From NCBI GenBank assembly GCA_024709425.1, contig JANJWS010000032.1, positions 1-64,000 of the forward strand: a stretch of 64,000 bases of DNA, read 5' to 3'. The stretch is from Thiobacillus sp. (GTDB taxonomy: Bacteria > Pseudomonadota > Gammaproteobacteria > Burkholderiales > Thiobacillaceae). Below are positions 1-64,000 of this stretch, piece by piece (position 1 is the first letter of the stretch; each line of letters opens with the position of its first letter). The translations under genes were made by a program, and so were the position numbers. The notes under the pieces were generated by a model that made no database searches, was not told the DNA's origin, and saw only the letters and a program-made list of their open reading frames with translations.

Positions 1-1678
1 CTCCGACTACAAGGTCGCGGTCGTGTCCAAGGTCTTCCCGACGCGCTCGCACACGGTGTCGGCGCAGGGCGGCATCACCGCCGCGCTCGCCAACGTCGAC
101 GACGACCGCTGGGAATGGCACATGTACGACACGGTCAAGGGCGGCGACTGGCTGGGCGACCAGGATGCGATCGAGTTCATGTGCCGCGAGGCGGCGAGTG
201 CGGTCTACGAGCTCGAACACATGGGCCTGCCGTTCTCGCGGCTGGACGACGGGCGGATCTATCAGCGCCGCTTCGGCGGCCAATCGAAGCACTTCGGCGG
301 CGAGCAGGCGACGCGTACCTGCGCCGCTGCCGACCGCACCGGTCACGCGCTGCTGCACACGCTGTATCAGCGGAACATCAAGCACCGTACGCAGTTCTTC
401 GACGAATATTTCGCACTGGATCTTCTGCGCGACGCCGAGGGCTACTGCCTCGGCGTCACCGCGCTGTCGATCGAGACCGGCGAGCCGATCCTGATTGAGG
501 CGCGTGCAACGCTGCTGGCCACCGGCGGGGCGGGACGCGTGTTCGGCAACAGCAGCAACGCCATGATCAACACCGGCGACGGCCTCGGCATGGTGCTGCG
601 CGCCGGCCTGCCGCTGCAGGACATGGAATTCTGGCAGTTCCATCCGACCGGCATCGCCGGCGTCGGCTGCCTCATCACCGAGGGCGCGCGTGGCGAGGGT
701 GGGTATCTGTTGAACCGGCACGGTGAGCGCTTCATGGAACGCTATGCCCCGCATGCAGGAGACCTCGCCGGGCGCGACGTGGTGGCGCGTGCCATCGCCA
801 TCGAAATCGCCGAAGGGCGCGGCTGCGGGTTGCATGGCGATTACGTCGACCTCAAGCTCGACCATCTCGGCGAGGCGGCCATCGCGCAGAAGCTGCCGGG
901 CATCCGCGAACTCTCCATCCGCTTCGCCGGCGTCGACCCCACCTCTGCGCCGATTCCCGTCGCGCCCACGGCGCACTACATGATGGGCGGCATTCCCGCC
1001 AACCTGCACGGACAGGTCGTCGCGCCGGCGCACTACGGCCCCGAGGAACCCGTGCCCGGTTTGTACGCCGTCGGCGAGTGCGCCTGCGTGTCGGTGCATG
1101 GCGCCAACCGCCTGGGTGGCAACTCGCTACTCGATCTCATCGTGTTCGGCCGCGCGGCCGGGCGCCACATGCTCGAAACCCTGCACGACAACCCCTATGC
1201 GCGCCCATTGCCGGAGAACGTGGCGGAGGGCAGTCTTGCGCGCCTGGCACGCTGGGGCGGCCGCGGCAGCGAGCGCGTGGCCGCCGTCACCGCCGACCTG
1301 CGCCGCACCATGCAGACAAACTGCGGCGTGTTCCGCACCGACAGCGTGCTGCGCGAGGGCCTCGCCGAACTGGACGCGCTCGAAGCGCGCCTGGCGCACG
1401 CTGGACTTTCCGACACCAGCCGCGTGTTCAATACCGCGCGCATCGAGGCGCTCGAACTGGAGAACCTCATCGGCGTAGCACGTGCGACGCTGGTCTCCGC
1501 GCTCGCTCGCAGCGAGAGCCGCGGCGCCCACACGCGCGAGGATCATCCGCAGCGCGATGACGAAAACTGGCTGCGCCACACGCTGTATACGCGGGACGGC
1601 GATCAGGTGGACACCAAGCCGGTACGCCTGAAGCCGCTGACGGTGGAGTCGATCCGGCCGATGGAACGGGTGTATTGA
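1..1678 (+). CDS. sdhA: Succinate dehydrogenase flavoprotein subunit, 5' truncated by window edge
   Basis: Catalytic FAD subunit of complex II; oxidises succinate to fumarate at the inner membrane. The reading frame is open from base 2, and residues [20 protein letters not shown] match an internal part of SdhA, so the true start and the FAD dinucleotide motif lie left of the window. The GTG at 23 is internal. The flavin-linking histidine region (SHTVSAQGG), the substrate region HYMMGG and the C-terminal [18 protein letters not shown] block are all present. sdhB follows 16 bases later, and sdhCD would be expected upstream. SdhE, the FAD-insertion factor, is encoded two genes downstream. Confidence 0.97.
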
Positions 1679-1694
1679 TGGGTGGGAGCCCCCT

Positions 1695-2390
1695 ATGAAA
1701 TTCCGCCTCTACCGCTACAACCCCGAATCCGGTGCTCCGCCTTTCATGCAGGACGTCGAGCTCGATATCGATCCCACCGGCAAGATGCTGCTCGATGCAC
1801 TCGTCGCCATCAAGGCACAGGATGAAACACTCTCGCTGCGCCGCTCGTGCCGCGAGGGGGTGTGCGGGTCGGATGCGGTGAATGTCAACGGCCGGAACCG
1901 GCTGGCGTGCATCACGCCGCTGGCCGAACTGAAGCAGCCTGTCGAGGTGCGCCCGTTGCCGGGATTGCCGGTGATTCGCGACCTCATCGTGGACATGGAG
2001 CCGTTCTACCGGCAATACCGTTCGATCAAGCCATGGCTCGTCAATGACGACCCCGAGCCCGAGGTCGAGCGCTTGCAGAGTCCGGAGGACCGCGCGCGGC
2101 TGGACGGGCTGTACGAATGCATTCTGTGCGCCTGCTGCACCACGGCGTGCCCCTCGTTCTGGTGGAACCCGGAGACCTTCGTCGGTCCGGCGGGATTGTT
2201 GCAGGCGTATCGATTCATCGCCGACAGCCGCGACGAAGCGACCTCGGCGCGACTCGACCACCTGGAAGACCCGTATCGGCTGTACCGCTGCCGCGGCATC
2301 ATGAACTGCGTCGACGCCTGTCCCAAGGGGCTCAATCCGACGGAAGCGATCGGACGCATCCGCTCGTTGCTGGTGAAGCGCCGTGTGTGA
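1695..2390 (+). CDS. sdhB: Succinate dehydrogenase iron-sulfur subunit
   Basis: Electron-transfer subunit of complex II, 231 residues, the usual length. All three cluster motifs are visible: 2Fe-2S (SCREGVCGSDAVNVNG with a later cysteine in NRLAC), 4Fe-4S (CILCACCTTACP) and 3Fe-4S (CRGIMNCVDACPKGLNP). The ATG at 1695 is preceded by GGTGGGAG. The 3' end overlaps sdhE by eight bases, so the two are probably translationally coupled. Confidence 0.97.
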   Translation: MKFRLYRYNPESGAPPFMQDVELDIDPTGKMLLDALVAIKAQDETLSLRRSCREGVCGSDAVNVNGRNRLACITPLAELKQPVEVRPLPGLPVIRDLIVDMEPFYRQYRSIKPWLVNDDPEPEVERLQSPEDRARLDGLYECILCACCTTACPSFWWNPETFVGPAGLLQAYRFIADSRDEATSARLDHLEDPYRLYRCRGIMNCVDACPKGLNPTEAIGRIRSLLVKRRV

Positions 2391-2622
2391 CGCATTGACG
2401 TGGCGTTGCCGCCGCGGTCTGCTGGAACTCGACCTGCTGCTGGGTGGCTTTTGGACCGCGCACCGCGCTACACTTCACCCTCAGGAGGTGGCCGCGTTCG
2501 AGCGGCTGCTGGGCCTGTCCGACATGGACATCGTCGACAGGCTGCAAGGCAGCGTGCCGCCGGACGATCCCGCCATGGCGAGACTCGTCCGGCGCCTGCA
2601 ACATTTTCGAGAAGCACCATGA
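2383..2622 (+). CDS. sdhE: SdhE family FAD assembly factor
   Basis: Small helical protein (79 residues) that promotes covalent FAD attachment to SdhA. The diagnostic RGxxE motif appears as RRGLLELD near residues 10-17, followed by the expected acidic C-terminal half ([16 protein letters not shown]). It starts inside the end of sdhB (eight-base overlap) and ends in an ATGA overlap with gltA, so sdhB-sdhE-gltA reads as one coupled unit. Confidence 0.92.
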
Positions 2623-3914
2623 AAAAAACCGTCACCCTTACATTCAGCGACGGCAGCCCCTCGATCGAACTGCCGATCGAGGAGGGCACCTACGGCAAAC
2701 CGGTCATCGATATCCGCCCGCTCGGCGCGCACGGCTATTTCACGCACGATCCGGGCTTCACCGCGACGTCGAGCTGCAATTCGGCCATCACCTACATCGA
2801 CGGCGACGAGGGCCTGCTGTACTACCGCGGCTATCCGATCGAGGAGCTGGCCTACCAGTCGGACTACATGGAGGTCTGCTACCTGCTGCTGCATGGCGAA
2901 CTGCCGACGGGCGAGCAGAAAATGGCGTTCGAACAGTCGATCCGCCATCACACCCTGCTGCACGACCAGATGGAGAACGTATTTCGCGGTTTCCGCCGCA
3001 GTGCGCATCCCATGGCGGTGATGATCGGCGTGACCGGCGCGATGTCGGCGTTCTATCACGCCGGTCTCGACAACTTCAACCCGGCGCACCGCGAGATCGT
3101 CGCGCATCGCCTGATTGCGAAGATTCCGACAGTGGCCGCGTGGGCCTACAAGTTCAACGAAGGCCAGCCCTTCGTCTATCCGCAGAACCGGCTGTCGTAT
3201 GCCGAGAACTTCCTGCACATGATGTTCTCCAGCCCGTGCGAGGACTACGAGCCGAACCCGGTGCTCGCGCGCGCGCTCGACCGCATCTTCATCCTGCATG
3301 CCGACCACGAGCAGAACGCTTCGACCTCGACGGTGCGCCTGGCGGGTTCGAGCGGCGCCAACCCGTATGCCTGCATCGCCAGCGGCATGGCGTCGCTGTG
3401 GGGCCCGCTGCACGGCGGCGCCAACGAGGCGGTGCTGAAGATGCTGGAAGAGATGGATGACGTCTCGAAGATTCCCGACTTCATCCGTCGCGCCAAGGAC
3501 AAGTCCGATCCCTTCCGCCTGATGGGCTTCGGTCATCGCATCTACAAGAACATGGATCCCCGCGCGGCCATCATCCGCCAGACCTGCTACGAGGTGCTCG
3601 ACGCACTCGACCTGCGCGACGATCCGCAGTTCAAGATCGCGCTCGAACTCGAACGCATCGCGCTGGAAGACGAATATTTTATCGCGCGCAAGCTGTATCC
3701 CAACGTCGATTTTTATTCCGGCATCATCTTCCGTGCGATGGGCATCCCCACCAGCATGTTCACCGCGCTGTTTGCGATGGCGCGCACCGCCGGCTGGGTG
3801 GCGCAGTGGCACGAGATGCTGTCCGACCCCGCGCACAAGATCGGGCGGCCGCGCCAGCTCTACACCGGCGCCGCGCGGCGCAGCTTCGTGCCGCTCGACC
3901 AGCGCGGAGCCTGA
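2619..3914 (+). CDS. gltA: Citrate synthase (type II, hexameric class)
   Basis: Condenses acetyl-CoA and oxaloacetate to citrate. The protein has 431 residues from ATG 2619, which overlaps the sdhE stop (ATGA). The frame stays open upstream to 2400 but only as sdhE shadow; [12 protein letters not shown] is the family-like N-terminus. Active-site segments are visible: [25 protein letters not shown] and NVDFYSGI. It lies between sdhE and odhA, an order common in betaproteobacteria. Confidence 0.97.
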
Positions 3915-3932
3915 CGCGCGTCGAGCTATCGC

Positions 3933-6629
3933 ATGAGCACGCGCGACTGGCATCGAAGCACCCCGCTGTATGCCGGCAACGCGGCATACCTGGAGGCGCT
4001 CGGTGACGAGGCCCTGGCGCCGTGGCTGGCGCAGTCGTTGCCCGACGAGACGCATTGCGCCGATGCGGCGCAGGTGGCGGTGCTCAGGCTCATCAACGCC
4101 TACCGCTATCTCGGCGTGCGCAAGGCCGATCTCGATCCGCTGCGCCGCTTCGAACCGCCGCCCACGCCGGAGCTCGATCCCGCCCACTATGGCCTCACCG
4201 GGTCCGATCTCGCGCGCGAATTCGAAACCGGCTCGCTGTGCGGCGTGGAGCGCACCACGCTGGCCGATATCCTCGAGCGTGTGCGCGGCGCCTACTGCGG
4301 GCGCATCGGCTTCGAGTACATGCACATCACCGACGTGGCGCGCAAGCGCTGGCTGCAGGAACGCATCGAATCGGCGCAGGGACGCTTCAACGTCAGCGCG
4401 GACCTGAAGAAGCAGTTGCTGAAGCGCCTCACCGACGCCGAGACGCTCGAAAAATTCCTTCATACCCGCCACGTCGGGCAGAAGCGCTTTTCGCTCGAAG
4501 GCGGGGAGAGCCTGATTCCGCTGCTGGATCTGGTCATCGCGCGCTGCGCCCGCCATGGTGCCCGGGAAATTGTGATGGGCATGGCGCACCGTGGGCGCAT
4601 CAACGTGCTGGTCAACCTGATGGGGCGCACCGTCGACAGCCTCTATGCGGAGCCGGCGAACGGCGACCCGGATTCGCCGCTGTCGGGCGACGTCAAGTAC
4701 CACCAGGGCTTTTCCACCGACATCGCCACCGAGTACGGCCCGGTGCACTTCGCGCTGGCGTTCAATCCCTCGCACCTGGAGATCGTGCATCCGGTGGTGC
4801 GCGGTTCGGTGCGCGCGCGTCAGGACCGGCGTGCCGACGTGCTTGGCTACGAGGTGGTGCCGGTGATCCTGCACGGCGACGCTGCGCTGTCGGGGCAGGG
4901 CGTGGTGATGGAAAGCCTCAACATGTCGCAGACGCGCGGCTTCCGCAACAACGGCGCCATCCACATCGTCATCAACAACCAGATCGGCTTTACCACCTCC
5001 GACCCGCGCGACGTGCGTTCGACGCTGTATTGCACCGACGTCGCCAAGATGGTCGAGGCGCCGGTGCTGCACGTCAACGGCGACGATCCGGAGGCCGTGG
5101 CGTTCGCGGTGCAGACCGCGGTCGATTTCCGCTACACCTTCCACAAGAACTGCTTCATCGACCTGGTGTGCTACCGCCGCCACGGCCACAACGAGCAGGA
5201 CGAACCGCTCGCCACGCAGCCCCTCATGTACCGGCGCATCAATGCGCATCCCAGCACGCGCGTGCTCTACGCGCAGCGCCTGGTCGATGAGGGCGTGGTC
5301 ACCCAGGCACAGGCGGACGACCTGGTCGACCGCTGCCGCGACCGCCTGGAACATGGCGAATCGCTGAGCCCGCCGGCGCCATCCGACTTCAAGGAGACCT
5401 TCGGCACGCACTGGGGACGCTTCCGCGGCAGGAATCCCGGGGACGTGCCGACCGCGGTGCCTGCCGAGCGCCTGGATTTTCTCGGCGAGCGCATCACCAC
5501 CCTGGAACATGAGATCGAATTGCACCCACGGGTACAGAAGGTGCTCGACGACCGCCGCAGGATGCGCGCGAGCGAGTTGCCCCTCGACTGGGGCTACGCC
5601 GAGACGCTCGCCTACGCCAGCCTGCTCGACGCCGGGCACAACGTGCGCCTGTCCGGCCAGGATTCGGCGCGCGGCACCTTCTTCCACCGCCACGCCGTGT
5701 GGCACGACCAGAAGCGCGAGCGCCGCCAGAGCGGCGTCTACATCCCGCTCGAACACATTCACGAGCGCCAGGGCAGCTTCACCGTCATCGACTCGCTGCT
5801 GTCGGAGGAGGCGGTGTTGGCCTTCGAGTACGGCTACGCGACGGCCGACCCGGACACCCTGGTGGTGTGGGAAGCGCAGTTCGGCGACTTCGCCAACGGC
5901 GCGCAGGTGGTGATCGACCAGTTCATCACCAGCGGTGAGGCGAAGTGGGGCCGCTTGTGCGGGCTCACCCTGCTGCTGCCGCACGGCTTCGAGGGGCAGG
6001 GGCCGGAGCATTCCTCGGCGAGGCTCGAACGCTTCCTGCAATTGTGCGCGCAGGACAACATCCAGGTGTGCGTGCCGACGCTGCCCGCGCAGATGTTCCA
6101 CCTGCTGCGGCGGCAGATCGTGCGGCCGGCGCGCAAGCCGCTCATCGTGCTCACGCCGAAGAGCCTGTTGCGCCATCCGGCCTCGACGTCCTCGCTGAAG
6201 GAACTCAGCGCGGGTGCGTTCCGTTCCGTGATCGACGATCCGCGTGCACCGCGCCGCGCCAAGCGCGTGGTCGCATGCAGCGGCCGCGTGTGGTTCGATC
6301 TCGAAGCCGCGCGCACCGAGCGGGGGCTGGATGACGTTGCACTGCTACGCGTCGAACAGCTTTATCCCTTCCCGGAAGAGACATTGCGCGATGTCCTGCA
6401 TGCCTATCCCCACGATGCGACCTTCGTCTGGGCGCAGGAGGAACCGATGAACCAGGGCGCGTGGTACCAGATCCTGCACCACCTCAACCATTGCGTGCCG
6501 CCAGGACGGCGCTTCCACTACGCGGGCCGTCCACCCGCCGCCGCACCCGCTTCGGGCTATGTGTCGCGCCACCGTGCCGAACTGGAAGCGCTCATACAGG
6601 ATGCGCTGGAGAACCCGTATGCGAATTGA
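3933..6629 (+). CDS. odhA: 2-oxoglutarate dehydrogenase E1 component
   Basis: Thiamine diphosphate-dependent decarboxylase of the 2-oxoglutarate dehydrogenase complex, 898 residues. Typical E1o segments are present: an N-terminal region ending in YGLTGSDL, the [14 protein letters not shown] motif, [14 protein letters not shown], the cofactor-region [12 protein letters not shown], and the C-terminal transketolase-like half ([32 protein letters not shown]). It starts 18 bases after gltA and overlaps odhB by 11 bases. No lesion was seen, so E1 looks intact although its E2 partner is abnormal. Confidence 0.96.
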
Positions 6630-7857
6630 CGTGCGCGTGCCCACCTTGTCCGACTCGGTCGCCAGCGGCACCCTGTTGCCATGGCGCCGCCAGGCCGGCG
6701 ACACGGTGGCGCGCGACGAGACCCTGGTCGATCTCGAAACCGACAAGGTCATCCTGGAAATTCCGGCTCCTGCGTCCGGCACGCTGGTCGAGGTCATTCG
6801 CGGCGAGGGCGGGTCGGTGAAAGCGGACGAGGTCATCGCCGTCATCGAGACGGGGGAGGGCGTGGTCGTTGGCGGGGCGAGCCCTCTGATGAGGCCTCCA
6901 GTCGATCGACCAAGCCCGCAAGCGGGCAAGGCGCCGCTTATCCCGCCCGCGGGAGAGGGGGTGAACGTAATGCCCACACCGATGGCTTCGCCGCCCTCTG
7001 ATGGAACTACTGGCCAAGCAACCACGCCCGCGAGCGGGCAAGTCGCTGGTTATCCCCAACCCTCCCCGTCAATCGGGTTGGGCCCAGCTTTTTTCCCCTC
7101 TCCCGTTGGGGGGAGAGGGCAGGGAGAGGGGATTGGGGAGGTGGCAAACGTGATGCCCACACCGATTAACCGCGAGCCGATGTCGCGGCTGCGCCAGCGC
7201 ATCGCCGAGCGTCTGGTGGCGGCGCAGCATACGGCCGCCATGCTCACCACCTTCAACGAAGTGAACATGGGCCCGGTCAACGCACTGCGTCAGCGCTACA
7301 AGGCGGAGTTCGAGGTGAAGCACGGCGTCAAGCTGGGCTACATGTCCTTCTTCGTGCGCGCGGCGTGCGCGGCGCTGGAGCAGTTCCCCGTCGTCAATGC
7401 CGCCATCGACGGCAACGATATCGTCTGGCACGCCGATGCCGACATCGGCATTGCCATTTCCACGCCGCGCGGGCTGGTGGTGCCGATCCTGCGCCGCGCG
7501 CAGACGCTCTCCGCGCCTCAGATCGAGAAGGGCATCGCCGATTTCTCCGGTCGCGCGCGCGACGGTCGCCTCACACTGGACGAGCTGGCCGGCGGCACCT
7601 TCTCCATCACCAACGGCGGGGTGTTCGGTTCGCTGCTGTCGACCCCCATCCTCAACCCCCCGCAGTCGGCCATCCTCGGCATGCACGCCATCCAGGAACG
7701 CCCGGTCGCCGAGCACGGACAGGTCGTGGTGCGGCCGATGATGTATCTCGCGCTGACCTACGACCATCGCCTCATCGACGGCCGTGATGCGGTGCAGTTC
7801 CTGGTCGCGGTCAAAGCCGCGCTGGAGTCACCGGAGGTGCTGTTGGGTGAAGTCTGA
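6619..7857 (+). CDS. odhB: 2-oxoglutarate dehydrogenase E2 component with repeat-derived linker, PSBD not found
   Basis: Dihydrolipoamide succinyltransferase, 412 residues from ATG 6619. The N-terminal lipoyl domain (about 1-80) has its lysine in ETDKVILEI (K43). The catalytic domain (about 184-412) ends with the active-site motif [14 protein letters not shown]. Between them, residues about 85-183 are low-complexity sequence encoded by dispersed repeats (6882-6944, 6994-7056, 7095-7133). I see no peripheral subunit-binding domain, the roughly 35-residue module that docks E3. The frame is intact throughout. The peptide NVMPTP occurs twice, encoded by 20-base near-identical direct repeats at 6964-6983 and 7147-7166. 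No odhL gene follows. Whether the protein still assembles a complex cannot be judged from sequence. Confidence 0.93.
6882..6944 (+). repeat. Dispersed repeat unit A, copy 1, inside odhB
   Basis: About 63 bases from CCCTCTGATGAGG to CTTATCC, with the hairpin core GCCCGCAAGCGGGC at 6914-6927. Its closest relative in the window is at 63904; a diverged copy lies at 6994. It is translated as part of the odhB linker. Confidence 0.75.
6994..7056 (+). repeat. Dispersed repeat unit A, copy 2 (diverged), inside odhB
   Basis: Begins CCCTCTGATG, keeps the hairpin core GCCCGCGAGCGGGC and ends TTATCCCC. It is diverged from copies 1 and 3 between start and hairpin. It lies between the two 20-base direct repeats (6964-6983 and 7147-7166). 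Confidence 0.6.
7095..7133. repeat. CCCTCTCCC palindromic repeat inside odhB
   Basis: CCCCTCTCCC, short loop, GGGGGGAGAGGG, then a second GGGAGAGGGG half. It belongs to the window-wide palindrome family also seen in hsdR, dnaE2, around the DUF559 gene and upstream of dapD. It is in frame and contributes the glycine/arginine stretch GGRGQGEG to OdhB. Confidence 0.75.
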
Positions 7858-7873
7858 GTTGGAGGATGTCCTG

Positions 7874-8665
7874 GTGGAAATCCGGGGCCTGCGCTTCGCC
7901 TATGGGGCGCAGGAGATCCTGCGGGGGGTTGATCTCGCCATACCGCGCGGCAAACTTGTCGCCATTCTCGGTGTCAGCGGTTGTGGCAAGACCACGCTGC
8001 TGCGACATGTCGGCGGCCAACTGCGGCCGGCGCATGGGCACGTGAAATTCGACGGCCAGATCGTGCACCAGCTCGACAACAGGGCGCTTTACGCGATGCG
8101 CCGCAAGATGGGCATGATGTTCCAGGTCAGCGGCCTGTTCAGCGATCTCACGGTGTTCGAGAACATCGCCTATCCGATGCGCGAGCACACCGACCTGCCG
8201 GAAGATGTCATCCACGACCTGGTGCTGATGAAGCTGCATGCTGTCGGCCTGCGTGGGGCACGCGACCTGATGACCGGCGAGCTGTCGGGGGGCATGGAGC
8301 GGCGCGTGGCGCTCGCCCGCGCGATCGCGCTCGATCCCATGCTGATCATGTACGACGAGCCGTTCGCTGGCCTCGATCCGATCTCGCTCAACACCATCGC
8401 GAACCTGATCCGGCGGCTCAACGACGCCCTGGGCCTCACTTCAGTGGTGGTGACCTACGACGTATCCGAGTCGCTCAAGGTCGCCGACTACGTCTATTTC
8501 CTGCATGACGGCATCGTCGTGGCCGAGGGCGAGGCGGCCGACCTGGCGGATTCGGACGATCCCTTCGTGCGACAGTTCTTGCATGCGCGCCCGGATGGCC
8601 CGGTCGCTTTCCAGTATCCGAGTCGACCGTTTTCCGATGCCCTTGGCCTGAAAACACCGGGGTGA
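7874..8665 (+). CDS. MlaF-like ABC transporter ATP-binding protein, orphan
   Basis: ATPase of the Mla/MkL lipid-transport ABC class, 263 residues. Walker A is GVSGCGKTT, the signature is LSGGMERRVALARAI, Walker B is MLIMYDEPFAGLDPIS, and the DEPFAGLDPIS context is typical of MlaF. The switch-histidine position reads VVVTYDVSES, so tyrosine replaces the usual histidine. I chose GTG 7874 because GGAGG (7861-7865) lies 8 bases upstream; GTG 7847 is an alternative that overlaps odhB. No mlaE, mlaD or mlaC gene is adjacent, so the partners must be encoded elsewhere. Confidence 0.8.
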   Translation: MEIRGLRFAYGAQEILRGVDLAIPRGKLVAILGVSGCGKTTLLRHVGGQLRPAHGHVKFDGQIVHQLDNRALYAMRRKMGMMFQVSGLFSDLTVFENIAYPMREHTDLPEDVIHDLVLMKLHAVGLRGARDLMTGELSGGMERRVALARAIALDPMLIMYDEPFAGLDPISLNTIANLIRRLNDALGLTSVVVTYDVSESLKVADYVYFLHDGIVVAEGEAADLADSDDPFVRQFLHARPDGPVAFQYPSRPFSDALGLKTPG

Positions 8666-8761
8666 CGGTTCAGTTCGTCCCGCGATTGCCGTTATTCCAG
8701 AGAAATGCACCTGAAGGGTAGTGCCGCACGGCAATTCCCTTCGTAAACAGGATCACAGGAC

Positions 8762-10423
8762 ATGAACGGCAACCCGGCACCGTCCGGCGACACTCGCATC
8801 GATTTTGGCGCCCTGCGCGCGCTGGTGGTGGACGACTCTCCGGGTATGCGCAATGCGTTGCGCCTGACCCTCTCGAATTTCGGCATCACCAAGGTTCAGA
8901 TGGCCGCCAACGCGTCCGAGGCGATCTTTCATATCCGCAACAAGCCTTACGATTTCATCCTGTGTGACTTCAACCTGGGCGAAGGCCGGGATGGCCAGCA
9001 GTTGCTCGAGGAACTGCGGCACAGCAACCTGATTTCGCTGGAGACCGTGTTCATGATGGTCACCGCCGAATCGTTCTACGAAAAAGTCGTCGCCACCGCC
9101 GAGCTTGCCCCTGACGATTACATGATCAAGCCATTCAGCGCGGAAGTACTGTGCAGCCGGCTGGTGGCGATCCTCCTGCGCAAGCGGGCCTTCGGCGAGG
9201 CCTACCGGCATTTTGTGGCACAGGACCTCGATGCTGCGATTGAGGCCTGCGATACGCTGATGCGTGAACAGCCCCGCTACCTGATCGATGCGCTTCGTTT
9301 CAAGGGCGAATTGCTCATTGCCCGGGGCCGCTTCGATGAGGCAGAGGCGCTGTACCAGCAGGTCATCGGCATGCGTGCCGTGCCCTGGGCACGGCTGGGT
9401 CTCGCTCGTTCGCTGCATATGCTGCAAAAGGAGGACGCGGCTGAGGAGGAATTGCGCGACGTGCTCGGGCGTGCCCCCGAAATGGTCGCCGCCTATGACC
9501 TGCTCGCCGATGTTTGCCTGGCAAAGAAGGACAGCGCGGCTGCACAGGAGGTGCTGCAGCAGGGGGTGGCGATATCCGGCCGCACCGTGCGGCGCCAGCA
9601 GAAACTGGGCGAAGTCGCGCTTGCCAACGGCGATCTCGATACGGCCCGCACAGCATGCACACAGGCCATCGAAAAGGGGCGCCACTCCATCTTCATCACG
9701 CCGACCGACTATGGCAATTTGTGCCGGGTCCAGCTCGCGCAGGGTGATCTCAAGGCCGTGGCCAATACGCTCAAATTCAACAAGCGCACTCTGGAAGCGA
9801 CGCCTGAGGGCCAGTTGGTGATGGCCGTCACGCAGAGTGCCGCCCTTACGCAGGAAGGCAAGCCGGCGGAAGCGGCACGCAATCTGGATGCCGCTGCCAG
9901 CCTTCGTGCCACAGGTATCCGTGGCGATCCGCACCTCATGCTGGATCTCGCCAACGCCTGTATGGCGAATGGCCGGCTCGACGAGGCTGATGCGGTGGTC
10001 GCGGAAGTCGCGCGTAATGCACACGACAGTGACGCGCTGCTGGACAAGGCGCGCAAGATCTATACCGATGCCGGCCGCACGGATGCCGGCACCAGCGTGC
10101 TCGCCTCCGCGACTGCCGACGTGCGCAAACTCAACAATGAAGGCGTGGTGCTTGCGCAGAAGGGCGATTTCCGCACCGCCGCCGAGAAGCTGCTTACCGC
10201 CTGTGAGTCAGCCCCCTTCAACCCGCGCATCAGCATGAACACCGTATGGGTCATTCTCAAGCTCATTGATCAAGCCGGCATGGACGAGAAAATGATCGAA
10301 GCCGCGCGGCACCAACTCGGCGAGGCGGAACGCCAGGCGCCGGGCCACCCTCGTCTCGCCGGCCTGCGCCTGCATCTGAAAGACGTCGAAAACCGGTTCG
10401 GCATCAAGAGAAAGCACGCATGA
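8762..10423 (+). CDS. Response regulator with C-terminal TPR domain
   Basis: 553 residues. The receiver domain (about 18-140) has acidic residues D24/D25, phosphoacceptor D69 (LCDFNLGE), the switch threonine in MVTAES and the lysine in YMIKPFS. The rest is helical tetratricopeptide-like repeats (for example ALRFKGELLIARGRFDEAEALYQQV), with no DNA-binding or enzymatic output domain. It probably signals by protein-protein contact. It overlaps the following histidine kinase by four bases (ATGA), which suggests they are partners. A PilZ protein follows, so a link to cyclic-di-GMP or motility is possible but not shown. Confidence 0.85.
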   Translation: MNGNPAPSGDTRIDFGALRALVVDDSPGMRNALRLTLSNFGITKVQMAANASEAIFHIRNKPYDFILCDFNLGEGRDGQQLLEELRHSNLISLETVFMMVTAESFYEKVVATAELAPDDYMIKPFSAEVLCSRLVAILLRKRAFGEAYRHFVAQDLDAAIEACDTLMREQPRYLIDALRFKGELLIARGRFDEAEALYQQVIGMRAVPWARLGLARSLHMLQKEDAAEEELRDVLGRAPEMVAAYDLLADVCLAKKDSAAAQEVLQQGVAISGRTVRRQQKLGEVALANGDLDTARTACTQAIEKGRHSIFITPTDYGNLCRVQLAQGDLKAVANTLKFNKRTLEATPEGQLVMAVTQSAALTQEGKPAEAARNLDAAASLRATGIRGDPHLMLDLANACMANGRLDEADAVVAEVARNAHDSDALLDKARKIYTDAGRTDAGTSVLASATADVRKLNNEGVVLAQKGDFRTAAEKLLTACESAPFNPRISMNTVWVILKLIDQAGMDEKMIEAARHQLGEAERQAPGHPRLAGLRLHLKDVENRFGIKRKHA

Positions 10424-11073
10424 CATCCGACAACAACGATTTCTATGCGGCCCTGATCCACGAACTGAAGAACGATCTGGGGTTGTTGTCCATGACCCTC
10501 GACGCCATTCCCGCGTCGGGTGAGCCCGCGCGTGACGCAGCGGTCGATGCCGCACGCCTGCAGTGCCAAGGCGTCACCGAGCGACTGCAGCAGGCGCTCC
10601 TCATTTACAAGTTCAACCACGGTGGCTTCCATCCGGTGATCGACGCCTACTCGCCGCACGACCTCATTGCAGAGATCGGCAGGCGGGCCGAAACCCTGTC
10701 GCACGGCCGTATTCGCATCCAGACCAATGTGGATGGCGCGGTGCCACCCATCTGGTTTTTCGACCGCGATCTTGTCGAAATGGCGCTCATCAACGCCATC
10801 CACAACTCGCTCGTCTACGCCCGCGCCGCCATTAAGATCCAGGCCAGGGTACAGGATGGCTGCCTGACGTTCAGCGTGCGTGACGATTCCGAAGGCTACC
10901 CCGCGCACATCCTCGCCAGCCTCGCCGACGGTACGCCATACCGCGCACGCGGCACCGGCCTCGGACTGCAGTTCGCCCGCCTCATCGCCCAGGCGCATGA
11001 CAACCGCGGCCGTGCTGGCCAGCTTTACCTGTGCAACGACGCGGGTGCCGTATTCACCCTGGCGCTGCCGTGA
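10420..11073 (+). CDS. Small soluble histidine kinase
   Basis: 217 residues, essentially a bare kinase. The H-box is FYAALIHELKNDLGLL (H14 candidate phosphohistidine), the N-box is NAIHNSLVYA, the G1-like segment is VRDDSEGYP and the G2-like segment is GTGLGLQFARLI. No sensor, PAS or membrane segment is seen, so input must come from a partner, plausibly the receiver-TPR protein it overlaps. Spacing to the PilZ gene is 42 bases. Confidence 0.82.
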   Translation: MTSDNNDFYAALIHELKNDLGLLSMTLDAIPASGEPARDAAVDAARLQCQGVTERLQQALLIYKFNHGGFHPVIDAYSPHDLIAEIGRRAETLSHGRIRIQTNVDGAVPPIWFFDRDLVEMALINAIHNSLVYARAAIKIQARVQDGCLTFSVRDDSEGYPAHILASLADGTPYRARGTGLGLQFARLIAQAHDNRGRAGQLYLCNDAGAVFTLALP

Positions 11074-11115
11074 CGTCCGGTATGATCCGCGTGTTTCTCG
11101 ATTCCCGACAGTGTC

Positions 11116-11787
11116 ATGTCTGAAGACGGCGCGCCCATTCCCTTCGAAGATCTCGCCCTGCAGCCAGGTGAGATGCTGCAGGTTCACTCGGCATTGGAAG
11201 TCGTTGGCGATTTCCTGCCGGTTGGACTGCTCGGCTATCTGAAGAACCAGACCCTCATCGTCACCAATCCCATCGCCGACGGCAGGGTCGTTTCTGTCAA
11301 AGAGGGCACGCCCTACAACGTCAAGGGATTTTCCGGTACCCGGCATTTCGTCTTCAAATCCAAGGTTCTCAAGGCGTATGCGCAGCCCTACCCGCACATG
11401 CATCTGGAATATCCCAGGCTGGTCAATACGACCCGCATCCGCGCCACCCTGCGCTCCGTCGTCAACTGCCCCGCTACCCTGTACAACCCGATCAGCCGCA
11501 AGGAAACCGCCGTCGTCCTGCGCGACCTCAGCGTGGGTGGCGGATTGCTGGTGCTGCCCGAAGCCATCGGCCGGAAAGACGCCCGATACACCCTGAGCTT
11601 CATGGTGCGGATCGCCGATGACCTGGAGGAAGAAGTACGCACCGAAGTGATCGTGCGCGCGCTCGACACCCAGGTGTCCCGTGACGTCACCACGCATACC
11701 ATGGGCGTGCAGTTCGTGGAGTTGGACCGGGCCGCCCGCCTGCTGGTGACGACGCTGGTCTATCGCCAGCGCCTGCGTAAGGATTGA
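11116..11787 (+). CDS. PilZ-domain protein, YcgR-like
   Basis: 223 residues. The N-terminal half (about 1-100) resembles the YcgR N-terminal (PilZN/flagellar-brake) domain. The C-terminal half is a PilZ domain with arginines in TRIRATLRSVV and the DLSVGGG motif, i.e. the (D/N)xSxxG signature for cyclic-di-GMP. The usual tandem-arginine motif is loose here. It is probably a cyclic-di-GMP effector; several GGDEF/EAL proteins are encoded in the same window. It follows the histidine kinase on the same strand. Confidence 0.8.
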   Translation: MSEDGAPIPFEDLALQPGEMLQVHSALEVVGDFLPVGLLGYLKNQTLIVTNPIADGRVVSVKEGTPYNVKGFSGTRHFVFKSKVLKAYAQPYPHMHLEYPRLVNTTRIRATLRSVVNCPATLYNPISRKETAVVLRDLSVGGGLLVLPEAIGRKDARYTLSFMVRIADDLEEEVRTEVIVRALDTQVSRDVTTHTMGVQFVELDRAARLLVTTLVYRQRLRKD

Positions 11788-11871
11788 TCGGGTGACCTGG
11801 CGGCGGATGGTTTCGAGCGCTTGGCGATCGAGACATCGCGCTTGCCGTGGTCGCCGCATCAAGGACCCGCA

Positions 11872-13557
11872 ATGATCGAGCTTTCCAGAAGCCGCCCGGC
11901 CAATGGTCTGGCGGTTGTTGCGATGCTTGGCATGCTGGGGGCCCTGCTGCTGGTAGGGCAGGCCGTCACGCGCATGGCTGGAACAGCCGGCCCCAGCGTG
12001 CTGGCCAGCTCGGACGAGGCGGTTTATTTCGTGGCGGGAGACGCGTTGCATGTGGCGGACACCGCCGGCCGCCTGCAGGAGGTAATCCCCCTCGCAGCCC
12101 TGGGGCTCGGACGCACCGTGTCGCATATCGCGGCAATGGAAGAATTCTTGCTGGTGGCGGATGGTGGCACCGGGATCGTGAAACGTTGCGACCTGGTGCG
12201 GCGTACCTGCACGAAATTGACGGCCTTGCCCGGCGCCCGTCGTGGCGAGGCGCTGGCCCTGGCGCCTGCGCCGGAAGCGGGTCGCCTATATGTGGCGGAT
12301 ACCGCGAACCATGCGTTGCACGCCTACGGTCTCGATGGCAGACGCCTTTATCGCCTCGATATCGAGGGCGGCCTGAAATATCCGAATGAAGTGCTTTGGC
12401 TGGGCCGCGATCAACTGTTGGTGGTGGACACCAATCATCATCGCATCCTGATTGTGCAGGATGAGGGCACCGGCCGGACGCGGTTGCTGCAGGAAATGGC
12501 CGCAAAGAACAGTCTTGGGCGTGGCAATACCTGGCCCACCGCCGCCGCGCGTGACAGCACGGGGCGGACGTGGGTCATCAACAGCGATGGGCGCCTCAGG
12601 AACGGCGAGGTCATCGCTTATGACGCGGCAGGCGCGGCCCGGCGTCGGGTCGAACTCGGCGAGAATGCCGATCCCATCGCCCTTGCCACGCTGGATGGCG
12701 GGGTGCTGCTCGCGGATCTCGAGAATGATCGCTTGCAGCGGATCGATGTCGACAGCGGGCGTGTCGAGGTCTTCGGCGATGCGGCATTGCAGGGTGCCCT
12801 GAACGACCTGGGTGCGCGGCGCGCTACCGGGCAGCAGGCTCAGTACCTGAGTATCGGTCTGATGGTGGTGTTTGGCCTTATCGGCGCCGTGGCTGGCTAT
12901 CTCGACTGGAAGGCACGCCGCGAGTATTCCGCCGTCCGGCCTCCCGGTGTGGCAATCCGGCAGGGCGCCTTTCAGGACCCCGCGGCGGTATGCGAGGCTT
13001 CGGCACGCTTTTCGCTGCGACCGGACGCGCACGGCATCGTATGGTTGCACGCCACAAGCAAGCATCTACGGGCCCTGTACGCTATCACGCTGCTGGTGGC
13101 GCTGTCCTTCATCTTGATGGTGGCAACGCTGGTTCAATCGTTCAGCCCTTTGCCGCTGAAACTCATTGCAGGGTTGGCAGCCATGGGACTCCTTGTGTTG
13201 GGCCTCAATGCCTGGATTGTTCTGGGCATGAAACGCCTTCGCATCGGAACGGACGGCAAGACGCTGCACGTGGTGGACATGTTCGGCCGACGAGCGCGTG
13301 GCCTGCCGGAAACCTTCGTCCATACTGGCCGCCACCTGTTGCTTGGCCGCGTTGCTGTACCCGTGCCCAACCCGCGTGGGTCGATGTTCGACAAGGAAGC
13401 TTTTGCCGCCCTCATCGACCCCTTGCTGGAACGAACGCCGCGGAGCAATGAAATGACCGTGCTGTGGCGGCGTTTGCGCACGGGTGATCCGCTTGCGTGG
13501 CTTTCGGTCGCCGCCGTGATCGCGCTCCTTGGCCTGCAGATATGGTTCGATCCGTAG
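11872..13557 (+). CDS. Membrane protein with NHL/beta-propeller-like domain
   Basis: 561 residues from ATG 11872. The frame is open upstream to 11821, but the peptide there is not protein-like. An N-terminal hydrophobic segment (about 10-33) is followed by an exported-looking repeat region with NHL-type strands (RLYVADTANHALHAYGLDGRRLYRLD, LLVVDTNHHRILIV, GVLLADLENDRLQRIDV). Further membrane segments occur at about 325-345, 405-430, 435-455 and at the C-terminus. There are no catalytic motifs that I recognise. Its position after the PilZ gene may be meaningful, but function is unknown. Confidence 0.7.
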   Translation: MIELSRSRPANGLAVVAMLGMLGALLLVGQAVTRMAGTAGPSVLASSDEAVYFVAGDALHVADTAGRLQEVIPLAALGLGRTVSHIAAMEEFLLVADGGTGIVKRCDLVRRTCTKLTALPGARRGEALALAPAPEAGRLYVADTANHALHAYGLDGRRLYRLDIEGGLKYPNEVLWLGRDQLLVVDTNHHRILIVQDEGTGRTRLLQEMAAKNSLGRGNTWPTAAARDSTGRTWVINSDGRLRNGEVIAYDAAGAARRRVELGENADPIALATLDGGVLLADLENDRLQRIDVDSGRVEVFGDAALQGALNDLGARRATGQQAQYLSIGLMVVFGLIGAVAGYLDWKARREYSAVRPPGVAIRQGAFQDPAAVCEASARFSLRPDAHGIVWLHATSKHLRALYAITLLVALSFILMVATLVQSFSPLPLKLIAGLAAMGLLVLGLNAWIVLGMKRLRIGTDGKTLHVVDMFGRRARGLPETFVHTGRHLLLGRVAVPVPNPRGSMFDKEAFAALIDPLLERTPRSNEMTVLWRRLRTGDPLAWLSVAAVIALLGLQIWFDP

Positions 13558-13590
13558 TGTAGGCGTGGCTGAGGCTTGCCGGGCGCAGCC

Positions 13591-13935
13591 TCATTCCTCC
13601 AGCAGCGTCACCGTCGCCGCGCCCGTTTCTGCGTCGATATCAAATTCCACTACGCAATACTCGGTCTGTTCGTCGATCGGCGTCGGGTCATCCGCGCAAC
13701 TGCACCCTGCGATGATGCCTGTGTAGAAAATCCCCGTTTTCACCCGCAGTCGTCCGCCCTCGGCGTGGGTCGCGAGCGGCACGGCGCGGAAGGGGGTCGC
13801 CGTAACGTGGCTGCTGCGCGAGAGCCCCGCCTGCAGCGGCAGCAGGGTCGGGTCGAGACTTTCGATCTCGCGTTTGAGGACGTCCCGGAAGGTCGGGGTG
13901 TCCCAGGCTTGGAGCGTGTCGTGCAGGCGAATCAA
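13591..13935 (-). CDS. Conserved-looking small protein, function unknown
   Basis: 114 residues if the TTG at 13935 is the start. That codon overlaps the stop of the upstream macro-domain gene (ATTGA), which implies coupled translation. Longer frames upstream only mirror the macro gene. Composition is balanced and soluble, with a cysteine-containing segment (IAGCSCADD) and an acidic C-terminus. I do not recognise the family. The coupling suggests a role with the macro-domain enzyme. Confidence 0.6.
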
Positions 13936-14459
13936 TGGCGTCTCCCGATGTCGGTTTGCAGCCGTGCGCCGTAGACCGCGAGCGCATTTGCGCCATGGCA
14001 GCAGAACACCACCTCCTCGATGGCGGGCAAGGCCGCCACGGTTTCGCGTACGGTGTCCACCGCGATGCGTGCGGCCGCCTCGAACGGGTAGCCGTAGGCC
14101 CCCGTGCTGATCGCGGGAAAGGCGACACGCGTCGCGCCGGCGGCGGCTGTCACCTCCAGGCTGCGCCGGTAGCACGAGGCGAGCAGTTCCGCTTCGCCGT
14201 GACCGCCGCCGTGCCACACCGGGCCGACGGTATGGATCACCCAGCGTGCCGGCAGGCGATACCCGCGCGTCAGCCGGGCATCCCCCGTGCGGCAGCCTCC
14301 CAGCGTGCGGCACTCGGACAGCAGTTCCGGCCCCGCCGCGCGGTGTATGGCGCCGTCGACGCCACCGCCACCGAGCAGCGAGCTGTTCGCCGCGTTGACG
14401 ATGGCGTCGACGGCGAGGGTGGTGATGTCGGCCTGGAGGGCACGCAGCAGGGCGCTCAT
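13932..14459 (-). CDS. Macro-domain protein (ADP-ribose hydrolase-like)
   Basis: 175 residues from ATG 14459. Family motifs: [20 protein letters not shown] with the conserved asparagines, [23 protein letters not shown] and [13 protein letters not shown]. This matches the YmdB/O-acetyl-ADP-ribose deacetylase class, which removes ADP-ribose adducts or hydrolyses O-acetyl-ADP-ribose. It is transcribed divergently from tRNA-Val and is followed, with stop/start overlap, by an unknown 114-residue gene. Confidence 0.88.
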
Positions 14460-14515
14460 GCTGGAAATTCTATGCCATCGGATCGAGCCGGGGGCGCGAA
14501 AAATTTCCGCCACAG

Positions 14516-14545
14516 TCGACAGCAGCGTGTCCTTTCGGTTATGAT
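14516..14545 (+). promoter_or_regulatory. Candidate promoter for tRNA-Val
   Basis: TCGACA (14516-14521), an 18-base spacer and TATGAT (14540-14545), ending 12 bases before the tRNA. Confidence 0.55.
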
Positions 14546-14557
14546 GCGCCCCGCATT

Positions 14558-14634
14558 AGGCGCGTAGCTCAGCTGGTTAGAGCACCACCTTGACATGGTG
14601 GGGGTCGTTGGTTCGAGTCCAATCGCGCCTACCA
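14558..14634 (+). tRNA. tRNA-Val (anticodon GAC)
   Basis: 77 bases including an encoded CCA. Acceptor arms AGGCGCG and CGCGCCT pair fully. The anticodon stem CCACC/GGTGG encloses the loop TTGACAT, giving anticodon GAC. The T-arm GTTCGAGTC is present. Confidence 0.96.
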
Positions 14635-14697
14635 ATATTCGAGGGGCCGGGATGGCCCGGTTTCAAGAGGGGCCGAACGGCCCACGGAGGTTGCGAA

Positions 14698-14733
14698 ATG
14701 TCACCGCGAACTAGCAGGGTCGTCACTGGATAA
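14698..14733 (+). other. Putative leader peptide ORF upstream of thrS
   Basis: Eleven-codon ORF (MSPRTSRVVTG) with a strong Shine-Dalgarno GGAGG at 14686-14690, seven bases from the ATG. It is preceded by two small hairpins (about 14643-14658 and 14669-14683) and followed by an intrinsic-terminator hairpin just before thrS. The layout resembles a transcription attenuator. The threonine content (two codons) is not striking, so this is tentative. Confidence 0.35.
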
Positions 14734-14774
14734 TCCCGGCGCTTCGCTGTACGTTTCTGCATCCCCTGTAATCC

Positions 14775-14806
14775 AAAAGCGCGGCCGGTCCGCGCTTTTT
14801 TGTTTT
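14775..14806 (+). terminator. Intrinsic terminator-like hairpin in the thrS leader
   Basis: AAGCGCGG, short loop, CCGCGCTT, followed by a run of T. It could end tRNA-Val transcripts, or act as an attenuator because thrS begins 14 bases later. Confidence 0.7.
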
Positions 14807-14819
14807 GGAGTTTCCCGAC

Positions 14820-16733
14820 ATGGTCAACGTCACGCTTCCTGACGGTTCGGTTCGCCAGTTCGATGCCCCGGTGACGGTCGCGCAGGTCGCCGCCTCCATC
14901 GGCGCAGGGCTGGCCAAGGCGGCGCTTGCCGGCAAGGTCGACGGCCGGCTGGTCGACACCAGCCACCTCATCGACCGCGACGCGGCGCTCGCCATCGTCA
15001 CCGCGAAAGACGCCGAGGCGCTCGACCTTATCCGCCACGACGCCGCGCACGTCATGGCGCAGGCAGTGCAGGAGCTTTATCCCGGCACCCAGGTTACCAT
15101 CGGGCCCGCCATCGAGGACGGCTTCTACTACGATTTTGCGCGCGAAGAACCGTTTACTCCGGACGACCTCGCCGCCATCGAAAAGCGCATGGACGAGATC
15201 GTCAAGCGCGACCTGCCCATCGTGCGCGAGGTCTGGTCGCGCGAGGACGCCATGAAGGTTTTCGCCGAGCTAGGCGAAACCTACAAGGTGCAAATCATCG
15301 ACGAGGTGATCCCCAAGGGCGAGGAGCTTTCCATGTACCGCCAGGGCGAGTGGTTCGACGTCTGCCGCGGTCCGCACCTGCCGTCCACCGGCAAGCTGCC
15401 GCGCGCGTTCAAGCTGATGAAGCTCGCCGGCGCCTACTGGCGTGGCGATTCGCGGAATCCCATGCTGCAGCGCATCTACGGCACGGCGTGGACGAAGAAG
15501 GAAGACCTCGACGCCTACCTGCATCGCCTGGAAGAGGCGGAGAAACGCGACCACCGCAAGCTCGCCAAGCTGCTCGACCTCTTCCACATGCAGGACGAGG
15601 CGCCGGGCATGGCGTTCTGGCACCCCAAGGGCTGGATCGTGTGGCAGCAGATCGAACAGTACATGCGGCAGAAGTTCATCGAGCACGGCTACCAGGAAGT
15701 GCGCACGCCCGCGGTGATGGATCGCAGCCTGTGGGAGAAGTCTGGCCACTGGGAGAACTACCGCGACAACATGTTCACCACCGCATCGGAAAACCGCGAC
15801 TACGCGGTGAAGCCGATGAACTGCCCCGGCCACGTGCAGATCTTCAACTCGGGCCTGCATTCCTACCGCGAACTGCCGTTGCGTCTCGCCGAATTCGGCT
15901 CCTGTCACAGAAACGAGCCGTCCGGCGCGCTGCACGGCATCATGCGCGTGCGCGGCTTCACCCAGGACGACGCGCACATCTTCTGCACCGAGGCGCAGGT
16001 CGAGCAGGAAGTGGCCGACTTCATCGTCATGCTGCAGAAGGTTTATGCCGACTTCGGCTTCGACGACGTGCTGGTCAAGCTGTCCACCCGGCCCGAGAAG
16101 CGTGTCGGCTCCGACGAGAGTTGGGACCGCGCCGAAGCCGCGCTGGCGGCGGCGCTCGAACGCAACCACCTCGCCTTCGACCTGCAGCCGGGGGAGGGCG
16201 CGTTCTACGGCCCGAAGATCGAGTTCACCCTCAAGGACACGCTGGGCCGCCTGTGGCAGTGCGGCACCATCCAGCTCGACTTCAACCTGCCGGTGCGTCT
16301 CGGTGCCGAATACGTCGACGAGGACAACAGCCGCAAGTCGCCGGTGATGTTGCATCGCGCCATTCTCGGCTCGATGGAGCGTTTCATCGGCATCCTCATC
16401 GAGCACCACGCCGGCAACTTCCCGTTGTGGCTCGCGCCGGTGCAGGTCATGGTCATGAACATCAGCGAGCGCCAGGCCGGCTACGCTGGGGAAATCGCCC
16501 AGACCCTGCGCCAGGCGGGGCTGCGCGCCGCAACGGACTTGAGTAATAACAAGATTACTTATAAAATACGCGAACATAGCTTGCAGAAGCTGCCTTATCT
16601 GGTGGTCGTCGGCGACAAGGAAATGGAGGCCCGTGCGGTCGCCGTCCGTGCTCGCGGCAATCAGGACCTGGGGCAGCTCGGTTTGGATGACTTTATTGCG
16701 CGCCTGAAAGCGGAAACGCTGGCGCGTAAATAG
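14820..16733 (+). CDS. thrS: Threonyl-tRNA synthetase
   Basis: 637 residues. ATG 14820 has GGAG nine bases upstream; an in-frame TTG at 14805 falls inside that region and is rejected. Domains in order: TGS (about 1-63), the second additional/editing domain with [11 protein letters not shown], the class II catalytic core (motif 2 region [22 protein letters not shown] and a motif 3-like [17 protein letters not shown]) and the anticodon-binding domain. The zinc-site cysteine is in KPMNCPGH. It is the first gene of the thrS-infC-rpmI-rplT-pheST-ihfA block. Confidence 0.97.
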
Positions 16734-16737
16734 ATGC

Positions 16738-16787
16738 GGTCAAACAAGGCGTAGGGGCTTCGTCCCGCGCCTTATTTTTGTTTGACC
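16738..16787 (+). promoter_or_regulatory. Long hairpin between thrS and infC
   Basis: The ten-base arms GGTCAAACAA (16738-16747) and TTGTTTGACC (16778-16787) pair perfectly and enclose a second stem GGCG/CGCC. A smaller perfect hairpin, CGACGC-AAG-GCGTCG, follows at 16797-16811. Possible roles are transcript end, processing site or infC leader control; which one is not decidable here. Confidence 0.5.
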
Positions 16788-16834
16788 TGTTTGCCTCGAC
16801 GCAAGGCGTCGGGCTTTGATTTGGAGAACGGCTC

Positions 16835-17356
<522 letters not shown>

Positions 17357-17369
17357 GGTTCACGAGACC

Positions 17370-17401
17370 GGCGTTTCTCGGACCCTCGGGTCAAAAACGC
17401 C
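17370..17401 (+). promoter_or_regulatory. Hairpin in the rpmI leader
   Basis: Outer stem GGCGTTT (17370-17376) with AAACGCC (17395-17401), inner stem GACC/GGGTC. It lies in the 123-base gap between infC and rpmI, where ribosomal protein L20 autoregulates in other bacteria. Similarity to a known L20 leader was not established. Confidence 0.4.
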
Positions 17402-17479
17402 ACCATACGTGCAGTCGGGTAGTTGAAGCATTCCGCGTCGCGGGGTCACCTGGCCGCATGAGATAAAGAAGGAAATATC

Positions 17480-17677
17480 ATGCCCAAGATGAAGAGCAAG
17501 AGCGGCGCCGCCAAGCGGTTCCGTGCGCTGGGCGGCGGCGGTTTCAAGCGCTCGCACGCATTCATGCGCCACATTCTCACCAAGAAGAGCACCAAGCGTA
17601 AGCGTCAGCTGCGCGGGATGGAAACCGTCAACGCCAGCAACCACAAGGCGGTTGCGCGCATGTTGCCCTACGCATAA
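17480..17677 (+). CDS. rpmI: 50S ribosomal protein L35
   Basis: 65 residues, highly basic. [28 protein letters not shown] and [16 protein letters not shown] are typical of L35. AAGGA lies six bases before the ATG. rplT follows after 12 bases. Confidence 0.97.
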
Positions 17678-17689
17678 AGGAGAGAAAGC

Positions 17690-18049
17690 ATGCCACGCGT
17701 CAAACGGGGCGTAACTGCCCGCGCCAGCCACAAGAAAATCCTCGACGCCGCCAAGGGCTATCGGGGTCGTCGCAAGAACGTCTTCCGCATCGCCAACGAA
17801 GCGGTGATGAAGGCGGGGCAATATGCCTACCGCGACCGTCGTCAACGCAAGCGCCAGTTCCGCGCGCTGTGGATCGCCCGCATCAACGCGGCGGCCCGCC
17901 AGCACGGCCTGACCTACAGCGTGTTCATGAATGGTCTCGCCCGCGCCGAGATCGGCGTCGACCGCAAGGTGCTGTCCGACATCGCGATTTTCGACAAGGA
18001 CGCTTTCGCCAAGATCGTCGATCAGGTCAAGGCCAAGCTCGCTGCGTAA
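17690..18049 (+). CDS. rplT: 50S ribosomal protein L20
   Basis: 119 residues. [27 protein letters not shown] and [22 protein letters not shown] are characteristic. It binds 23S rRNA during 50S assembly and in other bacteria represses the rpmI-rplT message. An intrinsic terminator follows at once. Confidence 0.97.
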
Positions 18050-18069
18050 GCGGCACCGAAGCAACAAGA

Positions 18070-18092
18070 AAAGGCCGCAAGGCCTTTTTTTG
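18070..18092 (+). terminator. Intrinsic terminator after rplT
   Basis: AAGGCC, loop GCA, AGGCCT followed by seven T. It separates infC-rpmI-rplT from pheST. Confidence 0.8.
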
Positions 18093-18117
18093 TTGGCGGG
18101 GTTTGAAAACCAGTTTG

Positions 18118-18186
18118 TCCGCGAAGGACGCGAAGTTCACGAAGAAAAGATCATCCAACTTCGCGTTCCTTCGCGTTCTTCGCGGA
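18118..18186. repeat. Imperfect inverted repeat of GCGAAG units before pheS
   Basis: The left arm (18118-18135, TCCGCGAAGGACGCGAAG) and right arm (18159-18186, iterated CTTCGCG ending TTCTTCGCGGA) are near reverse complements. It occupies much of the rplT-pheS gap. Confidence 0.6.
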
Positions 18187-18202
18187 TGAATTCCAGATCT
18201 AG

Positions 18203-19231
<1,029 letters not shown>

Positions 19232-19247
19232 TTGGAGCGCATTTTTA

Positions 19248-21593
19248 ATGCAATTTCCGGAATCCTGGTTGCGCAGCCTGGTGAATCCTGCGCTCGATAC
19301 CGCAGCGCTGGCGCATGCCGTCACCATGGCGGGGCTGGAGGTGGAAGCGCTGGCGCCGGCCGCACCGCCTTTCAACAACGTGGTGGTGGCCGAAATCCTG
19401 TCGGCGGAAAAGCATCCGGATGCCGACCGCCTGCGGGTGTGCCAGGTCGACGTCGGCGAGGGTACGCCGGTGACCATCGTCTGCGGCGCGCCCAATGCCG
19501 CGGCGGGCCTCAAGGTGCCGTGCGCGCGGCCTGGTGCGAAGCTGCCGGAGGTCGAGATCAAGGTCGCCAGGGTGCGCGGCGTCGAGTCCTTCGGCATGCT
19601 GTGCTCGACGAAGGAGCTGGGGCTGGAAGGTGCCGCCGACGGCCTCATGGCGCTGCCCGACGATGCGCCGGTGGGCGAGGATTTCCGCGCCTGGCTCAAC
19701 CTCGACGACACGCTCGTCACGCTCAAGCTCACGCCGAACCGCGCCGACTGCCTGTCGCTCGCCGGGCTCGCGCGCGAAATCGGCGCCATCACGGGCGCCG
19801 AAGTACGGCTGCCGCAAACCGGCGAGGTCGTCCCGACCATTGGCGACACCGTGGCGGTGCAGGTGGCCGTCCCCGACGCCTGTCCGCGCTATCTCGCGCG
19901 CGTGGTGCGCGGCATCGACGCGCAGGCCGAAACGCCGCGCTGGATGGCCGAACGCCTGGAGCGCAGCGGCATCCGCCCGCTGCTGGCGCCGGTCGACATC
20001 ACCAACTACGTGCTGCTCGAACTTGGCCAGCCGATGCATGCCTTCGCGCTGTCGCGCCTCAACGGCGGCATCGAGGTGCGCCTGGCGCGCGCCGGCGAGA
20101 AACTTGAACTGCTCAACGGCCAGACCGCCGAGCTTGCCCCCGACATGCTGGTGATCGCCGACGCCACGGGGCCGGTCGCGCTCGCCGGCATCATGGGCGG
20201 GCAGCCCTCCAGCGTGGAGCGGGTCACCGTCGACGTCATGCTGGAAGCCGCCTTCTTTGCGCCGGCGGCGATTGCCGGCCGCGCGCGGCGACTCGGCCTG
20301 GCGACGGATTCCTCGCACCGCTTCGAGCGCGGCGTCGATTTCGGCGCCACGCGTGCGGCGATGGAGCGTGCCACGCAGCTGCTCATCGACATCTGTGGCG
20401 GCCAGCCCGGCCCCATCAGCGAGGCCGTGGCCGAGCTGCCGCGGCGCGATCCCATCACCCTGCGGCTGCCGCGTCTGGCGCGCGTCGCCGGCGTCGCGCT
20501 CGATGCCGATGCGGTGGCGCGCAACCTCGCCGCCCTGGGCGCCGACGTGCGGCGCGAGGATGACCGCCTCATCGTCACGCCGCCCAGCTTCCGCTTCGAC
20601 CTCGCCATCGAGGAAGACCTGATCGAAGAGGCGGTGCGCCTGTTCGGTTACGACAACATTCCGGCGCAGCCGCCCGCGGCGCCTTCGCGCATGCTGCCGC
20701 AGGACGAGACGCGGCGCGCCGACGACGCGCTGCGCCAGGCGCTGGTCGACCTCGATTACCAGGAAGTCGTCACCTACAGCTTCGTCGATCCGGCCTGGGA
20801 GACCACGCTCGATCCCGCCGCGCGCCCGCTGCCGCTCGCCAACCCGCTCGCCAGCCAGTTGTCGGCGATGCGCACCACGTTGTGGGGCGGCCTTATCGAG
20901 ACGCTGCGCCACAACCTCAACCGGCAGCAGGCGCGGGTGCGCATCTTCGAAGCGGGGCGCGTGTATGCCGCGCTCGACGCGCAGCCGATGAAGCTCGGCG
21001 GGCTGGCGTTCGGCGACGCGCTGCCGGAGCAATGGGGCGCCAAGGCACGTCGTGTCGATTTCTTCGACGTCAAGGGCGACCTTGAACGCCTGTTCGGGCG
21101 CGCGCTCGACACCCGGCGCGGCAGTCATCCCGCCTTGCATCCAGGGCAGTGTGCGGAAGTATGGCTGGATGGCCGGGCCATCGGCTGGCTGGGTGCGCTG
21201 CATCCGCGCTTGGTGCAGGCGTTCGACCTCGCCTCGGCGCCGCTGCTGTTCGAACTCGACGCCGACGCCGTCGCGCGCCGCACGCTGCCGCGCCACGCGG
21301 GGCAGTCGCGCTTCCCGCAGGTGCGGCGCGACCTCGCCTTTGTGCTCGACGCGCAGACGCCGGCCGGCGACCTGCTCGCCGCGCTGCGGCGGGTCGCACC
21401 CGCGCAGGTGCGCGAGATCGAGGTGTTCGACGACTATCGCGGCAAGGGTCTGGAACAGAACCAAAAAAGCCTTGCAATCCGCATAGTTATGCAAGATACT
21501 GCACGCACGTTGACGGATCGGGATGTGGAGGAGGCCGTTCAGGCGCTGATCGACACCGCACAGCAGCAATGCGGTGCAAGCCTGCGGATCTGA
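19248..21593 (+). CDS. pheT: Phenylalanyl-tRNA synthetase beta subunit
   Basis: 781 residues. N-terminal tRNA-binding domain (KHPDADRLRVCQVDVG), B3/4 editing domain, B5, catalytic-like core and C-terminal anticodon-binding domain (FPQVRRDLAFVLD, ending LTDRDVEEAVQALIDTAQQQCGASLR). ATG 19248 has TTGGAG upstream. It is followed by ihfA, the usual proteobacterial order. Confidence 0.97.
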   Translation: MQFPESWLRSLVNPALDTAALAHAVTMAGLEVEALAPAAPPFNNVVVAEILSAEKHPDADRLRVCQVDVGEGTPVTIVCGAPNAAAGLKVPCARPGAKLPEVEIKVARVRGVESFGMLCSTKELGLEGAADGLMALPDDAPVGEDFRAWLNLDDTLVTLKLTPNRADCLSLAGLAREIGAITGAEVRLPQTGEVVPTIGDTVAVQVAVPDACPRYLARVVRGIDAQAETPRWMAERLERSGIRPLLAPVDITNYVLLELGQPMHAFALSRLNGGIEVRLARAGEKLELLNGQTAELAPDMLVIADATGPVALAGIMGGQPSSVERVTVDVMLEAAFFAPAAIAGRARRLGLATDSSHRFERGVDFGATRAAMERATQLLIDICGGQPGPISEAVAELPRRDPITLRLPRLARVAGVALDADAVARNLAALGADVRREDDRLIVTPPSFRFDLAIEEDLIEEAVRLFGYDNIPAQPPAAPSRMLPQDETRRADDALRQALVDLDYQEVVTYSFVDPAWETTLDPAARPLPLANPLASQLSAMRTTLWGGLIETLRHNLNRQQARVRIFEAGRVYAALDAQPMKLGGLAFGDALPEQWGAKARRVDFFDVKGDLERLFGRALDTRRGSHPALHPGQCAEVWLDGRAIGWLGALHPRLVQAFDLASAPLLFELDADAVARRTLPRHAGQSRFPQVRRDLAFVLDAQTPAGDLLAALRRVAPAQVREIEVFDDYRGKGLEQNQKSLAIRIVMQDTARTLTDRDVEEAVQALIDTAQQQCGASLRI

Positions 21594-21626
21594 AGCCGTT
21601 TTTTACGCCAAATACAACAACATCAC

Positions 21627-21938
21627 ATGAGCACCCTCACCAAAGCTGACCTCGCCGAACTGCTGTTCGAGAAAGTGGGCTTGAACAAGCGCGAGGCGAA
21701 GGATGTCGTCGAATCGTTCTTCGATGAAATCCGCGCCGCTCTCGAAAAGGGCGACGTCGTCAAGCTATCCGGCTTCGGCAACTTCCAGTGCCGCGAGAAG
21801 CCCCAGCGCCCGGGGCGCAACCCCAAGACCGGCGAGGAAATGCCGATCTCCGCGCGGCGCGTGGTGACTTTCCATGCCAGCCAGAAACTCAAGTCCCAGG
21901 TCGAGAACGCCGGAATTGGATCGCCCGCTGCGGAGTGA
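21627..21938 (+). CDS. ihfA: Integration host factor alpha subunit
   Basis: 103 residues. HU/IHF fold with [25 protein letters not shown], the beta-arm sequence [19 protein letters not shown] and [13 protein letters not shown]. It bends DNA as a heterodimer with IHF beta. The downstream MerR-like gene overlaps it in another frame. Confidence 0.95.
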
Positions 21939-22281
21939 ACTTCCGCCGATTCCGGCCAAACGCTATTTCACCATCGGTGAAGTGTCCGAGCTGTGCGCCG
22001 TCAAGCCGCACGTGCTGCGCTACTGGGAGCAGGAATTCACCCAGCTGCGTCCCGTCAAGCGCCGCGGCAACCGGCGCTACTACCAGCACCACGAAGTCCT
22101 GCTGATCCGCCGCATCCGCGAACTGCTGTACGAGGATGGCTTCACCATCAGCGGCGCACGGCAGCGTCTGGAACACGATGGCGACGCCGCGCCCGAATCC
22201 CCCGCAGTGGCAGCGGCACCGGTCACCTCGACCGGAAAACTGCGCGCCGAACTTTCCGCCATCCTCAAAATATTGGGCTGA
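21874..22281 (+). CDS. MerR-family transcriptional regulator
   Basis: 135 residues from ATG 21874, overlapping ihfA by 65 bases. A TTG at 21916 is an alternative start that would begin just before the conserved part. The MerR winged helix is [25 protein letters not shown] plus [37 protein letters not shown]. The short alanine-rich C-terminus lacks a metal- or effector-binding domain. This gene commonly follows ihfA in beta- and gammaproteobacteria. Confidence 0.85.
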
Positions 22282-22328
22282 CGGGCTTCCGTCGCGCGCC
22301 GCTCCTCTGCTAGAATCTCGGGCTTCGT

Positions 22329-22405
22329 CGGGGCGTAGCGCAGCCTGGTAGCGCACCTGCATGGGGTGCAGGGGGTCGGAAGTTCGAATCTTCTCGCCCC
22401 GACCA
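22329..22405 (+). tRNA. tRNA-Pro (anticodon GGG)
   Basis: 77 bases with an encoded CCA. Acceptor arms CGGGGCG/CGCCCCG pair; anticodon stem CCTGC/GCAGG with loop ATGGGGT gives GGG. A TAGAAT box at 22311-22316 lies 12 bases upstream. Confidence 0.96.
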
Positions 22406-22421
22406 ATTAAATTAAAGAGAC

Positions 22422-22446
22422 AGGGTCGGTCACGCCGGCCCTTTTT
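22422..22446 (+). terminator. Terminator after tRNA-Pro
   Basis: AGGGTCGG, loop TCAC, GCCGGCCCT followed by TTTT. The stem has one mismatch. Confidence 0.65.
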
Positions 22447-22542
22447 CTTTAGGGCGGTCGAAACCCTATTGCCGGCGCGGCATCTACAATGCCCGGTAAA
22501 GGCACCGCCATTCGCTGTCTGTTCAATTCTGGAGAGAGAATC

Positions 22543-23127
22543 ATGGAACACACTTTGCCCGCACTGCCCTTTGCCATGGACGCCCTCGCGCCGCACATGT
22601 CCAAGGAGACCTTCGAATATCACTACGCCAAGCACCACCAGGCCTACGTGACCAACCTCAATAACCTCATCAAGGGCACCGACTTCGAGAACAAGTCGCT
22701 CGAAGACATCGTCAAGAGCGCCCCCGCCGGTGGCATCTACAACAACGCCGCGCAGGTGTGGAACCACACCTTCTTCTGGAACTGCCTCACCCCCAACGGC
22801 GGCGGCGCCCCCACCGGCGCCCTGGCCGACGCCATCAACAAGAAGTGGGGCAGCCTCGACGAATTCAAGAAAACCTTCCAGGCCAGCGCCGTCGGCAATT
22901 TCGGCTCCGGCTGGACCTGGCTGGTGAAAAAGGCCGACGGCTCCGTCGACATCGTCAACATGGGCGCCGCCGGCACCCCGCTGACCACCGGCGACAAAGC
23001 CCTGCTGTGCGTGGACGTGTGGGAGCACGCCTACTACATCGACTACCGCAACCTGCGTCCCAAGTTCGTCGAGACCTTCCTCAACAACATGGTGAACTGG
23101 AAATTTGCCGAGGCGAATTTCGGTTGA
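22543..23127 (+). CDS. sodB: Superoxide dismutase (Fe type)
   Basis: 194 residues from ATG 22543 (GGAGAGAG upstream). Metal ligands are visible: H in FEYHYAKHHQAYV, H in VWNHTFFWNCL, and D/H in DVWEHAYYIDYRN. FFWNCL and the SAVGNFGSGWTWL segment favour the iron class. Cytosolic, no signal peptide. A 21-base piece including the stop codon is repeated directly downstream. Confidence 0.93.
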   Translation: MEHTLPALPFAMDALAPHMSKETFEYHYAKHHQAYVTNLNNLIKGTDFENKSLEDIVKSAPAGGIYNNAAQVWNHTFFWNCLTPNGGGAPTGALADAINKKWGSLDEFKKTFQASAVGNFGSGWTWLVKKADGSVDIVNMGAAGTPLTTGDKALLCVDVWEHAYYIDYRNLRPKFVETFLNNMVNWKFAEANFG

Positions 23128-23165
23128 GGCAGGTATTCGCGGAAGCGAATTTCGGTTGAGGCAGG
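23113..23165 (+). repeat. Direct repeat of the sodB 3' end
   Basis: A 21-base sequence, GCGAATTTCGGTTGAGGCAG plus G, occurs at 23113-23133 (spanning the sodB stop) and exactly again at 23145-23165, a 32-base period. Confidence 0.85.
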
Positions 23166-23197
23166 CGTCCGGGTAACCGGACTGCCCAGCTTGCATG

Positions 23198-23228
23198 CAA
23201 GGGGCCGCCATGTGCGGCCCCTTGTGCT
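23198..23228 (+). terminator. Hairpin terminator downstream of sodB
   Basis: CAAGGGGCCGC (23198-23208) pairs perfectly with GCGGCCCCTTG (23214-23224). A short interrupted T run follows. Confidence 0.7.
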
Positions 23229-23732
23229 TTTGCGACGCCGCCACTCGATAACATCGCCACCTGTGCGAGAATTCCCCTCATAAGAAGACATCGGGGGGAG
23301 TCTTGGTTCCACTACCGGAACACCAGGCAAGAGGAAATATCGACCGGCTGCTCGAGGCGGCCGGCTGGCACGTGTGCGACGCCGACAAGGCCAACATCCA
23401 CGCGGCGCGTGGCGTGGCCATCCGCGAGTTTCCACTCCCCGGCTACGGCTTCGCCGATTACCTGCTCTACGTCGACGGCAAGGCCGCCGGCGTGATCGAA
23501 GCCAAGAAGGAGGGCGTCACCCTCACCGGCGTCGAAACCCAGTCCGACAAATACACCCAGGGCCTGCCCGCCGGCCTGCCGCGCTGGAGCAATCCGCTGC
23601 CGTTCGCTTATCAGTCCACCGGCGTGGAAACCCGCTTCACCAACGGCCTCGATCCCAGCCCGCGTTCACGCCCGGTGTTCGCGTTCCACCAGCCCAAGCT
23701 CTTGGCCGAAATGCTCGCCGCCCCACCAGCAA

Positions 23733-23759
23733 CCCCCTCTCCCTCGAGGGGAGAGGGTG
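23733..23759. repeat. CCCTCTCCC palindrome inside hsdR
   Basis: CCCCTCTCCCTCGAGGGGAG plus AGGG, in frame in the hsdR remnant (peptide PSPSRGEGE). Confidence 0.7.
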
Positions 23760-24252
23760 AGCAACCGCAGGTTGCCGAACAGCGTGCCGACTACCAAACG
23801 CGCCCCGCCACCTTCCTCGCCCGCCTGCAAGCCATGCCGCCGCTGCACGAAGAAGGCCTCTGGCCCGCCCAGATCACAGCAATCAACAACCTCGAAAAAT
23901 CCCTCAAGGAAAACCGCCCGCGCGCCCTGATCCAGATGGCCACCGGCTCGGGCAAGACCTTCACCTCGATTTCCTTCATCTACCGCCTGATCAAGTTCGC
24001 CGGTGCGCGGCGCATTCTGTTCCTGGTCGACCGCGGCAACCTCGCCGACCAGACCCTCAAGGAATTCCAGCAATACGTCTCGCCCTACAACAACTTCAAG
24101 TTCAGCGAGGAATACATCGTCCAGCGCCTGCAGGGCAACCAGATCGACACCACCGCCCGCGTCTGCATCTGCACCCTCCAGCGCATGTATTCCATGCTCA
24201 AGGGCAAAGAGCTGCCCGCCGACCTGGAAGAAGTGCCCGTAGACCAACTAGC

Positions 24253-24292
24253 ACTCCCCTCGCCCTCGGGGAGAGGGGCCGGGGGTGAGGGT
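24253..24292. repeat. CCCTCTCCC-type palindrome at the hsdR deletion junction
   Basis: CTCCCCTCGCCCTCGGGGAG, then AGGGGCCGGGGGTGAGGG. Unrelated HsdR segments lie on either side in different frames. Confidence 0.75.
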
Positions 24293-24582
24293 GAACTTCG
24301 ATGCCTGGCTTGGGCAACAGCAAAGCGCCGGGCGCACATTCAATGAAGAACAGATGTGGTGGTTAACAGAAATCCGCAAACACATCGAAGCGAACCTTCA
24401 AATTGAACCTGACGACTTCGAGCTTGCCCCCTTCGCCCAGGAAGGCGGCCTCGGCAAGGTCTACCAGCTTTTCGGCGACGAACTCAGCACCCTCATCGAG
24501 CAACTGAATGAAACGCTGGCCGCATGACGAGCGAAATAAAGACTAAAATAATGACCAGATTAATGGTTTGAAGGAGCCCGCC

Positions 24583-24828
24583 ATGGAACTGCTCTACACC
24601 AACGCCTCGGTCAGCATCAGCGAACTGAAGAAGAATCCCACCGCCGTCATCGACGAGGCAGACGGCTTCCCCGTCGCCGTGCTCAACCACAACAAACCCG
24701 CCGCCTACCTGGTGCCCGCCGCCGCCTTCGAGGCCATGATGGAAAGGCTCGACGACATCGAGCTCGCCAAACTGGTGAAGGAACGCGAGCACGAGCCCAC
24801 CGTCAAGGTCGACCCGAATGACCTATAG
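24583..24828 (+). CDS. Antitoxin of RelB/Phd-YefM type
   Basis: 81 residues from ATG 24583, with AAGGAG at 24571-24576; an upstream TTG at 24568 is rejected. SVSISELKKNPTAVIDEADGFPVAVLNHNKPAAYLVPAAAFEAM is the Phd/YefM-like DNA-binding fold of StbD-type antitoxins. The C-terminus (PTVKVDPNDL) would wrap the toxin. It overlaps the toxin gene by 11 bases and sits between two hsdR 3' ends. Confidence 0.88.
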   Translation: MELLYTNASVSISELKKNPTAVIDEADGFPVAVLNHNKPAAYLVPAAAFEAMMERLDDIELAKLVKEREHEPTVKVDPNDL

Positions 24829-25105
24829 CCTCGAATTCCGGGAAAGCGCCTGGAAGGAGTGGCAGAAACTCGACCGCCCCCTGCGCGAGCAATTCAAGGC
24901 CAAGCTGCTGGAGCGGCTGGACAACCCCCGCGTCGAATCCGCCCGGCTCTCCTGCATGCCCGACTGCTACAAGATCAAGCTGCGCGCCGCCGGCTACCGG
25001 CTGGTGTACCAGGTCTTCGACGAGCGGCTGGTGGTGGTCGTGGTGGCCGTGGGCAAGCGGGAGGACAGCGCGGTGTATCGCAAGGCCAAGGGGCGGATGA
25101 AATGA
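24818..25105 (+). CDS. RelE/ParE-family toxin
   Basis: 95 residues. SLEFRESAWKEWQKLDRPLREQFKAKLLERL and CYKIKLRAAGYRLVYQVFDERLVVVVVAVGKRE match RelE/StbE mRNA interferases, including the basic and arginine residues of the YRLVYQV strand. It is co-transcribed with the antitoxin and overlaps the following hsdR 3' fragment (ATGA). Confidence 0.88.
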   Translation: MTYSLEFRESAWKEWQKLDRPLREQFKAKLLERLDNPRVESARLSCMPDCYKIKLRAAGYRLVYQVFDERLVVVVVAVGKREDSAVYRKAKGRMK

Positions 25106-25260
25106 TCGGCAATCACATCGCCGCCAACCTCGGCGTCGAGCCGGACGACTTCGAATATGCGCCCTTCGCCCAAGAAGGCGGCTTGGGCAAGGTGTATCAA
25201 CTATTCGGCGATGAGCTGAACGTCCTCATTGAGCAATTGAACGAGAGCTTGGCGGCATGA
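25102..25260 (+). pseudogene. Second HsdR C-terminal fragment
   Basis: 52 codons ending GGLGKVYQLFGDELNVLIEQLNESLAA, homologous to the 3' end of the hsdR remnant at 24400-24527 but clearly diverged at codon third positions. It is therefore more likely from a related hsdR allele than from a fresh duplication. Its stop overlaps the hsdS start (ATGA), the normal hsdR-hsdS junction. The RelE-type pair therefore sits between two alternative hsdR ends. Confidence 0.75.
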
Positions 25261-26150
25261 AGGTTCAAGAGGCACACGCGGATTACCTATTGGGTACCGC
25301 TGGCCAACGTGATTGGCCGGTTATGACCATTGAGGAAATCGCCGACGTTAATCCGCCTGTTGATAAGGCCGCGATACCCGATGACTTGCCGGTTTCGTTT
25401 GTTCCGATGCCAGCGGTCGGCGCTGCAGATGGCTCAATTCGCGTCGAGGAAACACGCCCAGCGGGCGAGGTGAAAAAGGGATTTACTGCCTTCCTCGAAG
25501 GCGATGTGCTCTTCGCCAAAATCACGCCCTGCATGGAAAACGGAAAGATGGCAGTCGTACCCAAGCTGGTGAATGGTTACGGGTTCGGTTCTACCGAATT
25601 CCACGTGCTCCGGCCCAAGCCAGGCATGGATGCCAAGTACATTTACTACTACGTTTCGAGCCAGGCATTTCGTGGCGAGGCGGAGAGGTACATGACCGGC
25701 GCCGTGGGGCAGAAGCGTGTATCCACGACCTATCTGAAGCAGAGCACGATCCCCGTCGCCCCCCTCGACCAACAAAAACGCATCGTCGCAGAAATCGAAA
25801 AACAATTCTCCCGCCTCGACGAAGCCGTCGCCAATCTCAAGCGCGTCAAGGCCAACCTCAAGCGCTACAAAGCCGCCGTCCTCAAAGCCGCTGTCGAAGG
25901 CCGCCTCGTCGAAACCGAAGCCGAACTCGCCCGCCGCGAAGGCCGCAGCCACGAGACCGGCGTCCAACTCCTGCAACGCATCCTCGAAACCCGCCGCAGC
26001 CAGTGGCAAGGCAAAGGCAAATACAAGGAACCCGCCGCGCCCGATACCACCAACCTGCCCGAATTGCGCGCAATAATTCCTCGAATAGGTGAACTATCGC
26101 GTACTCGATATATTTTCTCCGTTACGCGCCGGATGTTGCGTCAGGTTTAA
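25257..26150 (+). pseudogene. hsdS: Type I restriction specificity subunit, truncated
   Basis: The first target-recognition domain is present (VNPPVDKAAIPDDLPVSFVPM ... GAVGQKRVSTTYLKQSTIPVAPLDQQKRIVAEIEKQFSRLDEAV) with the central conserved helices (VANLKRVKANLKRYKAAVLKAAVEGRLV). After TTNLPEL the sequence leaves the family (RAIIPRIGELSRTR...) and stops. The second recognition domain and distal helix are missing. A half-HsdS can sometimes dimerise, but with no intact hsdM nearby it is probably inert. Confidence 0.82.
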
Positions 26151-26262
26151 GTTGGGTCAATTTTGTAAACCTTGGGTGTGCATCTATTTGAATATCCAAA
26201 CCACCCGTTGCCGTGGCGGGTCATGGGTCTAGTTTAGAGTTTGTTTATGCGGTTGTAATTCA

Positions 26263-26307
26263 TTGACTTTCAATAACATTATTCCTATATTCTCTATTCG
26301 AGAATAG
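26263..26307 (+). promoter_or_regulatory. Promoter and operator-like palindrome of the HTH/NTase pair
   Basis: TTGACT (26263-26268), a 17-base spacer and TATATT (26286-26291) make a near-consensus sigma-70 promoter. A perfect 14-base palindrome, CTATTCGAGAATAG (26294-26307), covers the expected transcription start, three bases before the ATG at 26311. The region is visibly AT-richer than its surroundings. Confidence 0.75.
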
Positions 26308-26310
26308 CGA

Positions 26311-26865
26311 ATGCGGCCCATGCCAAAAGCAAAATCCAACCCTCAAGTCGTGCTCCGTCCCCAGGATCTGGTGGTTTTGTTGCGGCTGTCGATAGAGAAG
26401 GGGCCAGCGCCAACCTATGCCGTGCTGGCGTCCGAATTGAGCCTGACGGCTTCGGAAATCCACGCGGGGGTGGAGCGGGCGGTGCTTGCCCAGTTGGCGC
26501 GCAAGGACGCGGCCGGGAAGGCATCGGTGGTGCGCGAGGCGCTGCGCCAGTTTGTGCTGAACGGGGCGCGCTACGCCTTTCCCGCTACCCGTGGCGGCAT
26601 GTCGCGCGGCATGCCGACGGGGTATGCGGCAGCGCCGCTGGCTGACAAGATCGTGCAGCCCAACGAGCCGGCGCCGGTGTGGCCGCACAAGAATGGCACG
26701 GTGCGCGGCGAGGCGTTTTATCCGCTTTACCCGACGGTGCCCGAGGCGGCCGGCCGCAACCCTGCGCTTTATGAATTGCTGGTGCTGTTCGACGCGGTGC
26801 GCGGCGGCAGCCCGCGTGAGCGGGCCCTGGCGCTGCCGCAGCTGGATGCGCGGCTGGCAGGATGA
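26311..26865 (+). CDS. Winged-helix-like protein, putative antitoxin of NTase pair
   Basis: 184 residues from ATG 26311 (a second ATG at 26320 is possible). The N-terminal 75 residues look like a winged helix (LRPQDLVVLLRLSIEKGPAPTYAVLASELSLTASEIHAGVERAVLAQL). The C-terminal half is proline/glycine-rich with HKNGTVRGEAFYPLYPTVPEAA. It overlaps the nucleotidyltransferase gene by ATGA and has its own promoter with a palindrome, which together suggest an autoregulating antitoxin or regulator. The family name is not known to me. Confidence 0.65.
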   Translation: MRPMPKAKSNPQVVLRPQDLVVLLRLSIEKGPAPTYAVLASELSLTASEIHAGVERAVLAQLARKDAAGKASVVREALRQFVLNGARYAFPATRGGMSRGMPTGYAAAPLADKIVQPNEPAPVWPHKNGTVRGEAFYPLYPTVPEAAGRNPALYELLVLFDAVRGGSPRERALALPQLDARLAG

Positions 26866-27566
26866 ATCCCAACGACATCAATGTGCTGATGCTGGAATTG
26901 GTTGCCCAGCGGCTGGGCAATGATCTGCTGGGCGAACTGGTGTTTGTCGGCGGCGCGGTCGCGGGCCTGCTGATTACCGACCCGGCCATGCCGGCGATCC
27001 GCCCCACGGAGGATGTCGATCTGCTGGTTCAGGCGCTGACGCTGGCGGACTACCATCGCGTCGAGGAAACACTGGTTGCGCGGGGATTCGCGCATGACAT
27101 GAGCCCGGATGCGCCGATCTGCCGTTGGCGTGTGGGCGGCGTGGCGGTGGATGTGATGCCGGCGCTGGAAGGCATTCTCGGTTTCTCCAACCCCTGGTAT
27201 CCGTTGGCGCTGGATACCGCCGAGCACCAGGCCTTGCCGAGCGGCACGCTGATTCGTCTGGTGGCAGCGCCGGTTTTTCTTGCCACCAAGCTGGAAGCTT
27301 TTTCCGGACGTGGCCAGGGCGATTATTTGTTCAGCCATGATCTGGGCGATTTTCTGGCCGTGATCGACGGGCGGGACAGCCTGGTCGACGAATGCCGGTC
27401 GAGCGATGCCGAGCTACGGGCGTATCTGCGTGACCGAGTTACAGGTTTGCTTACCACGCCGGCTTTTATCGATGCACTGCCAGGACATTTGCCCGGCGAC
27501 ACGGCCAGTCAGGCGCGTGTGCCTGACCTTGAAGACAAACTGCGTGCACTGGCACGTCTGGAGTAA
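26862..27566 (+). CDS. Nucleotidyltransferase-fold protein, putative AbiEii-like toxin
   Basis: 234 residues. Pol-beta-type nucleotidyltransferase signature: GG at residues 30-31 (VFVGGAVAGLL), acidic pair D51/D53 (RPTEDVDLLVQ) and a third acidic residue near D97 (GGVAVDVMP). A downstream KLEAFSGRGQGDYLFSHDLGDFLAVIDGR block resembles AbiEii/MenT-type toxins, which modify tRNA 3' ends or related targets. It is encoded right after a winged-helix gene (ATGA overlap). The catalytic residues look intact. Toxicity and substrate are inference. Confidence 0.72.
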   Translation: MNPNDINVLMLELVAQRLGNDLLGELVFVGGAVAGLLITDPAMPAIRPTEDVDLLVQALTLADYHRVEETLVARGFAHDMSPDAPICRWRVGGVAVDVMPALEGILGFSNPWYPLALDTAEHQALPSGTLIRLVAAPVFLATKLEAFSGRGQGDYLFSHDLGDFLAVIDGRDSLVDECRSSDAELRAYLRDRVTGLLTTPAFIDALPGHLPGDTASQARVPDLEDKLRALARLE

Positions 27567-27569
27567 AGA

Positions 27570-27643
27570 TTGAACACCGCGACCATCATCCAAAACGCTG
27601 GAGCTACTGCAACGTTCTGCGCGACGACGGCATGAGCTACGGC
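27570..27643 (+). pseudogene. hsdM: hsdM N-terminal remnant (type I methyltransferase)
   Basis: About 25 codons. TTG AAC ACC GCG ACC ATC ATC CAA reads as the HsdM N-terminus NTATIIQ. After a frameshift near 27597-27602 the other frame continues SYCNVLRDDGMSYG, the next conserved HsdM residues. Nothing methyltransferase-like follows before the Mrr-like gene. This shows that hsdM once lay here and that the nucleotidyltransferase pair sits between hsdS and hsdM remnants. Confidence 0.7.
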
Positions 27644-27730
27644 GTGCTCGATGCGACGGCCGCTGCAATCGCTGGCGATGTAATGCGCTGGCCTCAAACA
27701 TAGTTACACCGCCTGGCTCGAGGAAAATCA

Positions 27731-28567
27731 ATGGCGCGCCGTGGAAGAAGCCTCATCGAGGGTTTATTGGAACTCACCAGCAAGCTCCCCTGGTGGGCGG
27801 GTGTTCTGCTCGCGATCGTCGCGTATGCCTGGCTGCACAGTATCGCCAACAGCGACACGACGGCTGTTGCGCAAGCGGGAAAGATGGGTGCCTTCGTCGG
27901 CCAGAGTGTTTTCACGGGGCTGGCGTCAGTCGGCCAGTATCTGCTGCCCTTCGTGTTCCTGCTGGGCGCGGCGTTGTCTGCCTACGGCCGCTTCATGCGC
28001 CGCGCGCTGCACGCGCAGGTGGCGGCCAGCCCCGACCACGGCGCGCTCAACGCCATGAGCTGGCAGCAGTTCGAGGTGGTGGTGGGCGAGGCGTTTCGGC
28101 GCAAGGGCTATTCGGTGGCGAAGAAGGGCGGCGGTGGGGCCGATGGCGGGGTCGACCTGGTGCTGACGAAACAGGGTGAGACCTTTCTGGTGCAGTGCAA
28201 GCAGTGGCGGGCGCTCAAGGTGGGGGTGAACATCGTGCGCGAGCTCTATGGCGTGATGGCGGCCAAAGGCGCCACGGGCGGGTTCGTGGTGACGTCCGGG
28301 GTGTTCACGGCGGAAGCGCGTGCGTTTGCCAAGGGCACGAACATCGAACTGATCGACGGCAAGGCGCTGCATGCGCTGATTGCTGGTGTGAAGGCGCCGC
28401 CCAGGTTCTTCCGTGATCCGCTCAGCGTGATGACGACCGGTGCGCCGTTCTGCCCGGAATGCCAGAGCCGGATGGTGAAGCGCAAGACCAGGCACGGAGC
28501 GAATGCGGGCAAGACGTTCTGGGGGTGTTCCCGTTACCCCGAGTGCAAGGGCACGCGGCCCATCTGA
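27731..28567 (+). CDS. Membrane-anchored Mrr-like restriction endonuclease with zinc finger
   Basis: 278 residues. Two membrane segments (about 21-38 and 66-86) are followed by an Mrr-type PD-(D/E)XK domain: MSWQQFEVVVGEAFRRKGYSV, GGGGADGGVDLVL and ETFLVQCKQW (D ... QxK core). The C-terminus is a topoisomerase-type four-cysteine zinc finger (FCPECQSRMV ... FWGCSRYPECKGTRPI). Related proteins cleave modified or foreign DNA; here the nuclease would face the cytoplasm from the inner membrane. It lies immediately after the type I remnants. Confidence 0.85.
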   Translation: MARRGRSLIEGLLELTSKLPWWAGVLLAIVAYAWLHSIANSDTTAVAQAGKMGAFVGQSVFTGLASVGQYLLPFVFLLGAALSAYGRFMRRALHAQVAASPDHGALNAMSWQQFEVVVGEAFRRKGYSVAKKGGGGADGGVDLVLTKQGETFLVQCKQWRALKVGVNIVRELYGVMAAKGATGGFVVTSGVFTAEARAFAKGTNIELIDGKALHALIAGVKAPPRFFRDPLSVMTTGAPFCPECQSRMVKRKTRHGANAGKTFWGCSRYPECKGTRPI

Positions 28568-28612
28568 TCGGGCCGCCCGATAGATTGAGGCCGGCGCGCA
28601 ATCCTCGCCCCT

Positions 28613-29305
28613 ATGTCCGCGAACCCAGGCCACGGCATGCATGACAGCGTCTTCGCCACACCCGAAGGTCGCCTGCTTGGGGTGGGGCTCGCGCTGACCG
28701 GCCTGATGCTGCTGGCCTTCGGGATCGGCTGGCATCTGTTTCCGGACCGCATTCTTCCCTACGCGATCATGACGGGGCTGAACCTGATCATTGGCCGCGA
28801 GGCCGGGATGTCCTTCGGCTATGCGAGCGGCTTCGGCCATGCGCAGGTGGTGCCGCTCAACATCCTGATCGAGACGATCCAGGTGCTGGTGATCTATCCG
28901 TTGTTCGTGCTGAGCACGCGGCACCTGATCCAGTGGCGCGTGCTGGAGCCATTCATGACGCGCATCCAGCGGGCGGCGGATACGCGCGGCGGCGCGGTGC
29001 GGCATTTCGGCATCGCCGGTCTGTTCGTGTTTGTGTTCATGCCGTTCTGGATGACGGGGCCGGTGGTGGGAGCGATCATCGGGTTCCTGATCGGCCTGCG
29101 GCCGTGGGTGAATCTGTCCGTGGTGCTGGTGTCGACGTATATCGCCATCGGTGCGTGGGCGTTGCTGCTGAACGAACTCAACGCCTGGGCGGCGGATGTC
29201 AACCGCTTCGCGCCTTATGCGCTGTTCGTCGCGATTGTGCTGATCGCGGTCGCGATGAATCTGCTGGGGCGGCACCGTCGCGGCACGCCGGGCGAGGGCG
29301 GCTGA
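28613..29305 (+). CDS. Small multidrug export-like membrane protein
   Basis: 230 residues with several hydrophobic helices (LLGVGLALTGLMLLAFGIGW, LNILIETIQVLVIYPLFVL, FGIAGLFVFVFMPFWMTGPVVGAIIGFLIGL, YALFVAIVLIAVAMNLLG). The FMPFWMTGPVVGA segment is like the putative small multi-drug export family (COG2426). The substrate is unknown. ATG 28637 is an alternative start. Confidence 0.65.
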   Translation: MSANPGHGMHDSVFATPEGRLLGVGLALTGLMLLAFGIGWHLFPDRILPYAIMTGLNLIIGREAGMSFGYASGFGHAQVVPLNILIETIQVLVIYPLFVLSTRHLIQWRVLEPFMTRIQRAADTRGGAVRHFGIAGLFVFVFMPFWMTGPVVGAIIGFLIGLRPWVNLSVVLVSTYIAIGAWALLLNELNAWAADVNRFAPYALFVAIVLIAVAMNLLGRHRRGTPGEGG

Positions 29306-29397
29306 AGGGGTTCACGGCTCACCCTCGGGGAAGGTGGGGGGCTTGGCTGCGGAGGGGGTCGGTGGCCCGAATTAGGCATGGGGATTTTCCCCGCTCA

Positions 29398-30144
29398 TCA
29401 TCGCGGCATTAGCGCAAACACGCCCCAGCCCAGGTATTCACGCGTGTAGGTGGCGTAGCGCTCGGGTTCCGAGGTGAGTTTGGCTCGCACTTCCTTGGCT
29501 AACTCGTCGTCTGGATTCGCTTCAAGCCATCGGCGCATGGTGAGCCACTTGGTCGCCTCGTATCGGTCCCAGCTGTCTTGATCTGCCAAAACCATTTCCA
29601 CGACGTCGTAGTTGAGATGGCCGAAAGACGCGAGAAGCTCTGGAAGCATGAGAAAGTCGGAGATCGAGCCGGCAAGACACCCCTTGGCAACATCTTCCGT
29701 CGGCGGCAGCTGCCGCCAGTAGGGCTCGCCGATGAGGATGATCCCTCTGGTGCGCAGGCTCCGCGCCAGAAGCTCGATGGTGCCGGCAACACCGCCAGCG
29801 ATCCAGGTGGCACCGACACAGGCCGCCACATCGAACTTCTCGTCAGAGACGTAGCCAGCGGCATCGCCATGAATGAACATCACTTGATCGGCGACACCGA
29901 GTTCTTCAGCGCGGCGTTTCGCTTTTTCGGTGAACAGCCGGCTCATGTCGATGCCGGTGCCGATGACGCCGTGATCGCGTGCCCAGGTGCACAGCATCTC
30001 CCCCGAACCGCTGCCGAGGTCGAGCACTCGGGTCCCCCTTTCCAGACGCAGCGCCGCGCCGAGCGTGGCGAGCTTCTCGGGTGTGAACGGGTTATGGATG
30101 CGGTGCGCACTTTCGGTGATGTTGAAGATCCGTGGAATATCCAA
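29398..30144 (-). CDS. SAM-dependent methyltransferase
   Basis: 248 residues. Class I methyltransferase fold with motif I VLDLGSGSGEMLCTWA, the acidic residue in GTGIDMS, and VMFIHGDAAGYVSDEKFDVAACVGATW. The ending YTREYLGWGVFALMPR resembles uncharacterised class I methyltransferases. The substrate cannot be inferred. Transcription is opposite to the preceding exporter gene. Confidence 0.8.
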   Translation of the reverse strand: MDIPRIFNITESAHRIHNPFTPEKLATLGAALRLERGTRVLDLGSGSGEMLCTWARDHGVIGTGIDMSRLFTEKAKRRAEELGVADQVMFIHGDAAGYVSDEKFDVAACVGATWIAGGVAGTIELLARSLRTRGIILIGEPYWRQLPPTEDVAKGCLAGSISDFLMLPELLASFGHLNYDVVEMVLADQDSWDRYEATKWLTMRRWLEANPDDELAKEVRAKLTSEPERYATYTREYLGWGVFALMPR

Positions 30145-30193
30145 TGCAGAAAATCTCCTTACGGGCGTGAATGGGTTCAGTCACTGCCTGACT

Positions 30194-30565
30194 TTAGCAA
30201 CAAGCCGCCTCCACCGCCTTCACCGGTTTCTTTGCGGCAGGCTTGCTCTTTCTGGCCGTGACGGCCTTGGTTGTTGCGTGAGCCGGTGTGAGTCGGATGT
30301 CCACGCTACGGCCCAGCGCTGCCGCCGCGCTGGCCAGCGTGGTGAGCGTCAATCCGGGATCGTTTTCATCGAGCAGACGATTGAGTGCGGCCCGGCTGGT
30401 GTGCATGCGCGTGGCGAGCTGGGCCTTGGTCAATTGCTGGGCCTTCATTTCCTCGGCGATTTGCCAAGCGATTACGCGCTTGAGGGCCACGGCCGTCACT
30501 TCTTCCAGCATGCCTTCCACTTGCAGGAAGTCGTCAAGGCTGCTGCCGATGTTCTGCTTGCCCAT
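30194..30565 (-). CDS. XRE-type HTH antitoxin (HigA-like)
   Basis: 123 residues. The helix-turn-helix is AEEMKAQQLTKAQLATRMHTSRAALNRLLDENDPGLTLTTLASAAAALG, followed by a lysine/alanine-rich tail. It is preceded three bases upstream by the toxin gene, so the order is toxin-antitoxin as in higBA. The near-palindrome upstream of the toxin is a plausible binding site. Confidence 0.83.
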   Translation of the reverse strand: MGKQNIGSSLDDFLQVEGMLEEVTAVALKRVIAWQIAEEMKAQQLTKAQLATRMHTSRAALNRLLDENDPGLTLTTLASAAAALGRSVDIRLTPAHATTKAVTARKSKPAAKKPVKAVEAACC

Positions 30566-30568
30566 GAT

Positions 30569-30913
30569 TCATTTGCCTCTCAGTTGCTTCAGGCGATCTT
30601 TCGCCAGGTTCAGGTCGGGCTTCGGAGTGGTCTGCTGTTTCTTGATGAAGCCGTGCAGCAACACCATCGTCGATCCTTCCAGCGTAAACAACACGCGTGC
30701 GATCCTGTTATTCAGCCCGATGCGTATTTCCCGGATATCGCCTTCCAGGTGCCTGACCAGGGGCATGCCCAGCGGCCAGCCGAACTGGACGGTCTTGATA
30801 TCCTCGCCAACCGTCTTGCGGTCGACGGCAGGCAATTCCTTCAGCCAATCGCGCACGGGTTCCGTGCCGGCGTCGGTCTGGAAGAATCGGACATTGAGCA
30901 CGGGTCGGACCAT
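30569..30913 (-). CDS. HigB/RelE-superfamily toxin (Gp49-like)
   Basis: 114 residues. TEPVRDWLKELPAVDRKTVGEDIKTVQFGWPLGMPLVRHLEGDIREIRIGLNNRIARVLFTLEGSTMVLLHGFIKKQQTTP is typical of the phage Gp49/HigB-like toxin family, ribosome-dependent or free mRNA interferases. It is the first gene of the pair. No Shine-Dalgarno precedes the ATG, and the predicted -10 box ends only four bases upstream. Confidence 0.85.
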   Translation of the reverse strand: MVRPVLNVRFFQTDAGTEPVRDWLKELPAVDRKTVGEDIKTVQFGWPLGMPLVRHLEGDIREIRIGLNNRIARVLFTLEGSTMVLLHGFIKKQQTTPKPDLNLAKDRLKQLRGK

Positions 30914-30916
30914 TGC

Positions 30917-30945
30917 AATGTATCAATATTGGTACGTCCATGCAA
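30917..30945 (-). promoter_or_regulatory. Promoter with near-palindrome for the HigBA-like pair
   Basis: Read on the minus strand: TTGCAT (30945-30940), a 17-base spacer and TACATT (30922-30917). The spacer contains GTACCAATATTGATAC (30935-30920), a 16-base palindrome with one mismatch, a candidate autoregulation site. Confidence 0.6.
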
Positions 30946-30992
30946 GAAGCAGGTTTGCAGGCGTTGAGGGCGCGCAATGGCTCAAGCGCCGC

Positions 30993-31247
30993 TTACCCCG
31001 GCAACCGCACCCGCCGCTCCACCGTCAGCACTTCGCCTGCCGCATCCAGCACCGCATACAGCCGGGGTTGCGGACGGCTGATCCAGTGCGGTCCGGGGAT
31101 GGGGCTGTCCAGGTAGATCACCTGCGCGCCGTCTGCCTGCTTTTCGACCTGGCCGCGGGTGAGCAAGTCGTTGAGGGCGTCGATGGAAATCCCGCGCTGC
31201 CGCATGCGGCTGAAGGCGAGGGGGCTGATCTTTCCGAGCTTCATCAT
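30993..31247 (-). CDS. Small protein of unknown function
   Basis: 84 residues from ATG 31247 (AGGAG six bases upstream; ATG 31244 also possible). LGKISPLAFSRMRQRGISIDALNDLLTRGQVEKQADGAQVIYLDS is reminiscent of small DUF4258-like proteins, but this is not firm. It lies between the HigBA-like pair and lexA, divergent from lexA. Confidence 0.55.
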   Translation of the reverse strand: MMKLGKISPLAFSRMRQRGISIDALNDLLTRGQVEKQADGAQVIYLDSPIPGPHWISRPQPRLYAVLDAAGEVLTVERRVRLPG

Positions 31248-31288
31248 GATGTTCTCCTGTGGGTTTGCGCGGACATTGCATGCGCGCA

Positions 31289-31347
31289 TTGGCTTTTCCG
31301 GTTTTGGTATTTATACTGTATACGCATACACATGTAAATGCATACAG
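31289..31347 (+). promoter_or_regulatory. lexA promoter with two SOS boxes
   Basis: TTGGCT (31289-31294), a 17-base spacer and TATACT (31312-31317). SOS box 1 is CTGTATACGCATACAC (31316-31331), overlapping the -10 box. Box 2 is ATGTAAATGCATACAG (31332-31347), directly adjacent. Each has one outer half diverged from CTGT-N8-ACAG. The outermost bases form a perfect inverted repeat ATACTGTAT/ATACAGTAT. Confidence 0.8.
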
Positions 31348-31364
31348 TATTTGAAGGAAGCCCC

Positions 31365-31967
31365 ATGCGAGACCTGACACCCCGCCAGGAAGAAATCCTG
31401 AACCTGATCCGCGAGTGGATCGAGACGACCGGTCTGCCGCCGACACGCGCGGAGATCGCCGAGCGTTTCGGCTTCAGTTCGCCCAACGCGGCCGAGCAGC
31501 ATTTGAAGGGGCTGGCGAAGAAGGGCGTGCTGGAGTTGGTGCCGGGCACCTCGCGCGGGATCCGGCTGCCGGGCGGCGGCGGGCTGCCGGTGGTGGGGCA
31601 GGTGGCGGCGGGCAGTCCGATCCTGGCGCAGGAGAACATCGAGCGGCATTACCAGCTCGACGCCGCGATGTTCTCGCCGCGCGCGGACTACCTGCTCAAG
31701 GTGCGCGGCCTGAGCATGAAGGACGCCGGCATTCTCGACGGCGACCTGCTCGCGGTACACCGCAGCGCCGAGGCCCGGACCGGACAGGTGGTGGTCGCGC
31801 GCATCGGCGACGAAGTCACGGTCAAGCGTTTCAGGAAGCGCGGCCACACCGTGCAACTGCTTCCGGAAAACCCGGACTTTCAGCCGATCGAAATCGACCT
31901 CACGCGCCAGGAACTGGCGATCGAGGGTATCGCGGTGGGCGTGATCCGCAACGGCAAGAGCTTGTAA
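31365..31967 (+). CDS. lexA: LexA repressor
   Basis: 200 residues from ATG 31365 (GAAGGAAG upstream; the in-frame ATG at 31338 lies in the operator). Winged-helix N-terminus [34 protein letters not shown]. The cleavage site is Ala82-Gly83 (QVAAGSP), with catalytic Ser117 (RGLSMKD) and Lys154 (EVTVKRF). It represses SOS genes until RecA-stimulated self-cleavage. It is the first gene of a lexA-imuA-imuB-(DUF559)-dnaE2 array, and its tandem boxes imply autorepression and operon-wide damage induction. Confidence 0.95.
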
Positions 31968-32011
31968 AGTATTTCCAGAATGGAAATCGTTCGCCAGAAG
32001 CGTAGTTCCCT

Positions 32012-32689
32012 GTGAACCCCTCTCTCGAATCGGTGCTGCAGCACCCCGGTATCTGGCGCGGCAACCGGCGCGCGCAGACCGCCGCGGACGCCGTGCCGAC
32101 GGGTTTCGCGGCACTCGACGAACTGCTGCCGGGGGGCGGCTGGCCGCGCGGGGCGCTGACCGAGCTGCTGCTCGCACGGCAGGGGATCGGCGAACTGCGG
32201 TTGCTCACGCCGGCGCTGGCGCGTCTGCCGGAGGCGGACGGCTGGCTCGCCTGGGTGGCGCCGCCCTACGTGCCCTATGCGGCGGCGCTTGCCGCGGCCG
32301 GCATCGACCTGGCGCGCGTGCTGGTGGCGAAGCCGGCCACCGACGCCGACGCCTGGTGGACGGCGGAACAGGCCTTGCGCTCCGGCGCCTGCGGGGCGCT
32401 GCTGGCGTGGCTGCGCGCCGCCGACGAGCGCCGCATGCGTCGCCTGCAGTTGGCGGCCGAGACCGGCCACACCTGGGGCGTGCTGTTTCGCCATGCACGT
32501 GCCACGCAGGATCGTTCACCCGCTGCGCTGCGCCTGTTGCTCGAACCCGCTGCGGAGGGGCTCGCGGTGCACGTTCTCAAGCGACGCGGTGGGGCGGTGA
32601 GCCAGCCGGTGAGGGTGGCACTGCCGCAGGCCGGTGCCGCCCGCCGGGTACGACGCACGGCAGCCGTGCTGTCGCTGGTGCGTTCCTGA
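32012..32689 (+). CDS. imuA: ImuA, SOS mutasome accessory protein
   Basis: 225 residues from GTG 32012. RecA/SulA-like fold: VPTGFAALDELLPGGGWPRGALTELLLARQGIGELRLL, then a basic C-terminus. It works with ImuB and DnaE2 in translesion synthesis. There is no SOS box in the 44-base gap after lexA, only a small hairpin (ATTTCCA-GAA-TGGAAAT at 31971-31987), so it is probably expressed from the lexA promoter. Confidence 0.88.
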   Translation: MNPSLESVLQHPGIWRGNRRAQTAADAVPTGFAALDELLPGGGWPRGALTELLLARQGIGELRLLTPALARLPEADGWLAWVAPPYVPYAAALAAAGIDLARVLVAKPATDADAWWTAEQALRSGACGALLAWLRAADERRMRRLQLAAETGHTWGVLFRHARATQDRSPAALRLLLEPAAEGLAVHVLKRRGGAVSQPVRVALPQAGAARRVRRTAAVLSLVRS

Positions 32690-32726
32690 GCCGCATTCCC
32701 GAAGTCGTTCCGGCAGGTTTGTCGTC

Positions 32727-34130
32727 ATGCTGTGGCTTGCGCTCCGCTTCCATTCGCTGTCCTTTGAAGTTTTTACCCGCGGTGCGGCCGTGGCGGGACC
32801 GCTGGCGGTGGTCGAGAAGCAGGGCAGCCGCACCCGGGTCATCGCCTGCAACGAGGCCGCCGCAGCCGGTGGCGTGCAGGTCGGCATGGTCGCGTCCGCA
32901 GCGCAGGCGCTGGCCGATGGCTTGATCCTGCGCCGGCGCGACCCGCTGGCCGAACAGGCTTCGCTCGAAGGGCTGGCGGTGTGGGCGGGGCGCTTCACCC
33001 CGTCGGTGAGCCTTGAACCGCCCGCCGGCCTGCTGCTCGAAATCGGCACCTGCCTGAGCCTGCACCGTGGGCTGGCCAATCTGTTGAAGCTCGCGCAGCG
33101 TGGAATCGCCGGGATGGGCTACGCGGCGGCGATGGCCTGCGCGCCGTCGTCGCACGGCGCCTGGCTGCTGGCGCGGGCGGAAATCGGCAAGGCGATCCGC
33201 GAGCCTGCGCGGCTTGAAGAAATCCTCGCCACGCTGCCGGTCACCTTGCTCGACCAGTCGCCGGCGGTGCTGGAAGGACTGGAAAGAATCGGTGCATCGA
33301 CGCTCGGCGACTGCCTGCGTCTGCCGCGTGCCGGTCTGGCGCGCCGCTTCGGCCAGGCGCTCGTCGACGAGCTCGACCGTGCACTCGGCAAACTGCCCGA
33401 GGCGCGCGCCTTCTTCGAGCCGCCGGCGATCTTCGAACGCGCGCTGGAACTGCCCGCACCGGTACAGGCCGCCGAGGCGCTGCTGTTCGCCGCGCGCCGC
33501 CTGCTGCCGGAGCTGGAAGGTTTTCTCATGCTGCGCCAGGCCGGCGTTCAGGGGCTGGAACTCGTCTGCCGCCACGAGCGCCGCGATCCGACGGTCGTCA
33601 CGCTCGGCTTCGTCAAGCCGGTGCGCGACGCCGGGCGCATGCAGCTTCTGCTGCGCGAGACGCTTGGCCGCACCCGGCTGCCGGCGCCCGTGCACATGAT
33701 CGTGTTGCGCGCGCCGCGCGTGCTGTCGCTGGCGGGGGCGAACGCCGACCTGTTCCGCCCGAAAAACAGCGAAGCCGACGGCGACCTGCTGCTGGAGCAC
33801 CTGCGCATCCGCCTCGGCCGCGACGCCGTCTACGGCATCGAGACCGCAGCCGACCATCGGCCCGAGCGCGCCTGGCGTCCGGCACAGGGACCGAAGCAGC
33901 CCGCAGTGGCCAACCGCCATCGGCCGCTGTGGCTGCTGCCGCGTCCGCTACCGTGCCGCGACAGCCGGCTCAAACTGAAGTTTGGCCCCGAGCGCATCGA
34001 AAGCGGCTGGTGGGACGGCGGCGACATTGCGCGCGACTACTACGTGGCGGAGGACCGCGACGGCGCGCGGCTGTGGGTGTACTGCGACCGTGTAAGTGGC
34101 GAGTGGTACGTGCATGGGGTGTTTGCATGA
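32727..34130 (+). CDS. imuB: ImuB, Y-family polymerase-like mutasome protein
   Basis: 467 residues from ATG 32727; the open frame upstream (from 32634) mirrors imuA. MLWLALRFHSLSFEVFTRG aligns with the start of Y-family polymerases but lacks the first catalytic aspartate, as is known for ImuB. Little-finger-like middle, then the C-terminal region with GPERIESGWWDGGDIARDYYVAEDRDGARLWVYCDR. It is an adaptor linking DnaE2 to the beta clamp. Its stop overlaps the ATG of the DUF559 frame. Confidence 0.92.
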   Translation: MLWLALRFHSLSFEVFTRGAAVAGPLAVVEKQGSRTRVIACNEAAAAGGVQVGMVASAAQALADGLILRRRDPLAEQASLEGLAVWAGRFTPSVSLEPPAGLLLEIGTCLSLHRGLANLLKLAQRGIAGMGYAAAMACAPSSHGAWLLARAEIGKAIREPARLEEILATLPVTLLDQSPAVLEGLERIGASTLGDCLRLPRAGLARRFGQALVDELDRALGKLPEARAFFEPPAIFERALELPAPVQAAEALLFAARRLLPELEGFLMLRQAGVQGLELVCRHERRDPTVVTLGFVKPVRDAGRMQLLLRETLGRTRLPAPVHMIVLRAPRVLSLAGANADLFRPKNSEADGDLLLEHLRIRLGRDAVYGIETAADHRPERAWRPAQGPKQPAVANRHRPLWLLPRPLPCRDSRLKLKFGPERIESGWWDGGDIARDYYVAEDRDGARLWVYCDRVSGEWYVHGVFA

Positions 34131-34819
34131 AGGTGAAAGGCGGCCCTCTCCCCCGGCCCCTCTCCCACGAGTGGGAGAGGGGTGTTACTGGCCCGGCTTA
34201 TGGGTCTTCCGGGGATTCTGGAGAGCGGAATGGTCGTTGCATGTCGACAGGATGCTCACCGGGCCAAGGAGAGGTCTATGCTGCTTCCCCTCTCCCTCTT
34301 GTTGGAGACAAAACGTCCACAAACTTTCCTCTACCACTTGCAGGAGATGGCCCGTCCACAAACTCCCTTCTCCCACTTGTGGGAGAGGGGCGGGGGAGAG
34401 GGCAAGCCGAGCGAGCGCAAAAAGCGCGCACCCTCGCCAGAGCCAAATCTCTGCGCACCAACCAGACCGACGCCGAAGCACGGCTCTGGTACCACCTGCG
34501 CGCACATCGCTTCATGGGCCTGAAATTCAGGCGGCAAAAGCCCGTCGGCCGCTACATCGTCGATTTCGTGTGCTGGGCGCAGCGGCTGATCATCGAGCTC
34601 GACGGCGGCCAGCACGCCGAAGGCGCATCCCACGATCGCCAGCGGGACGCCTGGCTGCGCAGCCAGGGGTACACGGTACTGCGTTTCTGGAATCATGAAG
34701 TCATGCAGGAGCTGGAAGGCGTGCTGGAAGGGATACGTCGTGCCGTCTCCACCGGGCCCTCTCCCCTGGCCCCTCCCCCACAAGTGGGGGAGGGGAATGA
34801 CGGGGTGCAGCAATCATGA
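34127..34819 (+). CDS. DUF559 (VSR-like fold) nuclease gene with repeat-encoded termini
   Basis: 230 residues if ATG 34127 (overlapping the imuB stop) is used. The first about 95 residues are translated repeat (PLPRPLSHEWERG, SPLPLVGDKTS...), so the true start may be internal. The core (about 97-210) is DUF559: LRTNQTDAEARLWYHLRAHRF, LKFRRQKPVGRYIVDFVCWA, RLIIELDGGQHAEGASHDRQRDAWL, GYTVLRFWNHEVMQELEGVLE. This is a restriction-endonuclease-like fold related to Vsr; the ELDGGQH block is its likely metal site. The C-terminal tail is again repeat. It splits the usual imuB-dnaE2 pair. Confidence 0.8.
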   Translation: MKVKGGPLPRPLSHEWERGVTGPAYGSSGDSGERNGRCMSTGCSPGQGEVYAASPLPLVGDKTSTNFPLPLAGDGPSTNSLLPLVGEGRGRGQAERAQKARTLARAKSLRTNQTDAEARLWYHLRAHRFMGLKFRRQKPVGRYIVDFVCWAQRLIIELDGGQHAEGASHDRQRDAWLRSQGYTVLRFWNHEVMQELEGVLEGIRRAVSTGPSPLAPPPQVGEGNDGVQQS

Positions 34820-35000
34820 GCATTTGCGCCAAGTGGGATGGAAATTCCCAGAGTGAACCCCTCTCCTCTCGTGGGAGAGGGATCTCCGCAAACTCCCCTC
34901 TCCCACTTGTGGGAGAGGGGTAGGGGGAGAGGGCTCGTCGTTCCAGTGAATTCGCATCAACCGAGTCCCGAAAGCCCCTCTCCCCAGAGGCGAGAGGTGA
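34144..35000. repeat. Dense cluster of CCCTCTCCC palindromes around the DUF559 gene
   Basis: Copies at about 34144-34182, 34293-34405 (two or three degenerate units with CGTCCACAAACT spacing), 34755-34796, 34858-34882, 34893-34934 and 34976-35000. The best-preserved arms are CCCCTCTCCCACTTGTGGGA followed by GAGGGG. Most lack a T-run, so they are not ordinary terminators. Both orientations are alike because the unit is palindromic; flanking GGGGGAGAGGG halves make composite elements. Confidence 0.85.
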
Positions 35001-35038
35001 TGGATCGCACGCGCGCTGAACCGAAAGCACGTTCAAAC

Positions 35039-38000
35039 ATGCCCCCCTACGCCGAACTCCACTGCCTTTCCAACTTCACCTTCCTGCGCGGTGCATCGCA
35101 CCCGGAGGAACTGGTCGCGCGCGCGCACGCGCTCGGCTACGCCGCGCTCGCCATCACCGACGAATGCTCGCTCGCCGGCATCGTGCGCGCGCACGTTGCG
35201 GCGAAGGAGGTGGGGATCAAGCTCGTCGTCGGCAGCGAGCTCCGGCTCGAAGACGGCCCGCGCGTAGTGCTGCTGGCGACCGACCGCGCGGGCTACGGCA
35301 ATCTATCCACGCTCGTCACACGCGGGAGGCGCAGCGCGCTCAAGGGGTATTACCGGCTCACGCTCGCCGATCTTGCCGACGGCGTGCCGGGCTGCCTCGC
35401 GTTGCTGCTCGCCGATCCGCTGCCGACACTCGAACATGCGCAAATCCTCGCCGCGCACTTTTCCGGCCGTGCCTGGCTCGCGGTCGAGTTGTTCCGCGCG
35501 CCCGACGACGCCGAGCGGCTGGCCGTCGCAAGCGAACTGGCCGAAGCGGTGAAGCTGCCCATGGTGGCGGCAGGCGACGTGCACATGCATGTTGCCGAGC
35601 GCCGTGCGCTGCAGGATGTGCTCACCGCCATTCGCCTCGGCGTGCCGGTGGCCGAGGCGGGCGGCGCGCTGCATCCCAACGGCGAGCGTCACCTGCGCAC
35701 GCCGGACGACCTTGCGCAGATTTATCCGCAGACCCTGCTCGACGAGACGCTGGCAATCGCAGAACGCTGCACCTTCTCGCTCGACGAGCTGCGCTACGAA
35801 TATCCCGAGGAAGTGGTGCCACCCGGTGCGACCGCGATCTCGCACCTGCGCAGCCTCACAGAAGAAGGCCTTGTCAGGCGCTTCCCGGACGGCACGCCGG
35901 ATACGGTGCGTGCCCAAATTGAATATGAACTCGCGCTCATCGAGGAACTCAGGTACGAGCCGTATTTCCTCACCGTGCACGACATCGTGCGCTTCGCCCG
36001 CAGTCGCGGCATCCTCTGCCAGGGGCGCGGCTCGGCGGCCAATTCGTCGGTGTGCTATGCGCTGGGCATCACCGAGGTGAACCCGGCGTACATGGCCATG
36101 CTGTTCGAGCGCTTCATCTCGCGCGAGCGCAACGAGCCGCCCGACATCGACGTCGACTTCGAGCACGAGCGGCGCGAGGAGGTGATCCAGTACCTCTACG
36201 CGAAATACGGCCGCGACCGCGCCGCGCTCGCCGCGGCGGTGATCAGCTACCGGCCCCGCAGCGCGATGCGCGACGTCGGCAAGGCGCTCGGCTTCGACCT
36301 CGAACAGGTCGACCGCCTGGCCAAGTCGATGGCGTGGTGGGACGGCCGCAGGATCAAGCCCGAACGCCTGCTGGAAGCCGGCTTTGATCCCGCGAACAGG
36401 AAAGTCGCGCTGCTGATCCGCCTGGTCGACGAACTGGTCGGCTTCCCGCGCCACCTCTCGCAGCACGTCGGCGGCTTCGTCATCGCGCGCGGCCAGCTGT
36501 CGCAGCTGGTGCCGATCGAGAATGCGGCGATGCCCGAGCGCACCCTCATCCAGTGGGACAAGGACGACCTCGACGCGCTGGGTCTGCTGAAGATCGACGT
36601 GCTCGCGCTCGGCATGCTCTCCGCGATCCGCCGCGCGCTGGATTTAGTTAGCGTGGCGCGTGGCCGGCCGTTCGCGATGAGCGACATTCCGTCCGAGGAC
36701 CCGGCGGTCTACGACATGATCGGCCATGCGGACACGCTGGGCGTGTTCCAGATCGAATCGCGCGCGCAGATGGCGATGCTGCCGCGCATGCAGCCGCGCC
36801 GCTTCTACGACCTGGTGATCGAGGTCGCCATCGTGCGCCCGGGCCCGATCCAGGGCGGCATGGTGCATCCCTACCTGCGCCGGCGCGAAGGCACCGAGCC
36901 GGTCACCTATCCGAGCGAGGCGGTGCGCGGTGTGCTGGAAAGAACCCTCGGCGTGCCGATCTTCCAGGAGCAGGTGATGCAGCTCGCCGTCGTCGCCGCC
37001 GGCTTCACGCCCGGCGAGGCCGACCAGCTGCGTCGCTCGATGGCGGCATGGCGCAGGAAGGGCGGCCTCGAAGCGTTCGAGCGACGCCTCATCGACGGCA
37101 TGCGCGAACGCGGCTACGCGGAGGACTTCGCGCGGCAGATCTTCATGCAGATCCAGGGCTTCGGCGAATACGGCTTCCCCGAGTCGCACGCTGCGAGCTT
37201 CGCGCTGCTGGTCTACGTCTCGGCCTGGCTCAAGTGCTTTGAACCGGCCGCCTTCGCCTGCGCGCTGCTCAACAGCCAGCCGATGGGCTTCTACGCCCCC
37301 GCGCAGATCGTGCAGGACGCGCGCCGCCACGGCGTCGAAGTGCGGCCGGTCGACGTGCTGGAGAGTGAATGGGACTGCTCGCTGGAAAAAGTAACGCCCA
37401 CGCTGCCAGCACGCTCTCCCTCTCCCCACCGGGGAGAGGGCTGGGGAGAGGGGGCAGGCGCAAATCCGGCACCCGGATCAATGCCCACCGCCCCTCTCCC
37501 CCGGCCCCTCTCCCCGCAAACGGGGCGAGGGGAGAGTCTGCCTCATCCCTCACGCCTCACCCCTCACGCCCTGCGTTTGGGCCTGCGCATGATCAACGGC
37601 TTCTCCCTCGAAGGTGCCGCGCGCCTCATTGCCGCGCGCGCACAAAAGCCGTTCGACAGCGTCGACGACCTCGCCGCGCGCAGCGGCCTCGACCCGCGTG
37701 ACCTCAAGTGCCTCGCCGCCGCCGGCGCGCTCGCGCGCCTCGCCGGTCATCGCCGCCAGGCGTATTGGGACGTCGCCGGCATCGAGCGCGCCAACCCGCT
37801 CGCCATGGCACGTGCGGAAGAGTCCCAGCCCGACCTCTTCCCGCTCAGCGAGGGCCAGGACCTCGTCGCCGACTATACGAGCCTCAGCTTGAGCCTCGGC
37901 CGCCATCCGCTCGCGCTCTTGCGCGAGCGTCTGCGAGGCGAACGGATCGTCACCGCAGAAGAATTAAGCCGCCTCCCGCACGGCCGCCTCGTCCGCGCCG

Positions 38001-38266
38001 CCGGCCTCGTCCTCAACCGCCAGCGCCCCGGCACCGCCAGCGGCGTCACCTTCCTCACGCTGGAAGATGAGACGGGGCATGTGAACGTCGTCGTCTGGCG
38101 CGACCTTGCCGAGCGCCAGCGGCGTGCACTACTGGGCGCGCGCCTGCTCGCGGTGTACGGCACGCTGGAGCGGCAGGGTGAGGTGGCGCACCTCGTCGCC
38201 GGGCATCTCAGGGACCTGACACCGCTGCTTGGAAATCTGGTGACGCATTCGCGGGATTTTCATTGA
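35039..38266 (+). CDS. dnaE2: Error-prone DNA polymerase III alpha homologue DnaE2, with in-frame repeat insertion
   Basis: 1075 residues from ATG 35039 ([25 protein letters not shown], the usual N-terminus); ATG 35000 is possible but too close to its Shine-Dalgarno. PHP domain, then polymerase palm with [16 protein letters not shown] and [11 protein letters not shown] catalytic aspartates, helix-hairpin-helix and OB fold ([14 protein letters not shown]). Between WDCSLEK and [12 protein letters not shown] about 50-55 extra residues are encoded by two palindromic repeats, without loss of frame. Translesion polymerase of the SOS mutasome. The frame upstream of 35000 is repeat. Confidence 0.93.
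37417..37535. repeat. Two CCCTCTCCC palindromes inside dnaE2
   Basis: First copy about 37417-37452 (CCCTCTCCCCACCGGGGAGA, GGGCTGGGGAGAGG). Second copy about 37489-37535, a composite element with loop CAAA. A short CTCAC-rich stretch (37541-37570) follows. The total insert keeps the frame. Confidence 0.8.
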
Positions 38267-38417
38267 ACCTGAAAACCTGATGGAAACACCGAGCAATCGG
38301 CAGTGTTCGCCTGCCGAATCGGAAAGTACGGTCCCTCGGCATTTCCCCTGACCGGGCTTACTCCGGTGAATTCTGTCAGTCATTGCAATCCAGATACGCC
38401 GACTCTTCCTGTATTCG

Positions 38418-38834
38418 TCACGCCTGCCACGGGTTGATGACCGACACGCCGGCCGCTTCGTAGGGGGCCGTGTCCCGTGAAGCCACGGTGAACCCCCGGG
38501 AGGCGGCAATCGCAGCGATGTACCCGTCCGGCGTCGGGAATCCTCGCCCGCCAGTCTTCGCTGTCACGGCCAGCTCGGCATAATGCCGGGCCGCATCGGT
38601 GTCAAATGGCAACACCCGATCCCTGAACAGGCCCAGAAGACCATCAAGAGCACGAGCCAGCATGTCCTTGCGCTTGCCGGCCGGGAGTGCCGCGATGCCA
38701 AAAAGCAGCTCGGCGAGCGTGACGCTGGACACATACAGCGTTTCGGCTGCCTGGTCGTTCAACCAGGCCCGTACGGCAGGATGCGGTTCCGGCTTCATCG
38801 CCTCCGAAACGACGTTGGTATCGAGGACGATCAT
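38418..38834 (-). CDS. PIN-domain toxin, FitB/VapC type
   Basis: 138 residues. PIN nuclease residues visible: MIVLDTNVVSEAMKPEPHP (first Asp), VTLAELLFGIAALPAGKR (Glu) and GFPTPDGYIAAIAASRGFTVASRD (Asp pair). FitB/VapC toxins cleave RNA. The ATG overlaps the antitoxin stop (ATGA). Confidence 0.92.
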   Translation of the reverse strand: MIVLDTNVVSEAMKPEPHPAVRAWLNDQAAETLYVSSVTLAELLFGIAALPAGKRKDMLARALDGLLGLFRDRVLPFDTDAARHYAELAVTAKTGGRGFPTPDGYIAAIAASRGFTVASRDTAPYEAAGVSVINPWQA

Positions 38835-39085
38835 TCAAAACTCAGTGGTTCAGCCGGAGCCTTGTCGCTTACACGGTCAAAGACCTCGAAATCCTTGTTC
38901 GTCAGGCCGATCTGGTGGCCCAATGCCGCCAGGGCGTCACCCAGTCGAACGCGCGTCTCCGGTTTGACTGCGTTTGCGAGAATCTCGCGAACCTCGGCTT
39001 CGGTGCTGTGCCCATGTTGGGCCGCCCGCACCCGCAGCGCGCGGTGTACTTCGTCCGGCAGATTACGTACCGTCAGCATTGCCAT
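38831..39085 (-). CDS. Ribbon-helix-helix antitoxin, FitA type
   Basis: 84 residues from ATG 39085 (GGGGTGG upstream; ATG 39079 is also possible). MLTVRNLPDEVHRALRVRAAQHGHSTEAEVREILANAV is a ribbon-helix-helix DNA-binding domain; the C-terminus (FEVFDRVSDKAPAEPLSFE) would bind the toxin. It forms a pair with the PIN gene, and an 11-base-arm palindrome lies 28 bases upstream. Confidence 0.9.
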   Translation of the reverse strand: MAMLTVRNLPDEVHRALRVRAAQHGHSTEAEVREILANAVKPETRVRLGDALAALGHQIGLTNKDFEVFDRVSDKAPAEPLSFE

Positions 39086-39112
39086 GGCGCCACCCCATAA
39101 AAACGCATTCTG

Positions 39113-39139
39113 TGCATTCAATATAACTTATTGAATGCA
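39113..39139. promoter_or_regulatory. Operator-like palindrome upstream of the FitAB-like pair
   Basis: TGCATTCAATA (39113-39123), spacer TAACT, TATTGAATGCA (39129-39139): perfect 11-base arms. Its size and position fit a ribbon-helix-helix antitoxin operator. A TATATT-like -10 box for the minus strand lies inside it. Confidence 0.7.
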
Positions 39140-39325
39140 TCTTGGGCAAGGCGGACTTTGTCTCTCCGAAAAAGTCTCGCATCGAGACAGCCTGGAAACC
39201 GCAGTTGGACGCGCCCGATGGCGCGGCTGATCGCGTGCCTGACGCGAAACGGCATGCAGCGTTGATACGGCATCCACAAGGAGAGGTCGCGCCCTCGGCG
39301 AGCCGCGCCGGGCTAAACTGCCATT

Positions 39326-39982
39326 ATGTGCGGCCGCTACGCCCTGACTTCTTCTCCCGCCGTGATCGCCAAGCGCTTCCACCTGCTGTGGACACCCGCG
39401 CTCGCGCCACACTACAACATCGCCCCCGGGCAGATGATTCCGGTCGTGCGCCAGACGGAACAGGGCCGGGGGCTCGCGCTCATGAAATGGGGTCTGATTC
39501 CATCTTGGGCCAAGGAGGCGAGTATCGGCATGAAGCTCATCAACGCGCGCGGCGAGACCCTGGCAGACAAGCCCGCCTTCCGCGCCGCGTATCGCCGGCG
39601 TCATTGCCTGGTGCCGGCCGACGCGTTCTACGAATGGAAAGCGCTCGCCGGATACAAGCAACCCTACTGCATCCGCCTGGCCGACGACGGCCCGTTCGGC
39701 ATGGCGGGGCTGTGGGAACACTGGAAGGATCCGGACGGCGTGACGGTGGAGACCTGCACCATCGTCACGGTCGAGGCCAATGCGCTGATTGCGCAGCTGC
39801 ACGAGCGCATGCCGCTGATCGTCGCGCCGGACAATTACGATGCGTGGCTTGCCGCCGAATCGAAGGACTTGCCGCACGCCGTGCCGGCGGAGGCGATGCG
39901 CTACTACCCAGTCAGCCGGCTGGTGAGCAACGCGCGCAACGACCTTTCGGCGTGCCTCGATCCGATCGACGACGACGCGTGA
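39326..39982 (+). CDS. SRAP-domain protein (YedK/HMCES family)
   Basis: 218 residues. Catalytic Cys2 (MCGRYALTSSP), then NIAPGQMIPVV, KWGLIPSWAKE, the conserved asparagine in INARGET, glutamate in AFYEWKA and histidine in LHERMPLIV. The family forms a thiazolidine crosslink with abasic sites in single-stranded DNA, protecting them. It sits directly before an SOS-boxed helicase gene and close to lexA-imuAB-dnaE2, consistent with damage tolerance. No SOS box of its own was seen. Confidence 0.9.
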   Translation: MCGRYALTSSPAVIAKRFHLLWTPALAPHYNIAPGQMIPVVRQTEQGRGLALMKWGLIPSWAKEASIGMKLINARGETLADKPAFRAAYRRRHCLVPADAFYEWKALAGYKQPYCIRLADDGPFGMAGLWEHWKDPDGVTVETCTIVTVEANALIAQLHERMPLIVAPDNYDAWLAAESKDLPHAVPAEAMRYYPVSRLVSNARNDLSACLDPIDDDA

Positions 39983-40006
39983 TTCGCGCTTGCTTCGGTA
40001 TGGTTA

Positions 40007-40022
40007 CTGTATAAAAATACAG
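40007..40022 (+). promoter_or_regulatory. Consensus SOS box one base before the helicase ATG
   Basis: CTGTATAAAAATACAG fits CTGT-N8-ACAG exactly. It contains TATAAA, a possible -10 box, which would place the transcription start at about the start codon (40024). Confidence 0.85.
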
Positions 40023-40023
40023 C

Positions 40024-42105
40024 ATGCTGTCCGCACCCGATTCCGTCCTCGAAATCCCGTCTGCCTCGATTGACCGCCTGAACCCCGAGCAGCGCGCGGC
40101 GGTCGAACATGGCGGCGCACCGGGCGGCCCGCTGCTGGTGATCGCCGGCGCCGGCTCGGGCAAGACCAATGTGCTTGCCCACCGGGTGGCGCAGCTGGTC
40201 GCCGGGGGTGCCGATCCCGGCGCGATTCTGCTCTTGACCTTCTCGCGCCGCGCGGCGGACGAGATGGTGCGGCGCGTCCAGCGCCTCCTGCGTCAGGCGA
40301 GTGCGGGTCGCCCGCATCTTTCCGGTGCAAAGCTCGCGTGGGCGGGCACCTTCCACAGCGTCGGCGCGCGCCTGCTGCGCGACTATGCGCCGCGCATCGG
40401 CCTCAACCCGGCGTTCACCATCCACGACCGCGAGGACGCCGCCGACCTCATGAATCTGGTGCGCCACGAGCTGGGCCTGGCCGAGACGGGCAGGCGCTTT
40501 CCGCGCAAGCACACCTGTCTGGCGATCTATTCCGCGGTGGTGAATACGCGGGTGTCGCTTGCCGACGTACTCGCGCAGCGCCATCCCTGGTGCGCCGGTT
40601 TCGAGGATGACCTCAAGCGCCTGTTTGGTGCCTACGTCGAGGCGAAACAGGCGCAGCACGTGCTCGACTACGACGATCTGCTGCTGTACTGGGCGCACCT
40701 GGTCGAGGAACCTGCGCTCGCAGCCGAGATTGGCGCGCGCTTCACTCACATCCTCGTCGACGAATACCAGGACACCAACGCGCTGCAGGCGCGCATCGTG
40801 CGGGCGCTCAAGCCCGACGGCGCCGGTGTGACCGTGGTGGGTGACGACGCGCAGGCGATCTACGCCTTCCGCGGCGCGACGGTGAAGAACATCCTCGACT
40901 TTCCCGCGCAGTTCGACCCGCCCGCGCGCATCGTCACGCTGGCGCGCAACTACCGCTCGACACAGCCCATTCTCGCCGCCGCGAACGGGGTGATCGCGCG
41001 CGCCGCCGAAGGCTATGCCAAGGCGCTGTGGAGCGAGCGGCAATCGGCCGAGCTGCCGCAGTTGGTGAGCGTGCGCGACGAAGCCGATCAGGCGGCCTGC
41101 GTGATCGAAGCCGTGCTGGCGAAGCGCGAGACGGGCATTCCGCTGCGGCAGCAGGCGGTGCTATTTCGCACCTCGTCCCATAGCGCGACGCTGGAGGTCG
41201 AACTTGTCCGCCGCAACATTCCCTTCGTGAAGTACGGCGGGCTCAAGTTTCTCGAAGCCGCCCACGTCAAGGACGCGCTCGCGGTGCTGCGCTGGATCGA
41301 GAACCCGCGCGACCGCGTCGCTGGTTTTCGCGTGCTGCAGCTGCTGCCGGGCATCGGCCCGAAGACGGCGGCAAACGTGCTCGACCTCGTCGCCGGGGTA
41401 GAGGACGTGACGATGGCGCTCCAGGAGGCGCGCATTCCGGTCGCCGCCGCCGAGGCGTGGCGCGATTTCCGCGCGCTGGTGGCGACGCTGCATGGACGCG
41501 ACCTGCCGTGGCCGACCGAGTTCGAGGCCGTCGCGGCCTGGTACGCGCCGCACCTGGAACGCCTGTACGACGACGCGCCGGTGCGCCAGGGCGACGTCAC
41601 GCAGCTCGCGAACATCGCGCGCACCTATCCCTCGCGCCAGCGCTTCCTCACCGAGCTCACCCTCGACCCGCCCGACGCCACCAGCGACGAGGCGGGCGTG
41701 CCGCTGCGCGACGAGGACTACCTGATCCTCTCGACCATCCACTCGGCCAAGGGCCAGGAGTGGCAGGCGGTGACGCTGCTCAACGCCGTCGACGGCTGCA
41801 TCCCGTCCGACATGGCGACCGGCAGCCCGGCGGAGATCGAGGAGGAGCGGCGGCTGCTGTACGTGGCGATGACACGCGCCAGGGACCATCTCGCCCTCGT
41901 CGTGCCGCAGCGCTTCTACGTCACGCAGCAGACGGGACTGGGCGACCGGCACGTCTACGCCGGCCGGACGCGCTTCATTCCGGCAGAAATGACCAATTTG
42001 TTCGAAATGCGCCCATGGCCCGAAGTTCGCCCGCAGCCGGTCGCGAGTCCGCCGCCGCCCGAGGTGGTCGAGTTGCTTTCCAGGATGAAGGCGATGTGGC
42101 ACTGA
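40024..42105 (+). CDS. UvrD/Rep-like superfamily 1A DNA helicase, SOS-regulated
   Basis: 693 residues. Motifs: Q-like LNPEQRAAVE, I GAGSGKTNVLAHR, Ia LLLTFSRRAADEM, II HILVDEYQDTN, III VVGDDAQAIYAFRGA, IV NYRSTQPIL, V STIHSAKGQEWQAV, VI RRLLYVAMTRARDHLAL. A 3'-5' DNA translocase by family. It is somewhat shorter than UvrD, with a proline-rich tail. The ATG at 40024 is the only reasonable start but has no room for a Shine-Dalgarno after the SOS box, so the message may be leaderless. Confidence 0.92.
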   Translation: MLSAPDSVLEIPSASIDRLNPEQRAAVEHGGAPGGPLLVIAGAGSGKTNVLAHRVAQLVAGGADPGAILLLTFSRRAADEMVRRVQRLLRQASAGRPHLSGAKLAWAGTFHSVGARLLRDYAPRIGLNPAFTIHDREDAADLMNLVRHELGLAETGRRFPRKHTCLAIYSAVVNTRVSLADVLAQRHPWCAGFEDDLKRLFGAYVEAKQAQHVLDYDDLLLYWAHLVEEPALAAEIGARFTHILVDEYQDTNALQARIVRALKPDGAGVTVVGDDAQAIYAFRGATVKNILDFPAQFDPPARIVTLARNYRSTQPILAAANGVIARAAEGYAKALWSERQSAELPQLVSVRDEADQAACVIEAVLAKRETGIPLRQQAVLFRTSSHSATLEVELVRRNIPFVKYGGLKFLEAAHVKDALAVLRWIENPRDRVAGFRVLQLLPGIGPKTAANVLDLVAGVEDVTMALQEARIPVAAAEAWRDFRALVATLHGRDLPWPTEFEAVAAWYAPHLERLYDDAPVRQGDVTQLANIARTYPSRQRFLTELTLDPPDATSDEAGVPLRDEDYLILSTIHSAKGQEWQAVTLLNAVDGCIPSDMATGSPAEIEEERRLLYVAMTRARDHLALVVPQRFYVTQQTGLGDRHVYAGRTRFIPAEMTNLFEMRPWPEVRPQPVASPPPPEVVELLSRMKAMWH

Positions 42106-42351
42106 CAACGGCGGTGTTGCACAGTGTCCGTGCCATTGAGCGAGCCAGGTGCGGTTTCTTGCGTCCGCCCGTTGTCATCCTGCATGAGCCTGTAACTTTC
42201 GCGGAGCAGGGAAGCAGGGCTCGCCCACGCTAACGCTGAAGGGTGCGATGGGACGATCGCCTGCAATCCTTCTCCCGTCGCCACCTTGGAGGCGGCAGTC
42301 GTGCGCGCTTCGATGTCGCCTGTCTTTGCCCAGGAAAGCGGATGGCGCCGC
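42106..42351. other. Intergenic region with no recognised feature
   Basis: 246 bases between convergent genes. I see no gene, tRNA or clear terminator here. Confidence 0.5.
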
Positions 42352-42693
42352 TCAGGCCGGCATGGGCTTGTTGTCGTTGAGGTTGAGCCAGCCCTTGGCG
42401 ATGCGGTAGACGAACCAGACCGAGGCGACCCCCCACACGACCCAGCCAATCAGGATGAGGAATGTCAGCCAGCCCAGGACGAACCACACCACGCTCCACC
42501 AGAAGGTGCGGATTTGCCAGGCGAAATGACTTTCCATCCAGGTGCCACGGGCATCGTCCTTCTTGATGTAGTTGATGACGATGGCGACGATGGCGGTAGT
42601 GCCGAAGCCCAGCAGCGCCAGCGCGTACAGGCCATACGTCACATGATTGAGCGTCTTCAGGCTGGCGAGCTGTTCGTCGGTGGCGGCATCCAT
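42352..42693 (-). CDS. Small membrane protein, DUF4870-like
   Basis: 113 residues from ATG 42693, overlapping the protease stop by one base (TGATG). Membrane segments: TYGLYALALLGFGTTAIVAIVINYI and TFWWSVVWFVLGWLTFLILIGWVVWGVASVWFVYRI. The ARGTWMESHFAWQIRTFW stretch between helices is typical of the DUF4870/Tic20-like family. Function unknown; it is coupled to an M48 protease gene. Confidence 0.7.
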   Translation of the reverse strand: MDAATDEQLASLKTLNHVTYGLYALALLGFGTTAIVAIVINYIKKDDARGTWMESHFAWQIRTFWWSVVWFVLGWLTFLILIGWVVWGVASVWFVYRIAKGWLNLNDNKPMPA

Positions 42694-43469
42694 CAGCGGG
42701 CTTTCTCGTAGAGCGGCATCATCTGCGGCACGAGGGCGTTGAGCGCCTGCATGCGGTTGGCCGGGGACGGGTGGGTGCTGAGGAACTGCGGCGGGCCGTC
42801 TCCACCGGCGGCGGCCATCTTCTCCCACAGGCGCACCGCGGCGTGCGGGTCGAAGCCGGCGCGGGCGGCGAGTTCGATGCCGTAGCGGTCGGCTTCGGTC
42901 TCGCCTTCGCGGCTGTTGGGCAGGGTGAGCGCGATGTCCGCCACCGGGGTCAGCACGCTGAGGTCACGCCCGGCGACGGCCGAGCCGAGGAGGATGCCGC
43001 CCTGCATGGCGATGGCGCGCGACATGCGTTCGCGGCCATGGCCGAGCAGGGCGTGGGCGATTTCGTGGCCCATGATCTGGCCGATCTCGTCATCCGTGAG
43101 CTTGAGCTTGTGGATGATGCCGGTATAGATCGCCATTTTGCCGCCGGGCATGCACCAGGCGTTGAGCGTGGGCTCGTCGAGCACGGCGACCGACCACTTC
43201 CAGCTCTTGCTCGGCGCGTACATGTTGCCGGCCTGAATGATCAGGCGGTCCGTAATGCGCTTGACGCGGGCGTTCAGCGCTGCGTCGGTGCTGAGCTTGC
43301 CTTTCTTCTGCGCCTCGTCCAGGGTCTGCGCGTAGGCCTGCGCCGAGGAGGATTGCGCCTGTTCCTCGGACACCAGCACGAGCTGCTTGCGGCCGGAGAC
43401 GGGGTTGGCCTGGCAGCCGACCAGCGTGGCTGCGACGAGGGCTGTGACGACAAGGACAGGCTTCTTCAT
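42693..43469 (-). CDS. M48-family metalloprotease lipoprotein
   Basis: 258 residues. Lipobox LVGC with Cys19 after a short signal, so it is an exported lipoprotein. The zinc motif is HEIAH (IMGHEIAHALLGHGRERM) and the third ligand region is EGETEADRYGIELAARAGFDP. FLSTHPSPANRMQAL matches the LoiP/YcaL/BepA-like group that trims outer-membrane and periplasmic proteins. It precedes the small membrane-protein gene and follows dapD. Confidence 0.9.
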   Translation of the reverse strand: MKKPVLVVTALVAATLVGCQANPVSGRKQLVLVSEEQAQSSSAQAYAQTLDEAQKKGKLSTDAALNARVKRITDRLIIQAGNMYAPSKSWKWSVAVLDEPTLNAWCMPGGKMAIYTGIIHKLKLTDDEIGQIMGHEIAHALLGHGRERMSRAIAMQGGILLGSAVAGRDLSVLTPVADIALTLPNSREGETEADRYGIELAARAGFDPHAAVRLWEKMAAAGGDGPPQFLSTHPSPANRMQALNALVPQMMPLYEKAR

Positions 43470-43503
43470 CGCGGTTCCTTGGGACGGGGACGGCAGCTTG
43501 GGC

Positions 43504-44328
43504 TCAGATACCGCGCAGAAGTTCGTTGATGCCGACCTTGGACAGCGTCTTCTCGTCGACCTTCTTCACGATCACCGCGCAGTAGAGGCTGTACTTGCCG
43601 TCCTTCGACGGCAGGTTGCCTGACACCACCACAGAACCCGCGGGAACGCGGCCGAAATGCACTTCGCCGGTCTCGCGGTCGTAGATCTTGGTCGACTGGC
43701 CGATGTAGACGCCCATGGAAATAACGCAGTTGTCCTCGACGATGACGCCTTCGACGACTTCGGAGCGCGCGCCGATGAAGCAGTTGTCGCCGATGATGGT
43801 GGGGTTGGCTTGCACCGGTTCGAGCACGCCGCCGATGCCGACGCCGCCGGAGAGATGCACGTTCTTGCCGATCTGCGCGCACGAGCCGACCGTGGCCCAC
43901 GTATCCACCATCGTTCCTTCGTCGACGTAGGCGCCGATGTTGACGTAGGACGGCATCAGCACCACGTTCTTCGCGATGTACGAGCCCTTGCGCGCGGCAG
44001 CCGGTGGCACGACGCGGAAGCCACCCTCGCGGAAGTCCTTCGAGTTGAAGTCGGCGAACTTCGACGGCACCTTGTCGTAGTAGTTGGTGTAGCCTCCCTT
44101 GATGAAGGCGTTGTCTTCGAGGCGGAACGAGAGCAGCACGGCCTTCTTCACCCACTGGTTCGTCGTCCAGTTCTGTCCGTCGGTACGCTCGGCCACGCGC
44201 AGCTGGCCCATGTCGAGCAGGTCGATCACCGCCATGACGGCATCCTTGACCTGCGGCGGGGCGTTACGCGGCGTGAGTTCGGCGCGGCGTTCGAAAGCGT
44301 CTTCGATGGTGGCTTGCAGTTCTTGCAT
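43504..44328 (-). CDS. dapD: Tetrahydrodipicolinate N-succinyltransferase
   Basis: 274 residues. Left-handed beta-helix of hexapeptide repeats ([74 protein letters not shown]). It succinylates tetrahydrodipicolinate in the lysine/diaminopimelate pathway. It is downstream of dapC (next step) on the same strand, separated by 148 bases that hold a palindromic repeat. Confidence 0.96.
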
Positions 44329-44419
44329 GATGGGTTCCTGTGGTGAAACGCGAAATTATCCCAGATTATCCGTTGGCGGACTGCTGGCGACAGGGTGGCA
44401 AGCAGGTTCCCGCGCGTGA

Positions 44420-44460
44420 CTCCCCTCCCCCTCGAGGGGGAGGGGCCGGGGGAGAGGGTG
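44420..44460. repeat. CCCTCTCCC-type palindrome between dapC and dapD
   Basis: CTCCCCTCCCCCTCGAGGGG, GAGGGGCCGGGGGAGAGGG. It lies between two co-oriented biosynthetic genes. Confidence 0.75.
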
Positions 44461-44476
44461 ACAACGGGCGTGTGCC

Positions 44477-45673
44477 TTATGCGCCCTCGTCAACGAACGC
44501 CGCAATACGCCCGGCCGCTTCCACGCAGGCCCCCAGGCTGTCGACCAGGGCGATGCGGACGAAGCCCTTGCCGGGGTTGGTGCCGGCGGCGTCGCGCGCG
44601 AGATAGCTGCCGGGCAGCACGGTGACATGCTGCTTCTCATACAGGCCGCGCACAAACGCCGCATCGTCCCCGCCCGGTACCTTCGCCCACAGGTAGAAGG
44701 CGGCGTCGGGCGCGTCAAAGGCCAGCACGTCCTGCAATACGGGCATGATGGCGGCGAACTTTTCCGCGTACTGGCGGCGGTTCTCGACCACGTGGGCCTC
44801 GTCGTTCCATGCAGCGACGCTGGCGGCCTGCACCGCGGGGCTCATCGCGCTGCCGTGATAGGTGCGATAGAGCAGGAATTGCTTCATCACCGAGGCGTCG
44901 CCCGCGACCATGCCGGAACGCAGGCCGGGCACGTTGGAGCGCTTGGACAGCGAGTTGAACACGACGAGGTTCCGGAAGCCGCGGCCGAGCCGTTGCGCGG
45001 CGGTCAGCGCGCCCAGCGGCGGATCGTCCTCGCGGAAATGGATTTCCGAGTAGCACTCGTCGGCAGCGATGACGAAGCCGTGACGGTCGGACAGTTCGAA
45101 CAGCGTCCGCCACGCCTCCAGCGACATGACCTTGCCGGTGGGGTTGCCGGGCGAGCAGACGTAGACGAGGCCGATGCTTTCCCACAGGTCCTCCGGCACG
45201 CGCGACCAGTCCATGCAGAAGCCGTTTTCCGGCAGGGTGTTGAGGAAGAAGGGGCGGGCGCCGGCCAGCAGCGCCGCACCTTCGTAGATCTGGTAGAAGG
45301 GGTTGGGCGAGACCACCGTGCGGCGGCCGTGGCGGGTGGAGTCGACGGTGGCCTGCGCGAAGGCGAACAGGGCTTCCCTCGATCCGTTGACCGGCAGGAT
45401 TTCGGTCGCGGGGTCGAGTTTCACGCCGTAGCGACGTTCGGCCCACGTGGCAATGGCCGCGCGCAGCGCCTCGGAGCCCTGAGTGATGGGATAATGCGCC
45501 AGCCCGTCGAGCCCGGCGACGAGCGCGTCCTTGATGAATTGTGGCGTTGCGTGCTTCGGCTCGCCAATCGACAGGTTGATCGGCGCGAGCGCGGGATTCG
45601 GCGTCACCCCTGCGAGCAGTTCGCGCAGTTTCTGGAACGGGTAGGGGTGCAGTTGTTCGAGACGCGGATTCAT
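44477..45673 (-). CDS. dapC: Succinyldiaminopimelate transaminase
   Basis: 398 residues, fold-type I PLP aminotransferase. Motifs: PINLSIGEPKHATPQFI, VNGSREALFAFAQATVD, SPGNPTGKVMSLEAW, ADECYSEIHFRE, and the PLP lysine in FNSLSKRSNVPGLRSG. The SIGEPKH opening and the neighbour dapD support DapC. It transaminates N-succinyl-2-amino-6-ketopimelate. Divergent from the DMT transporter gene. Confidence 0.92.
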   Translation of the reverse strand: MNPRLEQLHPYPFQKLRELLAGVTPNPALAPINLSIGEPKHATPQFIKDALVAGLDGLAHYPITQGSEALRAAIATWAERRYGVKLDPATEILPVNGSREALFAFAQATVDSTRHGRRTVVSPNPFYQIYEGAALLAGARPFFLNTLPENGFCMDWSRVPEDLWESIGLVYVCSPGNPTGKVMSLEAWRTLFELSDRHGFVIAADECYSEIHFREDDPPLGALTAAQRLGRGFRNLVVFNSLSKRSNVPGLRSGMVAGDASVMKQFLLYRTYHGSAMSPAVQAASVAAWNDEAHVVENRRQYAEKFAAIMPVLQDVLAFDAPDAAFYLWAKVPGGDDAAFVRGLYEKQHVTVLPGSYLARDAAGTNPGKGFVRIALVDSLGACVEAAGRIAAFVDEGA

Positions 45674-45714
45674 CGACGGCTGTGGCGCATTGTAAACGTG
45701 TGATTATACGGCCC

Positions 45715-46617
45715 ATGTCTTCCCCCCGATTCCAGCGTCCCCTTGCCCTCGCCAGTCTCGTCTATGCCGCCGGCATGTGGGGGCTGATGTGGTATCCCTA
45801 CCGCCTGCTGGACGAGGCGGGCGTCGGCGGCATCGCCTCGACGTTCTTCACCTATGCCGTGCCGCTGGCCGTGCTGGGCTGGCTGCACGGGGGCGAGCTC
45901 GCCCGCGTGCGCGGGCAGCGGATGTGGCTGGCGGCGCTGGCGCTGGCGGCGGGCTGGACCAACCTCGCCTATGTGCTGGCGATGCTGCAGGGCGAGGTGG
46001 TGCGCGTGCTGCTGCTGTTCTTCTTGTCGCCCCTGTGGACGGTGCTGTTCTCGCGCGTGCTGCTGGGCGAACGCCTCAACGGCGCGGGTGCGGTGGTGAT
46101 GGCGCTTGCCGCGGGCGGGGCGCTGACGATGCTGTGGCAGCCGGGCGACTGGCCCCTGCCCGCCAGCCGCGCGGAATGGATCGCGCTGTCCGCGGGCATG
46201 ATGTTCGCGCTCAGCAACGTCATCAGCCGCCATCTTGGCGGGGTCAGCGAAGGCGCGCGCTCGACCGCGGTGTGGGCCGGCGTCGTCGTGCTGACCGGCA
46301 TCGGACTGGGCCTGATGGATGGCGAGCTGGACTTCGTCGGGCACGCCGACTGGCGCCCCTGGGCGCTGCTGGTCGGCGTGGGCGCGGCGATTGCCAGCGT
46401 GACCTACGCCGTGCAATACGGCCTCGCGCGCGTGCCGGCCAACCGCGCCATCGTCATCTTCCTGTTCGAACTGGTGGTGGCCGCGGTGGCGGCCTATTTT
46501 CTGTCGCACGAACGCATGGGCGTGCAGGAATGGCTGGGCGCGGCGATGATCGCGACCGCCAGCCTGTTCTCCGGCCGCATGCAGGACGCGCCTTTGAAGG
46601 AGCACGCCCATGCCTGA
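45715..46617 (+). CDS. DMT-superfamily (EamA) transporter
   Basis: 300 residues from ATG 45715; GTG 45682 is in frame but lies in the dapC-proximal promoter region. It has about ten hydrophobic segments in two EamA repeats (LASLVYAAGMWGLMWYPYRLLDEAG ... VLLLFFLSPLWTVLFSRVLLGERL; AIASVTYAVQYGLARVPANRAIVIFLFELVVAAVAAYFLSHE). A drug/metabolite exporter by family; substrate unknown. It overlaps the glyoxalase-like gene by eight bases. Confidence 0.88.
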   Translation: MSSPRFQRPLALASLVYAAGMWGLMWYPYRLLDEAGVGGIASTFFTYAVPLAVLGWLHGGELARVRGQRMWLAALALAAGWTNLAYVLAMLQGEVVRVLLLFFLSPLWTVLFSRVLLGERLNGAGAVVMALAAGGALTMLWQPGDWPLPASRAEWIALSAGMMFALSNVISRHLGGVSEGARSTAVWAGVVVLTGIGLGLMDGELDFVGHADWRPWALLVGVGAAIASVTYAVQYGLARVPANRAIVIFLFELVVAAVAAYFLSHERMGVQEWLGAAMIATASLFSGRMQDAPLKEHAHA

Positions 46618-46984
46618 AATCGGTGGTCTGCTGCACGCCGGCCTGCTGGTGTCCGACCTCGCGCGCGCGAGGACGTTTTACGAGAGCGTGCTTGGGCTGG
46701 TGCCGTGCGCGCGGCCGGACCTGCCGTATCCCGGCGCCTGGTACGCGCTCGGTGACGGCCGGCAACTGCATCTCATGCAGTTGCCCAACCCCGACGCCGA
46801 CAGCGTGCGGCCGGAACACGGCGGGCGTGACCGCCATCTCGCCTTCGGGGTGCATGACCTTGATGCGTTGAAGGCATGTCTGGATGCGGCGGGCGTCGCA
46901 TGCACGGCGAGCCGCTCGGGGCGCGCTGCCCTGTTCTGCCGCGACGCCGACGGTAACGCGCTCGAATTCGTCGAAACCGCGTGA
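46610..46984 (+). CDS. VOC/glyoxalase-like protein
   Basis: 124 residues. LLHAGLLVSDLARARTFYESVLGL, GAWYALGDGRQLHLMQLPN, DRHLAFGVHDLDALKACLDAAGV and FCRDADGNALEFVE are the beta-alpha-beta-beta-beta units of the vicinal oxygen chelate fold. It carries H, Q/H, H and E ligand candidates. The metal-dependent reaction is not predictable. It starts inside the transporter gene. Confidence 0.85.
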   Translation: MPEIGGLLHAGLLVSDLARARTFYESVLGLVPCARPDLPYPGAWYALGDGRQLHLMQLPNPDADSVRPEHGGRDRHLAFGVHDLDALKACLDAAGVACTASRSGRAALFCRDADGNALEFVETA

Positions 46985-47015
46985 CCGGCATGGCGCCTCG
47001 AATCCCTTTGCCCGC

Positions 47016-47765
47016 ATGCTCGACCAACTGATCCTGTTCGTCGCCTCGCTGGCGGCCAATTTCTTCTCCGCGCTGTCCGGCGGCGGCGCGGGGCTGATCC
47101 AGTTTCCCATGTTGATCTTTCTCGGCCTGCCGTTCGGTGTGGCGCTTGCCACCCACAAGGTCGCCAGTGTCGCGCTGGGCCTGGGCGCCACGCTGCGCCA
47201 TCTGCGGGAATCGCACCTGGAGCGCCGCTTCTCTCTCGTCATTCTTGGTGCCGGCCTGCCGGGGGTGGTGCTCGGTGCGTTGACCATCCTGCAGATTCCG
47301 GAGCGCGCCGCCACGCTTTCGCTGGGCGTGCTCACCCTGGGCCTGGGGCTGTATTCGGTGTTCAAGCCGCAGCTCGGCATGGAGCATGCGCCGCGCAACC
47401 GTGCGGGGGCCGGACTTGCGATCGGCATGGCGGGGCTGTTCGGGGTGGGTTTTCTCAATGGTTCGATCACCAGCGGTACGGGGCTGTTTCTCACGCTCTG
47501 GCTGATCCGCTGGTTCGGCCTCGACTACACGCGCGCGGTGGCGTACACGCTGATCCTGTGCGGCCTGCTGTGGAACGGCACCGGCGCGGTAGTGCTGGGG
47601 TTCATCGGCACCGTGGCGTGGGACTGGATGCCCGCGCTGCTGGCCGGTTCGGTCCTGGGCGGCTACCTGGGCAGCCATCTCGCGATCCGCAAGGGCAATC
47701 TGTGGATCAAGCGCGCATTCGAGATCGTGACGATCCTGATCGGGTTGAAGCTGATTCTCGGGTAG
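47016..47765 (+). CDS. TauE/SafE-family membrane permease
   Basis: 249 residues from ATG 47016. Repeated hydrophobic helices with FFSALSGGGAGLIQFPMLIFLGLPFGVALATHKVASVALG and GMAGLFGVGFLNGSITSGTGLFLTLWLIRWFG, i.e. the two TauE/SafE half-repeats. The family exports sulfite, sulfoacetate or related organosulfur anions; the substrate here is not known. Transcribed after the VOC gene. Confidence 0.88.
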   Translation: MLDQLILFVASLAANFFSALSGGGAGLIQFPMLIFLGLPFGVALATHKVASVALGLGATLRHLRESHLERRFSLVILGAGLPGVVLGALTILQIPERAATLSLGVLTLGLGLYSVFKPQLGMEHAPRNRAGAGLAIGMAGLFGVGFLNGSITSGTGLFLTLWLIRWFGLDYTRAVAYTLILCGLLWNGTGAVVLGFIGTVAWDWMPALLAGSVLGGYLGSHLAIRKGNLWIKRAFEIVTILIGLKLILG

Positions 47766-47790
47766 GTCGCCGTGCCGCGATGGGCGCGTT

Positions 47791-49395
47791 TCAGGCGTCG
47801 CTGATCTGGATGCGGTTGCGACCGCCGCGCTTGGCCTGATAGAGCGCCTCGTCGGCGGCCTTGATGAGGGTGTCGCCGGTCCGATGCAGCGGATAGGTGG
47901 CAATACCGCCGCTGCTGGTGGCTAGGAAGTGACTGTCGCCGAATGGATGGCGAATCTGGCTGAAATCCTGGCGGATGCGATCGATGATGAGAAAGGCCTG
48001 ATCGGCGTCGGTGTGGGGGAGGGCGATGAGGAATTCCTCGCCGCCGTAGCGGCACAGCACGTCGTGCTTGCGCAGACGCTGTTTCAGGAGCCACGACAGG
48101 CTGCGGATGACCTGGTCGCCGACCGGGTGGCCGTAGCTGTCGTTGACCTGCTTGAAATGGTCGATGTCCATCATGACCACCGACAGGAACCCGCCCTCGT
48201 GGGCGATGCTGGAGAGCAGCATGTCGAGCGTGTGTTTGCCGCTGGAGTGGTTCAACAGGCCGGTGAGGCTGTCGTGGTACATGGTGCGCCGCAGCGCACG
48301 GTAGCGCTCGATCTTGCTCTTGACGATGGCGTTGAGGAACACCGGATTGAAGGGCTTGGTGAGAAAGTGGTCGCCACCCAGGCGCATGGCGTCGACCTGC
48401 AACGCGACGTTGGTCTCGCCCGACAGGTAGACGATGGGCGTGCTGAGGAATTCGCTGTGCTGGCGGATGATGCGTGCAGCCTCGACCCCGGTGCAGTTGG
48501 GCATGTACATGTCCATCAGGATCAGGTCCGGATTGAACTGCCGCAGGGCATTCAGGGCCTGGCGCGGGTCGTTGACGATTTCCGAAATGATCTGGTTTTC
48601 TTCCAGCGTGCGCCGGATGAGATGGCTTGCGGTCTTGGAGTCCTCGACGATGAGCACGCGGTAGGCTTCCTGTTCCTGCCGCTCGTTCAGTTCCATGATG
48701 CGTTCGACGATGCCGTGCAGCGACGTGCCCTCCAGCAGGCAGCCGTCGCAACCTCCGCGCAGGGCCTGCTGCAAGGGCTCGAATTCCGAGCGTACGCCGA
48801 TGGCGATGATCTGCCCCATGGCATAGCGCTCGCGCAGCGCGCCGATACGTTCACCCCATTCCGTCACGGGCAGGCTGTTCAGGTCGAGCAGCAGAAGCGG
48901 CGAGCTGTCGCCGTTTTCGGGCAGGGGATCGCTCCAGGTAAAAAACTGTGCGCCAATGCCGAAATAGCCGAGTTGCGCCAGCAGTTCACGCCACGGTTCC
49001 GGCGTGTGCCCGACCAGCCAGGTATGGCCGATTTCGAGGTTGTGCGGCGCTTCCTGCGTCCGGTCCTGGCGACGCTCGACCAACCCGGCCGCGGCATTGG
49101 CGTGAGCGGCCGTCATGCGCGTCAGCGCGCCGATGCGCTGGCGCAGGTCGTCCAGTTCGTGCTGCGGCAGCGGGTGGGTGACTTCCTCGCTGAAAAGCGC
49201 GAGGGCCACCTGCTCGAGTTGGTGACTGGCGTGGTGCAGGGCGGTGACGCCCTTGTCGATGAGAAACTCGGTAAAGCTGTTGATCGAGACGGCCAGTTCG
49301 ACGAAGCTTTCGAAGCTGGGCGCCGCCTGATAGCGCTCCCAGGCGCCGGACAGGGCCTGGTTCTTCTGCAGCAGTTCGTCGGGTGAGCAGAGCAT
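47791..49395 (-). CDS. Response regulator diguanylate cyclase
   Basis: 534 residues. Helical N-terminus (1-110), a degenerate receiver-like domain (about 120-235), a true receiver (about 240-365: VLIVEDSKTASHLI, DLILMDMYMPNCTG, LTKPFNP), then GGDEF (about 370-530) with RYGGEEFLIALPHTD as the active-site signature. It makes cyclic-di-GMP when phosphorylated. It is divergent from the GyrI-like gene and convergent with TauE. Confidence 0.92.
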   Translation of the reverse strand: MLCSPDELLQKNQALSGAWERYQAAPSFESFVELAVSINSFTEFLIDKGVTALHHASHQLEQVALALFSEEVTHPLPQHELDDLRQRIGALTRMTAAHANAAAGLVERRQDRTQEAPHNLEIGHTWLVGHTPEPWRELLAQLGYFGIGAQFFTWSDPLPENGDSSPLLLLDLNSLPVTEWGERIGALRERYAMGQIIAIGVRSEFEPLQQALRGGCDGCLLEGTSLHGIVERIMELNERQEQEAYRVLIVEDSKTASHLIRRTLEENQIISEIVNDPRQALNALRQFNPDLILMDMYMPNCTGVEAARIIRQHSEFLSTPIVYLSGETNVALQVDAMRLGGDHFLTKPFNPVFLNAIVKSKIERYRALRRTMYHDSLTGLLNHSSGKHTLDMLLSSIAHEGGFLSVVMMDIDHFKQVNDSYGHPVGDQVIRSLSWLLKQRLRKHDVLCRYGGEEFLIALPHTDADQAFLIIDRIRQDFSQIRHPFGDSHFLATSSGGIATYPLHRTGDTLIKAADEALYQAKRGGRNRIQISDA

Positions 49396-49615
49396 GGCGC
49401 GACCCCGGTTCAGCGGCCGGTGGCAATCGCCAGCACGCGTTGCGGGGCAGGGAAGAGGCGGGAAGACATGGGGGGGTGTCGGGACCGGTTTTTATGCTGA
49501 TTCTCAGGCCAAATCGTACCCACAAACCGTAAAACCGCCAAATCGTGCCATGCCCAGGCACGCGCCAGCCGCGGCGCCTGTGATATCTTCGGGCCTGCAT
49601 GAGGGAGTAAGGCGA

Positions 49616-50143
49616 GTGTTGAGGAAACAGTGGCCGGCATTCTTGCTGGCGTTCGTGCTGCCACTCTTGGCGGTGTACTGGTGGTGGGGCGGCTTTGCCG
49701 CGGTCAGTGTGACAGAGACCGAGGCGGGCCCCTATCGCTATGCCTACCTCGACTATGAAGGTCCGATCGCCAACATGGGCAAGACCCACCGTATCGCACT
49801 GGGCAAGTTTGGCAAGGCGGGCGTGGTCGCGGGCGATACCATCAGCGTGATTCTGACCGATCCGCGTGACCGGCAGGGGCAGGTACGGGCGCAGCTGGGC
49901 TATCTCCTCGATGCCTCGGCGCCGCTGCCCGCGGGCTTGCAGGAAGGCCGCATTGCGCGGCGTCCGGTGCACGTTGCGCAGGTGCAGGCAGCGGTGCTGC
50001 TGGCACCATCCAAGGCCTATCAGGGGCTTGCCGACGCGCTGGTCGCGCGTGGGCAGACACTTGCCATGCCGACGGTCGAACTCTACCGGCCGGCGGGTCA
50101 GGTCAATCGCATCGGCATCTTTACGCTGGAGATGAACCGCTGA
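49616..50143 (+). CDS. Membrane-anchored GyrI-like effector-binding domain protein
   Basis: 175 residues from GTG 49616 (GGAG at 49603-49606; TTG 49619 is also possible). The long open frame upstream is non-coding. One N-terminal membrane segment (WPAFLLAFVLPLLAVYWWW) precedes a GyrI/AraC-effector-like domain (GPYRYAYLDYEGPIANMGKTHRIALGKFGKAGVVAGDTISVILTDP ... VELYRPAGQVNRIGIFTLEM). Probably a small-molecule-binding protein of the inner membrane. One-base overlap with the next gene. Confidence 0.6.
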   Translation: MLRKQWPAFLLAFVLPLLAVYWWWGGFAAVSVTETEAGPYRYAYLDYEGPIANMGKTHRIALGKFGKAGVVAGDTISVILTDPRDRQGQVRAQLGYLLDASAPLPAGLQEGRIARRPVHVAQVQAAVLLAPSKAYQGLADALVARGQTLAMPTVELYRPAGQVNRIGIFTLEMNR

Positions 50144-51060
50144 TGGCTTTCTTCTCGGTGCTGGCCGCTGTCGCTCTGGAGCATGTGCGGCCGCTGCGGC
50201 GTCCGTTGCCGCACTATCAGCGCTACGCGCAGCTCACCCAGCTGATCGAGCGTCGTTTCAACGGCGGTGAATACAGCCATGGCGCGATCGCCTGGGCACT
50301 CGCGGCGCTGCCGGTCGTCGCGTTGGCCTGGCTGGTGTTCGCGCTGCTCGATGGTGTCAGTCCCGTGCTCGGCTGGCTATGGAACGTTGCGGTGCTGTAT
50401 GCCACGCTGGGTTTCAAGTACTACAGTGACAATGCCGAGCGCGTCGCGCGCCTGCTGCGCGTTGGCGATCTCGACGGTGCGCGTGAGCAGCTTGGCACGT
50501 GGCGCGGGGGGGACGCCAGCGGATTTTCCGCGGACGATCTTGTGCGTGTTGCCATCGAGCAGACCATGGCGGCGAGCCACCGGCAGATGTTCGGGGTGTT
50601 GTTCTGGTTCGTCCTGCTGGTGCCGCTGGGGCCGGCCGGTGCCGTGCTGTTTCGGGCGGCGTCGATCCTGTCGCGGCGCTGGGCAGACAGCCGCGGCCTG
50701 TTCGGCGTCTTCGCGCAGCGCGCCTTTCTCGCACTGAACTGGGTGCCCGCGCGCTTGACCGCGCTGACCTATGCCATCGCCGGCAATTTCGAAGACGCCA
50801 CCTATTGCTGGCGCACCCAGGCGGACACCTGGCCGGACCCGGAAGAAGGCGTGGTGATCGCAGCCGGGGCGGGCGCAATGGGTATCCGGCTCGGCCAGGA
50901 AGTCACCGTCGCCGGCGAACGCGTGTGGCGCCCCGAACTGGGCACTGGCTCGGCACCCGATGCCGATTGCATCGACAGCGCGGTGAGCATGATCTGGCGC
51001 GGCTTGGTGATCTGGCTGGCGGCGGGGCTGCTGATCGTGATCGCAGGCTGGGTCTCGTAG
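50143..51060 (+). CDS. CobD/CbiB-family (AmpE-like) membrane protein
   Basis: 305 residues. Short N-terminal hydrophobic start (MAFFSVLAAVALEHVRPL), several membrane helices, and FKYYSDNAERVARLLRVGDLDGAREQLGTWRGGDASG, typical of the cobalamin-biosynthesis-like/AmpE family. No other cobalamin genes are near, so a cobinamide synthase role is doubtful. It sits in a tight run with the GyrI-like gene, the nucleoside-recognition gene and ppx. Confidence 0.75.
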   Translation: MAFFSVLAAVALEHVRPLRRPLPHYQRYAQLTQLIERRFNGGEYSHGAIAWALAALPVVALAWLVFALLDGVSPVLGWLWNVAVLYATLGFKYYSDNAERVARLLRVGDLDGAREQLGTWRGGDASGFSADDLVRVAIEQTMAASHRQMFGVLFWFVLLVPLGPAGAVLFRAASILSRRWADSRGLFGVFAQRAFLALNWVPARLTALTYAIAGNFEDATYCWRTQADTWPDPEEGVVIAAGAGAMGIRLGQEVTVAGERVWRPELGTGSAPDADCIDSAVSMIWRGLVIWLAAGLLIVIAGWVS

Positions 51061-51073
51061 CGGCTCGGTACCC

Positions 51074-52309
51074 ATGCTCAACGCATTGTGGATCGGCTTT
51101 TTCCTGGTTGCTTGCCTCATCGCGCTCGTCAAGCTGGTTTTTCTGGGTGACGCGGACATCTTCGCCGCACTGGTGAAGGCGTTGTTCGATAGCAGCAAGA
51201 CCGCGTTCGAGATCGCACTCGGCCTGACCGGCGTGATGGCATTGTGGCTGGGGATGATGAAGATCGGCGAGCGCGCGGGCATGCTGGACCTGCTGACGCG
51301 CGGGCTGGCGCCGCTGTTTCGCCGCCTGTTTCCCGAAGTGCCGGCGAACCACCCGGCGCTGGGCGCGATGACCATGAACATGGGCGCCAACATGCTCGGG
51401 CTCGACAACGCCGCGACGCCGCTCGGCATCAAGGCGATGCAGGAGCTGCAAACGCTCAATCCTTCGAAGGACACGGCGAGCGACGCACAGGTGCTGTTCC
51501 TCGTCATCAATACGGCGTCGGTGACGCTGCTGCCGGTGACCATCTTCACCTATCGCGCGCAACTTGGCGCAGCGGATCCGACCGACGTATTCGTGCCGCT
51601 CCTCATTACCACCTACATCGGCACGTTGATCGGCTTGTTCGTGACGGGATTCTTCCAGAAGTTGCACCTCTGGAATCGCGTCACACTGGCTTATCTTGGC
51701 GGGGCCACCGCGTTGGTCGCGGGCCTGGTAGTCCATTTTTCCAGCCTCGATGCCGCCGCGATGACACGGCAGTCGACCATCCTCAGCAACGTGCTGTTGT
51801 TCGGCATCATCGTCACGTTTCTGCTGATGGCAGTACGCCGGCGCGTGAATGCCTACGAGGCCTTTGTCGAGGGCGCGAAGGAGGGGTTTCACACCGCGGT
51901 CACGATCATTCCCTATCTTGTCGCGATGCTGGTGGCGATCGGCGTGTTCCGCGCCAGCGGTGCGCTCGACCTGCTGATGGGCGGCATCCGTGGCGCGGTG
52001 CTGGCGTTCGGCTTCGACGCGCGCTGGGTCGACGGCCTGCCGACCGCGCTGATGAAGCCGTTTTCCGGCAGCGGCGCCCGCGCGATGATGATCGACACCA
52101 TGCAGGCACATGGTGCCGATTCCTTTGCCGGGCGGCTGGCATCGATCGTGCAGGGCAGCACCGAAACCACTTTCTACGTGCTCGCGGTGTATTTTGGCGC
52201 GGTCGGCATCCAGCGCGTGCGTCATGCCGTTGCCTGCGGCCTGATCGCAGACGTTGCGGGCATCGTGGCCGCGATCGGCATGGCTTATCTTTTCTTTGGC
52301 GCCCTGTGA
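51074..52309 (+). CDS. Nucleoside-recognition (Gate) domain membrane protein, SpmA-SpmB-like fusion
   Basis: 411 residues with two Gate/nucleoside-recognition halves: SSKTAFEIALGLTGVMALWLGMMKIGERAGM with GAMTMNMGANMLGLDNAATPLGIKAMQEL, and EGAKEGFHTAVTIIPYLVAMLVAIGVFRASGALDLL with GSTETTFYVLAVYFGAVG. This corresponds to fused spore-maturation proteins A and B, common in non-sporulating proteobacteria. Transport role unknown. Its stop overlaps the ppx ATG (TGATG). Confidence 0.85.
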   Translation: MLNALWIGFFLVACLIALVKLVFLGDADIFAALVKALFDSSKTAFEIALGLTGVMALWLGMMKIGERAGMLDLLTRGLAPLFRRLFPEVPANHPALGAMTMNMGANMLGLDNAATPLGIKAMQELQTLNPSKDTASDAQVLFLVINTASVTLLPVTIFTYRAQLGAADPTDVFVPLLITTYIGTLIGLFVTGFFQKLHLWNRVTLAYLGGATALVAGLVVHFSSLDAAAMTRQSTILSNVLLFGIIVTFLLMAVRRRVNAYEAFVEGAKEGFHTAVTIIPYLVAMLVAIGVFRASGALDLLMGGIRGAVLAFGFDARWVDGLPTALMKPFSGSGARAMMIDTMQAHGADSFAGRLASIVQGSTETTFYVLAVYFGAVGIQRVRHAVACGLIADVAGIVAAIGMAYLFFGAL

Positions 52310-53784
52310 TGAAAACCTACGACACCCTCGCTGCGGTCGACCTTGGCTCCAACTCGTTCCGTCTGGAAGTCGCCCGCGTGGCGGGTGATCAGCTCTATCC
52401 GCTCGATTCGCTGAAGGAAACCGTGCGCCTGGCCGGCGGGCTGACCGCCGACAAGTATCTCGACGATGCCACGCAGGCGCGCGCGCTGGCCTGTCTGCAT
52501 CGCTTCGGCGAACGTCTGCGCGGTCTGTCGCCGGAGGCGATCCGCTGCGTCGGAACCTCGGCACTGCGCGTGGCAAAGAACGCCGAGGAATTCATCCCCA
52601 AGGCGGAGATCGCGCTCGGTCATCCCATCGAGATTGTTGCCGGCCGTGAGGAGGCGCGCCTGATCTATCTGGGCGTCGCGCATTCGCTGCCAGCCTCGCC
52701 CGACCGGCGCCTGGTGGTCGATATCGGCGGCGGCTCCACCGAATTCATCATCGGTCACGGCCTGAAGCCGCACGAGCGCGAAAGCCTGCACATGGGCTGC
52801 GTGAATTTCTCCCAGCGATTTTTCGACCGTGGCGTACTCGACAAGACGTCGCTCAAGGCCGCCGAGACTGCGGCACGTGTCGAGGTCGAGCGCATCGCGC
52901 GCGAATTCTCGCGTGACAACTGGCAGCAGGCGATCGGGGCTTCCGGAACCGCTCGCGCGCTGCGGGAAATTCTCGAACAGAATGGTTGGTCACCACGCGG
53001 CATCACCGTCGACGGCCTGGCCATGCTTCGCAGCCATATGCTCAAGGCGGGCCACGTCGACGCGCTCGATCTCGCAGGCCTCACGCGTGACCGACGACCG
53101 GTGATCGCCGGCGGCTTCGCCATCATGGCGGGCCTGTTTGCCGAACTGGGTATTGCGCAGATGGACGTGGCCGAGACCGCGATGCGCGAGGGAATCCTTT
53201 ATGACCTGCTGGGGCGCTTCCACCAGCAGGACATGCGCGAGGCCACGGTCGACGAATTCATGCGCCGTTACCACATCGACACCCAACAGGCCGCGCGCGT
53301 GAAACGGGTCGCCATGAAGCTCATGACCGCTGCGGGTAAGCTCGACGACAACGAGGCGTGTTTTCTCGACTGGGCGGCGCGCCTACACGAAATCGGCTTG
53401 TCGGTGTCGCACGGCGGCTACCACCGGCATTCGGGTTACATCCTGGAAAACGCCGATATGCCAGGTTTTTCGCGCACAGAACAGGCGCGCCTCGCACTGC
53501 TCGCACGCGCACAACGCGGCGCACTCGTCAAGCTGCCGACCTTCGCCGACGGCAGCGTGCCGGAGCCTGACCGGCTCATGGTATGGCTGCTGCGCCAGGC
53601 GGTGATCCTGTGCCGCAGCCGCGCCGAACCGCGCCTGCCCGACCTGAAGGTGGAAGCCAACGGCAAGCGTTTCGGTCTTGTGCTGCCCGACGGTTGGCTC
53701 GAACGACGCCCGCTGACACGGCGTGCGCTGGAAGATGAGATGGCCTACTGGCAGGCGCTTGGCGTGAAATACGCACTGGCCTGA
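52309..53784 (+). CDS. ppx: Exopolyphosphatase / GppA family
   Basis: 491 residues from ATG 52309; the same frame is open far upstream as a shadow of the previous gene. Acetate/sugar kinase-Hsp70 fold: AAVDLGSNSFRLEVARV, CVGTSALRVAKN, VVDIGGGSTEFIIG, GASGTARALREIL, then the HD-like C-terminal domain (WAARLHEIGLSVSHGGYHRHSGYIL). It hydrolyses terminal phosphate of polyphosphate and/or pppGpp. Ppx and GppA are hard to separate by eye. Last gene of a four-gene run. Confidence 0.9.
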   Translation: MKTYDTLAAVDLGSNSFRLEVARVAGDQLYPLDSLKETVRLAGGLTADKYLDDATQARALACLHRFGERLRGLSPEAIRCVGTSALRVAKNAEEFIPKAEIALGHPIEIVAGREEARLIYLGVAHSLPASPDRRLVVDIGGGSTEFIIGHGLKPHERESLHMGCVNFSQRFFDRGVLDKTSLKAAETAARVEVERIAREFSRDNWQQAIGASGTARALREILEQNGWSPRGITVDGLAMLRSHMLKAGHVDALDLAGLTRDRRPVIAGGFAIMAGLFAELGIAQMDVAETAMREGILYDLLGRFHQQDMREATVDEFMRRYHIDTQQAARVKRVAMKLMTAAGKLDDNEACFLDWAARLHEIGLSVSHGGYHRHSGYILENADMPGFSRTEQARLALLARAQRGALVKLPTFADGSVPEPDRLMVWLLRQAVILCRSRAEPRLPDLKVEANGKRFGLVLPDGWLERRPLTRRALEDEMAYWQALGVKYALA

Positions 53785-53848
53785 ATCTCAGGGCCAGGCG
53801 CCACGACGGATGGCTGGGCGCGTCCTTACGCTTACCCGCTGCGTGCGG

Positions 53849-56476
53849 CTATGTCTTGGCGCGGCACGCAGCCAGGCGTTTCTGCAATGCCTGTAACTGG
53901 GCCTGCTGCTCGGTGAGGCGTGTCGAGACATCGTGATACTGGAGGTTCAGCAGTGCATTCTGCCGTTGCAGCGCCTGCTGGCCAAAGGCTTCGTGAACCG
54001 CGGCGCGGAGGGTGTCATCGTCCCATGGCCGGGTGAGAAAACGATGGATGGTACCGGTGTTGATGGAGTCGATGACCGACTGCAGTTCCGTGTGGCTCGA
54101 CAAAACGATGTAGGCAATATCCGGGTAGAGATTCTTTACATGGCGCAGGAACTCGGTTCCGGCCATGTCCGGCATGCACTGGGCGGAGATGATGATGCCG
54201 ACGTGGTTGGTGGCAAGCAGGTCGAGGGCCTCGTCGGGGCTGCTGGTGGCCAGGATGCGGTAGCCATCGGTCTTGAACAGCCGTTTGACCGCTGCAACGA
54301 TGAAGTCGTCGTCGTCGATGACGAGCAGGGTGTGCTCGTTGCGGAGGGGCGCGTTCGGCATGTGACGCGTGCCGCGGCCGAGCAGGTCGTGGGTGGCGGC
54401 GGCGGACAAAGGTTTGCCGATGAGGTAGCCCTGCGCGCTGTTGCAACCCCGTTGGACGAGAAAACCGAGCTGGCTGTCGGTCTCGATGCCTTCGGCGATG
54501 ACCTTCAGACGCAGTGAATGGGCCATCGCAATGATCGATGCGCAGATGGCCGCATCGTCGGGGTTCGAAGTAAGCTCGCCGACGAAGGACCGGTCGATCT
54601 TCAGGGTGTCGATGGGGAAGCGCCGCAGGTAGGCAAGGCTCGAATAGCCGGTGCCGAAGTCATCCACGGCGAGGGTGATGCCCATGCGCTTCAGGTTCGC
54701 GAGTGTTTGCCCGGACTGGTCCGGGTCCTGCATGATCATCGATTCCGTCAGTTCGAGTTCGAGGTTGCGTGCGGCCAGTCCGCTCGTCTGCAGCGCGGTC
54801 GCCACGCTCTGCGCCAGTCCCGGTTCAGCGAACTGGCGCGCCGAGAGATTGACCGCCACCCGCAGATCTGGGTCGAACTGCTCGACCCAGAGTCTTGCCT
54901 GGCGGCAGGCTTCGCGCAGCACCCAGTCGCCGATAGGGACGATGAGCCCGGTTTCCTCCGCCAGCGGGATGAAGTCGTTCGGCATGACCAGGCCAGTGTC
55001 CGGCCGGCGCCAGCGCAGCAGGGCCTCGAACCCGCTGATGACGCCACCGCGCGTGAGGTCGGCCTGGGGCTGGTAATGGATCTCGAACTCGCCGCGTTCG
55101 AGCGCGCCGCGCAGGGCGTTTTCCAGGTCGAGCAGCCGTGCAGCCTCGGCATTCATGTCCGGAGCATAGAAACGACAGGCGTTGCGCCCCGCGTGCTTGG
55201 CGGCGTACATCGCGATATCCGCATTCTTCATCAGCGTTTCGGCATCGCTGCCGTCGCGCGGGTACAGCACGATACCGAGGCTGGCCGTGCAATGGATCGC
55301 CTGGTCTTCGATCTGCATCGGCGGTGCGAGGGCAAATGCGACCTTATGGGCCGCCGCGGCGGCGCCGGCTTCGTCAGGGACGTCCGGCAGGAGGACGACG
55401 AACTCGTCGCCCCCAAGCCGTGCCACGGTGTCCTCGTCACGCAGGCTCCCAGCGATGCGTCCAGCCACCTGGCACAGCAAGCTGTCGCCGGCCTTGTGGC
55501 CGAGACTGTCGTTGATGGTCTTGAAGCGGTCAATGTCGATCATCATCAGCGCCAGCATGCCGCCTTCGTGTCCATGGCGGGCAAGGGCCTGGCGCAGCCG
55601 CTCCAGCATGAGCTTGCGGTTGGGCAGGTCGGTCAGCGCGTCATGGTGGGCGGCGCGGTAGAGTTGCGCCTGGCTTTCCTTGTCGCGCGTCACATCACTG
55701 GCAACGCCATCGATGCGCAGCTTGCGCCCCTGGGCGTCGACGATCACCCTGGAACGATCCTGCAGCCAGCGCACCTCGCCATCGGGGCGAACGATGCGGT
55801 ATTCGGCACCGTTGCTGCCGGCCGCAAGCGTGTTTCCGACATACTCGCGCATGCGTGGTCGGTCTTCGAGGTGCACGTGTTCCAGCCAGCGTTCGAGGTC
55901 GCCCAGGAGGTCGGCGACGGGGCAGCCATAGATCGTTTCCGCCGCGGGGTTGAGGTATTCGATCTGCAGCGCCGGCAGGTCGACCGACCAGACGATGTTG
56001 CCCAATGCGTTGAGGATGCTGTCCATGCGCGCCTGCTGATTGCGCAGGCTGTCTTCCGCATCCCGCCGGCTGCGGCGTATGGCGGCTTCCTCGATCTCGC
56101 GAGTCACCACCGGCGCGAGCCGCGTAAGGTTGTGCTTGAGCAGGTAGTCCTGTGCACCGGCACGCATCGCGCGCACCGCGACATCCTCGCCGATGTTCCC
56201 GGAGACGATGATGAAGGGGAGGTCCGGATCATGCTGCCGGGTCATTTGCAGCGCATCGAAGGCACTGAATTCCGGCAGCGAGTAATCGGAGACGACGATA
56301 TCCCAGCCGCCCGCCTCGAGTGCCGCGCGCATTGCCGTCGGTGTTTCCACGCGCACATGCTCGGGCTTGAAGCCCCCCTTGGCAAAGGTACGCATCAGCA
56401 GCACGGCATCGTCCGGCGTGTCTTCGACGAGCAACACGCGCAGGGGGCGCGGCAGGGGAGGTGTAGGGTCGTTCAT
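53849..56476 (-). CDS. REC-PAS-GGDEF-EAL-REC signalling protein
   Basis: 875 residues from ATG 56476. Receiver 1 (about 10-130; VLLVEDTPDDAVLL, IVVSDYSLPEFSA), PAS (about 150-265), GGDEF (about 275-440; [13 protein letters not shown]), EAL (about 450-700; [37 protein letters not shown]) and a C-terminal receiver (about 730-850; LLVIDDDDFIVAAVKRLF, FLTRPWDDDTL) with a coiled tail. Both catalytic signatures look intact. In receiver 2 the usual acceptor position reads GIIISAQCMPDM, so an alanine/glutamine region replaces the aspartate and phosphorylation is unlikely there. Confidence 0.9.
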   Translation of the reverse strand: MNDPTPPLPRPLRVLLVEDTPDDAVLLMRTFAKGGFKPEHVRVETPTAMRAALEAGGWDIVVSDYSLPEFSAFDALQMTRQHDPDLPFIIVSGNIGEDVAVRAMRAGAQDYLLKHNLTRLAPVVTREIEEAAIRRSRRDAEDSLRNQQARMDSILNALGNIVWSVDLPALQIEYLNPAAETIYGCPVADLLGDLERWLEHVHLEDRPRMREYVGNTLAAGSNGAEYRIVRPDGEVRWLQDRSRVIVDAQGRKLRIDGVASDVTRDKESQAQLYRAAHHDALTDLPNRKLMLERLRQALARHGHEGGMLALMMIDIDRFKTINDSLGHKAGDSLLCQVAGRIAGSLRDEDTVARLGGDEFVVLLPDVPDEAGAAAAAHKVAFALAPPMQIEDQAIHCTASLGIVLYPRDGSDAETLMKNADIAMYAAKHAGRNACRFYAPDMNAEAARLLDLENALRGALERGEFEIHYQPQADLTRGGVISGFEALLRWRRPDTGLVMPNDFIPLAEETGLIVPIGDWVLREACRQARLWVEQFDPDLRVAVNLSARQFAEPGLAQSVATALQTSGLAARNLELELTESMIMQDPDQSGQTLANLKRMGITLAVDDFGTGYSSLAYLRRFPIDTLKIDRSFVGELTSNPDDAAICASIIAMAHSLRLKVIAEGIETDSQLGFLVQRGCNSAQGYLIGKPLSAAATHDLLGRGTRHMPNAPLRNEHTLLVIDDDDFIVAAVKRLFKTDGYRILATSSPDEALDLLATNHVGIIISAQCMPDMAGTEFLRHVKNLYPDIAYIVLSSHTELQSVIDSINTGTIHRFLTRPWDDDTLRAAVHEAFGQQALQRQNALLNLQYHDVSTRLTEQQAQLQALQKRLAACRAKT

Positions 56477-56604
56477 GCGCAAGCCGGCGTGACGAATGGC
56501 GTCATCATCGCTCCTGGGACGCAACGAGGAAATCGGGTTTTTCCCGAGGCGGCATCGGGGAAATCCCGATGCCGCCGTTCCAGAACGGGCGCGGATTCGT
56601 GGTG

Positions 56605-57003
56605 TCAGGATGCACGGGGGCCGGAGGTATCGGAATCCGGTGGCAGGAAGGATTCGACCTGCTCGACAAACGTCTGCGGGTCGATCGGCTTTTCCAGATA
56701 GCCGGTGCAGCCTGCGACCAGGCAGTGTTCGCGGTCGCCTGGCATCGCGTAAGAGGTCACGGCGACGATCGGAACGCCCTCCAGTTTCGCCATCGTGCGC
56801 AGCCGACGTGCAACGGCGTAGCCATCCATGCCGGGCAACTGGATATCGAGGAGAATCAGCGCCGGGTTGGTCGCGCCGGCGAGTTCGAGGCCGGAGGGGC
56901 CGTCGGGTGCGTGCGTCACCACCCACCCGCGTGCTTCCAGCAGATAGGTGACGAGATAACGGTTCTGCTCGTTGTCCTCGATCAGCAGGATGCGTCGGTT
57001 CAT
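56605..57003 (-). CDS. Single-domain response regulator
   Basis: 132 residues from ATG 57003. A complete receiver: ILLIEDNEQNRYLVTYLL, phosphoacceptor in LILLDIQLPGMDGYAVARRL, VAVTSYAMPGD, GYLEKPIDPQTFVEQV. It is CheY/DivK-like with no output domain. It lies four bases after a hybrid-less histidine kinase gene, its likely donor. Confidence 0.92.
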   Translation of the reverse strand: MNRRILLIEDNEQNRYLVTYLLEARGWVVTHAPDGPSGLELAGATNPALILLDIQLPGMDGYAVARRLRTMAKLEGVPIVAVTSYAMPGDREHCLVAGCTGYLEKPIDPQTFVEQVESFLPPDSDTSGPRAS

Positions 57004-57007
57004 GATG

Positions 57008-58420
57008 TCACCTCCAAGGGGGGCTGTAGAGCGGCAGGGTGAGGGTGAACGTGCTGCCTTCACCAAAGCGGCTTTCCGCTTCGATGCGGCCGCCCATCAG
57101 TGCCGCCAGGCGCCGGCAGATGGCAAGGCCCAGCCCGGTGCCTTCGTGGCTGCGCGAGAGGGTGGAATCCACCTGGCGGAACGGCTGGAAAAGCTGCGCC
57201 ATGTCTTCCGGCCTGATACCGATGCCGGTATCCGCGACGCGCAGGCGCAGGGTAGCCGTTGCCGGCGTGCCCGCTTCGGAAGCATGGTTCTCGATCTGCC
57301 GGGCGCTGAGTGTGACGGTTCCTCGTTCGGTGAACTTGACCGCGTTGCCGAGGAGATTCAGCAGGATCTGCTCGACGCGGCGCGCATCGCCCACGATTTC
57401 GCCGAGCGCGTCGCCCACGTCGACGGTGAGCGCGAGTCCCTTGGCCTCGGCGAGTGGGCGCGCAATGCCCGTTACCCTGCGGATCGATTCCGCCAGATCG
57501 AAAGCCTGCGCTGCGACCCGCAATTCGCCCGCCTCGATCTTGGAAATGTCGAGCACGTCGTTGATGAGCGCCAGCAGGTGGCGTGAACTGTCCTGCACCA
57601 TGCCGAGCTGTTTCTTCTGCTCGGGGTTGAGCGGACCGGCCAGTTCCTGCAGGACGATCCCGGTGAAACCGATGATCGAATTGAGCGGCGTGCGCAGCTC
57701 ATGGCTCATGGTGGCGAGGAAGGCCGACTTGACGCGGTCGGCGGATTCGGCGGCGTGCTTGGCTTCGGCCAGCGCCGCCTCGGCCTCCTTCTGCGGCGTG
57801 ATGTCGACGATGATGCCGACGAGGCCGCCGGGCGAACCGTCCGGCCGGCGGAAGCCGCTTACCGAATACAAGGTATGGTGGGTGCGGCCATCGGCAAAGG
57901 GAATCATCGCCTCGCGGCTGAGCGTACGGCCGGCCGCCAACATTGCCGCGTCCTCGGCCTGGTAGGCCTCGCGGTCGGCCGACGGAAGGTATTCCAGGTC
58001 GAGCACGGTCTTGCCGATGAAGTCGTCCCGTGTCACGCCGAAAGCCTGCTCGTAGGCGCGATTGCAGCCGCGAAAGCGAAGGTCTGCACCCTTGTAGAAA
58101 ATCGGGCTGGAAATGTGATCGACGAGGGTGTCGAGGAACTGTGTCATCTCGGTCAGGTCCGCGGTACGCGCCGCCACGCGCTGTTCGAGCAGCATGTGGG
58201 CGCGGTGCCGCTGCAACAATTCGCGACGCAGCAGCACCGCCAGCAGCAGGGCGGTAACCAGCACAAATGCCCAGCCCTTGTAGATGGAAAGGCGCGCGAA
58301 CGTGGCGGCGTCGCTGACGACGGCTTCCAGCACGGTGTCCGACAGCAGGATCCACAGTCCGGCAAAGAATGCGTAGGCGAGGACGATGCGGAGCGTGGCG
58401 CCATTGATGGGGGCACTCAT
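57008..58420 (-). CDS. PAS-containing sensor histidine kinase
   Basis: 470 residues. Two membrane helices (about 10-30 and 48-65), coiled linker, PAS (about 95-210), HisKA (SAFLATMSHELRTPLNSIIGF) and HATPase_c (NLLGNAVKFTE, VADTGIGIRPED, GTGLGLAICRRLAALMGGRIEAES). No periplasmic sensor domain of size. The C-terminal two thirds is closely similar to the next upstream gene product, indicating a tandem duplication. ATGA overlap with that gene. Confidence 0.93.
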   Translation of the reverse strand: MSAPINGATLRIVLAYAFFAGLWILLSDTVLEAVVSDAATFARLSIYKGWAFVLVTALLLAVLLRRELLQRHRAHMLLEQRVAARTADLTEMTQFLDTLVDHISSPIFYKGADLRFRGCNRAYEQAFGVTRDDFIGKTVLDLEYLPSADREAYQAEDAAMLAAGRTLSREAMIPFADGRTHHTLYSVSGFRRPDGSPGGLVGIIVDITPQKEAEAALAEAKHAAESADRVKSAFLATMSHELRTPLNSIIGFTGIVLQELAGPLNPEQKKQLGMVQDSSRHLLALINDVLDISKIEAGELRVAAQAFDLAESIRRVTGIARPLAEAKGLALTVDVGDALGEIVGDARRVEQILLNLLGNAVKFTERGTVTLSARQIENHASEAGTPATATLRLRVADTGIGIRPEDMAQLFQPFRQVDSTLSRSHEGTGLGLAICRRLAALMGGRIEAESRFGEGSTFTLTLPLYSPPWR

Positions 58421-60990
58421 GGCTGCCGCCCTCCGACGGGCAGCGTGGCGGTGAACGTGCTGCTTTCCCCCACGCGGCTCACGGCCTCGATGCTCCCGCC
58501 CATCAGCGTGGCGAGGCGGCGGCAGATGGCAAGCCCCAGGCCCGTGCCTTCGTGGGCACGGGTCAGCGTCGAATCGAGCTGGCGGAACGGCTGGAACAGC
58601 TGCGCCATGTCGTCTGGTTTGATCCCGATGCCGGTGTCCTGCACATGCAGCCGCACTGTGTTGCCGTCGTCAGAGGTGTCCACCGACAGCGTGACCGTGC
58701 CGCGCTCGGTGAACTTGATGGCGTTGGAGAGCAGATTGAGCAGGATCTGCTCAACGCGGCGGCCGTCGCCCACCATTTGTCCGACTTGTTCCGCACCGAG
58801 AATGTGCAGGGCCAGGCCCTTGTCTTCGGCCAGCGGCGCGACGATGCCGACGACCTTCACGATCGAGGCGGCGAGATCGAAGGGTTCCGACGCCACGGCA
58901 AGTTCGCCGGCTTCGATCTTGGAGATGTCCAGCACGTCGTTGATGAGTGCCAGCAGGTGGCGCGAACTGCCCAGCACCATCTCAAGCTGTTTCCTCTGCT
59001 CGGTATTCAGAGGTCCGGCGAGCTGCTGCAGCAGGATGCCGGTGAAACCGATGATGGAATTGAGCGGCGTGCGCAGTTCGTGGCTCATGGTGGCGAGGAA
59101 TGCCGACTTGAGGCGGTCTGCGGCTTCGGCGGCATGCCGGGCCTCGATCAGGGCCGCTTCGGCTTTCTTGAGCGGCGTGATGTCGGTGATGACGCCGACC
59201 AGCCCGCCCGGCGTGCCGTCGGCGTGCTGGAAGGCACTCAGCGAATACAGGATCTGGTGCGCTTCGCCGTCGGCAAAGCGGGTTGACGCCTCCTCGAAAA
59301 GGCTGGCGCCGGATGCGATCAATGCCTTGTCTCGCTCGTAGAGCACGCGCCGTTCCGCCTCCGGCATGAACGTCAGATCCAGCAGGGTCTTGCCGACGAG
59401 CTGCTGGCGCGATATTCCAAAGGCCTGCTCGTAGGCCGGGTTGCAGCCGAGGTGGCGCAGTTCGGCATCCATGTAGAAGACGGGATTGGGCATGCGGTCG
59501 ATGAGGGTATCGAGAAAGTGCGTCGTTTCCGCGAGTTCACGGGTGCGCGCCTCGACCCGTGTTTCGAGTTCGGCGGCGTGGCGCCGCATCTCCTCGTAAA
59601 GACGCAGGTTTTCCATCGCCAGTGCCACCGGCACGCACAGTTCCTGAACGACATCCAGCGTGCGTTCGGCGGGTGGTTCTTCCGCGCGCGAGAACAGACA
59701 CAGCAGGCCGAGGGTCTTGCCCTGCGCCTGCAAGGCAAAATAGACGTTCCAGCGTACCGTGGCGTCCACGACATTGCCGCAGGGCTGCGGGGTGCCCGGT
59801 GCCCCGGCGCGCAGTACGACGCGGGACCTGCCTTTCATCGCGCCTTCGAGCATCGCGGGACAGGCCGCGTCGCGTAGCGGCCCGCCATCGGGGGCACGAT
59901 CGGTCTCGTTGCAGGAGCGGACGCGCGCCTCGACACGCATCAGGCCCCGCTGCGGCTCGCGCACGCACAGCACGCCGCCGTCGCAGCCGGTCAGTTCCAG
60001 CGCGCCGCGCACGGTTTCGTCGAGAACCATTCGCAGGTCGAGGCTCGACCCGGTGGCGCGCAGGGTGCGGTTGAGGATGGCCATCTCCGCGTTGCGCTGG
60101 CGCAGTTCGGCGGTGCGCGCGCGGACCTGGCGGCGCATCAGCCCGGTGATTATCGCGGCGGCGACCAGCAGGACCAGTGACGCCACGGCCGCAGCGACGA
60201 TCCAGCCCGGCAGGTGCGGGGCGAGTTCGTCGCCCGTCCAGCGTCGCAATGAACGGTAGTAGGTGGAACCGGGGTCCTGCTTGAACGCGGCAAGATGGCG
60301 GTCGATGGCCTGCAGCCGTGCCGGGTCGGCCGTGCGGGGCGCGGCGAAATACAGGCGCGTCGGCGCGAAGATGATGGCGGTGTCCTCGAGGCCGAAGCGC
60401 CCTGCGTGACGCGTGCCGTAGAAACGGTTGGTCACGACCGCATCGGCATTGCCATCCGCCACGGCACGAAAGGCTGCGGCGAAATCGGGCCGCGGCACCA
60501 GTTCGACGTCGAAGCCGAATCCGTCGATCATGCTGCGAAATTCCGCTTCCTGTGTGGAACCGTCGAGCACCGCCACGCGGCGGCCCGCAAGGTCGGGCAG
60601 GGAATGGATGCCGCTGCGAGGGCGGGCGTAGATCTGGCTCCAGCTGGACAGCGCCGGGTCGCGGTGGAAGGCGTACAGCGCCTCACGCTCGGCGGTGCGC
60701 GCCACGTCGGGCATGAGGTCGATCTGCCCGCTGGCCAGCCGGCCCAGCCCCTGCTGCCAGGTGCCGGGCACGTATTCGATCTCCCATCCTTCCTCTTCGG
60801 CGATGGCTTCGATCAGGTCGACAAAGATGCCTTCGGGCTTGCCCGCTGGCGAGAGGGCGACCTTGGGGCTGTTCTCGTAGACGCCGACGCGCACCCGCTC
60901 GCCGGCGGCAGGGGACAGGGTAACCAGCAGCAACAGCAGGCTGGCGATGACGGTTGCGCAGGCACGCACGCTTTGAGCAACCCTTCTCAT
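58417..60990 (-). CDS. Sensor histidine kinase with periplasmic solute-binding, GAF and PAS domains
   Basis: 857 residues. Signal peptide (about 1-28), bacterial extracellular solute-binding family 3 domain (about 30-250; RVGVYENSPKVALSPAGKPEGIFVDLIEAIAEEEGWEIEYVPGTW), membrane helix (about 262-285), GAF (about 310-470), PAS (about 485-600), HisKA (SHELRTPLNSIIGFTGILLQQL) and HATPase_c (NLLSNAIKFTE, GTGLGLAICRRL). It probably senses an amino-acid-like periplasmic ligand. It overlaps the paralogous kinase gene downstream. Confidence 0.92.
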   Translation of the reverse strand: MRRVAQSVRACATVIASLLLLLVTLSPAAGERVRVGVYENSPKVALSPAGKPEGIFVDLIEAIAEEEGWEIEYVPGTWQQGLGRLASGQIDLMPDVARTAEREALYAFHRDPALSSWSQIYARPRSGIHSLPDLAGRRVAVLDGSTQEAEFRSMIDGFGFDVELVPRPDFAAAFRAVADGNADAVVTNRFYGTRHAGRFGLEDTAIIFAPTRLYFAAPRTADPARLQAIDRHLAAFKQDPGSTYYRSLRRWTGDELAPHLPGWIVAAAVASLVLLVAAAIITGLMRRQVRARTAELRQRNAEMAILNRTLRATGSSLDLRMVLDETVRGALELTGCDGGVLCVREPQRGLMRVEARVRSCNETDRAPDGGPLRDAACPAMLEGAMKGRSRVVLRAGAPGTPQPCGNVVDATVRWNVYFALQAQGKTLGLLCLFSRAEEPPAERTLDVVQELCVPVALAMENLRLYEEMRRHAAELETRVEARTRELAETTHFLDTLIDRMPNPVFYMDAELRHLGCNPAYEQAFGISRQQLVGKTLLDLTFMPEAERRVLYERDKALIASGASLFEEASTRFADGEAHQILYSLSAFQHADGTPGGLVGVITDITPLKKAEAALIEARHAAEAADRLKSAFLATMSHELRTPLNSIIGFTGILLQQLAGPLNTEQRKQLEMVLGSSRHLLALINDVLDISKIEAGELAVASEPFDLAASIVKVVGIVAPLAEDKGLALHILGAEQVGQMVGDGRRVEQILLNLLSNAIKFTERGTVTLSVDTSDDGNTVRLHVQDTGIGIKPDDMAQLFQPFRQLDSTLTRAHEGTGLGLAICRRLATLMGGSIEAVSRVGESSTFTATLPVGGRQP

Positions 60991-61047
60991 TCTTGCCGTG
61001 TTCCCCCGGTTATCCTTGGCATTCTTTGTGAAACCCCTGGCGTGCGG

Positions 61048-63780
61048 TCAGGGGGTTTTCTGCATGAGCAGCGTCTCCAGTTCTTCGGGTGGCACCGGGC
61101 GGCTGTACAGATAGCCCTGCATCAGGTCGCAGCCGATGTTTCCAAGATAGTCGCGCTGTGCGACGGTTTCCACGCCTTCGGCGACCGTTTCCAGGCGCAG
61201 GCTGCGTGCCAGACTGACGATGCCCTGCATGATGGCCGCGTTGTCCGGGTGTTCGAGCATGCCGTGCACGAACGAATAGTCGATTTTCAACTGGTCGAGG
61301 GGAAAGCGCCGCAGATAGGCCAGCGACGAATAGCCCGTGCCGAAATCGTCCACCGCGAGGCTGACGCCTAGCGCCTTCAGCTCGCGCAGAATCGCCACCG
61401 CCTGTTCGGCGTCTTCCATCACCGCGTTCTCGGTGATTTCGAGCTTGAGCAGCCGTGGCGGCAACCGGCTTTCCTCCAGGCAGCGCCGCACCATGGCCGC
61501 CAGGTTGCGGTCGCGGAACTGCCGTGCGGAGAGGTTGACGGCGACGCGCAGTTCGTGCCCCGCCTGCTGCCAGAGCCGCGCCTGGCGGCAGGCGGTCCGC
61601 AGCACCCATTCGCCGATCGGCACAATGAGCCCGGTTTCCTCCGCAAGCGGGATGAATTCGGCCGGAGAAATCATGTTGCCGTCATCGTCGCGCCAACGCA
61701 GGAGCGCTTCGAGATCGGCGACGTTTCCGTTATCCAGGCGCGGCAGCGGCTGGTAGTGCAGCGCAAGCGCCTCGCGTGAGACGGCCTGGCGCAGACGCGC
61801 CTCCATTTCCAGGCGGTGTACCGCCTTCTCGTTCATGTCGGCGGTGTAGAAACGGAACGTGTTGCGGCCGGCCTGCTTGGCGCTGTACATCGCCGCATCG
61901 GCGTTGCGCAGCAGCGTGTCGTAGCTGTCCCCGTCCTGCGGGAAGAGGCTCGCGCCGACGCTGGCCGAGACACTGATCTCGCGTCCGGCCACCGCCATGG
62001 GGCGGTCGATTGCGCGCAGGATGCGCGCCGCCGTCAGCGCGACCTCCTGCTGGTTCTCGAGGTCGGTGAGCAGGATGACGAATTCGTCGCCGCCCAGCCG
62101 GGCCAGCGTGTCGCGCTCGTGCACGCAGGCGGCGATGCGTCCGGCGATGGTGCGCAGCAGGGTGTCGCCCGCGCCATGGCCGATGCTGTCGTTGATCCGT
62201 TTGAAGTCGTCGAGATCGAGGAACAGGAGCGCCACCGAACGGCGGTGGCGCATGGCGAAGGCAATCGCCTGTTCGGTGCGGTCGCGCAGCAGGTTGCGGC
62301 TGGCAAGCCCGGTCAAGGCGTCCTGGTTGTTCTGTTTTTCGAGTTGCTCCTCGTAGTGCTTGCGCTCGGTGATGTCGCGGTCGGTGCCGCGGTAGCCGCG
62401 GAACTCGCCGGCAGCGTCGATGATGGGAACCCCGCTGGTTTCGAGTACGACCCGATGGCCGTCCCTGTGCACGTTGATGTTTTCGAGTGCTTCGAGAGGC
62501 CGGCGCTGGCGCGCATGGCCGGCGAAAATATCGGCGATGCGGCGCGCCTCCTCGGGTGGCATGAAATCGAACGGTGACTTGCCGAGCACGTCTTCCGGCG
62601 CGTGCCCGAGCAGTTCCTTGACCTGCGGGCTGGCGTAGGTATAGAGGCCGTTTTCGTCGACTTCCCAGATCCAGTCGCTGGTCGTTTCGACCAGATTGCG
62701 GAAACGCTGCTCGCTTTCACGCAGCCGATCCTCGGCCGCGTGGCGGCGCGTCTCCTGCTCGAAATTGTCCAGCGCAAAAGAAATGTCGCTGGCCATTTCG
62801 GTCGCCAGTTCTTCGAGGCCGCTGTCGAAATAATTCGTCTCTCCGGCAAACAGGGTGAGACCGCCGACGATCCCATCACGCTGTCGCAGCGGCAGCGAGA
62901 CGGCGGCGCGCAGCCCGGCTTCGCGCAGCGCGTCGCGGATGGCGGCGAGCGCGGGCTCCGCATCCAGATCGTTGCTGAGGTAGCGGCGTTGCTCGCCGAG
63001 CGCGATTTCCACCGGCGCGCGGCGCGGGCCGTTGATCGTGAACGGCCGCATGCGTTCGAACCACGCGGTGGACGCGCCATGCCAGGCGGCCGGAACGATC
63101 TCTCCGCTCTGCGGATCGAGCAAGCCGATCCAGGCCAGCTTGAAGCCCCCTTGCTCGACCGCGATGCGGCACACCGAATGAAACAGTGCATCGCGGTCCC
63201 TCAAATGCACGACCGCCTGGTTGGTTTCGCTGAGCGCGGCATACAGCTGGTTGAGGCGCCGCAAATGCGCTTCCGACTGCGCGAGTTCCGCCACGCGCTG
63301 TTCCAGCTGGGCGCTCTTTTTCTCCAGCTTGGCGATCAGCACCGCGTTGTATTGCCTGAGCGTGGCTTCCTCGCCAAGAACGGGCGCGGCGGTGGACAGC
63401 GTACCCTCGCGGGCCTGGTCGAGCACCGCGTTCACGCGCAGCATGAAGGGCTCCGGTTCGGCCGGCTTGAGGATGAAGGCGTCGGCGCCGAGGTCGAGCG
63501 CGAGCTTTTCGTCGCGTGGCTCGGTGTAGGTAGCCGTGTAGACGATGAACGGCACCTTCGCCAGCGCCGGGTCGGCCTTCCAGCGGCGCAGCAGGGTGTA
63601 GCCGTCCATTTCCGGCATCAGGAGGTCGCTGATGACAAGGTCGGGCGGCTGGCCGCGCACCGCCGTGAGCGCTTCCGCTCCGTTCGCAGCCTCCGTCACC
63701 TCGAAACCGTGCCCCGCGAGCAGGGTACGCAGCAGGTAGCGGTTGTCGGAGCGGTCGTCGACGATCAGCGCGCGCGTCAT
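61048..63780 (-). CDS. REC-GAF-PAS-GGDEF-EAL response regulator
   Basis: 910 residues from ATG 63780; the open frame upstream runs through repeat. Receiver (about 1-120; [42 protein letters not shown]), coiled segment (135-170), GAF (about 180-330), PAS (about 345-465; [18 protein letters not shown]), GGDEF (about 475-640; [15 protein letters not shown]) and EAL (about 650-900; [36 protein letters not shown]). Both enzyme signatures look intact. First gene of the five-gene signalling cluster. Confidence 0.92.
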
Positions 63781-63903
63781 GCGGGTCTTACGGGGAAACG
63801 CAGATTGACTGCAGCATAGGCGCGAAAATACCGCTGCGATACCCTGACGGGCATGGCGTGCTGCCAACCCTGACCATGATACCGGCGCTGTCCGCTTCCC
63901 CAT

Positions 63904-63981
63904 CCCTCTGATGAGGCCTCTAAGCGATCGACTAAGCCCGCAAGCGGGCACGTCGCCGCATTATCCTGCAAGCGGGCGAGG
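63904..63981 (+). repeat. Dispersed repeat unit A, copy 3
   Basis: Starts CCCTCTGATGAGGCCTC, contains the hairpin core GCCCGCAAGCGGGC and ATTATCC, then a second GCAAGCGGGC. It is very similar to the copy inside odhB at 6882-6944. It lies upstream of the signalling cluster and may run past the window edge. Confidence 0.75.
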
Positions 63982-64000
63982 GGACACGGAATCGCTTCGC

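Follow-up and report, generated by a model that had tools for sequence, protein, structure and literature searches.

Absence of the E3-binding domain from the 2-oxoglutarate dehydrogenase E2 of Thiobacillus and its relatives

A 64,000-nucleotide stretch of a Thiobacillus draft genome (hereafter, the window) was analyzed in this study, which revealed that the E2 subunit of its 2-oxoglutarate dehydrogenase (E2o) is without the peripheral subunit-binding domain (PSBD) on which E3 docks. The distinctive feature of this protein is the missing domain, which is common to a whole clade, and not the repeat found in its linker. E2o requires E3 for reoxidizing its lipoyl groups. With a probability of roughly 0.55, we consider that the 2-oxoglutarate dehydrogenase complex (ODH) of these bacteria is reoxidized by the E3 of pyruvate dehydrogenase (PDH), whether by contact in trans or as part of a hybrid complex, and that the two would be weakly coupled. 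The window genome (G000) is a draft of 2.7 Mb in 109 contigs, with 90.5% completeness and 6% contamination, and the named loci closest to it place it in Thiobacillus.

The odhA/sucA gene encoding E1o (898 aa, 3933..6629, forward strand) scored above the NF006914/TIGR00239 cut-off, and a Pfam scan of this E1o identified no additional domain. Its 3′ end overlaps the start of odhB/sucB (3933-6629 vs 6619-7857, both on the forward strand), which encodes an E2o of 412 aa in a single uninterrupted frame (6619..7857). NCBIfam models assign this E2o to sucB (TIGR01347, 468.1 bits against a cut-off of 378.65; NF004309, 488.2 bits against 449), and its best eight solved-structure chains are all named succinyltransferases. 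As in the original prediction, its lipoyl and catalytic domains are normal: Pfam identified a lipoyl domain (PF00364) at residues 4-76 (6628..6846, forward strand) and a succinyltransferase catalytic domain (PF00198) at residues 183-409 (7165..7845, forward strand), the latter with an intact YDHR..DG motif in the alignment. Lys43, which we take to be the lipoyl-bearing lysine, and His383 and Asp387, presumably catalytic, are invariant in 81 E2o rows. The sucB scores and the two domains with their key residues identify the protein as an E2 of 2-oxoglutarate dehydrogenase, and it differs from the lipoyl-PSBD-catalytic architecture of bacterial E2o in the PSBD.

The absence of the E3-docking domain, which had also been predicted, is real and was confirmed by several lines of evidence. 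No match to PF02817 was found at E≤10 in the window E2o or in a scan of the linker only (6850-7200). A custom PSBD profile gave E=4.5 and 2.9 bits for this protein, whereas every PSBD-bearing E2o in the set reached ≤7.5e-7. The place expected for the PSBD is occupied by a disordered linker (6847..7164, forward strand); in the AlphaFold2 model, most of residues 85-174 have pLDDT <50 and form neither helix nor strand. The control model, of the PSBD-bearing E2o from Chromatium okenii, contains helices at residues 107-110, 113-121, and 140-152, with pLDDT of 81-83 over residues 111-150 that correspond to its PSBD, and was obtained from a shallower alignment (21 rows) than that of the window E2o (81 rows).

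The aligned relatives of the same genus are without the domain as well. In an alignment of 30 E2o, the PSBD is present in none of the 20 from the same genus (window counted) and in all 10 from other families of the order; genomes with no locus or only a fragment were left out, five from the same genus (G003, G008, G018, G020, and G021) and six others (G026, G028, G030, G032, G037, and G039). A Pfam scan of 81 E2o identified PF02817 in 23 and none in 58, and the custom profile divided them again into 23 and 58 with scores that do not overlap. The 58 PSBD-less rows form one side of one branch in a 91-row E2o tree built with the linker removed, which corresponds to one change, and the branch of 28 PSBD-less rows in a 56-row tree is supported by 100/98. 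This branch covers Thiobacillus, Sulfuriferula, and relatives. Counts from the different sets overlap and are not additive, since identical coordinates show that G043 = G002 and G049 = G133, and several of the loci named here are from genomes already in the same-genus set. The PSBD-less clade is placed next to Chromatiaceae in the E2o tree (support 82/76); acquisition of odhAB by horizontal transfer from a donor resembling Chromatium was considered and dropped because grouping with other Burkholderiales was not rejected (p-AU 0.435).

In a survey of the order, an E2o match was obtained in 131 of 150 genomes, and a PSBD-less E2o was confirmed in seven, all in three families, with six contig-cut frames left unjudged. 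A wide loss across the order had been suspected from eight late-starting alignments (G074, G078, G091, G095, G136, G140, G178, and G181) and was rejected because a PF02817 search found the PSBD in every one of these E2o frames. In the class, 111 of 143 genomes gave an E2o match; among 14 late-starting candidates, the PSBD is present in 10, and G263 is contig-cut and unjudged. Beyond the window, the E2o of G308 (L245) is without a PSBD, those of G306 (L249) and G253 (L247) contain about half a PSBD by our reading of the sequence, and that of G209 has a divergent PSBD with lpd present after odhB. G308, G306, and G253 belong to other families of the class, and no lpd was found in them within about 3 kb after odhB. 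Loss of the PSBD from E2o probably happened more than once in the class, with the Thiobacillus clade as the large case.

We identified no lpd frame beside odhB in 57 PSBD-less loci (at least 2 kb downstream of odhB is covered in 52 of them), compared with 15 of 23 PSBD-bearing loci, a count that includes frames overlapping the odhB end (8 of 23 for non-overlapping frames alone). The eight PSBD-bearing loci without a linked lpd include Chromatiaceae and Methylococcales, so unlinking alone was not the cause of PSBD loss. Across 25 genomes of the same genus, exactly one PF02817 match was found in 21 and none in four, which are 75-85% complete; 20 of the 21 single matches are in frames of 811-1121 residues, and that of G007 is in a 162-residue frame. 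The window genome encodes a fused PDH E2p-E3 of 1009 residues (contig C40, L048:3429-6458, reverse strand) composed of lipoyl, lipoyl, PSBD, acetyltransferase, and E3 domains, and adjoined by PDH E1 alpha and beta genes above cut-off. Its E3 part scored 363.8 bits against TIGR01350, below the cut-off of 408.8, but no other NCBIfam family gave this protein a higher score.

Such a fused PDH E2-E3 protein is present in most PSBD-less genomes examined. A further set comprised 22 PSBD-less genomes identified through their loci. The PSBD and E3 are in one frame of 988-1124 residues in 14 of these, and in seven the PSBD is in a separate frame adjoining an E3 frame of 596-636 residues; in 21 of the 22, therefore, the sole PSBD sits with E3 in PDH, and no PSBD was found in the remaining genome, G058. 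Loci were available for six of those seven. In each, the frame carrying the PSBD scores as a dihydrolipoyl acetyltransferase above cut-off, and the frame after it opens with a lipoyl domain that leads into the beginning of E3. The genes of G142, outside the 22, are arranged likewise, and its lipoyl-E3 is complete.

A search for E3 homologues (E≤1e-30) identified one each, in the PDH locus, in the near-complete genomes G023 (single contig), G014, G142, and G183, and two or three in six other PSBD-less genomes (G000, G010, G032, G097, G111, and G133); the extra homologues of the last five are all below the Lpd cut-off. A C37 protein of the window genome (L057) was considered as the E3 of ODH and rejected, since the PRK06370 FAD-containing oxidoreductase family fits it better (502.7 bits, below its own cut-off, vs 390.6 for Lpd). 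The gene for this Lpd-like flavoprotein is located directly 3′ of an arsenosugar-biosynthesis radical-SAM gene (ArsS, above cut-off). True stand-alone Lpd proteins were identified in G004, G012, and G015, where their genes lie between OsmC- and GcvH-family genes (by Pfam in L073, and by similar neighboring frames in L074 and L075), and Lpd in this neighborhood may be a sulfur-oxidation E3. Thiobacillus thioparus (G046, L116) encodes two stand-alone Lpd above cut-off, one fused E3, and one weaker homologue. The stand-alone Lpd of these four genomes could serve E2o.

The following sequence of events would account for these observations. In Thiobacillus, Sulfuriferula, and relatives, a lineage in which no lpd adjoins the odhAB operon, the PSBD was lost from E2o, most simply once in their ancestor. 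A disordered Ala/Pro-rich linker now connects the lipoyl and catalytic domains, and in-frame repeat insertions lengthened it later in some species, the Thiobacillus of the window among them. With neither a docking site on E2o nor a gene for E3 beside odhAB, the reduced lipoyl arms of E2o would have to be reoxidized by the E3 of PDH, which in most of the clade examined is fused to E2p, also the carrier of the only PSBD detected in the genome. Since this E3 would be supplied in trans or through a PDH-ODH hybrid, coupling is expected to be weak, and the assembly might break up in dilute extracts. The absence of the domain, its single branch on the tree, the linkage and fusion patterns, and the selection on these genes are observed, whereas reliance on the PDH E3, its contact with E2o in trans or in a hybrid, and any connection with the missing activity are what we infer; the suggestion in the original prediction of a complex with poor or altered E3 binding is still our best guess.

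Two known systems resemble this arrangement in part. In actinobacteria, according to two published accounts, ODH works with PDH E2p and Lpd in a hybrid PDH-ODH complex of AceE, AceF, Lpd, and OdhA (PMC7568260, PMC10581250). OdhA is an E1o fused to a succinyltransferase domain, whereas E1o and E2o of the window are encoded by separate genes, E2o keeps its own lipoyl domain, and E2p and E3 form a fusion in most genomes examined; the likeness lies in the hybrid complex that gene content suggests for the Thiobacillus clade. We tentatively propose, at less than even odds, that this clade may contain a second, independent PDH-ODH hybrid, in which E2p and E3 form one polypeptide that carries the only E3-binding domain of the cell, and in some species the only E3, and in which the E2o lipoyl groups would use this shared E3. 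If this is true, weak coupling would cause ODH activity to disappear on cell breakage, which would explain the reported "incomplete Krebs cycle" of these obligate autotrophs.

The other system is eukaryotic. A 2023 paper describes eukaryotic E2o as containing lipoyl and catalytic domains, with an unstructured Ala/Pro loop instead of a PSBD, and as having the adaptor MRPS36, and states that prokaryotic E2o have preserved the PSBD throughout (PMC9974300). The E2o of the Thiobacillus clade is similar to the eukaryotic E2o (DLST) with MRPS36/KGD4 in being PSBD-less with an Ala/Pro linker; it differs in that it is bacterial, with a presumably independent loss and no known adaptor, and in that the clade keeps its only detected PSBD, and usually E3 too, in the PDH E2. 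A whole PSBD-less bacterial clade, together with the further cases in the class, contradicts the 2023 statement, and provides bacteria for studying life without the domain. Compared with E2o of the Escherichia coli SucB type, the window protein is a sucB by models but is without the PSBD and an odh-linked lpd. Among the titles and beginnings of abstracts retrieved by searches of open-licence literature, none reports a PSBD-less bacterial E2o or an E2p-E3 fusion.

Missing 2-oxoglutarate dehydrogenase activity is held to underlie obligate autotrophy. The T. thioparus genome paper reports genes for E1 and E2 but none for E3. According to the same paper, extracts of a T. thioparus strain, which is not DSM 505 and may be another species, showed no alpha-ketoglutarate dehydrogenase activity, and neither did extracts of T. 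denitrificans despite its E1-E3 genes (PMC5248467). The low need for 2-oxoglutarate oxidation suggested in the original prediction is consistent with Thiobacillus and with these reported extracts. Because E3 genes were found in T. thioparus G046, the reported absence of E3 is better taken to mean that none lies beside odhAB. The missing E3 docking offers a concrete, testable cause for E1 and E2 genes without 2-oxoglutarate dehydrogenase activity and may help to explain it. The E2o of Sulfuriferula multivorans (L118), which we take to be capable of heterotrophic growth, is also PSBD-less, and therefore loss of the PSBD alone is not equivalent to loss of function or obligate autotrophy. Comparison of the window with five relatives (NG86, custom script) gave dN/dS values of 0.055-0.258 for the lipoyl domain, 0.107-0.21 for the E2o catalytic domain, and 0.072-0.18 for E1o. 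These low values and the invariant lipoyl and catalytic residues indicate that the E1o and E2o proteins are under maintenance, and this purifying selection argues against the early decay that had been suggested.

The same extracts, with E1 and E2 genes and no activity in the T. thioparus strain and in T. denitrificans, together with the lack of an lpd linked to odhAB, are also consistent with an E1o-E2o that is no more an NAD-linked dehydrogenase and has another job, such as non-oxidative decarboxylation or a differently fed transacylation, for which docking is dispensable. The intact and constrained lipoyl and catalytic domains, as well as the uncertain species of the assayed T. thioparus strain, argue against this possibility, which we regard as unlikely. 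A new docking element that replaces the PSBD, either a linker motif (VPLP; DSGPHR/CPPC) or an adaptor like MRPS36/KGD4 in mitochondria, is quite unlikely. A [VIMAL]PLP motif is conserved in 25 of 39 Thiobacillus linkers (shuffles: mean 1.1, maximum 6), and its retention in some of these linkers makes another docking element possible; however, common ancestry inflates this count, and the motif varies among subclades and is not present in the E2o linker of the window itself. DSGPHR.. and CPPC.. types of motif, each subclade-specific by eye and located just before the catalytic domain (L112, L113, L141, L154, and L163; L142, L143, and L158), are possible candidates for new docking elements, while MRPS36 is without prokaryotic orthologues according to the 2023 paper (PMC9974300).

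The linker of the window E2o has about 105 residues, of which about 95 are derived from dispersed genomic repeats, so the original prediction of a continuous frame with a repeat-derived linker was borne out. A search of the genome with 6870-7170 found at least 39 matching pieces (E≤0.01, self counted), with scores computed for 40 of 86 candidates; several pieces adjoin one another. The best non-self match among these 40 is 3e-31, and the matches jointly span bases 11-301 of the 301-base query, which correspond to E2o residues from about 88 onward. This repeat content is far above chance. On the forward strand, the linker contains two 64-base copies of repeat unit A (6881..6944, and 6993..7056 with 75% to copy 1), which has further copies elsewhere in the genome; two copies of a 32-base repeat (6952..6983, with an NVMPTP-coding stretch at its end, and 7135..7166 with 84% to copy 1); and a palindrome, CCCTCTCCC/GGGAGAGGG (7096..7119), which was read in the sequence and is spanned by genome matches. 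The linkers of the other 57 PSBD-less E2o range from 49 to 105 residues (median 63), with about 20% Ala and about 20% Pro. Only two of them (L087 and L091) match the window linker in blastn and 55 do not, and palindrome-core patterns are present in eight and absent in 49.

It had been proposed that insertion or recombination of repeats replaced the docking module in the window species. Although the linker is derived from repeats, sister species without these repeats are also PSBD-less, as are all 20 E2o of the genus, and the loss falls on a single branch, which refutes this proposal and leaves it very improbable. Since relatives without such repeats are PSBD-less too, the repeats arrived after PSBD loss; the original prediction is thus partly supported, in that its observation holds and its causal inference fails. 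An artefact of assembly or binning of a metagenome-assembled genome has a negligible probability: the window genome is a draft with 109 contigs and 6% contamination, but PSBD-less E2o were also found in the single-contig genomes G010, G023, and G097 and in many separately deposited assemblies, and this explanation is likewise refuted.

Rickettsia palindromic elements are dispersed palindromic repeats that occur in frame within protein genes. The repeats described here are similar in being in frame, and differ in that they were inserted into a linker already without the domain. The repeat of the window linker is also found, in the same reading frame, within a frame encoding a PD-(D/E)XK nuclease domain (L003, approximately 1507-1583, forward strand), where its placement resembles that of in-frame palindromic elements. 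Other copies are located just upstream of truB (L005) and of a thioredoxin gene (L008) and are readable in frame with each. The E2o linker of L111 contains a different repeat-like peptide, VIASEAKQSS, which is presumably a translated repeat.
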